The notes below the pieces were generated by a model that had not been told where the DNA came from, did no database searches, and saw only the letters and a program-made list of their open reading frames with translations. A stretch of DNA of 36,364 nucleotides from Verrucomicrobiales bacterium (GTDB taxonomy: Bacteria; Verrucomicrobiota; Verrucomicrobiia; Verrucomicrobiales; V1-33), in NCBI GenBank assembly GCA_947460575.1, contig CANHIJ010000032.1:1-36364 (forward strand), in the 5' to 3' direction. The translations under genes were made by a program, and so were the position numbers. Of the stretch, positions 1 to 36,364 are shown one piece after another. Positions within the stretch are counted from its first letter, which is position 1; each line of letters begins with the position of its first letter.

Positions 1-764
1 CCAGTGGCGTCAGGCTTCAAGTCGTCGGTGCGGTCGACCCCGTTGACCCAGACCTGGAAATTGGAAGCGCGCTCCGCGCCGGTGGTGCCGCTGGTGGAGG
101 CCACGATGTGGAACCAGCCGTAGGCCGGGTTGATGAGGCGCTTGTCCCGGTCCGCTCCGCCGGGGAGGTACAGGGTCCGCTCGGCCTCCAGGCCGGTTTT
201 CGTAGGGTCCACCGCGAGCACCAGCCCGTTGTTGCCGCAGTCGATCTGGAAGCTTTTGGTGGGGTCGCCGGCAATGTTGTTGGTGAAAATGCGGTCGCCG
301 CCCTGGGAGGGACCGGCCTTCATGAAGAAGGCCACGGTCATGGCGTTGGCGCCGTAGTCGGTGTTGGGGCCGGCCAAAATGATGTGGCCCCGGTTGTTGC
401 TGTTGTGGGAGACATTCGCCTTCCCGCCCAGGCCTGGCACCTTGATCGGCGGCAGCAGCTCGCCGCCGTTACTGCCGTCCACCGTGCCGCCAAAGAGCTC
501 AATCGCCCCAGCAAAACCCACACTGGGCTCGCCGGCAGTGCCATTGTAATTGCCATTATAGCTTCCGGGCTGGGCCTTGCCCATGCTGTCGACGACCCCG
601 CCGGTCGTGGAAGTCTCATCCAATTGGAAATAATAGGTCGGCTTCAAGGCCTTCACGGCCGCCTGGTAGGACGCCCCCTGCACTTGAGGCGAACTCGCCG
701 CGAGGAGCCCCAACAGACCCCCGAGGGCCCCGCTGGATCGTTGGATAAATGCTTTTTTCTTCAT
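1..764 (-). CDS. Secreted LamG/concanavalin-like protein (3' end outside window)
   Basis: Reading leftward from the ATG at 764 there is an uninterrupted frame to the window edge, about 254 residues. It begins MKKKAFIQRSSG, followed by a hydrophobic stretch and an Ala/Ser-rich cleavage region, so it looks like a Sec signal peptide. After that comes a segment starting YYFQLDETS and continuing through 'ANAMTVAFFMKAG', 'GGDRIFTNN' and 'YGWFHIVAS', ending in 'FQVWVNGV'. This is the usual order of strands in LamG/concanavalin-like domains (LamG_3 type), which bind carbohydrate or act as adhesion modules. The role of this particular protein cannot be told from the visible part. No clear Shine-Dalgarno is seen before the ATG. 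It is divergent from the LamG protein at 1154. Confidence 0.75.
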   Translation of the reverse strand, partial: MKKKAFIQRSSGALGGLLGLLAASSPQVQGASYQAAVKALKPTYYFQLDETSTTGGVVDSMGKAQPGSYNGNYNGTAGEPSVGFAGAIELFGGTVDGSNGGELLPPIKVPGLGGKANVSHNSNNRGHIILAGPNTDYGANAMTVAFFMKAGPSQGGDRIFTNNIAGDPTKSFQIDCGNNGLVLAVDPTKTGLEAERTLYLPGGADRDKRLINPAYGWFHIVASTSGTTGAERASNFQVWVNGVDRTDDLKPDAT

Positions 765-1153
765 AAGTTGTTTTGGGATGGATAGCAAATGCGCGCCCCG
801 TTTTTAGGGGCAAGGTGTATAAGGACCCCGGGACTTTCTCCTAGCCCCCCCCCTCGGCGCAAGCATTTTTTAATGAGAGAATCTACTATTTGAGGCCTCC
901 GCTGTTCAAAAAGTTTTATTAAAATTTACTTTTGGCGGCAAAAGACATTTTCCGCCCTGGATGAGGCTTGCATGACATACAGTCTACCGCTAAAAATCCC
1001 CTACCACGTCCCGGGGGGAGGCCTACCCCCCCCCCGCGGTCGACCGCAGGATTTCTCACCCCTGTGACACTCTAAGGCAACCCTCCCTATCCTCGCGCCA
1101 CAGCCTATTTATTCCCGGGGCTTGAGGCGCAAACCAATCCCATCCGAATCGAT
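765..1153. promoter_or_regulatory. Divergent intergenic region between two LamG protein genes
   Basis: About 390 bp without a credible gene. It holds an AT-rich patch around 868-950, the likeliest place for promoters. A perfect 12-bp palindrome (GCGGTCGACCGC) lies at 1036-1047, next to a G6/C-run pair (about 1014-1035) that could fold. A small inverted repeat CCCC-GTTTTTA-GGGG sits at 796-810, just upstream of the leftward gene. No -35/-10 pair is convincing enough to place a start site. Confidence 0.4.
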
Positions 1154-3577
1154 ATGAAATCAACCACGCTTCCTCTAGCCGCGCGGCCTTGCTTGCGCTA
1201 TGCTGCCGCCGCCCTGGGCATCCTCTCGACGATCGCCTCCGCCGCCCCGGTGATCAGCACCGCCCCCTCCGGGACCTGGAACCTGCTCTCCGGCGCCGCC
1301 CCTATCTTCCGGGTCAAGGCCACCGGCGCCGAACCTCTCAGCTACTCCTGGCGGCGCAATGGCGTCCCCCTTGCGGACAACGAGACCGCCTCCACCGCGG
1401 CCCTCACCCTGCTGAATTCCTCCCTCGCCTCCTCCGGCAGCTACTCGGTGCAGGTCAGCGACGCCACCGGCTCCGCCACCAGCGTTCCTTTCACGGTCAA
1501 CTTCACCAATCCCTCTGCCGCCGACCCTTACGCCTCCAAAGTCCTCGCGGACCATCCCACCGCGTACTGGCGCCTTTCCGAAGCCTCCGGCACCGCCCTG
1601 GTCGACCCCGCGGGCGGCCTCAACGGCACCGCCAACCTCAACCGCACTGAGCGCGGCATTGTCGGCCCCCGCGGCCTCGCCCCCGACCTGGCCACCCGCT
1701 GCAAGTTGACCACCAACGGGGTCTCCGCCAGCGCCCCCTACTCCCCCAACGTCAACGCCGCCGGCGCCTTCTCCATCGAATGCTGGGTCAAACCCGACGT
1801 CTCCGGCAACAACGGCAGCGCGGTCCTCTCGACCCAAAATCGCAGCGCGGGCCGCGCCGGCTACGTCATCTACCAGGGCAACAGCGGCAATTTCTGGGAC
1901 GCCCACCTCGGCTCCGGCGGCAGCTTCGTGGCCCTCCAGGGCCGCACCAAAATCGTCGCCGGGCGCTGGGACCACGTGGTCGTCACCTGGAATGGGTTCG
2001 AAGCCGGCGCCGGCGCCGCCGCCAACCTCTACGTCAATGGACACCTTGAGGCCACCGCCAACTTCGTGCTCCCCTTCCGCAACAACGAAGCTCAACCCCT
2101 CGAATTCGGCAGCCGCAGCGGCGGTCTCCTGCCCTTCGCCGGGGCCCTCGACGAGGTCGCCTACTACAACTACGAGCTGACCGCCGAGCAGGTGGAAAAC
2201 CACTTCAGCATCAGCTACTACCTGCCCGCCGTCACCGCTCAACCCCCCGCCACCGCCAATCCCCTCGAGGCCCAGAGCCTCACCCTGACGGCGGGAGTCG
2301 ACGGTTTTCCCAACACCTACGAGTGGCTCAAAGACGGCACCCCCCTCAACGCCTACGAAACCAACCCCGACGGCAGCAAAAAATACCCCCAGGGCGTCAC
2401 CGCCACTACCTTGGTCGTCTCCCAACTCAGCGACTGGGACGCCGGCCGCTATCACCTGGCCGTCTCCAACCCGCTCGGCGGCACGGAAACCAACGGCGTG
2501 GACGTCAGCGTCGCCCCCGACACCATCCCGCCCACCGTGGCCTACGTCAGCGCCACCCCCAGCCCCAACCGGGTGCGGGTGGGCTTCAGCAAGCCGATGT
2601 CGCCCGAAAGCCTCCTGGTGCCAGAAAATTACACCTTCAGCGGCGGCGTCTCCGTCACCGGCATCTTCCCCACCGTGGACCCCGCGGTGATCAACCTCAC
2701 CACCAGCGGCCTCACCCCAGGGAAAACCTACACCCTCAGCATCGGCGGCGCCACCGACTCCCGCATCAGCCAAAACCCCATCGGCGCCAACCAGACCTCC
2801 TTTACCACCTACCAACTCACCCCCGGAGTGCTCGCCTGGGATTTCTACCGCAACGTCCCCGGCGGCCAGGTCTCCAACCTCCGCAGCGACCCCCAATACC
2901 CCGATGCCCCTTGGACGCACCGCTTCGTCACCAGCTTCAGCTCCATGGCCATCACCACCAACTACGACCTCAGCACCAACCCCGACTTCTCCGCCATCAA
3001 TCCCATCAACGGCGCGCGCATGGGCGAATTCTACGGCGCCCGCGTCTACGGCTGGATCACCCCCACCGAAACCGCCGACTACACCTTCTTCCTCCGCAGC
3101 GACGACGGCTCGGAACTCTGGATCAGCCCCGACAGCAGCCCAGAAAATGTGGTCATGGCTGCCTCCCAGCCCGGCTGCTGCAACGGTTTTTCCGAATCCG
3201 GCACACTCTACTCGTCCCCCATCCCGATGGTGGCCGGCCAGAGCTACTTCATCGAAGGCATCTACAAGGAAGGTGGCGGCGGCGACTACATCGAAGTCGC
3301 CTGGCGCAAGGATGGCGACTCCACCCCGGCCGGCGACCTCAAGCCCATCCCGGCCCGCTTCCTTTCCACCTATTCCTCCCAAGCCCAAGTCATCGGCGTC
3401 CTCAATAAACCCCTCGTCCAGGGCAACAAAGCCACCCTCACTTGGACCGGCGCCGGGCACTTGCAGGAATCCGCTAATCTCTCGACCTGGACCGACGTCC
3501 CCGGCGACCCCGCCAGCGGCTACGTCGCCACCTTGGCGCCGGGCACCACCAAGCGCTTCTATCGCCTGCGGCTCTGA
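1154..3577 (+). CDS. Large secreted multidomain protein: Ig-like, LamG, Ig-like, PA14
   Basis: 807 residues. An N-terminal signal peptide (Ala-rich core, ending near ASAAP) is followed by an Ig-like repeat at about 31-115 (SYSWRRNG...SGSYSVQVSD). A LamG/concanavalin-like domain covers about 135-350 (AYWRLSE, FSIECWVKPD, WDHVVVTWNG, LYVNGHLEAT, LDEVAYYNYEL). A second Ig-like repeat is at about 360-455 (YEWLKDGT, DAGRYHLAVSN), and an SbsA-type Ig-like segment at about 460-552 (RVGFSKPMSPESL). A PA14 domain lies at about 556-725 (GWITPTETADYTFFLRSDD). The tail GHLQESANLSTWTDVPG...RFYRLRL is a module common at the ends of secreted verrucomicrobial proteins. LamG and PA14 are carbohydrate-binding modules, so polysaccharide or surface binding is likely; no catalytic domain is visible. 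Ends at the shared terminator at 3613-3648. Confidence 0.85.
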   Translation: MKSTTLPLAARPCLRYAAAALGILSTIASAAPVISTAPSGTWNLLSGAAPIFRVKATGAEPLSYSWRRNGVPLADNETASTAALTLLNSSLASSGSYSVQVSDATGSATSVPFTVNFTNPSAADPYASKVLADHPTAYWRLSEASGTALVDPAGGLNGTANLNRTERGIVGPRGLAPDLATRCKLTTNGVSASAPYSPNVNAAGAFSIECWVKPDVSGNNGSAVLSTQNRSAGRAGYVIYQGNSGNFWDAHLGSGGSFVALQGRTKIVAGRWDHVVVTWNGFEAGAGAAANLYVNGHLEATANFVLPFRNNEAQPLEFGSRSGGLLPFAGALDEVAYYNYELTAEQVENHFSISYYLPAVTAQPPATANPLEAQSLTLTAGVDGFPNTYEWLKDGTPLNAYETNPDGSKKYPQGVTATTLVVSQLSDWDAGRYHLAVSNPLGGTETNGVDVSVAPDTIPPTVAYVSATPSPNRVRVGFSKPMSPESLLVPENYTFSGGVSVTGIFPTVDPAVINLTTSGLTPGKTYTLSIGGATDSRISQNPIGANQTSFTTYQLTPGVLAWDFYRNVPGGQVSNLRSDPQYPDAPWTHRFVTSFSSMAITTNYDLSTNPDFSAINPINGARMGEFYGARVYGWITPTETADYTFFLRSDDGSELWISPDSSPENVVMAASQPGCCNGFSESGTLYSSPIPMVAGQSYFIEGIYKEGGGGDYIEVAWRKDGDSTPAGDLKPIPARFLSTYSSQAQVIGVLNKPLVQGNKATLTWTGAGHLQESANLSTWTDVPGDPASGYVATLAPGTTKRFYRLRL

Positions 3578-3612
3578 GCCTCTCTGCCGCCGCGCCGAAC
3601 GCTAAGCCCACA

Positions 3613-3648
3613 AAAAGCGCCCCGGGAGCCTGCTCCCGGGGCGCTTTT
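3613..3648. terminator. Bidirectional intrinsic terminator
   Basis: A perfect 12-bp stem, GCGCCCCGGGAG at 3617-3628 and its complement at 3633-3644, with a CCTG loop. The stem is flanked by A-run 3612-3616 and TTTT 3645-3648, so it has a U-tract in both directions. It lies between two convergent genes ending at 3577 and 3674 and probably serves both. Confidence 0.9.
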
Positions 3649-3673
3649 CGCTTTTTAGCTCCGCGGCGCGGGC

Positions 3674-4948
3674 TCAGCCTTCTTTGACGCGGAGGCGGCG
3701 GTATTCCATTTGGCCGCGGTCGCCCTCCAATCCAATCGGCCCGGTGGCGGGCACCGCAAAGGCCTCGTCGAGGACCTCGCCGTTGCAGGTGCAGCGCGCC
3801 CGGCCTCCGGTCACGACCACTTCGAGCTCGTTCCACTCCTGCGGCTTGTACTTGGTCAGCTGGGTGAACGGGCCCGCCAGGAGGTAGTCGCGGCACTGCA
3901 GCTGCGGTCCGCGCAAAAAGACCCCGCTGTCGGCATCAGGAGTGGCGCGGAATTCCAGGCGCAGGGTGAAATCCCGCGGAAATTCCCGCACCGTCCAGAG
4001 CTGCCCGATCTTGCTCCCCTCCGAAGGCGTGGTGACGACCAATCGGCCATGGATCGCCGCATAGCGCCGGTCGCTGCTGCGCGCCTGGCCCTCGAAGGGG
4101 GCCCCGCCTTTAAATTGCCAGCCGCTGAGGTCGCGCCCATTGAAGATACTAACAAATCCTGGCTCCAGCTGAAAGGGGTCGGGCTCGGTTTCGCTCAGCC
4201 CCAAGGTGGCCAGCACCGGGCGCAGCGCCGCCGCCCACTTGGCGTAGCCCGCCGCATTGGGGTGCAGCAAGTCGGGAAACTCCGCCGCCGCCGCGTCCCC
4301 CGCGGCATTGGCGAAGGGCTTCCAGGTTTCCAACAAGGTCACCTGCGGCTGGTCCCGCACCAGGTCGGCGCACAGGGCGTTCAGCGCCTGAATGGCGGCC
4401 GCGGGGCGACTCTTGCTCGCGGAACTCGGAAATACTTTGCAGAGAATCACCGGCAAATCCGCCCGGTGGGCCCGCAGCGCCGCCAAAATCAGCCGCAGAT
4501 TGCCCGCGATCACCGGCGGGGCCGCCTGCTCCTCCAAGTCGTTCGTCCCCACCAGCAACACCACCGCCGCCGGATGCAAGGCCAACACGTCCTCCTCCAA
4601 GCGAATCAGCACCCCCCGCGTGGTGTCCCCAGAAATGCCCCGGTTGGCCACCTTGAGGGCCCCAAAGGCCTTGGACAAATCCTCGCCCCAGCCCTGAGTA
4701 ATCGAATCCCCCAAAAAGACCACGGCCCCCTGGTCTGCCGCCACCTGCTGGGCCCAGGCGCTGCGCCGCTCCTGCCACAACTGGCGAAACCAATCCGCCC
4801 GCCGCAGTGGCCCCGCGCCCGGCAGCCCCTCGTCCGTGGCCGGTATCGCCCAACCCCCTCCCTCCTTGGCCGCAGAACAAAGGGGCGCTGCACTGAGCAG
4901 CAGGAAGGCAGGAAGAAGGCGCAAGTTCATGTCCGCCCACCCTGGCAC
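3674..4948 (-). CDS. Secreted SGNH/GDSL hydrolase fused to DUF1080 (3-keto-disaccharide hydrolase-like) domain
   Basis: 424 residues from a GTG at 4948; an ATG six codons later (4930) begins MNLRLLPAFLLLSAAPLCSA, which by itself is a good signal peptide, so either start is possible. GGGAGG lies just before the GTG. The first half is an SGNH hydrolase: FLGDSITQGWG carries the nucleophile Ser (about residue 82), then LVGTNDLE, then DLLHPNAAGY with the catalytic His. This half resembles the platelet-activating-factor acetylhydrolase type that deacetylates sugars. The second half (about 245-424) begins FVSIFNGRDLSGWQFKGG and runs through DSGVFLRGP, WNELEVVV and GPIGLEGDRGQMEYRRLRV, a textbook DUF1080 domain. 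The fusion suggests periplasmic degradation of acetylated polysaccharides. Confidence 0.88.
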   Translation of the reverse strand: MPGWADMNLRLLPAFLLLSAAPLCSAAKEGGGWAIPATDEGLPGAGPLRRADWFRQLWQERRSAWAQQVAADQGAVVFLGDSITQGWGEDLSKAFGALKVANRGISGDTTRGVLIRLEEDVLALHPAAVVLLVGTNDLEEQAAPPVIAGNLRLILAALRAHRADLPVILCKVFPSSASKSRPAAAIQALNALCADLVRDQPQVTLLETWKPFANAAGDAAAAEFPDLLHPNAAGYAKWAAALRPVLATLGLSETEPDPFQLEPGFVSIFNGRDLSGWQFKGGAPFEGQARSSDRRYAAIHGRLVVTTPSEGSKIGQLWTVREFPRDFTLRLEFRATPDADSGVFLRGPQLQCRDYLLAGPFTQLTKYKPQEWNELEVVVTGGRARCTCNGEVLDEAFAVPATGPIGLEGDRGQMEYRRLRVKEG

Positions 4949-4997
4949 AGTCCTCCCCCCTTTGCCAAGCCCATCTCCCAGTCCCCCGGCCTTCCGC

Positions 4998-6251
4998 CTA
5001 CACCAACATCAAGGCCGGATTTTCCAACAATTTCTTCAGCGCCGCCAGGTAAGTCGCTCCCACCGCCCCATCCACCACCCGGTGGTCACAGCTCATCCCC
5101 ACCCACATGCGGTCTCCTGCCACGATCTCTCCCTTGGCATTCACCACCGGCACTTTCTTCGCCGCCCCAATCGACAAAATCGCCGCCTGTGGCGGATTGA
5201 TGATGGCGTCAAAGTTGTCAATCCCATACGCCCCGAGATTGGAAACCGTCAGCGTCCCCCCCGCAAACTCGTCGGGCGAAAGCTTCTTGTTCTTCGCCTT
5301 GGCCGCCAACTCTTTCACCGCAGTGCTCAACTCCAACATCGACTTGCGCGCCGCATCCCGGATCACCGGCGTCACCAACCCGTCCTCCACCGCGATCGCC
5401 ACGCTCAAATTCACCTTGGCAAACTGCACAATGCTGTCCCCGTCAAACGACGCGTTCACCGCCGGCACCTGCGCCGCCGCCCCCGCCACCGCCTTGAGAA
5501 TGAAGTCGTTCACCGTATATTTATTGCCCCCCACTTTTTCCGACCCCGCATTGACCTGCGCCCGCAGCGCCAAAATCGGACCCGCATCCACCTCGATATT
5601 TAAATAAAAGTGGGGAATCTGCGTCTTCGACGCATATAGCCGCTCCGCAATGATCCGCCGCATCCCGCTCAGCGGCAAACGGCTGTCCTCCGCCCCCATC
5701 ACCGGCCGAATCGCCAAGGCCGCGGGAGCCGCCCCGACCGCTGCCGGAGCCGCCGCTCCCTCCACATCCGCCCGCACAATCCGACCCCCAGGCCCCGTCC
5801 CCACCACACCCCGCAAATCCGTGCCCCGCTCCGCCGCAATCCGCCGCGCCAGCGGCGACGCCTTCACTTTCCCATTGGCCACCGCCAGCCCAACCGCGCG
5901 CCCCGCCCCGCTCCGCGCTCCTCCACTCCCCTTCACTCCCGCCGCCGCCGCTGCCGCCGGAACCGCCGGAGCCGAAACCCCGCCCGCCGCCGGAGCCGCC
6001 GGAACCGCCTCCCCCTCGTCCACAATCACCCCCAGAGCCGCCCCCAGCGGCGCTTTGCTCCCCGCCGCCACATAAATCTTCCCGAGAATCCCCTCGTCAA
6101 AGGCGGCCATCTCCATGGTCGCCTTGTCGGTCTCAATCTCCGCCAGCACGTCGCCGTTCGCGACCTTGTCGCCTTCTTTTTTCAACCACCGCACGAGGGT
6201 TCCCTCGACCATGGTATCGCTCAGCTTGGGCATTTCAATGATGGTGGCCAT
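4998..6251 (-). CDS. pdhC: Dihydrolipoamide acetyltransferase, E2 of a 2-oxoacid dehydrogenase complex
   Basis: 417 residues from the ATG at 6251 (MATIIEMPKLSDTM); the open frame extends far upstream but that part is a compositional artefact. There is one lipoyl domain at 1-80 with the lipoylated lysine K43 in ETDKATMEM. An Ala/Pro-rich hinge follows. The peripheral subunit-binding domain is at about 131-163 (ASPLARRIAAERG...GPGGRIVRADV). The catalytic acetyltransferase domain is at about 190-417, with the active-site signature SCDHRVVDGA (H390, D394). This transfers the acetyl group to CoA in the pyruvate (or related) dehydrogenase complex. The lipoyl sequence ends as in pyruvate dehydrogenase E2, hence the symbol, but the substrate is inferred. 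No E1 or E3 gene lies next to it, which is unusual. Both neighbours run away from or toward it independently. Confidence 0.92.
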   Translation of the reverse strand: MATIIEMPKLSDTMVEGTLVRWLKKEGDKVANGDVLAEIETDKATMEMAAFDEGILGKIYVAAGSKAPLGAALGVIVDEGEAVPAAPAAGGVSAPAVPAAAAAAGVKGSGGARSGAGRAVGLAVANGKVKASPLARRIAAERGTDLRGVVGTGPGGRIVRADVEGAAAPAAVGAAPAALAIRPVMGAEDSRLPLSGMRRIIAERLYASKTQIPHFYLNIEVDAGPILALRAQVNAGSEKVGGNKYTVNDFILKAVAGAAAQVPAVNASFDGDSIVQFAKVNLSVAIAVEDGLVTPVIRDAARKSMLELSTAVKELAAKAKNKKLSPDEFAGGTLTVSNLGAYGIDNFDAIINPPQAAILSIGAAKKVPVVNAKGEIVAGDRMWVGMSCDHRVVDGAVGATYLAALKKLLENPALMLV

Positions 6252-6392
6252 AAAGGGGTCCAAATTGCCGCGCCCCTCCCATCGGGCAACTGAAAAGGCG
6301 CCCCCCAGGCGCTTAGTTTTTCCCCGCCCCCCTCCTCCACCAGGCGGATGCCGCTTGGCAAGCCCCCCGAGTCGGCCATCCTGCCTTTTCCC

Positions 6393-7409
6393 ATGCCCGA
6401 CACTCCTCCCCAGCCCGCCCCTCGCCTGGCGGTCCTCGACGCCCTGCGCGGCCTGGCGGCCCTCTGGGTGGCCCTGTTCCACTTCACCCAAAACGGCCGC
6501 TTCTACCAGGGCTTCCCCGCCGACCAACCCCTCAAGTGGCTCGCCACCTACGGCTATCTCGGCGTCTACTGCTTCTTCGTCATCAGCGGCTTCATCCTCC
6601 CCTGGACCATGCACCGCAGCGGCTACCACCTCCGCGACTTCCCCCGCTTCCTCGCCAAGCGCGTCCTCCGACTCCACCCCCTCTACCTGCTCTCCGTGGC
6701 CGCCATGCTGGCCCCCCTCCTCTTCCACCAGGCCAGCTCCCTGGAAGCCCGCACCTGGTCCGACTGGTGGCCCCACTTCTTCTACCTCAACGGCCTCCTC
6801 GGCCGCCCCTGGCTGATGCAAATCTATTGGACCCTCGCCCTCGAAGCCCAATACTACCTCGCCATCGGCCTCCTCTTCCCCCTCCTCGCCCACCGCTGCC
6901 CCTCCGCCCGCTGGGCCTCCCTCGCCGCCCTCGCCTCCCTCCCCCTCTGGGCCCACGACCACCGCACCGTCCTCCCCTTCGCCGCCCTCTTCGCCATGGG
7001 CCTCCTCGTCTTCTGGCGCCTCCGCGCCCTTGTCTCCCCGCTACCCTGCGCCTGCGCCCTCCTCGCCTGCGCCCTCATCACCCGCCACGCCCTCGGCGGA
7101 CCCCCGGCCCTCGTCGCCCTCCTCACCGCCGCCGCCATCCTCCGCCCACCCCTACCCCTCCTCCACCCCCGGCTCGTCTGGCTCGGCTCCCTCTCCTACC
7201 CCTTCTACCTCTTCCACCTCGTCGTCGCCGGCCTCTTCATGCCCCTCCTCCTCCGCATGCCCCGAGGACCCTGGCAGGACGCCGCCGCCGTCCTCGCCCT
7301 CCTCGCCCTCTCCCTCGCCCTCTCCGCCCTCCTCCACCGCGCCCTCGAACTCCCCGCCCAGCGCTGGTCCAGCGCCATCCGCTACCGCGCACGCCTCCCC
7401 AAAAAATAA
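6393..7409 (+). CDS. Acyltransferase 3 family integral membrane protein
   Basis: 338 residues from the ATG at 6393 (MPDTPPQPAPRLAVLDALRG); an in-frame ATG at 6348 is possible but adds an unlikely leader. The opening RLAVLDALRGLAALWVALFHF has the membrane-embedded His of the acyltransferase-3 family (PF01757). Further family marks are LGVYCFFVISGFI, the RVLRLHPLYLL segment and WTLALEAQYYL. About ten hydrophobic helices fill the chain. Members move acyl groups (acetyl, succinyl and others) from the cytoplasm onto sugars of exported polysaccharides or lipids; the substrate here cannot be inferred. The gene starts 141 bp from the divergent E2 gene and has no obvious Shine-Dalgarno. Confidence 0.88.
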   Translation: MPDTPPQPAPRLAVLDALRGLAALWVALFHFTQNGRFYQGFPADQPLKWLATYGYLGVYCFFVISGFILPWTMHRSGYHLRDFPRFLAKRVLRLHPLYLLSVAAMLAPLLFHQASSLEARTWSDWWPHFFYLNGLLGRPWLMQIYWTLALEAQYYLAIGLLFPLLAHRCPSARWASLAALASLPLWAHDHRTVLPFAALFAMGLLVFWRLRALVSPLPCACALLACALITRHALGGPPALVALLTAAAILRPPLPLLHPRLVWLGSLSYPFYLFHLVVAGLFMPLLLRMPRGPWQDAAAVLALLALSLALSALLHRALELPAQRWSSAIRYRARLPKK

Positions 7410-7756
7410 AAAACCACCGGCGGCTTCCCGATGCCGAGGCAGTCGACTCAGCCTACCAGAAATTTTTCAAAAACTGGTTTGAGCCCGCCCAGGTGGAAGT
7501 GGCGACGGTGGTTTACGGCCACAACATTCGCCACTTTACCGCCGCCTATTCAAGAAAAATCGTTCAGAATTCCCCATCGCCCCCAAAAAACAAACTTTCA
7601 CCCCCCGTCCCCCCCAAAAACCCCCGTCCCTCGCCCGATAAACTTAAAAAAATCAAATATTCATAATTTGTTTACTATCATATCATTTGCATTTTTTGGC
7701 GACCTGGCAGCGCCGAAAACCTGTTGCCAGGCCCCCGCCCGCCGTTCACCCTGCCC
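7410..7756. promoter_or_regulatory. Intergenic region with hairpin element and AT-rich fabV upstream region
   Basis: About 350 bp. The left part (7425-7560) is less C-rich than its surroundings and holds a long imperfect hairpin (listed separately). The right part, 7645-7700, is strikingly AT-rich for this genome (CATAAT and TATCAT are within it) and is the obvious candidate for the fabV promoter, although no consensus -35 is seen at the right distance. No convincing gene is present. Confidence 0.4.
7491..7539. repeat. Imperfect inverted repeat (hairpin), possible palindromic intergenic repeat
   Basis: GGTGGAAGTGGCGA at 7491-7504 pairs with TCGCCACTTTACC at 7527-7539 (nine consecutive pairs plus outer pairs); an inner GTGG/CCAC pair can stack in the loop. 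It lacks a U-tract, so it is not a standard terminator. It may be a REP-like element or a relic. Confidence 0.5.
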
Positions 7757-8956
7757 ATGACTATGATCATCTCCCCCAAGATCCGCGGATTCATCTGCAC
7801 CACCGCCCACCCCGAAGGCTGCGCCCAACACGTCGCCGACCAAATTGCCGTGGTGCAAAGCCGCGGCCCCATCCCCCGCGGACCCCGCAGGGTGCTCGTG
7901 ATCGGCTCGTCCACGGGCTACGGCCTCTCCTCGCGCATCGCGGCCGCGTTCGGCTCCGCCGCCGCCACCCTCGGGGTCTTTTTTGAGCGGCCCGGCGAAG
8001 CCGACCGCTGCGCCACGGCCGGTTGGTACAATACGGCCGCCTTCGAAAAAGCGGCCCACGCCGTCGGCCTCTACGCCCGCTCCCTCAACGGCGACGCCTA
8101 CTCCGACGAGGTCAAGGCCGCGGTCATCGCCGCCATCAAGGCCGACCTCGGCCAGGTCGACTGCGTGGTCTACAGCCTCGCCTCCCCGCGCCGCACCCAC
8201 CCCAAAACCGGCGAAGTCTTCAAGTCCGTCCTCAAGCCAGTCGGGGCCGTCTACACCAACAAAAATCTCAACACCTCCACCGGCGCCGTCAGCGACATTT
8301 CCATCGAACCCGCCCAAGGCGACGACATCGCCCAAACCATCGCCGTGATGGGCGGCGAAGATTGGGAAATGTGGATTGACGCCCTCCTCCAAGCCGGAGT
8401 CCTCGCCGAGGGCGCCCAAACCGTCGCCTATTCCTACATCGGCCCAGAAGTCACCTGGCCCATCTACAAAAACGGCAGCATCGGGCTCGCCAAAGAAGAC
8501 CTCGAACGCACCCAGCGCCAACTCGACCTCACGCTCGCCCCCCTCGGCGGCAAGGCTTGGGTTTCAGTCAATAAAGCGCTCGTCACCCAGGCCAGCTCCG
8601 CCATCCCCGTGGTCCCCCTCTACATCTCCCTCCTCTACAAGGCCATGAAGGACGTCGGCACCCATGAGGACTGCATCGAGCAAATGGACCGCCTCTTCCG
8701 CGAGCGCCTCTACAGCGGCTCGCCCCAGCCAGATGAGGCCGGGCGCATCCGCCTCGACGACTGGGAAATGGCGCCCTCCATCCAAGCCGTCGTGGCCCAG
8801 CGCTGGGCCGACGTCAACTCCGCCAACCTCCTGGAACTAGCCGATTTCTCAGGCTACCAAACCAGCTTCCTCCGCCTCTTCGGCTTTGGCCTCAGCGGGG
8901 TCAACTACGAAGCCGAAACCCATCCCGACGTCCCCATTCCCTCCCTCGCCCCCTAG
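7757..8956 (+). CDS. fabV: Trans-2-enoyl-ACP/CoA reductase, FabV type
   Basis: 399 residues from the ATG at 7757 (MTMIISPKIRGFICTTAHPEG); the ATG at 7763 gives the classical FabV start MII. It reduces the double bond of enoyl-ACP with NADH, the last step of each fatty-acid elongation round, in the cytoplasm. The FabV hallmarks are all present: RGFICTTAHPEGC, the nucleotide-binding loop VLVIGSSTGYGLSSR at about 47-60, 'VYSLASPRRTHPKTG', and TWPIYKNGSIGLAK, which carries the Tyr-(8 residues)-Lys catalytic pair of this family. Length matches the usual of about 400. FabV enzymes are typically triclosan-tolerant compared with FabI. The stop lies 15 bp from the end of the convergent SEC-C gene. Confidence 0.96.
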   Translation: MTMIISPKIRGFICTTAHPEGCAQHVADQIAVVQSRGPIPRGPRRVLVIGSSTGYGLSSRIAAAFGSAAATLGVFFERPGEADRCATAGWYNTAAFEKAAHAVGLYARSLNGDAYSDEVKAAVIAAIKADLGQVDCVVYSLASPRRTHPKTGEVFKSVLKPVGAVYTNKNLNTSTGAVSDISIEPAQGDDIAQTIAVMGGEDWEMWIDALLQAGVLAEGAQTVAYSYIGPEVTWPIYKNGSIGLAKEDLERTQRQLDLTLAPLGGKAWVSVNKALVTQASSAIPVVPLYISLLYKAMKDVGTHEDCIEQMDRLFRERLYSGSPQPDEAGRIRLDDWEMAPSIQAVVAQRWADVNSANLLELADFSGYQTSFLRLFGFGLSGVNYEAETHPDVPIPSLAP

Positions 8957-8971
8957 GCCGGGCGCCGCGCC

Positions 8972-9436
8972 CTAGCCCTTGTCGTCGACGTATTTCCAAT
9001 TCCCCCGGCAGCGCCGGAAACGCGATTTCTCGCGGTGTTCCCGCCGCACCCCATCGACGTAAAACTCGGCCACAAACTCCACCTTCCCCGTCCGGTCCCC
9101 CTTCTGCCCCTGGCTCGCGCTCAAGACCGTGAGAAAGCTCCAGCGCGCCTGGTCCGCCAAGTCCTGGATCGCCTCCCGCATCCCCGGCGCCTTCTTGTCC
9201 GGATGCGTCGTGTCCACCAAGTAGTCGATCTTTCCAAAAAAATACGCGCTGTACCGAGAGCGCATCAACTGCTCCGCCGTCTCCGGCTTGGCTTTGCCCG
9301 CATGATAGGGCCCGCAGCATAGACCATAGGCTAAGCGGCTTTTGCACGGACAAAGTGACAAATCCCGGATCCGGGGGGCTTTTTCAGGCGCTGTGGGCAG
9401 CGCGGATTCGGGGGAAGAAACAAATTCAGTGGTCAT
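8972..9436 (-). CDS. YchJ-like SEC-C motif protein (UPF0225)
   Basis: 154 residues from the ATG at 9436 (MTTEFVSSPES); an upstream in-frame extension to 9556 exists but its sequence overlaps the terminator of the neighbouring protease gene, so I reject it. The N-terminal SEC-C zinc motif is CPCKSRLAYGLCCGPYHAG (C29, C31, C40, C41). It is followed by 'AEQLMRSRYSAYFFGKIDYL' and 'VEFVAEFYVDG', as in the YchJ family, which has a cystatin/NTF2-like second half. The biochemical role of YchJ proteins is not established; zinc binding and possible interaction with translation or secretion factors are suggested by the motif only. Confidence 0.85.
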   Translation of the reverse strand: MTTEFVSSPESALPTAPEKAPRIRDLSLCPCKSRLAYGLCCGPYHAGKAKPETAEQLMRSRYSAYFFGKIDYLVDTTHPDKKAPGMREAIQDLADQARWSFLTVLSASQGQKGDRTGKVEFVAEFYVDGVRREHREKSRFRRCRGNWKYVDDKG

Positions 9437-9542
9437 GCGGTTTCCCAACTTGGCGGCAAATCTCCCAAGGTGCAAGCCGCGCCACCAGCGCCGCTCCCGC
9501 AGAAGCCCCGCCCCGACCACCCCGCCAACCCCTAACACCAAA

Positions 9543-9566
9543 GGGCCCGCAATCACTTGCGGGCCC
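9543..9566 (-). terminator. Intrinsic terminator of protease paralogue 1
   Basis: GGGCCCGCAA at 9543-9552 and its complement 9557-9566 with a 4-nt loop. In the leftward direction it is followed by a short T-rich stretch (TTTGGTGTT). It lies 55 bp beyond the stop codon of the gene ending at 9621. Almost the same hairpin follows the second paralogue. Confidence 0.7.
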
Positions 9567-9620
9567 TCCTAAAAACCACTCGGCCGGTCGACCCCAAAAG
9601 GACCGCCTCCTCCGAGTTCC

Positions 9621-11582
9621 TCACTTCGCGATGAAATCCGTCGTCTCTACGTTCTTGGTGGCGTCATAGGTGAAACCGCTCAACACAATGCCCGTGACCT
9701 TAAAGGTAAAAGTGCCCGCGTTCTTCGAAGCCGCACTCGTGAAAGCCACCGTGCCCGCAGTGCTAGTCTTGCCACTCACATTGGCCACCGTAAGACCCGA
9801 CCAACTCCCCGTCACCGTGGCATTCGCCTTCACCGCGCCCGCCCCGTCCTTGACTGTCACTATTGCCCTAGCTTGGGTGCCTTTGGTGCTGACAATCTTG
9901 CTCATGGCAATATCGGAAACACTCAGCACCGTGGCTGGATCTACCGGAGCCTTCACCGAAATCACCACCGAAGCCGTTCCGGAAAGCCCCGCGTCGTCGG
10001 AAACCACCAAGGAAGCCGTATACGTCCCCACCGCCGCGTACACGTGGGACGGATTCGCTTCAGCGGAGCCCGCCGTGCCATCCCCAAAGTCCCAATCATA
10101 CGTCAGGGCACTGCCCTCCGCATCGCTCGAACCGACGCTCGAGAAATTCACCGTCAGCGGAACCGTCCCCGTCACCGGTGTGCTCTGCGTGACCACCGCC
10201 ACCGGAGGCTGACCCAAATACGCTGGAACCGTGCCCGTCAGGGTGAATTGCCCCAGACTAGCATAGTCCGTGTAACCCGTAGAGGCCGTGCCCACACCCA
10301 CTCCATCCACCGCGAGGTAATAGGTACCCCCCGTCACCACGGTGCTCAAGCTAGCGCCCAAGGTGCTACTGTTGGCGCTCGCTATCAAATTGCCCACCCC
10401 ATTGTAAAGCGCTAGATTGATATCCAAATTGGCGTCCGGGGAAGCCGTGCCCGCCGTGAAACTCACGGTGCCCGGTCCCACATCCACCCGGTACATGTCG
10501 ACGTCTGTCCGACTGTCGATGATGCCAGTCGCCGAAACCGAAGTCCCCGTCAGGGGAACCGCCGTCAAAATATCATTGCCCGCCAAATCGGCGCTGCGCG
10601 GGATATACCCGTTGATGATCGCAGTGTCGTCTTCTAAATTGTTAGCATTGGCGTACTCCCCTTTGCTGAACTGGGTCACGTTCGCATAATAGCCCACCCC
10701 CATAATCGGCGCCCAGCCATTGTGCCCTTGGTAGTAGGTCGTCCCATTCGTCAGACCATCGTGCTTTAGCGCCACCGTGTGGCCCGCTTCATGGCTCGCG
10801 GCCTCGGCCACGTATTTCGGGAAGCCATTCCCCAATTCCACCGGAAACACAAAAGCCGGAGTGTCCGAATTCCAGGAAAAAGACTGCAAGTAAGCCACCC
10901 CACCAGCCCCCGCGCCCAAAAGATCATAGCTGCTGCCCCCAATCACCATGCGGATCCCATAGGCCGTGTCGCTGGTAGTCGTCTTGCGGAGCGATTCCAA
11001 GGGAGGCTCCGCGGTGGTCACATCCACATCCCACGGGGCGTAGTCCTCACTGACCCGCTTCCAGATTTCCTGAATATTGGCCAACTCCCCCGCGCTGAAA
11101 ACCCCCGGGACGCCATCGGTATCATAGGGCGGCGAAATAAAATCGGCCCCGCCCTTATAGCTGGTATTCCAAGAGGTTCCCGAAGTGGTGTGCCCCGTAA
11201 AGTCCAGATAAATCGTCCGACTCAACCCAGGCTTGCTGTGCAGCAAAAAGGTGTCGCTGGCAGGATAATTCAACAGCGCGTCGCTCGCCGCATTCCCCGC
11301 CGTCGGCGCCTGCGCCGCCATCCCCTCACAGGCAAAAAGTAGGCGGCCGTTCCGGTCGCTTTGCAAATCCCGATCGCTCAGCGCCAAGGACCCCAGCTCC
11401 TGCTCGGTCATGCCATAAAACCGGGCCACCTCCGGCAGCCGACTCCCCAAAGCTCGAATCAAGGCCGAACCCCGCGCCCCTTTGCCAAGCTCAATCGCCG
11501 GAAACGCCCCACCCTCCTGCGCCGCGGCCAAACTAGCCAGCAACCCCACCATCGAGACCTGAAACAACATTAATTTTTTCAC
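9621..11582 (-). CDS. Secreted metzincin-type metalloprotease with PPC, PKD and Ig-like domains (paralogue 1)
   Basis: 653 residues from a GTG at 11582, supported by AAAAGG six bases upstream. The signal peptide is MKKLMLFQVSMVGLLASLAA. The catalytic region has HEAGHTVALKH (H264, E265, H268, H274), the metzincin zinc signature HExxHxxGxxH with Ala for Gly. WAPIMGVGYY follows, a plausible Met-turn. The N-terminal part includes IYLDFTGHTT and YAPWDVDVTT, frequent in this bacterial protease group. After the catalytic domain come a bacterial pre-peptidase C-terminal (PPC) domain at about 340-455, a PKD domain at about 460-545 (YDWDFGDGT, HVYAAVGTYTASLVV), and an Ig-like domain at the end. Probably exported and degrades extracellular protein; the substrate is unknown. 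About 80% identical by eye to the gene at 12228, so a tandem duplication. Confidence 0.85.
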   Translation of the reverse strand: MKKLMLFQVSMVGLLASLAAAQEGGAFPAIELGKGARGSALIRALGSRLPEVARFYGMTEQELGSLALSDRDLQSDRNGRLLFACEGMAAQAPTAGNAASDALLNYPASDTFLLHSKPGLSRTIYLDFTGHTTSGTSWNTSYKGGADFISPPYDTDGVPGVFSAGELANIQEIWKRVSEDYAPWDVDVTTAEPPLESLRKTTTSDTAYGIRMVIGGSSYDLLGAGAGGVAYLQSFSWNSDTPAFVFPVELGNGFPKYVAEAASHEAGHTVALKHDGLTNGTTYYQGHNGWAPIMGVGYYANVTQFSKGEYANANNLEDDTAIINGYIPRSADLAGNDILTAVPLTGTSVSATGIIDSRTDVDMYRVDVGPGTVSFTAGTASPDANLDINLALYNGVGNLIASANSSTLGASLSTVVTGGTYYLAVDGVGVGTASTGYTDYASLGQFTLTGTVPAYLGQPPVAVVTQSTPVTGTVPLTVNFSSVGSSDAEGSALTYDWDFGDGTAGSAEANPSHVYAAVGTYTASLVVSDDAGLSGTASVVISVKAPVDPATVLSVSDIAMSKIVSTKGTQARAIVTVKDGAGAVKANATVTGSWSGLTVANVSGKTSTAGTVAFTSAASKNAGTFTFKVTGIVLSGFTYDATKNVETTDFIAK

Positions 11583-11751
11583 GCCGACCTTTTAGGAGAC
11601 AATTCGCCCGCTGTCAAACTCCATCATCCCCCTCCAGATTGACTCAAAAAGCATCACGCCATGGGCGTTCCAGATCCCCGGAGTCAAAGCGCCCTCCGCG
11701 AATGCCGTCCCCTCCAGCAGGTGCCGCGGCGGGCCCCGCTTCCGCGGGTAG

Positions 11752-11756
11752 TTGAT
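11752..11756. repeat. Left 5-bp target-site duplication TTGAT
   Basis: TTGAT directly precedes the CCTAAAA end of the element at 11757 and is repeated directly after its TTTTAGG end (12058-12062). Confidence 0.65.
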
Positions 11757-12057
11757 CCTAAAAACGGGGGTTGCCTAGCTTCATTCGCGAGCGCGTTCAT
11801 TCGCGAGCGCGAGGTGCTGGCGCGTTAGGCGTTCTCCTCACGCGTTGGGCATTTCGGGGGGACGGAGCGCTGGCACCCCTGCCGGGGTGCGGTTGATGCG
11901 AAAACGGAGAATCCGGTGGTGTCGCTTCGCTCACCACCGGATCCCATTCCCAAGTGGGCCCGCACCCCGGCAGGGGTGCCAGCGCGGCCGCCCCCAAAAA
12001 GCCCACGCGCCAGCGCGCTGCGCCCACCGAATACGCTAGTCAACTCACCATTTTAGG
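11757..12057. mobile_element. MITE-like palindromic insertion (family A), 301 bp
   Basis: The element starts CCTAAAAACGGGGGTTGCCTAGC and ends with the imperfect complement, ...GCTAGTCAACTCACCATTTTAGG. The two halves are long imperfect inverted repeats. Each carries a TGGCACCCCTGCCGGGGTGC block (about 11870-11891, and complement about 11960-11981). They meet at a perfect hairpin, ATCCGGTGGTG / CACCACCGGAT (11911-11942). Within the left arm a 16-bp unit, TTCATTCGCGAGCGCG, is tandemly duplicated (11780-11795 and 11796-11811). It encodes no transposase. Exact 5-bp direct repeats TTGAT flank it, which indicates transposition by a trans-acting enzyme. The same arms occur at 32782-33390. Confidence 0.75.
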
Positions 12058-12062
12058 TTGAT
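12058..12062. repeat. Right 5-bp target-site duplication TTGAT
   Basis: Matches 11752-11756 exactly and abuts the right end of the family A element. Confidence 0.65.
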
Positions 12063-12135
12063 TTGCTTGGCTCCTTCCTTTCTCCTCGCGGCAATGCCCC
12101 ACCGGCGTCGGCCAAGCCGCCCCCCAACGCGCTAA

Positions 12136-12163
12136 GAGGGCCCGCAATCGCTTGCGGGCCCTC
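12136..12163 (-). terminator. Intrinsic-terminator-like hairpin of protease paralogue 2
   Basis: A perfect 12-bp stem GAGGGCCCGCAA (12136-12147) with its complement at 12152-12163 and loop TCGC. It is nearly identical to the hairpin at 9543-9566 after paralogue 1, so the duplicated unit included its 3' end. No strong U-tract follows in the leftward direction. Confidence 0.6.
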
Positions 12164-12227
12164 CACATTCTCTGCGGCGCTAGATCGACCTCGCCAAGGC
12201 GAGGCCAACCGCTTCCGCTCAACCCGA

Positions 12228-14186
12228 CTACTTCACGATAAAGTCAGTCGTCTCAAGGTTCTTGCTGGCGTCGTACGTACACCCGCTCAGGCTGACGCCC
12301 GTGACCGTGAAGACAAAGGTTCCTTTGCTCTTCGTCGCCGCGCTGGAGAAGCTCACCGTGCCCGCCGCGCTCGTCACGCCGCTCCCATTGCCACTCGTCA
12401 GCCCCGACCACGTCCCCGTGACCACCGCATTCGGCTTCACCACCCCGTTGACATCTGTCACCGTCACCAAGGCTTTGGCTTGCGTCCCCTTGGAGCTGAC
12501 CACTTTGCTCATGCCGATGTTAGAAATGCGCACCACCACAGCCTGGATCACCGGTTCCTGCACCGTGATCACCACCGAAGCCGTGCCCGACAGCCCAGTG
12601 CCGTCAAACACCGCCAGCGAAGCCGTGTAATTTCCCGCCGCCGTGTAGACGTGCACCGGATTCGCCTCCGCCGAAGGCGCGCTCCCATCCCCAAAATCCC
12701 AGTCGTAGGTCAGCGCGCTCCCTTCCGGATCGCTCGACCCAGCACTGGAAAAGCTCACCGTCAGCGGCACCGTCCCCGTCAGCGGCGTGCTCTGGCTCAC
12801 CACCGCCACCGGAGGCTGCCCCACCCCCGCAGGCACCGTGCCCGTCAGGCTGAATTGCCCCAGGCTCCCGTAGTCCGTGTAGCCCGTCGACGCCGTGCCG
12901 ACCCCCACCCCGTCAACGGCCACATAGTAGGTCCCCGCCGCCACCGCGCTGCTCAAGCTGGCTCCCAAGGCGGTCGAATCCGCACTGGCGATCAGGTTCC
13001 CCGCCCCGTTATACAACGATAGGCTGATGTCCAGGTTCGCGTCCGGCGAGGCCGTCCCCGCGGTGAAACTCAAGGTCCCCGCGCCCGCCACCACCTTGTA
13101 GATATCCACGTCCGTCCGGCTGTCGATGATCCCCGTGGCCGACACCGAAGTCCCCACCAGCGGAACCGCCGTCAATATGTCGTTCCCCGCCAAATCCGCA
13201 CTCCGCGGTATATACCCATTGATAATCGCGGTGTCGTCCTCTAAGTTGTTAGCATCGGCGTACTCCCCTTTGCTGAACTGAGAGATCGTGGCGTAGTAAC
13301 CCACGCCCATGATCGGCGCCCACCCGTTGTGCCCCTGGTAATAGGCCGTCCCCGTGGTCAAGCCATCGTGCTTCAGCGCCACGGTGTGCCCAACCTCGTG
13401 GCTGATCGCCTCAGCCACATATTTCGGATAACCATTCCCCAACTGCGACGGAAACACAAAGGCCGGCGTGTCCGAGCTCCACGGAAAGGATTGCAGATAC
13501 GCCACCCCGCCCGCCCCCGCGCTCAATAGATCATAGCTGCTTCCCCCAATCACCATCCGAATCCCGTACGCCGTATCCGTCGTGCTCGTCTTCCGCAGCG
13601 ACTCCAGCGGCGGCTCCTCCGTCGTCACGTCCACGTCCCAGGGCGCGTAGTCCTCGCTCACCCGCTTCCAGATCTCCTGCACGTTCGCCAATTCCGCCGC
13701 GCTAAACGCCCCCGGAACCCCATCCACGTCGTACGGCGGCGACACAAAGTCCGCCCCAGACTTGTAGCTCGTATTCCACTGCGTCCCCGAGGTCGTGTGC
13801 CCGGTGAAGTCTAGGTAAATCACCCGGCCCATCCCCGGCTTGCTGTGCAGCAAAAAGCTGTCGCTCGCAGGATAGTTCAATAGGGCGTTGGTCGCCGCAT
13901 TCCCCGCCGTCGGGGCCTGCGCCGTCATCCCCTCGCACGCATACACCAACCGCCCCGCCCGGTCGCTCCGCAAGTCCCGGTCCCGCAGCGCCAGCGACCC
14001 CAACTCCTGCTCCGTCATCCCGTACGCCCGGGCCACTTCCGGCAGCCGACTCCCCAGCGCCCGCACGATGCCCGATCCCCGCGCCCCCTGGCCCAACTGC
14101 AGCCCAGGAAACCCCCCCTCCTGCGCCGCCGCTCCTACTGCCAACCATGCCACCATCGATACCCAACTAAGTGTTATTTTGATCAT
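12228..14186 (-). CDS. Secreted metzincin-type metalloprotease with PPC, PKD and Ig-like domains (paralogue 2)
   Basis: 652 residues from the ATG at 14186 (MIKITLSWVSMVAWLAVGAA, signal peptide). It is collinear with paralogue 1: DFTGHTTSGTQW, YAPWDVDVTTEEPP, zinc motif HEVGHTVALKHDG, Met-turn-like WAPIMGVGYY, PPC domain, PKD domain (YDWDFGDGSAPSAEANPVHVY) and a C-terminal Ig-like domain ending NLETTDFIVK. The two differ mainly at scattered surface positions and in the signal peptide. Silent positions here are more GC-rich than in paralogue 1, so the duplication is not recent. A 17-bp palindrome lies seven bases upstream of the start. Predicted extracellular or outer-surface protease; substrate unknown. 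Confidence 0.85.
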   Translation of the reverse strand: MIKITLSWVSMVAWLAVGAAAQEGGFPGLQLGQGARGSGIVRALGSRLPEVARAYGMTEQELGSLALRDRDLRSDRAGRLVYACEGMTAQAPTAGNAATNALLNYPASDSFLLHSKPGMGRVIYLDFTGHTTSGTQWNTSYKSGADFVSPPYDVDGVPGAFSAAELANVQEIWKRVSEDYAPWDVDVTTEEPPLESLRKTSTTDTAYGIRMVIGGSSYDLLSAGAGGVAYLQSFPWSSDTPAFVFPSQLGNGYPKYVAEAISHEVGHTVALKHDGLTTGTAYYQGHNGWAPIMGVGYYATISQFSKGEYADANNLEDDTAIINGYIPRSADLAGNDILTAVPLVGTSVSATGIIDSRTDVDIYKVVAGAGTLSFTAGTASPDANLDISLSLYNGAGNLIASADSTALGASLSSAVAAGTYYVAVDGVGVGTASTGYTDYGSLGQFSLTGTVPAGVGQPPVAVVSQSTPLTGTVPLTVSFSSAGSSDPEGSALTYDWDFGDGSAPSAEANPVHVYTAAGNYTASLAVFDGTGLSGTASVVITVQEPVIQAVVVRISNIGMSKVVSSKGTQAKALVTVTDVNGVVKPNAVVTGTWSGLTSGNGSGVTSAAGTVSFSSAATKSKGTFVFTVTGVSLSGCTYDASKNLETTDFIVK

Positions 14187-14192
14187 GGGATA

Positions 14193-14209
14193 GGCATAAT
14201 GATTATGCC
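14193..14209. promoter_or_regulatory. Perfect 17-bp palindrome upstream of protease paralogue 2 (possible operator)
   Basis: GGCATAAT-G-ATTATGCC, an 8+1+8 perfect inverted repeat that is AT-rich in a GC-rich region. It ends seven bases before the ATG at 14186, where bound protein would block ribosome access or the -10 region. Paralogue 1 has nothing similar at its start. Confidence 0.5.
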
Positions 14210-14344
14210 CACCTATGTCAAACCCAATGCCTTTTTCCCGGCAAAAATCTTATTTTCGCAAGCTTAAAACCTTAGTCTCTTTAAGGTTTTTCCGCAGCCC
14301 GCCCCGAATCCGGCCCCCCGCCCGCCCCCCGCCTATTCCTTTGA

Positions 14345-16624
<2,280 letters not shown>

Positions 16625-16641
16625 CCCCCCAGCTCCCTCTA

Positions 16642-16680
16642 GCCGCCCCCGACCCAGCACCGCGCCCTGGGTCGGGCGGC
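16642..16680. terminator. GC-rich hairpin between convergent icd and MFS genes
   Basis: GCCGCCcccGACCCAG pairs with CTGGGTCGGGCGGC (14 pairs with a 2-nt bulge) around a short loop. There is no U-tract on either side, so termination efficiency is uncertain; its position between two converging genes fits. Confidence 0.5.
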
Positions 16681-16758
16681 GCTATAGCCTCCACCGCAAA
16701 GGGGAAACCACCCCCCACCGGGCACCCCCCGAGCCTCCCCAGGGCGACGCCCCAGCCC

Positions 16759-18066
16759 CTACCGGGCCTCCGGGCCCTCGTCGGTCGGTTCCGGCAAAAA
16801 GCGCAGCGCCACTACCGCCGGGACCCACAACACCGCCGACCACAACAAGGTGCGCCGAAAATCCCCCCCTTGGGTGATTTGCTGCGCAAAAATCGTCCCC
16901 GCCGCCGCCGCCAGGCGCCCAATGTTGTAGCAAAATCCCGCCCCCGTGGTGCGCAGCAAGCTGGGAAACAGGGGCGGCAAATACATCGTAAAAAGCCCGT
17001 ACACCCCCGACCAAAAACCCACCGCGGGCAGCCAGAAAAAGCCCAGCGATTCCACTGAGTGCTCCCAGCCAAAGGCCGCCACCACCGCCACCATAAATCC
17101 CCCAAACATCACCGCCATCGCCCGGCGGTAACCCCAGTGCGTCGCCAGCCATCCCGCAAAAAAATTGCCCGGAATCGAAACCACGATCAATAACCCAAAA
17201 CTCCGCGCCACAAAACTGTTCACGTCCCCCGCCATCCAGTGCGCCCCCGCCGCCATCGACCGCAACAACTGCGACTGCCAAAACAAAAACGCCCACCACC
17301 CCGTCAGCGAAAACGCACACAGCACAATCGCCGGAAACGTGATCCCCGCCAGCCGCCCCCGAAACAGTTCCACCATCCCAGGCCGCGCCTCACCCCCCGC
17401 CTGCGCCCCCGCCCACGACTCCGGCTCCGGAACGTTCTTCCGAATCCAAAACACAATCGCCGCCGGCAGCACCCCGACCAAAAATATCCAATTCGGCGGC
17501 AATTCCTTCATCAAATACCCCGCCAAACACGCCACCAATATCCCCAAGTTCACCGCCGTCTGCAGCACCGCCGCCATCCACTTCCGCCACCCCTTCGGCC
17601 ACGTCTCCGAAAGCAAGGTCGACCCCACCGCCCACTCCCCCCCAATTCCCAGCGCCGCCAAAAAGCGGAAAATCAAGAGGTGCCACCACTCCGTCGCCAA
17701 AAACGAAAGCCCCGTGCACACCGCATACGTCAAAATCGTCAGACTCAAGGCCCGGCTCCGCCCCACCACATCCCCCAATCGCCCGAAAAAAGCCCCCCCC
17801 AGCGCCCATCCCACCAAAAAGGCCCCCTGAATCCACGCCGCCTTGCGCTGCACATCCAACGTCGCCGCCCCATCCAAACTCCCCCCATAGCCCAACAACA
17901 GCGCCACAAACGCCGTCGCCACCAGCGTGTACAAATGCAGGTCCAACCCATCAAAAAACCACCCCAGCCATGCCGCTATCCCGCTCTTCCACTGGCTCGG
18001 ACTCAGCTCCCGCAGGGTCGTCGGAGGCACTGAGGCCCCCCCAGATTGGCTTGGCGATTTAAACAT
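16759..18066 (-). CDS. Major facilitator superfamily transporter
   Basis: 435 residues from the ATG at 18066 (MFKSPSQSGGASV); upstream in-frame starts exist up to 18117 but would overlap the divergent gene. About twelve membrane helices are visible. The segment WLGWFFDGLDLHLYTLVATAF in helix 1, motif A-like GRLGDVVGRSRAL between helices 2 and 3, and 'ALGIGGEWAVGSTLLSETWP' in helix 5 match the metabolite:H+ symporter branch. That branch includes sialate, aromatic acid and sugar-phosphate-type carriers. The exact substrate is not predictable. It shares a short promoter region with the divergent secreted protein beginning at 18108. Confidence 0.88.
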   Translation of the reverse strand: MFKSPSQSGGASVPPTTLRELSPSQWKSGIAAWLGWFFDGLDLHLYTLVATAFVALLLGYGGSLDGAATLDVQRKAAWIQGAFLVGWALGGAFFGRLGDVVGRSRALSLTILTYAVCTGLSFLATEWWHLLIFRFLAALGIGGEWAVGSTLLSETWPKGWRKWMAAVLQTAVNLGILVACLAGYLMKELPPNWIFLVGVLPAAIVFWIRKNVPEPESWAGAQAGGEARPGMVELFRGRLAGITFPAIVLCAFSLTGWWAFLFWQSQLLRSMAAGAHWMAGDVNSFVARSFGLLIVVSIPGNFFAGWLATHWGYRRAMAVMFGGFMVAVVAAFGWEHSVESLGFFWLPAVGFWSGVYGLFTMYLPPLFPSLLRTTGAGFCYNIGRLAAAAGTIFAQQITQGGDFRRTLLWSAVLWVPAVVALRFLPEPTDEGPEAR

Positions 18067-18107
18067 TAATGCCAAGCTATACCGATCCGCCGCCCCCAAC
18101 GCAACCC

Positions 18108-20018
18108 ATGCTTCCACCTACCCCACTCCGGCCCCTCGCCAGGGCCCTCGCCCTCGCCCTCCCCGCCCTCAGCTGGTCCGCCCCCCCTCCCTCCCTCAGC
18201 CTCCACGACTCCCTCACCCCCTCCCCCATCGTCGCCCTCAGCTCCGGCCAAGCCCTCATCCAGGGCCGCTCCACCCAGCCAGACGGCTCCCCCGTCGCCC
18301 TCCGCATCACCACCGCCTCCGGCCACGCTTTCCACACCTCCACCCCCGTCCTCGCCCACCGCTTCTCCGCCTCCTTCCCCCGCGACTTCCCTCCAGCCCC
18401 TCCCCTCCAGCCAGACCTCCTCTACGTCGACGCCTCCGCCGCCCCAGATGCCGCCAGCCCCGACCCCCTCAACCATCAGGCCCAAGCCCTCCTCATCGTC
18501 TCCGGCCCCGGCCCCGCTGAGCGCCCCGACCTCCCCCAGCCCTTCAGCGACGACCTGACGGACGCCTCCGGCCGCCAAGACGCCGCCGCCGCCCACTGGC
18601 CCCAAATCCGCTCCCTGGCCAACCTCTATATGGCCAGCCGCGCCGCCCGACTCGCCGCCGTCGGCCGCCCCCACTTCGACCTCGCCACCCCTACCGACTT
18701 CGCCTGGTTCCGCCAAAACCTCTCCCTCTTCGATTTCGACCACCGCGATCGCGACTGGTCCACCCCACTCGGCCACCGCGTCGCCCCCGGCTTCTGGCAG
18801 GCCGCCTGGAATACCTGGTTCAACCCCTCCAATAGCCACCCCTGGGACCCCAGCCCCGCCCAACCCCACTTCCGACCCTACACCTTCACCAACGACCTCG
18901 CCGACCTCCTCATCCTCCACCAAATGCGGCGCTCCCTCCCCCGCCCCTTCCCCGACCACCGCGACGCCCTCTGCCACCAAGCCCTCGCCAATCTCCTCGC
19001 CCTCCAGCACCAGGCCCCCGACAATTTCGCCCTCCCCGATCCCCCCTCCCCGCGCGAAAACTACACCGACGGCGCCTGGCGCTACGGCCTCTTCGAATCC
19101 GGCGAATTCCTCACCGAAGGCACCGGCTGGTTCGCCAACCCAGCACACTCCGACCACCGCCGCGGCGGCGTCTTCCTCGGCCGCGCCCTTTGGGCCCTCG
19201 GCGAATCCCTCCTCGCCGAACCCTCCGGCCCCCTCGCCGACCGCATCCGCGCCGCCCTCCCCCGCTCCCTCCACTTCGCCTTCCACGACGGACCAGCCCG
19301 CGGCTACACCCACCCCAGCCCCTCCGGCCTCCCCATCTGGCGCGACCCCGGCGAACACGGCTACCTCCTCCTCGGCATGATCGCCGCCGCCCGCGCCGCC
19401 CCAGACCTCCCCGTCCCCTCCCTCCAAGGCCCCAGCCCCCTCCCCCTCGCCCAAGCCTGCGCCCAAGCCCTCGATGCCCTCGCCGATCCACCCCGCCCAG
19501 ATGGCGGCTGGACCCAATACCCAGACCAGGACGCCATGGCCATCGCCGCCCTCACCGACGGCGCCCTCGCCTTCCCCCTCCACCCCTCCGCTCCCCGCTG
19601 GCGCGCCTGTGCCCAAGCCGCCGCCGATGCCTGGCTCGCCCTCCCCACCCCCGTCACCGAACGCCGCCAACCCACCCCCCATTTCGGCTTCCGCCAAAAC
19701 CACCACATGACCCACTTCATGGGCCCAGACCACCGCCTTCGCTTCACCTTCTATGTCTCCGGCCACTGGCTCCACGCCCTCGCCAAACTCAACAAAATCG
19801 CCCCCACCCCGCGCTACCGCGACCGCTGCCTCGCCCTCCTCTCCTACCTCTGCGGCGCCAATCCCTTCCACGCCCGCCTCCTCAACGAACTCGGCTCCGT
19901 CCCCAATTTCGTCCTCGATACCGACGGCGACGGCCTCGAAGACCGCCTCACCCACGACCTCTACCCAGAATCCTCCGCCTTCGTCCAGATCGGCCTCCTC
20001 CACTTCCTATCCCCCTAA
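18108..20018 (+). CDS. Secreted protein of unknown function
   Basis: 636 residues from the ATG at 18108, chosen because MLPPTPLRPLARALALALPALSWSAP is a good signal peptide; an ATG at 18069 is also in frame. I do not recognise a named family. The middle is rich in Trp/His/Tyr and helical-looking repeats (WRYGLFESGEFLTEGTGWFA, GGVFLGRALWALGESLL, HHMTHFMGPDHRLRFTFYVS). This is reminiscent of the alpha/alpha-toroid folds of polysaccharide lyases and six-hairpin glycosidases, but that is only an impression. Near the C-terminus LDTDGDGLEDRL looks like a calcium-binding thrombospondin-type-3/dockerin-like loop. Its 3' end overlaps the convergent next gene by 12 bp. Confidence 0.7.
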   Translation: MLPPTPLRPLARALALALPALSWSAPPPSLSLHDSLTPSPIVALSSGQALIQGRSTQPDGSPVALRITTASGHAFHTSTPVLAHRFSASFPRDFPPAPPLQPDLLYVDASAAPDAASPDPLNHQAQALLIVSGPGPAERPDLPQPFSDDLTDASGRQDAAAAHWPQIRSLANLYMASRAARLAAVGRPHFDLATPTDFAWFRQNLSLFDFDHRDRDWSTPLGHRVAPGFWQAAWNTWFNPSNSHPWDPSPAQPHFRPYTFTNDLADLLILHQMRRSLPRPFPDHRDALCHQALANLLALQHQAPDNFALPDPPSPRENYTDGAWRYGLFESGEFLTEGTGWFANPAHSDHRRGGVFLGRALWALGESLLAEPSGPLADRIRAALPRSLHFAFHDGPARGYTHPSPSGLPIWRDPGEHGYLLLGMIAAARAAPDLPVPSLQGPSPLPLAQACAQALDALADPPRPDGGWTQYPDQDAMAIAALTDGALAFPLHPSAPRWRACAQAAADAWLALPTPVTERRQPTPHFGFRQNHHMTHFMGPDHRLRFTFYVSGHWLHALAKLNKIAPTPRYRDRCLALLSYLCGANPFHARLLNELGSVPNFVLDTDGDGLEDRLTHDLYPESSAFVQIGLLHFLSP

Positions 20019-20579
20019 AACCCGGGATCCACTCCCCGTTTTCACCTCCACCTGCATGGTGCTCAATTTGCCATAAACCCGCTCCAGCCGCTGCACCGGC
20101 CACCAGCGATAAAGATATATCTCCAGCGGACGCCACATCGCCACCCAACCCATGATCGTCAAACCCTGCCGCAACATGTCGTGCCAGGTGCCCTGCCCAT
20201 CCCCCAGAGTCCGTGCCGCCAACTCGCACAACGCCAAAAAACCCACCCCCGTCACCAGCGCCATCCGTCCCTCCTTCATCAGCTGCCGGAACTCCCGCCG
20301 CGTCATCTCCGCCCGGTACTCAAAATAGTGCCGCACCGCTTCCCCAATCAGCTTCCGGGGCTCCGCAACCCCCTCCGGCACCTGGCCCAAATGCACCAAC
20401 AACCGCCAGGGCACCCGCAGCGAAAATTCCTGCGCCCAACTCACGATAAATTGCTCCGCCTCCCGGTCCAAATCCCGCTCGTGAAACGGCGACGGATCCA
20501 TGGAGTTAAACAACTGCGACACTTCCTCCACCCGCACTTCGATCAAACCAGAAAATGTCGCCTCAGCTCTGCTGCCCAT
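20007..20579 (-). CDS. Conserved-looking hypothetical membrane protein
   Basis: 190 residues from the ATG at 20579. The N-terminal soluble part (VEEVSQLFNSMDPSPFHERDLDREAEQFIVSWAQEF, then LLVHL) resembles a widespread uncharacterised bacterial family. The second half has two hydrophobic segments, ALVTGVGFLALCELAA and GLTIMGWVAMWRPLEIYLY, so it is probably an inner-membrane protein. G-ending codon use fits a real minus-strand gene here. No function can be assigned. Its end overlaps the convergent gene ending at 20018 by 12 bp. Confidence 0.65.
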   Translation of the reverse strand: MGSRAEATFSGLIEVRVEEVSQLFNSMDPSPFHERDLDREAEQFIVSWAQEFSLRVPWRLLVHLGQVPEGVAEPRKLIGEAVRHYFEYRAEMTRREFRQLMKEGRMALVTGVGFLALCELAARTLGDGQGTWHDMLRQGLTIMGWVAMWRPLEIYLYRWWPVQRLERVYGKLSTMQVEVKTGSGSRVLGG

Positions 20580-20785
20580 CCCTCATCATAGGCCCTCCCC
20601 TCCCCCACTTCCAGCAACACTGCTCGCCCCTTTTTCCCTCGCGGCGACCCCGCGCCCCCTAACCGCTTGGCCTCCCGGGGCCGCTTAAGTAAAGCCCCTA
20701 GGAGAGGGCCTGGACTTGGCCCGAATTGTTTTTCTAGGCCCCTCCTGTACTGGTTCCTAGGCCCCGCAGTGGCCCCCCACGCGCC

Positions 20786-23323
20786 ATGAACCGCCCCCTC
20801 CCCCCTTCCCTCCTGGCCCTCCTCTGCCTCCTCGCCGCCCCCCTCGCCTGGGCCCAAACCCAGCCAGGTTGGATTTCCAGCGACGGCAAAAGCGCCCCCG
20901 GCGACCCCATCGTGCTCCGCGTCGTCGCCACCTCCCCCGAATTCACCGAACTCGAACTCTCCCTCCCTGGCGTCTTCGACGAAGCCGTCGCATACGCCAA
21001 GCGCTCCTTCCGCCGCCTCTCCCTCCCCCCGACCCAACTCGTCTCCGGCATCGGCTTCCCCGACCGCAACAACCCCCGCGGCTGGTGGGAATTCCCCGCC
21101 GCCCTGCGCCTCGCCCCCAAACCGCCCGCCCGCTACCTCCAGCCCTCCCTCGGCAGCCTCCAAAAGGCCTTCTTTCCCAGCTCCGCCCTCGGCCAATCCC
21201 CCCGCACCGCCGAAGAAATGCGCCAACTCGGCATCAACCCCGAAGGCGCCCAACCCTCCGTCCCGCGCCTCCGCTCCACCCTCGCCGTCTCCCGCCAAAA
21301 TAGCCCCCGCGACCTCGTCCTCGAATCCAAAATCCTCGAATTCCGCGACGTCAAACTCTCCGCCCCCATCGTCCCCGCTGGCTTCGAGGGCTCCGACGAA
21401 GCCGACGGCTTCGTCCCCCCAGAACTCGTCGACGAATCCTTCTACGCCCAATTCGAGGGCACCTACATCGGCAGCGAACCCGAACTCGGCTCCCTCTCCA
21501 GCCTCGGCGCCTTCGCCGGCGTCTCCCTCGCCCTCGCCCCCTACCACATCCTCACTCCCACCCTCGTCCGCCTCCCCTCCAAAATCAGCCTCGTCATCAA
21601 ACACCGCAACGGCACCGAAGATTACGACTGCCCCGTCCCCTGGGACGCCTGGGCTTCCCTCCCCCCCTTCCTCAACGGCCAAGCCATCCTCGACTCCCTT
21701 ACCAAAAAAGGCCTCCCCATCGAGGCCTCCCGCAGCGCCCACTACCTCATCCTCACCCCCCAATCCTGGTACTCCATCCTCCAGCCCCTCGCCGCCTGGA
21801 AAGCCATCAAGGGCCTCAACGTCGACTTCGCCTTCGTCGGCTCCTCCCCCGCAGACGACCTCCCCAACTCCCGCAGCGCCATCGACGCCTTCATCGAAAA
21901 CTACTTCCAAAAACACTACTGCCACGGCGTCTACGTCCTCATCTGCGGCGACGTCGACGTCGTCGAAGCCGGCCGCAGCTCCCTCATCACCGGCTCCCCA
22001 GACGGCAGCCTCGCCGACTCCGACCACGTCTACGAAGTCATCGGCGCCAACACATCCCCCAGCCTCTACGTCGGCCGACTCTCCGCCAACTCCGACGCTG
22101 ACCTCCAGGCCCAAGTCGACAAAATCCTCCGCTACGAACGCACCCCCCCACCCGGCGACTGGCCCACCCGCGCCACCCTCTGCGCCAATAGCCAAAACGA
22201 CGCCGGCAGCTACGGCGTCAACCCCGACTGGCCCTCCAAATACGCCAAGGCCGTCCAAGACGCCGTCAACTACGGCGGCTACACCGCCCCCCCCACCTTC
22301 CAAACTCTCCACGCCGGCGCCCTCAGCGCCGCCACCACCCGCGCCACCAACGCCGACGTCGCCGCCGCCCTCAACGACGGCCGCGGCCTCCTCCTCTACC
22401 GCGGGCACGGCGACGAAAATAGCTGGACCTCCGGCTGGGACGGCTCCGGAACCGCCGAAAGCAGCGGCCTCCCCTGGACCCGCACCTCCCACGTCAACGC
22501 CCTCGCCAACACCGTCCACCCCATCGTCTTCGCGATCAATTGCCTCAACAGCCGCCTCAACCGCGCCGACTGCATCGCCGAAGCCTGGATGCAGCGCCCC
22601 AACTCCGGCGCCGTCGCCCACTTCGGCGCCACCGTGACCTCCTACACCAGCGAAAACCACCAGCGCACCAAGGGCATCTTCCGAGCCCTCTACGAAAGCG
22701 GATTCTCCAGACTCGGCCCCGCCCTCGCCGAGGCCGAGCGCATCAGCTTCTCCACCTCCGGCGGCGGCGACAGCTGGAACAGCAATACCTTCGCCTACCT
22801 GCTCCTCGGCGATCCCGAAATGACCGTGCGCAAAAAAACCGTGCCCCAATGGAAAATTGTCGCCGAAATCGCCGCCTTTGCCAAAGTCGAACCCTACCTC
22901 AAGGGCGTCCGCCTCACCGTCCTCGACTCCGCCGATAAGCCAGACCCCGCCGGCTTCGTCCGCCTCGTCGACACCCAGGGCGGCCTCCACAACGGCTTCG
23001 CCGACATCGAGGGCAACGTGACCTTCCCCTCCCTCCTCAAATCCCAAATCGCCCGCGCCGATATCCTCGGCGACGGCCTCGCCTACGGCGTCCTTTTCCT
23101 CCAAGCCCCGGCCCTCCACCCAGAAGGCATGACCCAAGCCGGCTTCCGCGTCCGCCTCCTCGACATGCCCACCGCCCGCTTCCAAATCTACGGCTCCTCC
23201 GACCTCATGCAGTGGACCCCCCTCGGCCTCTCCCAGCCCGACGGCGACGACCAAGTCTTCACCGACCCCGGCGTCCGCGGCGTCCCCTCCAAGTTCTACC
23301 GCGCCGTCCAAGTTACCCGCTAG
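20786..23323 (+). CDS. Gingipain-like cysteine protease (peptidase family C25), secreted
   Basis: 845 residues from the ATG at 20786 with signal peptide MNRPLPPSLLALLCLLAAPLAWA. A propeptide-like region (about 25-310) precedes the C25 domain at about 320-690. There, HYLILTPQSWYSILQPLAAW starts the first half, 'YVLICGDVDVV' follows, and the second half has the catalytic pair: His541 in LYRGHGDENSW and Cys586 in FAINCLNSRLN. 'AFGAT'-type strand VAHFGATVTSYTSENH and the LLGDPEMTVRKK end are typical of the family. After it come an Ig-like segment and the tail FQIYGSSDLMQWTPLG...SKFYRAVQV, related to the tail of the protein at 1154. Likely an extracellular or surface-bound endopeptidase. C25 enzymes are best known in Bacteroidota; type IX secretion is not evident here. 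Confidence 0.85.
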   Translation: MNRPLPPSLLALLCLLAAPLAWAQTQPGWISSDGKSAPGDPIVLRVVATSPEFTELELSLPGVFDEAVAYAKRSFRRLSLPPTQLVSGIGFPDRNNPRGWWEFPAALRLAPKPPARYLQPSLGSLQKAFFPSSALGQSPRTAEEMRQLGINPEGAQPSVPRLRSTLAVSRQNSPRDLVLESKILEFRDVKLSAPIVPAGFEGSDEADGFVPPELVDESFYAQFEGTYIGSEPELGSLSSLGAFAGVSLALAPYHILTPTLVRLPSKISLVIKHRNGTEDYDCPVPWDAWASLPPFLNGQAILDSLTKKGLPIEASRSAHYLILTPQSWYSILQPLAAWKAIKGLNVDFAFVGSSPADDLPNSRSAIDAFIENYFQKHYCHGVYVLICGDVDVVEAGRSSLITGSPDGSLADSDHVYEVIGANTSPSLYVGRLSANSDADLQAQVDKILRYERTPPPGDWPTRATLCANSQNDAGSYGVNPDWPSKYAKAVQDAVNYGGYTAPPTFQTLHAGALSAATTRATNADVAAALNDGRGLLLYRGHGDENSWTSGWDGSGTAESSGLPWTRTSHVNALANTVHPIVFAINCLNSRLNRADCIAEAWMQRPNSGAVAHFGATVTSYTSENHQRTKGIFRALYESGFSRLGPALAEAERISFSTSGGGDSWNSNTFAYLLLGDPEMTVRKKTVPQWKIVAEIAAFAKVEPYLKGVRLTVLDSADKPDPAGFVRLVDTQGGLHNGFADIEGNVTFPSLLKSQIARADILGDGLAYGVLFLQAPALHPEGMTQAGFRVRLLDMPTARFQIYGSSDLMQWTPLGLSQPDGDDQVFTDPGVRGVPSKFYRAVQVTR

Positions 23324-23486
23324 CCCCCCCGCCTTCCCAAGCCCGCTTCCGGCCCATCTACATCCCCTCTACCTCCCATTTTCCTCACCTTCCACATCCC
23401 CCCCCCGCCGCTCCCCTCATCCACCCAATCCCTCAGCCCCGCATCCCAGCCCATTCCCCCACCGCCAATTAATCTTCCAGCCGCGC

Positions 23487-23522
23487 AAAAAAGCGGTCTC
23501 CGCGAGGCGCGCCCGCGGGGAC
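23487..23522 (-). terminator. Intrinsic terminator of the lipoprotein gene
   Basis: GTCTCCGCG at 23496-23504 pairs with CGCGGGGAC at 23514-23522 (eight of nine pairs Watson-Crick, one G-U). In the leftward direction it is followed by a run of six T (complement of 23487-23492). It sits just past the stop at 23528. Confidence 0.7.
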
Positions 23523-23527
23523 TCGCC

Positions 23528-24373
23528 TCACCGCAACTCCTTCGCCAACCGCGCGGTCGCCCGGGCAATCACCCCGTCCAGTTCGCCCCGCAGCTCCCCC
23601 ACTCCTCCCGCCGCCCACTCCGGCAAAGTCCGCTCCACCGCAGACCGCTCCTCCACGCTTCCTCCCCCCACCTCCTCACCCGAAGCCGTGTCTAGGACCC
23701 GCCAGTAAATCTTCAGACTCGCCGCCAAGCGCTCGCCCCGGCCCTTCTCCTGCCCCTGCAAAGACGGCCCCACCACGTGCAACACCAGCACACTGCGGCC
23801 GCCCAATCGCGCCAACTCCTCGCGCGCCAGCGGATTCCCCTGCAACCACTGCAGCGACGCCTCGCTGCGCCGCACCTCCGAAAAAGCCGCCCCCCGCGCC
23901 GCCCACTGCTGCCGCACCGCCGCCTCCACCACCTCTCCCCACAGCCGATCCGGAGCCCGGTTCCGCATTTTTTTTGACGCCGCCTGTACCCCCTCCCCAT
24001 TCCACGCAGCCGAATAAGTCAACGCCGCCTGCAGCGGCATCACCGCCCCCGCCGCCGCCCCCGCCGCCAACACCGGCGTCAATACTAAAAATAAAGCTTC
24101 TCCGCTGTTCCTCGCTGCGTTCACCCCATCCCCCAAAAACTTATTTCGGTTCACCTCCTTCTGAACCCAACTCTCGTGAAATGACATCGGCTTCGCAAAA
24201 CTGACCTGGTCCTGCAACCCCATGATTATCACCGGAACCGGCTGTCGCAGGCGCACCTTCACCGCCGCCGCCGCCCCAGTTCCACTCGCCGCCGCCCCGC
24301 CGCCGCTGCTCGCGCAGCCGGAAACTGCCCAGCACACCGCCACCCATCCCATGCGCCAAAAAACTGCTTTCAT
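23528..24373 (-). CDS. Putative lipoprotein of unknown function
   Basis: 281 residues from the ATG at 24373 (MKAVFWRMGWVAVCWAVSGC), which places the lipobox VSGC with Cys20 right after a hydrophobic core; the longer frame to 24415 lacks a better start. The mature part begins with a Gly/Ala/Ser linker and contains 'VIIMGLQDQVSFAKPM', an Ala-rich hydrophobic stretch (LVLTPVLAAGAAAGAVMPLQ), and a C-terminal region 'LARLGGRSVLVLHVVGPSLQG' with 'LKIYWRVLDTASGEEVGGG'. That last part resembles outer-membrane proteins that sum or compare hydrophobic ligands, such as LpoB/CsgG-like folds, but I cannot assign it. Divergent from the zinc-ribbon protein at 24587. Confidence 0.75.
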   Translation of the reverse strand: MKAVFWRMGWVAVCWAVSGCASSGGGAAASGTGAAAAVKVRLRQPVPVIIMGLQDQVSFAKPMSFHESWVQKEVNRNKFLGDGVNAARNSGEALFLVLTPVLAAGAAAGAVMPLQAALTYSAAWNGEGVQAASKKMRNRAPDRLWGEVVEAAVRQQWAARGAAFSEVRRSEASLQWLQGNPLAREELARLGGRSVLVLHVVGPSLQGQEKGRGERLAASLKIYWRVLDTASGEEVGGGSVEERSAVERTLPEWAAGGVGELRGELDGVIARATARLAKELR

Positions 24374-24586
24374 CGTGATTGAGTAGATTTGCCGCGCCGA
24401 ACCCACCCTATCCATGCGCGCGGCCCCTCCCCCTGTCCATTTTTCATTTGAATTTAACTGCTTATCCTAACTTCCTGCACCCAACCCCCAGCGCGATCCC
24501 ACCCCCGCGGCATTCCTTAAATTACTGGACTCTGCACCACTTCCGCTCAATTGTTGATCTGTTGCTCCAGAGCGCCCCCCGCCCTC

Positions 24587-26062
24587 ATGCCCTCCGTCTT
24601 CCTGCCCTGCCCCACCTGCGCTACCCCGCTTATCCTCGATGAGGAAAACGTCGGCCTCGAAGTCGTGTGCCCCCGCTGCGCCACCTTTCTGCTCCTTCCA
24701 GAAACCATCGACGCCTCCCTCCAGCCCACTCTCATCACTTCCCCCAGCGCGCCTCCTAGCGCTCCCCCGCCCAAATCCCTCCTCCCCCAAGGCCGCCGCA
24801 AGTCCGCCCAGGACGAAATCAAACGCCTCGCCGCCGCCGCCGCCGCCGCAGGAGGCGCCCACTCCTTCCACCCCGAAGAAACCTCCCTCCCCACCGACCA
24901 CCGCCGCACCCCCATCCCCTCCCGCCGCGACCCCAACGCTCCCCTCCCTCCCGGCCTCGAACCGACCCCGCTTCAACCCATCGAGCCCCGCCCAGATCTC
25001 GACCTCGGCTCCCCTCCCCTGCGCGGCCCCTCCCGCTTCGTTCAGCCAGAGCCAGCCCCTCCTCCCCCCTCTGAAGGCGAAGCCAGCGACGAATCGGCCG
25101 CCCGCGGCGGCTTCCGCCTCGGCGAAGAGCGCCGCCTCCACTTCAGTCCCATCCCCACCGCAGAAGCTGGCGCCGATGCCCCCGACTGGGGCTCCAAACC
25201 TGAAAGCCCCGACCAAGCCGCCCGCTCCCGCCGCTTCATCTCCTTCGCCCTCCTCCTCGTGCTCCTCGCCGCCGGCGGAGTCGGCATCTACACCTTCCGC
25301 CAAGCCCTCCTGGCCCCCAAGGCCATCACCGAACTTTCCCAGGACCCCAACCCCGCCGCCCCCCGCTCCCAGGAAGACGTCATGCGCAACGTCCGCGACG
25401 CCCGCCTTGTCCTCCAGCGCTTCCTCGCCGCCGATTCCCTCGAAGCCCTGGCCGCAGAAGTCCGCCACCCGGAAATCTCCCAGCCCCGCATGCAGCGCCA
25501 CTACGCTGCCCAACCCCTCAAACCCCTCAAACTCCGCAGCGAAAGCCAGTCCTGGAGCGAAATTCGCTTCGGCGATACCGATTTCATCCGCGCCGGCATG
25601 GAATTGAGCGACTTCCGCACCTACCTCATCACCCTCGAAATCGTCCCCGGCGGCGAACCCAAGGTTGACTGGGAATCCTTCGTCAATTGGGCCGAGCTCC
25701 CCTGGAAGGACTTCCTCAAAACGCCCCCAGAACAGGCCATCGACTACCGCGTCACCCTCTCCCACGACGTCCGCGATCAGTACTACAATTACTCCTTCCA
25801 GGGCCAGGAACTCGAAATGCTCTGCTTTAAACTAGAAGACCCCGAAAAATTCGGCAGCTGCTGGGCCTACTGCCAAAAGGACTCCGAGGCCGCCTCCCAA
25901 ATCCTCTTCAACCTCAGGCGCGCCCGCCGCCAGGGCATCCACAACACCGATGGCAAATTGGCCACCTCCTGCATGCTCCGCCTCCACTTCCCCCCCGCAG
26001 GCCGGACCACGAACCAGGTGCTCATCGAATCCTTCCTCCAGGAGGGCTGGGTCCAGCCCTAG
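24587..26062 (+). CDS. Zinc-ribbon single-pass membrane protein of unknown function
   Basis: 491 residues from the ATG at 24587 (MPSVFLPCPTC). The N-terminus is a zinc ribbon with C8, C11, C28 and C31 (PCPTCATPLILDEENVG...CPRC), similar to MJ0042/zinc-ribbon domains of bacterial membrane proteins. A Pro/Ser-rich low-complexity linker of about 170 residues follows, then one transmembrane helix (RFISFALLLVLLAAGGVGIYTF, about 215-236). The extracytoplasmic part of about 240 residues has mixed alpha/beta sequence (LVLQRFLAADSLEALAAEVRH, WCYCQ-like Cys-containing 'SCWAYCQKDSEAASQIL'). No enzyme motif is recognised. The layout (zinc ribbon, linker, TM, exported domain) is common in Planctomycetota and Verrucomicrobiota. 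Confidence 0.75.
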   Translation: MPSVFLPCPTCATPLILDEENVGLEVVCPRCATFLLLPETIDASLQPTLITSPSAPPSAPPPKSLLPQGRRKSAQDEIKRLAAAAAAAGGAHSFHPEETSLPTDHRRTPIPSRRDPNAPLPPGLEPTPLQPIEPRPDLDLGSPPLRGPSRFVQPEPAPPPPSEGEASDESAARGGFRLGEERRLHFSPIPTAEAGADAPDWGSKPESPDQAARSRRFISFALLLVLLAAGGVGIYTFRQALLAPKAITELSQDPNPAAPRSQEDVMRNVRDARLVLQRFLAADSLEALAAEVRHPEISQPRMQRHYAAQPLKPLKLRSESQSWSEIRFGDTDFIRAGMELSDFRTYLITLEIVPGGEPKVDWESFVNWAELPWKDFLKTPPEQAIDYRVTLSHDVRDQYYNYSFQGQELEMLCFKLEDPEKFGSCWAYCQKDSEAASQILFNLRRARRQGIHNTDGKLATSCMLRLHFPPAGRTTNQVLIESFLQEGWVQP

Positions 26063-26184
26063 AAGTCCCCGCGCCCCGATGCGGCCGCAACCCCACATGC
26101 CTCCGCCCGATTTGCCGCCTTGCTCCCCCCCACATCGCGCGCCACCCTTTCCCCTCTCTCAAGCCATTCCTACCTGACATCCTC

Positions 26185-27216
26185 ATGCCCGTCGCCACTC
26201 CCGCGCAATACGCCGCCATGCTCGACGCTGCCCAAAAAGGCAGCTACGCCTATCCGGCCATCAACATCACTTCCATCACCACCATCAACGGCGCGCTCAA
26301 AGCCTTCGCCGACGCCAAATCCGACGGCATCATCCAGGTCTCCACCGGCGGCGGCCAGTTTGCCTCCGGCATCAACGTCAAAGACATGGCCCTCGGCGCC
26401 ATCGTCCTCGCCGAAGCCACCCACCGCCTCGCCGAACGCTACAACGTCCTCGTCGCCCTCCACACCGACCACTGCCAACCCGGCAAAGTCGACACCTTCC
26501 TCAAACCCCTCATCGCCGAAACCTCCCGCCGCCGCGCCGCCGGTCTCAATAACCTCTTCAATTCCCACATGCTCGACGCCTCCGAGCTCCCCCTGGAGGA
26601 AAATATCCGCCTCTCCAAGGACCTCCTCCAACTCTGCGCCGCCAACGAAATCATCCTCGAAGTCGAAGCCGGCGTCGTCGGCGGCGAGGAAGACGGCCAC
26701 GATACCTCCGGCGTCTCCGCTGACAAACTCTACACCAGCCCCGAGGACATGCTCGAAGTCTACGAGTCTCTCCAAGGCATCGGCCGCTACATGTTTGCCG
26801 CCACCTTCGGCAACGTCCACGGCGCCTACAAACCAGGCGCCGTCAAACTCAAACCCACCATCCTCCGCGACGGCCAAGCCGCCGTCACCGCCAAATACGG
26901 CCCCGCCGCAGAAATGGACCTCGTCTTCCACGGCGGCTCCGGCACCCCCCTCGAGGAAATCCGCGAAACCCTCGACTACGGCGTCGTCAAAATGAACATC
27001 GACACCGATACCCAATACGCCTTCACCCGCCCCATCGCCGAACACATGTTCCGCCACTTCGACGGCGTCCTCAAAATCGACGGCGAAATCGGCGACAAAA
27101 AAATCTACGACCCCCGCGTCTACCTCAAAAAAGGCGAAGAAGGCCTCGCCAAACGCCTCTTCCAAGCCTGCCTCGACCTCCGCTCCGACGGCAAATCCAT
27201 CTTCGGCCAAGTCTAA
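26185..27216 (+). CDS. fbaA: Class II fructose-1,6-bisphosphate aldolase
   Basis: 343 residues from the ATG at 26185 (MPVATPAQYAAMLDAAQKG). It interconverts fructose-1,6-bisphosphate with dihydroxyacetone phosphate and glyceraldehyde-3-phosphate (glycolysis and gluconeogenesis) and is zinc dependent. The zinc ligands and catalytic residues are visible: D95-H96 in ALHTDHC, the E159/E161 region in LEVEAGVVGGEEDGHD, H212 in FGNVHGAYK, H249 in LVFHGGSGTP, and N271/D273 in KMNIDTDTQ. Length and the GGEEDG insertion put it in the yeast-/actinobacterial-type class IIA group. An intrinsic terminator follows at 27236. No glycolytic neighbour is present. Confidence 0.96.
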   Translation: MPVATPAQYAAMLDAAQKGSYAYPAINITSITTINGALKAFADAKSDGIIQVSTGGGQFASGINVKDMALGAIVLAEATHRLAERYNVLVALHTDHCQPGKVDTFLKPLIAETSRRRAAGLNNLFNSHMLDASELPLEENIRLSKDLLQLCAANEIILEVEAGVVGGEEDGHDTSGVSADKLYTSPEDMLEVYESLQGIGRYMFAATFGNVHGAYKPGAVKLKPTILRDGQAAVTAKYGPAAEMDLVFHGGSGTPLEEIRETLDYGVVKMNIDTDTQYAFTRPIAEHMFRHFDGVLKIDGEIGDKKIYDPRVYLKKGEEGLAKRLFQACLDLRSDGKSIFGQV

Positions 27217-27235
27217 AAAGCCCCCTCCCTTCCCC

Positions 27236-27312
27236 GACCCGCCTGGCGCGGCCGCGGCTTCCGTCCACCTCCCTGGACCGAGCCCCGCCCCTCCCCAGGC
27301 GGGTCTTTTTTT
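27236..27312 (+). terminator. Branched intrinsic terminator after the aldolase gene
   Basis: GACCCGCCTGG at 27236-27246 pairs perfectly with CCAGGCGGGTC at 27295-27305, followed by seven T (27306-27312). The 48-nt loop contains a smaller hairpin, GTCCA-CCTCCC-TGGAC. Confidence 0.85.
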
Positions 27313-27432
27313 GGCCCTCGCCCCCAACCCCTTTTTTCCCCGCGACCCCACCACTCCCGAGGTGCATTCCCCCCACTCTCCGCGTACACTCCTTCGCCCG
27401 CTTTTCCCTCAATCCCCCAATCCCTCCCCATT

Positions 27433-28602
27433 TTGTCTTCCTCTCCGCCCTCCTCCCCCCGCGGCCCCAGCCCGCTCCTCCAAATCGCTCTCTACCTCGC
27501 CTCCGTTCTCCTCCTCGGCGCCCTCCTCGCCCCCGTCCTCTACGCCTCCGGAAAATGGCTCGCCGCCCTCCTCGTCAGCTTTAAGCAAACTCAAACCCCA
27601 CTCCTCGGCTGGGTCGCCAACAAACTAACAATCCACGAGTTCGACAGCTACTTCAACCGCGCCTTCCTCGTCGCCGCCCTCGGCCTCCTCTGGCCCTTTC
27701 TCAAGTGGATGCGCCTCTCCCGCCACGCCCTCGGCCTCGCCCCCAACCCCCTCAAGCTGGCCGACTACCTCATGGGCCTCCTCATCGCCGGAGGCCTCCT
27801 CGCCACCATGGGCCTCGCCCTCCTCCAAATCGGCGCCTTCACCGCCAAACCCCACCCCGACTGGTCGGCCCTCCTCACTCAAGCCACCCTCGCCGCCCTC
27901 GGCGCCTCCCTCATCGAAGAATGGCTCTTCCGCGGCATCTTCCTCGGCGTCGCCCTCCGCGCCTCCTCCCCCGCCAAGGCCATCGTCTTCGTCGCCGCCC
28001 TCTTCTCCATCCTCCACCTCATCCAAGCCCCTGACCTCAACGCCAAGGACCGCCCCACCAGGCTCCAAGCCGCCGCCCTCCGCTCCGCCGACTGGCCCGC
28101 CCTTGCCGCCCAACACGCTGCCAACCCCGCCCAAAACGACTGGCTCACCGACCCCTCCCTGGCCCGCTTCGCCCCCTCCCACATCGGCCCCACCTCTGGC
28201 TTCGCCATGACCGCCGAAATCTTCCGCCGCCTCGCCCGCCCAGCCCTCTTCCTCTCCGAATTCCTCACCCTCTTCGCCATCGGCCTCATCCTCGCCCTGG
28301 CCCGCACCCGCACCGCCTCCCTCTGGCTCCCCCTCGGCCTCCACTCCGGCTGGATTTTTATGAACACCCTCTACATGGGCTCCACCCTCACCACCAAAGC
28401 CCTCAAGCGCGGCGAATTCAACCTCGGCTCCGGCGACTCCGCCATCCCCCTCATCGGAGCCCAACTCAAAATCGGCCTCCTCCCCCTCGCCGTCCTCCTC
28501 CTCAGCGGCCTCGCTGTCCTCTGGTGGCTCCGCCTCCGCCTCACCAAGTTGCCCTCTTCCCCGCCATGCCCTCCCTCGCCCCCCTCCGCAGCTTCGCCCT
28601 AG
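27433..28602 (+). CDS. CPBP family intramembrane metalloprotease
   Basis: 389 residues from a TTG at 27433, the only sensible start because the next in-frame ATG is at residue 92, inside the fold; this start is inferred. Multiple membrane helices carry the CPBP/Rce1 motifs: E162-E163 with R167 in IEEWLFRGIFLG, FSILH (H195), and LGLHSGWIFMN (H304). Between motif 2 and motif 3 there is an unusual soluble insertion of about 70 residues (about 198-270: NAKDRPTRLQAAAL...). Proteins of this family cleave prenylated substrates in eukaryotes; in bacteria they have roles in bacteriocin immunity and stress, mostly undefined. The stop codon lies 37 bp inside the next gene, so the two are probably co-transcribed. 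Confidence 0.82.
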   Translation: MSSSPPSSPRGPSPLLQIALYLASVLLLGALLAPVLYASGKWLAALLVSFKQTQTPLLGWVANKLTIHEFDSYFNRAFLVAALGLLWPFLKWMRLSRHALGLAPNPLKLADYLMGLLIAGGLLATMGLALLQIGAFTAKPHPDWSALLTQATLAALGASLIEEWLFRGIFLGVALRASSPAKAIVFVAALFSILHLIQAPDLNAKDRPTRLQAAALRSADWPALAAQHAANPAQNDWLTDPSLARFAPSHIGPTSGFAMTAEIFRRLARPALFLSEFLTLFAIGLILALARTRTASLWLPLGLHSGWIFMNTLYMGSTLTTKALKRGEFNLGSGDSAIPLIGAQLKIGLLPLAVLLLSGLAVLWWLRLRLTKLPSSPPCPPSPPSAASP

Positions 28603-29306
28603 CCGCCCTCAACCTCCTCTACCCCCCGCGCTGCGCCGCCTGCCTCGCCCGCCTTCCCGCCCCGGGCGATTTCTGCCCCCCCTGCGCCGCCCAACTCCAA
28701 CCCATCGACGGCCCCCACTGCCGCACCTGCAGCGAACCCTTCTCCGGCCGCCTCGCCGCCCCCTTCGCCTGCCCCAACTGCCGCGGCCAATCCTTCGCCT
28801 TCGACTGCGCCCTCTCCGCCTGGCGCAGCTCCGGCCCCCTCCGCGAGGCCATCCACCGCTTCAAATACGGCCGCCACCTTCACCTCCGCCTCCCCCTCGC
28901 CCACAAGCTGCGCGATGCCCTCGCCGACCCCCGCTTCCCCCCTGCCCCCGCCGCCAACTGGTTTCTCGTCCCCGTCCCCCTCCACCCCCGCCGCTTGCGC
29001 GAGCGCCGCTTCAACCAGTCCGCCGAACTCGCCCTCACCCTCTCCAAACTCACCGGCCTTCCCTGCCGCCACCTCCTCCGCCGCACCCGCTACACCTCCT
29101 CCCAGGCCGCCCTCAATCGCCCAGAGCGCCTCCGCAACCTCGCCGGCGCCTTCTCCCTCAAACCCCGCACCCCCCTCCCGCCCCACGCCGGTTTCCTCCT
29201 CGTCGACGACGTCTTCACCACCGGCTCCACCGCCCACGAATGCGCCGCCGTTCTCAAAAAAGCCGGAGCCGGCCCCGTCATTGTCCTCACCGTGGCCCGC
29301 GGCTAA
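28566..29306 (+). CDS. comF: ComF-type phosphoribosyltransferase
   Basis: 246 residues from the ATG at 28566 (MPSLAPLRSFALAAL), overlapping the CPBP gene by 37 bp in another frame. Two cysteine pairs form a zinc-finger-like N-terminus: PPRCAACLARL...DFCPPC and PHCRTC...ACPNCRG. HRFKYGRH begins the ComF core, then PVPLHPRRLRERRFNQSAELA, and the PRPP-binding loop FLLVDDVFTTGSTAHECA of type I phosphoribosyltransferases. In naturally competent bacteria ComF supports DNA uptake or recombination; here there are no other competence genes, so the role is open. Its stop overlaps the convergent oxyR stop by 4 bp (CTAA). Confidence 0.9.
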   Translation: MPSLAPLRSFALAALNLLYPPRCAACLARLPAPGDFCPPCAAQLQPIDGPHCRTCSEPFSGRLAAPFACPNCRGQSFAFDCALSAWRSSGPLREAIHRFKYGRHLHLRLPLAHKLRDALADPRFPPAPAANWFLVPVPLHPRRLRERRFNQSAELALTLSKLTGLPCRHLLRRTRYTSSQAALNRPERLRNLAGAFSLKPRTPLPPHAGFLLVDDVFTTGSTAHECAAVLKKAGAGPVIVLTVARG

Positions 29307-30190
29307 TCCCCGGCCCCACCTCTCGGCAGCAGCCCCAGCAGCGCCGCCGCCGCCCGCCCCAGCGGTCGCCCCCTCGCCCACCACGCAATAATCTCCCGCC
29401 GCGGCCCCGGCGCCCGAAACGACCGGTACTCCACTCCCCGCTGTGCCCCCTCCCGCGCCGCCATCGCCGGAATCAGCGATAACCCAAAACCCGTCCCCAC
29501 CAACGCCTGCACCGTCTCCAACTGCGCACTGCTAAAACTAATCGCCAGCCCCCCCCCAGGCCGCCCGCAAAACTGCCTCACCTGATCCCCCAAACAGTGC
29601 CCCTCCTTCATCACGATCAGCCGCTCCCCCTCCAAGTCCTCCAACCCCACCAACTCCCGCCGCAACAACCGATGCCCCATCGGCAGCGCCAACAATAATT
29701 CCTCCCCCATCACCTGCCGAATCTCCAGACGCTCATCCACCACTGGATGGCTCCCAATCGCAAAGTCGATCTCGCAGTTCAGCGACAACTCCAACAGCCG
29801 CGCCGTCGTGTCCTCCTCAATCACCAACTCCACCCCAGGATACCGCCCCGCAAATCCCACGATCAACTCCGGCAACAAATACGGCGCAATCGTCGGCAAT
29901 ACCCCCACCCGCACCTCCCCGCGCAGCAATTCCCGCATCTCCCCCACCTCCCGCACCGCCGCCTCCGCCTCCTCCAAAATCCGTCGCGCCCGCCGCACAA
30001 AGGCCACCCCAGCCGCCGTCAACCGCGCCTCCCGCCCCAGCCGATCAAATAACCGCTCCCCCAATTCCTCCTCCAATTTCTGCACCTGCTGGCTCAACGA
30101 CGGCTGCGATACATGGCAATGCCCCGCCGCTCGCGAAAAATTCCCCGTCCGCACCACCGCCACCACGTACCGAAGTTGCTGCATTTCCAT
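29303..30190 (-). CDS. oxyR: Hydrogen-peroxide-sensing LysR-type regulator OxyR
   Basis: 295 residues from the ATG at 30190 (MEMQQLRYVVAVVR); the ATG at 30184 would also work. The LysR helix-turn-helix is at about 6-60 (NFSRAAGHCHVSQPSLSQQVQKLE). The effector domain holds C199 and C208 in KEGHCLGDQVRQFCG, the same spacing and numbering as the redox pair of E. coli OxyR. VGVLPTIAPYLLP and GFGLSLIPAMA are also OxyR-like. On oxidation by peroxide the disulfide activates OxyR, which switches on defence genes. An OxyR-type site covers the start codon, and TATAGT (complement of 30199-30204) would be a -10 just ahead of it. The mRNA may therefore be leaderless and autorepressed. Confidence 0.95.
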   Translation of the reverse strand: MEMQQLRYVVAVVRTGNFSRAAGHCHVSQPSLSQQVQKLEEELGERLFDRLGREARLTAAGVAFVRRARRILEEAEAAVREVGEMRELLRGEVRVGVLPTIAPYLLPELIVGFAGRYPGVELVIEEDTTARLLELSLNCEIDFAIGSHPVVDERLEIRQVMGEELLLALPMGHRLLRRELVGLEDLEGERLIVMKEGHCLGDQVRQFCGRPGGGLAISFSSAQLETVQALVGTGFGLSLIPAMAAREGAQRGVEYRSFRAPGPRREIIAWWARGRPLGRAAAALLGLLPRGGAGD

Positions 30191-30225
30191 AGCTCTAGAC
30201 TATACCCCCGACAGGAAAGATGTAT
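30189..30225. promoter_or_regulatory. Near-consensus OxyR operator overlapping the oxyR start codon
   Basis: ATAG (30189-30192), N7, CTAT (30200-30203), N7, ACAG (30211-30214), N7, GTAT (30222-30225). This matches the OxyR consensus ATAG-N7-CTAT-N7-ATAG-N7-CTAT at 14 of 16 positions with exact spacing. It sits between oxyR and the divergent leader, and TATAGT (complement strand) inside it could be the oxyR -10. Confidence 0.75.
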
Positions 30226-30403
30226 TTCAACCTCGAGATTCTCGCGCCATGTTCTTTTCATACCCGTCCTCCCCACGCCCCCCCTCACCCCACCTCCCTA
30301 GCGCCACCCCCCGCCCCCTCTTACTCCTTTCCGGCTCCGCCGGCTTCCCATTCCCCTAACTCGTCAGCGGGGTCGCGCCAAAGCGCGGCCCCGCTTTCTT
30401 TTT
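30226..30403 (+). ncRNA. Candidate OxyS-like small RNA or attenuator leader
   Basis: A region with no credible protein frame on the + strand, beginning beside the OxyR operator and ending at a strong terminator (30366-30403). Small perfect hairpins lie on the way: CGAGA-T-TCTCG at 30233-30243 and CCGGC-TCC-GCCGG at 30331-30343. Long C/U-rich single-stranded stretches lie between. The placement, divergent from oxyR and controlled by OxyR, is that of E. coli oxyS. Alternatively it is the untranslated leader of the nuclease-ligase gene, which starts about 10 bases after the terminator. No start site is proven. Confidence 0.35.
30366..30403 (+). terminator. Strong intrinsic terminator directly upstream of the nuclease-ligase gene
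   Basis: AGCGGGGTCGCGC at 30366-30378 pairs with GCGCGGCCCCGCT at 30383-30395 (13 pairs, one of them G-U) around loop CAAA. TTCTTTTT follows (30396-30403). No protein gene on the + strand lies before it back to the oxyR start. Confidence 0.8.
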
Positions 30404-30413
30404 CACCCCAGCC

Positions 30414-32642
30414 CTGAAAACGCCCCTTCCCTATCGCTTCCTCGGCGGCAGCCTCCTCCTTCCCGAGCCCCAGCTCTGGCTCGACGCCCGCCGCCCCCAA
30501 GACTGCTCCTTCGTCTCCCACGCCCACGCCGACCACTTCGCCCGCCACCGCCGCATCCTCTGCTCGCTCCCCACCGCCCACCTCCTCCGCGCCCGCTTCG
30601 CCCCTAAGGCCGAAATCATCGCCCTCGATTGGGACCAACCCTGGGACCACCTCGGCTACCGCGTCGTCCTGACCCCCGCAGGCCACATCCTCGGCAGCGC
30701 CATGATCCACCTCACCCGCCTCGCCGACGGGGCCAGCCTCCTCTACACTGGCGACTTCAAACTCCGCCCCAGCCTCACCGCCGAGCCCGCCCGCCCCCTC
30801 CCCGCGGACACCGTGATCATGGAGTGCACCTTCGGCCGCCCCCACTTCTGCTTCCCGCCCCTCACCGACACCGCCGCCGCCATCCAGCGCTGGTGCCGCA
30901 ACGCCCTCGATCACGGCGAAACCCCCATCCTCCTCGGCTACTCCCTCGGCAAGGCCCAGGAAATCCAAGCCCTCCTCAGCGGCGGCCATTTTCCCATCGC
31001 GGTCCCCCCGCCCGTGGCCGCCATGAACCGCGCCTACCAATCCCTCGGCGTCCCCCTCCCCCCCTGGGAACTCTACCGCGGCGACCCCCGCGGCCGCGTC
31101 CTCGTCTTCCCCCCCCAGTCCGCCTCCGCCCTCCACCCCATCGCCCCCAAACTCACCGCCCTCCTCAGCGGCTGGGCCCTCTCCCCAGCCGCCCGCTTCT
31201 CCTACCACGTCGACGCCGCCTTCCCCCTCAGCGACCACGCCGATTACCCCGAACTCCTCGAACTCCTCGAACTCACCCGCCCCCACACCGTCCTCGCCAC
31301 CCACGGCGACAGCGCCGCCTTCACCCGCGACCTCCGCCAGCGCGGCTGGAACGCCTGGTCCCTCGCCGGCTCCGACCAACTCGAACTTTCCCTCCCCTCC
31401 ACCCTTCCTTCCCCCGCCCCCGCCCCTCCAGAGCCCTCCCGCGACGGCTCCTTCGGCGCCTTCGGCACCCTCTGCGAAACCCTCGCCGCCACCTCCGGCC
31501 GCCCCGCCCAAATCGCTCTCCTCGCCGACCACTTCCGCCTGCTCGCCGACCCCGCGGCACTCGCCACCTCGGCCCGGTTCCTGGCCGCCCAATCCGCCGC
31601 CGACCCCACACTTCGTCTCTCCCCCGCCATCCTCCGCCACGCCCTTCGCCAAGCCTCCGGCCTTCCCGCGGCCGCCTTCAAAATCCTCGCCCGCTCCCAA
31701 GCCCACCTCGGCGACACCGCTTGCCTCGCCCTGCAAAACCGCAGCGCCCCCCAGCCCTGGACCCTCCAGGAAATGCAGCACCTCTTCGACCGCCTCCACC
31801 TCGCCTCAGGCCCTTCCGCCCAAGCGGAACTCCTCGCCCACGCCTTCCTCCACCTCTCCCCCCGCAGCGCCCGCCACGCCCTCCACATCCTCACCGGCCA
31901 CTCCGCCGCCGCCCTCAAAGAGGGCCTCCTCGAAGACGCCCTCGCCGCCGCCTTCCACCGCTCCCCACTCGAACTCCGCGCCGCCCACCTCCTCTCTGGC
32001 GACATCGGCGAAACCGCCCAGCGCGCCCAAACCGGCTCCACCGCCCCCGCCTCCCTGCACCCCTTCCGCCCCCTGGCCCCCATGCTCCCCTCCCCCGCCC
32101 CCGCCTCCTTCGGAAAAACCTTTCTCCCCCCACCCCACCCCGCACTCTGGCTCGAACCCAAAGCCGAAGGCTCCCGCGCCCAACTCCACCGCACCTCCGC
32201 CCGCGCCTCCCTCTTCTCCCCCACCCTCCGCTCCCTCGACCTCAGTTTTTCTGCATTCCTCCAGCGCGCCCGCTCCCTCGACCGCGACGTCATCCTCGAC
32301 GGCCAACTCCTCCCCTCCCCCCACCCCCCAAAACCCTCCCGCGCTCACGCCGACCTCTTCCTCCCCGACGCCCCGCCCCAGCGCTTCCTCGTCTTCGACC
32401 TCCTCTGGCTCGACGGCCAAACCCTCCTCCACCTCCCCCTTGAGGACCGCCGCCGCTGCCTCGAAACCCTCGTCCTCCCCCCAGGTTTTCAGCTCAGCGC
32501 CGTCTACCGCGCCGCTTCCCCAAAAACCCTCGATGCCGCCCGCCAAGCCGCCCAAGCCCAAGGCCACCCCCACCTCATCGCCAAGGATCCCGCCAGCCCC
32601 TACACCCCCGGCCAGCGCAGCCCAGCCTGGCTCGTTCTCTAA
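30414..32642 (+). CDS. Metallo-beta-lactamase/beta-CASP nuclease fused to a degenerate ATP-dependent DNA ligase-like domain
   Basis: 742 residues if started at CTG 30414; the frame is open back to a stop at 30357 but contains no ATG, GTG or TTG, and the metal motif lies upstream of the first ATG (30702). The N-terminal half is a DNA-ligase-associated exonuclease: SHAHADHF (H36, H38, D40, H41), AGHILGSAM (H91), LYTGDF (D114), ECTFG, and FPLSDHADYPELLELL with LATHGD. From about residue 340 it resembles the ligase N-terminal helical domain (FGAFGTLCETLAATSGRPAQ...). It then becomes a nucleotidyltransferase-like domain: motif I EPKAEGSRAQ (K583; E585 replaces the usual Asp), motif III DGQL (Gln631 for Glu), motif IV-like HLIAKDP (K724). 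It ends at WLVL, without motif V lysine and without the OB fold. The nuclease may be active; ligation is doubtful. Confidence 0.8.
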   Translation: MKTPLPYRFLGGSLLLPEPQLWLDARRPQDCSFVSHAHADHFARHRRILCSLPTAHLLRARFAPKAEIIALDWDQPWDHLGYRVVLTPAGHILGSAMIHLTRLADGASLLYTGDFKLRPSLTAEPARPLPADTVIMECTFGRPHFCFPPLTDTAAAIQRWCRNALDHGETPILLGYSLGKAQEIQALLSGGHFPIAVPPPVAAMNRAYQSLGVPLPPWELYRGDPRGRVLVFPPQSASALHPIAPKLTALLSGWALSPAARFSYHVDAAFPLSDHADYPELLELLELTRPHTVLATHGDSAAFTRDLRQRGWNAWSLAGSDQLELSLPSTLPSPAPAPPEPSRDGSFGAFGTLCETLAATSGRPAQIALLADHFRLLADPAALATSARFLAAQSAADPTLRLSPAILRHALRQASGLPAAAFKILARSQAHLGDTACLALQNRSAPQPWTLQEMQHLFDRLHLASGPSAQAELLAHAFLHLSPRSARHALHILTGHSAAALKEGLLEDALAAAFHRSPLELRAAHLLSGDIGETAQRAQTGSTAPASLHPFRPLAPMLPSPAPASFGKTFLPPPHPALWLEPKAEGSRAQLHRTSARASLFSPTLRSLDLSFSAFLQRARSLDRDVILDGQLLPSPHPPKPSRAHADLFLPDAPPQRFLVFDLLWLDGQTLLHLPLEDRRRCLETLVLPPGFQLSAVYRAASPKTLDAARQAAQAQGHPHLIAKDPASPYTPGQRSPAWLVL

Positions 32643-32643
32643 A
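32639..32643. repeat. Left 5-bp target-site duplication CTAAA
   Basis: CTAAA directly before the CCTAAAA end of the composite element at 32644; repeated at 33391-33395. It contains the TAA stop of the preceding gene, so that stop predates the insertion if the duplication is real. Confidence 0.6.
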
Positions 32644-32748
32644 CCTAAAAGCGCGAGTTGAAACTCAACCACGGGGCCTTTTTCGTGATAACTGCGGGGA
32701 ATCAGCCCTTTTTTCCGCCCCAGGAGACTCACCCTTTGGGTGAGTCTC
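32644..32748 (+). repeat. Family B repeat, copy 1
   Basis: Starts CCTAAAAGCGCGAGTTGAA, continues through a conserved TTTTTCGTGATAA, and ends in the perfect hairpin GAGACTCACCC-TTT-GGGTGAGTCTC (32724-32748). It aligns over its whole length of about 105 bp with the complement of 33026-33131 with a single gap. Confidence 0.75.
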
Positions 32749-33025
32749 TTCCATTGTCACATACCCTTACCGAATCGAGAATCTAAAAAGGGGAGTTGCC
32801 TATCTTAATTGGCGGGTGCGAGGTGGAGGAGCGTTAGGTTTTTTCCACCCGCGTGGGCCTTTTTGGGGCTTGAGCGCTGGCACCCCTGCCGGGGTGCGGA
32901 TCTCCTTGGGATGCGGATCCGGTGGTGTCGCTTCGCTCACCACCGGCTACACGCTAGGATGCCTCCGGCATCGCCGCCCGGCGTGTCCGCCGGCCACGAT
33001 GCGGTGGGGGCTTTTGACGGCGAAA

Positions 33026-33131
33026 GGGACTCACCCAAAGGGTGAGCCTCCTGAGGTGGACAGCAACGGCTTGTTTCCCTCATTTATCACGAAAAAAGCC
33101 CCATGGTCGAGGTTCAACTGCCGTTTTTAGG
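33026..33131 (-). repeat. Family B repeat, copy 2 (inverted)
   Basis: On the complement it reads CCTAAAAACGGCAGTTGAAC, TTTTTTCGTGATAA and the hairpin GGCTCACCC-TTT-GGGTGAGTCC. It is the inverted partner of copy 1 and separates the two family A arms. Confidence 0.75.
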
Positions 33132-33390
33132 GTGAATGGTGCACAAGCCCAGCGGCAATGCCAGAGACATCCCCGCATGATGCCCGAGACATCCTGATGC
33201 CGGAGGCATCTCAGCCGGAAGCCGGTGGTTGAGCAAAGCGACACCACCGGATTCCCCGTTTTCGCATCATCCGCACCCCGGCAGGGGTGCCAGCCCTCCG
33301 TCCCCACCAAATGCCCAACGCGTGAGGAGAAAGCCTAACACACCAGTACCTCGCGCTCGCGAATGAAGATAGTCAACTCCCGCATCTAGG

Positions 33391-33395
33391 CTAAA
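33391..33395. repeat. Right 5-bp target-site duplication CTAAA
   Basis: Matches 32639-32643 and abuts the right end (CTAGG) of the composite element. Confidence 0.6.
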
Positions 33396-33437
33396 CCCCG
33401 CGCCCCATCCGCGCTCCATCCCTATCGCCCCCCGCCC

Positions 33438-33782
33438 TCAGCCCGGAGGCCAGCCCAGAGCCCGCCCCGCCAGCAAATGCACGTGCAAATGCGGCACCGT
33501 CTCCCCTGCGTCCCGGCCGTGGTTGATCACGAGGCGAAACCCCTGCTCCGCACCGCACACCCCCAGGCGCCGCGCCACCTCCCCCGCCGCCAACAACAAC
33601 GCCCCCAGCAACGCCTGGTCCCCCGCCTCCGCCTCCCCCACCCGCGCAATCACCCGCTTCGGCACGATCAATACGTGCACCGGCGCCTGCGGCGCCGCAT
33701 CCCGAAACGCAAAGGTCTCCCCATCCTCATACACCACCTCGCACGGAATTTCTCCAGCCACCAGTCGCTCAAAAATAGTCAT
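33438..33782 (-). CDS. hinT: HIT family (HINT-type) purine nucleotide phosphoramidase
   Basis: 114 residues from the ATG at 33782 (MTIFERLVAGEIPCEVVYEDG), the usual size. The core YEDGETFAFRDAAPQAPVHVLIVPKR is followed by the histidine triad PHLHVHLLAGRALGWPPG near the C-terminus, with the preceding NHGRDAGETV loop. HINT proteins hydrolyse adenosine phosphoramidates and aminoacyl adenylates. It is the last gene of a minus-strand cluster after nrdR and the unknown gene at 33863, with an 80-bp gap. The composite repeat ends 47 bp past its stop. No terminator was found after it. Confidence 0.95.
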   Translation of the reverse strand: MTIFERLVAGEIPCEVVYEDGETFAFRDAAPQAPVHVLIVPKRVIARVGEAEAGDQALLGALLLAAGEVARRLGVCGAEQGFRLVINHGRDAGETVPHLHVHLLAGRALGWPPG

Positions 33783-33862
33783 CGCTTTATCGTTGGTTCA
33801 ATTTTCCCCGCGCCTCACCTGCCCCCGCGGGCCACCCCATCCTCCCTCAACTTTTCCAACTT

Positions 33863-34423
33863 TCAAGCCGCCGCCCGCAACTCCAGCCGACACCCCCCCG
33901 ACGCCGCCGCCCGCTGCCGCAAAAAATGCGCGATCTCTTCCTCCAAATCCCGGCAACTCTGCGTCCAATACTTCGCCGCACACAGCCGCTTCACCCCCTC
34001 GTGCGCCTCCGTCAGCGCAATCGCACTCGCCCCCAGCCCCGTCAACTCCTCTAGCCGCGCGTCCAACAACTGGAAAAACCGCAGCTCAAAACCCTCCCCG
34101 GCCTCTCGCGCCATCTCGTCCAGCGACAAACTCACCGTCGGCGGCGTCAGCGCCACCCGCGCCCCGATCTCCTCAAACCCAATCCGCTCCAAAATCCCCC
34201 GTATCTTCCCCCCCAACTCCTCCAGTGTTATCGTCGACCCCGGAAAGCGCTCCCTTAGGTAGATCATCAGACTGCGCACAATATCCGGGGTAAACCACCA
34301 GTCCACCTCCCCCGCCGCCCGCGCCGCCTCCCGTATACTCTCCTCCAGCCAGTCCTTCCCATAGCTCGCCGTCGCGTAGCGTCCGACCCGCAAAAGCGGC
34401 AATTGTGCAGGTAAAGCGATCAC
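33863..34423 (-). CDS. Hypothetical protein in the nrdR-hinT cluster
   Basis: 186 residues from a GTG at 34423. No recognised domain and no signal peptide or membrane helix. It looks like a compact helical soluble protein: 'YGKDWLEESIREAARAAGEVDWWFTPDIVRSLMIYLRERF', 'TITLEELGGKIRGILERIGFEEI' and 'LEEEIAHFLRQRAAASG'. The middle segment ending IGFEEIG has the look of an ATP-cone-adjacent or helical bundle region but shows no ATP-cone motif. It begins 24 bp after the nrdR stop, so it is most likely co-transcribed and may be connected with nucleotide metabolism or regulation; this is inference from position. Confidence 0.72.
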   Translation of the reverse strand: MIALPAQLPLLRVGRYATASYGKDWLEESIREAARAAGEVDWWFTPDIVRSLMIYLRERFPGSTITLEELGGKIRGILERIGFEEIGARVALTPPTVSLSLDEMAREAGEGFELRFFQLLDARLEELTGLGASAIALTEAHEGVKRLCAAKYWTQSCRDLEEEIAHFLRQRAAASGGCRLELRAAA

Positions 34424-34447
34424 TGGTTTAAAAAAATCTCCCGGCTC

Positions 34448-34942
34448 TCAGCCCGGCGTAAACAACTCCGGATGCAACACGCTCGCCGGAACCCGGTGCT
34501 CCATGGACTCAATCTCGTGGATAAATTCCCCCACATCTTGAAATTCCCGGTACACGCTGGCATACCGCACATAGGCCACCGGATCGATGCTGTGCAATTT
34601 GTCCATCACCTTGAGCCCCAACAGCCGGGACGGAATCTCGCGCTGCCCCGTGGCCGCCAAATCCGTCGCAATGTCGTCGGCCGCCCCGTGCAGCGCCTCC
34701 AAACTCACCGGCCGCTTCTCGCACGCCTTCGTAAAACTCCGGATCAATTTCTCCCGGTCAAACGGCTCCCGCGCCTCATTCCGCTTCAAAACCAATAAAT
34801 CCGCCTGCTCCACGTGCTCATACGTCGTGAACCGCGTCCCGCAACCCAAGCACTCCCTGCGCCGCCGGATCGAGGCCCCGTCCCGCGATATCCGCGAGTC
34901 GATCACCTTGTCGTCCTGGGCATGGCATTTCGGGCAGCGCAT
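34448..34942 (-). CDS. nrdR: Transcriptional repressor NrdR
   Basis: 164 residues from the ATG at 34942 (MRCPKCHAQDDKVIDSR); longer starts up to 34975 would break the conserved N-terminus. The zinc ribbon uses C3, C6, C31 and C34 (RRECLGCGTRFTTYE). The ATP-cone follows (LVLKRNEAREPFDREKLIRSFTKACEKRPVS), then 'VDKLH'-type MDKLHSIDPVAYVRYASVYREF, which is strongly conserved. NrdR binds ATP/dATP and represses ribonucleotide reductase genes through paired NrdR boxes. Two NrdR-box-like sequences 31 bp apart lie upstream of it (34982-35028). No reductase gene is in the window. Confidence 0.96.
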   Translation of the reverse strand: MRCPKCHAQDDKVIDSRISRDGASIRRRRECLGCGTRFTTYEHVEQADLLVLKRNEAREPFDREKLIRSFTKACEKRPVSLEALHGAADDIATDLAATGQREIPSRLLGLKVMDKLHSIDPVAYVRYASVYREFQDVGEFIHEIESMEHRVPASVLHPELFTPG

Positions 34943-34974
34943 AAAATCAGGACCCCTCGGGAATCCGTCGGCCA

Positions 34975-35003
34975 CTTTAGAAGACTACCCGTAGTGGTGT
35001 CAA
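34975..35003 (-). promoter_or_regulatory. Possible nrdR promoter
   Basis: On the complement, a perfect -35 TTGACA (34998-35003) is followed by 17 bp and CTAAAG (34975-34980), a poor -10. It lies 33 bp before the ATG at 34942 and overlaps the first NrdR-box-like site. Confidence 0.4.
34982..34997. promoter_or_regulatory. NrdR-box-like site 1
   Basis: AGACTACCCGTAGTGG; compared with consensus ACACWATATATWGTGT the outer arms match (ACTA / TAGTG) while the central ATAT is replaced by CCCG. It contains the perfect inverted repeat ACTAC-CC-GTAGT and lies between the -35 and -10 of nrdR. Confidence 0.4.
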
Positions 35004-35012
35004 TGCCCGAAC

Positions 35013-35028
35013 CCACTATATTTAGACT
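35013..35028. promoter_or_regulatory. NrdR-box-like site 2
   Basis: CCACTATATTTAGACT matches the NrdR-box consensus at about 12 of 16 positions, including the TATAT core. Its centre is 31 bp from that of site 1, the three-helical-turn spacing reported for tandem NrdR boxes. Confidence 0.45.
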
Positions 35029-35119
35029 TTTATCAAAAGCGCGACGCAACTCCCCCTCCTAGCCTTCCCCCACGAGAATGTTTGACACCGCGCCTCCCCA
35101 ATGGCACTCACCTCCTGCC

Positions 35120-36364
35120 ATGTACCCTCGCCTCTGCTCCCCGCTCTTCGCCCTCAGCCTCGCCCTGGGGTCCCTGGCCACCTCCTGGTCCGCTCCCACC
35201 TGGAATCAATTCCGCGGCCCCTTCGGCAACGGCCAAGCCGAAGGCGCCAACCTGCCCACCTCCTGGTCCGAAACCGAGCACGTCTCCTGGAAAACCCCCG
35301 TCCCCCACCAGGGCTGGTCCACCCCCCTCATCCTCGACAACCAAGTCTGGCTCACCTCCGCCACCGAAGACGGCCGCGAATTCTGGGCCTACTGCCTCGA
35401 GCGCTCCTCCGGCAAAATCCTCCACCAAGTCAAACTCTTCACCAGCGAAAACCCCGAACCCCTCGGCAACCCCCTCAACTCCTACGCCTCCTGCACCGGC
35501 TTCCTCGAACCCGGCCGCGTCTACCTCCACTTCGGCAGCTACGGCACCGCCTGCCTCGACACCGCCACCTTCCAAGAACTCTGGCGCCGCACCGACCTCC
35601 CCTGCCGCCACCTCCGCGGCCCCGGCTCCTCCCTCTTCCCCTGGAAAAATGCCATCATCCTCACCATGGACGGCGCCGACCTCCAATACCTCGCCGCCCT
35701 GGATAAAAAAACCGGCGCCACGCTCTGGAAAACCAATCGCGACACCGCCTTCAACGACCTCGACGAAAAAGGCCAGCCCACCCTCGAAGGCGACCTCCGC
35801 AAAGCCTACAGCACTCCCATCGCCATCGAAGTCGGCGGCCTCCCCCAACTCGTCTGCACCGGCTCCCGCGCCACCGTCGCCTACCACCCAGACACCGGCA
35901 AAGAAATCTGGCGCGCTACCTACCCGGGCTTCTCCAACGCCAGCCTTCCTGCCTGGGTCGACGGTCTCCTCGTCCTCAACACCGGCCACGGCAAAGCCGC
36001 CCTCCGCGCCTACCGCATCACCCCAGAATCCTCCGGCGATATCTCCAGCTCCCTCGTCTGGGAACAAACCAAATACATCCCCACCAGATCCTCCCCCGTC
36101 GTCGCCAACGGCCTCATCTTCCTCATGGCCGACAACGGCCTCCTTAGCGCCGTCGACCCCAAAGACGGCTCCCTCCTCTTCAGCGAACGCACCGGCGCCT
36201 CCTGCAGCGCCTCCCCCCTCTTCGCCGACGGCAAGCTCTTCTTCTGCAACGAGCGCGGCCAATCCTACGTCCTCCTCCCCAATCGCGCCTACTCCCCCCT
36301 CGCCGAAAACACCCTCCCCGACGGCATCATGGCCAGCCCCGCCGCCGCCGACCGCGACCTCTTC
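35120..36364 (+). CDS. Secreted PQQ-like beta-propeller repeat protein (3' end outside window)
   Basis: 415 codons visible from the ATG at 35120 (MYPRLCSPLFALSLALGSLA, signal peptide) to the window edge. The mature start TWNQFRGPFGNGQAEGANLPTSWSETEHVSWKTPVPHQGWSTP is the classic opening of PQQ/BamB-like eight-bladed propellers found in many copies in Planctomycetota and Verrucomicrobiota. Blade repeats follow: 'LAALDKKTGATLWKT', 'VAYHPDTGKEIWRATYPG', 'SSPVVANGLIFLMADNGLLSAVDPKDGSLLFSERTG'. Such proteins are presumed periplasmic and involved in scaffolding or in polymer degradation; activity is unproven. TTGACA upstream at about 35084-35089 is a possible -35 without a matching -10. Confidence 0.85.
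   Translation, partial: MYPRLCSPLFALSLALGSLATSWSAPTWNQFRGPFGNGQAEGANLPTSWSETEHVSWKTPVPHQGWSTPLILDNQVWLTSATEDGREFWAYCLERSSGKILHQVKLFTSENPEPLGNPLNSYASCTGFLEPGRVYLHFGSYGTACLDTATFQELWRRTDLPCRHLRGPGSSLFPWKNAIILTMDGADLQYLAALDKKTGATLWKTNRDTAFNDLDEKGQPTLEGDLRKAYSTPIAIEVGGLPQLVCTGSRATVAYHPDTGKEIWRATYPGFSNASLPAWVDGLLVLNTGHGKAALRAYRITPESSGDISSSLVWEQTKYIPTRSSPVVANGLIFLMADNGLLSAVDPKDGSLLFSERTGASCSASPLFADGKLFFCNERGQSYVLLPNRAYSPLAENTLPDGIMASPAAADRDLF

Follow-up and report, generated by a model that had tools for sequence, protein, structure and literature searches.

Between oxyR and an exonuclease-ligase gene of a Verrucomicrobiales genome lie a well-supported OxyR operator and a bona fide orphan terminator, with no coding signal between them. 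Our best explanation, which we put forward tentatively, is that the two elements are the remains of an OxyR-controlled catalase or peroxidase unit whose coding part is gone. The window analysed here (36,364 nt) is one whole contig of a 4.2-Mb assembly (216 contigs, approximately 90% complete); both of its flanks are nearest to one and the same genus, and a chimeric contig is not indicated. Throughout, G000 denotes the genome carrying the window, G003 and G004 belong to the same genus, and L-numbers designate relatives compared at oxyR. A sequence-only reading of this interval had proposed that the terminator either ends an analogue of the small RNA OxyS or acts as an attenuator of the downstream gene; its structural observation was right, and both functions are unproven. 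In our ranking the collapsed unit comes first, followed by a terminator of the comF operon, an attenuator and an OxyS-like RNA.

The terminator, located at 30366-30403 on the + strand, was characterized by sequence, folding, shuffling and a genome survey. Its 13-bp stem (30366-30395; 11 G-C pairs, one A-U and one G-U) reads AGCGGGGTCGCGC-CAAA-GCGCGGCCCCGCT, in which CAAA forms the loop, and is followed by TTTCTTTTTC, with the U-tract extending to 30403. By itself the hairpin has a folding energy of −28.3 kcal/mol, and none of 30 dinucleotide shuffles of the whole window (both strands) gave a 13-bp stem with a T-tract. A stable G+C-rich hairpin with a U-tract directly 3' is therefore present beyond chance expectation, as is characteristic of intrinsic (Rho-independent) terminators, and the terminator described from the letters alone is real. 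On the opposite strand no T-run follows the stem, so the hairpin would act on + strand transcription only. A repeat element was also considered and set aside, the hairpin core having no second exact copy in the genome.

Strong terminators were surveyed in 1.43 Mb of the 4.2-Mb assembly, where a simple codon model called 956 genes; because this gene caller is crude, the resulting counts are approximate. Forty hairpins had a stem of 10 bp or more and a T-rich tail. Nineteen of these were intergenic and lay no more than 80 nt past a same-strand stop codon (median 37 nt); most of the others are intragenic or poor-tailed and probably chance matches. The window terminator is among the few strong intergenic ones in the survey without a same-strand gene just upstream, and by these genome statistics it is an orphan: its nearest upstream gene is oxyR, on the opposite strand, and comF lies 1060 nt away. 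Candidates among the other orphan strong terminators were checked as markers of known ncRNA genes, and no Rfam gene was found there.

The statement that no protein gene precedes the terminator holds within 1 kb on the + strand; farther upstream, comF (28524-29306, +) is convergent with oxyR, and read-through from it may reach the terminator. Were transcription from comF to run antisense through oxyR and end at 30403, the hairpin would be the terminator of the comF operon. We consider this unlikely. It accords with the overlap of the comF and oxyR stop codons and with the finding that no further + strand terminator was detected between comF and 30366, but a distance of 1060 nt would be exceptional in comparison with the 19 intergenic terminators described above, and a terminator after comF is not required because most genes of this genome have no strong one. 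At the overlapping ends of the two genes (window 29264-29306), a weak terminator-like site for oxyR lies within the end of comF.

The operator, ATAG-N7-CTAT-N7-ACAG-N7-GTAT, occupies 30189-30225 and abuts the oxyR start codon. It has the same four half-sites and spacing as the OxyR operators of Proteobacteria (ATAG-N7-CTAT-N7-ATAG-N7-CTAT; PMC5720770), although its third and fourth half-sites read ACAG and GTAT. No other 0-mismatch site exists in the 4.2-Mb assembly, in which two-mismatch sites are no commoner than in a reversed control. Among 13 relatives searched, a perfect operator occurs at most once per genome and lies beside the oxyR ortholog in four of five cases, and when the sequences are aligned without gaps, starting at the oxyR start codon, eleven relatives show the operator at an equal offset. 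Taken together, four ATAG/CTAT-type half-sites with 7-nt spacing, the position adjoining oxyR and the conservation in relatives argue strongly for a genuine OxyR operator, in agreement with the earlier suggestion of such a site near the terminator.

The adjoining oxyR gene (29303-30190, − strand) was assigned from NCBIfam, Pfam and cysteine positions. It encodes a LysR-family protein that carries the peroxide-sensing cysteines Cys199 and Cys208 and whose top NCBIfam match is OxyR, at a score under the curated cutoff. The sequence TTTCAAC next to the operator reads TTGAAA on the oxyR strand and fits the −35 element of oxyR itself, and in relatives a −10-like hexamer stands 17 nt from this TTGAAA on the oxyR strand, near the oxyR start codon; conservation of the operator region may therefore be owed to oxyR no less than to the divergent gene. 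The promoter-like element of the relatives, TTGAAA-17-TAcgAT on the oxyR strand (at the place of window 30190-30231), lies partly over the operator, with few bases left to the start codon, and the oxyR mRNA may be nearly leaderless. Two katG genes are found elsewhere in G000 (C5:41071-43233 and C125:6515-8674), neither with a recognizable OxyR operator, and the sole recognizable operator of this genome faces no antioxidant gene.

The eleven operator-bearing relatives show what may once have occupied the divergent slot: it contains katG or a catalase gene in six, a catalase tail in three and an unidentified protein in two. katG is divergent from oxyR in L047, L082 and L087, and a catalase gene in L083, L084 and L085 (PF00199 was tested on L083, the other two being assigned by similarity). 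With these oxyR-katG and oxyR-catalase pairs of related Verrucomicrobia the window shares an orthologous OxyR, the operator and its offset, whereas its divergent gene is missing and the terminator alone is left. The slot of L092-L094, three species from a single genus that is not the window's, holds only a 106-residue Catalase-rel protein (PF06628, E 1.9e-11), which aligns to residues 419-479 of the 487-residue L083 catalase and has a strong 10-bp terminator 3' of its gene. This fragment may represent an intermediate stage of the collapse proposed for the window. The 106-residue protein is conserved across the three species and faces the OxyR operator in each.

In G003 the divergent gene is likewise absent and the operator is degraded. 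The window thus fits a putative loss series from intact catalase through catalase tail to empty unit. Since no catalase or KatG sequence was detected in the interval, where catalase was the protein tested, we infer the loss from the neighbouring genomes. Counting against a collapse, the slot of L095 and L096 holds, beside the operator, an unidentified protein of 454 residues. In its favour, a di-haem cytochrome c peroxidase gene occupies the slot in L049, which has a more distant oxyR ortholog and no clear operator, and terminators of 13-17 bp follow several katG genes in the family, 14-38 nt past the stop codon. An origin from the katG terminator of the G005 or G000 type was rejected as the sequences differ, and no strong terminator closely follows the intact catalase genes of L083-L085; the window terminator may therefore be of other origin.

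According to the collapsed-unit explanation, the ancestor would have carried oxyR, the operator and a divergent catalase or peroxidase gene. The coding part would then have disappeared in G000, and the operator and the terminator would have stayed, the operator at least because the promoter of oxyR itself overlaps it. The terminator would now stand approximately 140 nt past the predicted divergent start, and polymerase arriving from a weakened OxyR-facing promoter, or antisense from comF, would stop at 30403, the product being short and untranslated. Read-through would be the way to reach the exonuclease-ligase gene that now adjoins.

The divergent promoter of the relatives consists of TTCAAC, a spacer of 17 nt and an AT-rich hexamer. 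At the corresponding place in the window (30226-30254, +), located by ungapped alignment, the hexamer reads ATGTTC, and the divergent −10 element thus appears degraded. From the spacing, a transcript would be predicted to start at 30261 and to be untranslated and approximately 140 nt long at most (predicted length, approximately 143 nt). The tract from 30261 to 30365 is C-rich and G-poor and has no coding signal; over 30261-30366, C makes up 59% and G 10%, and 19 of 5217 intergenic windows are as strongly skewed. Small proteins were considered for the ORFs 30249-30359 (36 aa) and 30220-30417 (65 aa) and rejected, their coding scores being reached by 15% and 55% of shuffled sequences respectively. 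The two perfect hairpins noticed earlier in this interval do exist, with a 4-bp stem at 30234-30244 (CGAG-ATT-CTCG, from sequence) and a 5-bp stem at 30331-30343 (CCGGC-TCC-GCCGG, from sequence and fold), and both are small and unremarkable.

The 109-nt OxyS RNA of Escherichia coli (PMC5793797) is encoded divergently from oxyR (PMC7967276), and the window likewise has a short unit divergent from oxyR that faces OxyR sites. An OxyR-induced regulatory RNA working like OxyS would be faced by the only perfect operator of the genome, and the RNA of approximately 143 nt predicted here folds better than shuffled sequences, chiefly owing to the terminator, and has a C/U-rich single-stranded part. Nevertheless, we regard such an RNA as decidedly improbable. 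Unlike oxyS, the unit, known from sequence alone, has a −10 element that appears degraded; a search for the leader in 387 genomes of the order returned short, chance-level matches only, so that the region did not prove conserved; and an Rfam scan, at the gathering score and then at E up to 5, gave no family match, the OxyS model included. The analogy with OxyS suggested by the sequence-only reading accordingly found no backing. A sub-threshold RsmY-like Rfam match on the minus strand was taken as chance.

Downstream, the exonuclease-ligase gene (30414-32642, +) begins 10 bases after the 3' end of the terminator, as had been noted, if the likely start codon CTG at 30414 is used. The frame contains no ATG, GTG or TTG before 30702, and CTG is preferred because a start at 30702 would remove the HAHADH metal-binding motif; G004 has CTG AAA ACC CCC at the equivalent position. 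Every hexamer in 30340-30430 lacks A at position 2, T at position 6 or both, and hence no sigma70-like −10 element is seen past the terminator. Since no sigma70-like promoter is visible (other promoter types are possible), the gene may need read-through.

This part of the attenuator proposal stands, and the late in-frame start codons and likely CTG start also favour it. That the gene is expressed only upon read-through under some signal is, all the same, improbable in our estimation. The 5' arm can pair with the leader, but 24% of shuffled leaders match the total energy of this pairing and 65% its gain, which leaves the antiterminator without support; coding scores give no leader peptide signal, and neither Rfam nor the 387 genomes reveal a conserved ligand-binding leader. 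A conserved leader of the exonuclease gene was rejected on comparison with 29 relatives, none of which has this terminator just before the gene. It also speaks against an attenuator that the downstream gene is decaying in its ligase half.

The gene product keeps the domain order and exonuclease motifs of the ligase-associated exonuclease (TIGR04122) fused to an ATP-dependent DNA ligase. It differs from that fusion in its ligase half, where motif I is changed from KxDG to KAEG, motif III from DGE to DGQ and motif IV from EG to PH; the protein stops at motif V, the lysines of which are missing together with the C-terminal domain. The motif names are those in general use for ATP-dependent ligases. 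With its nucleotidyltransferase motifs altered and its C-terminal domain gone, the protein does not qualify as a cisplatin-response ATP-dependent DNA ligase (TIGR04120). Identity to G004 is 68% in the exonuclease half and 47% and 44% in two ligase parts, compared with 64% and 69% for the same ligase parts between G003 and G004. These comparisons indicate that the ligase half (31404-32642) is decaying, and that the exonuclease half is conserved. A second ligase of this family was sought in G000 and not found; the associated helicase is present there as two pieces at contig ends.

If the collapsed-unit explanation is true, the window offers a natural case of a gene-less promoter-terminator pair arising next to a stress regulator, and new small RNAs could conceivably originate in this way. 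It is very improbable that this has already happened here, with the OxyR-activated promoter, joined directly to the terminator by loss of a catalase gene, giving a peroxide-induced ncRNA whose read-through would supply a DNA-repair exonuclease. Elsewhere in the window, a hairpin GACTCACCC-TTT-GGGTGAGTC is found at 32726-32746, in the long intergenic region past the exonuclease-ligase gene, and the minus strand carries tandem genes for two similar large proteins (9621-11582 and 12228-14186).
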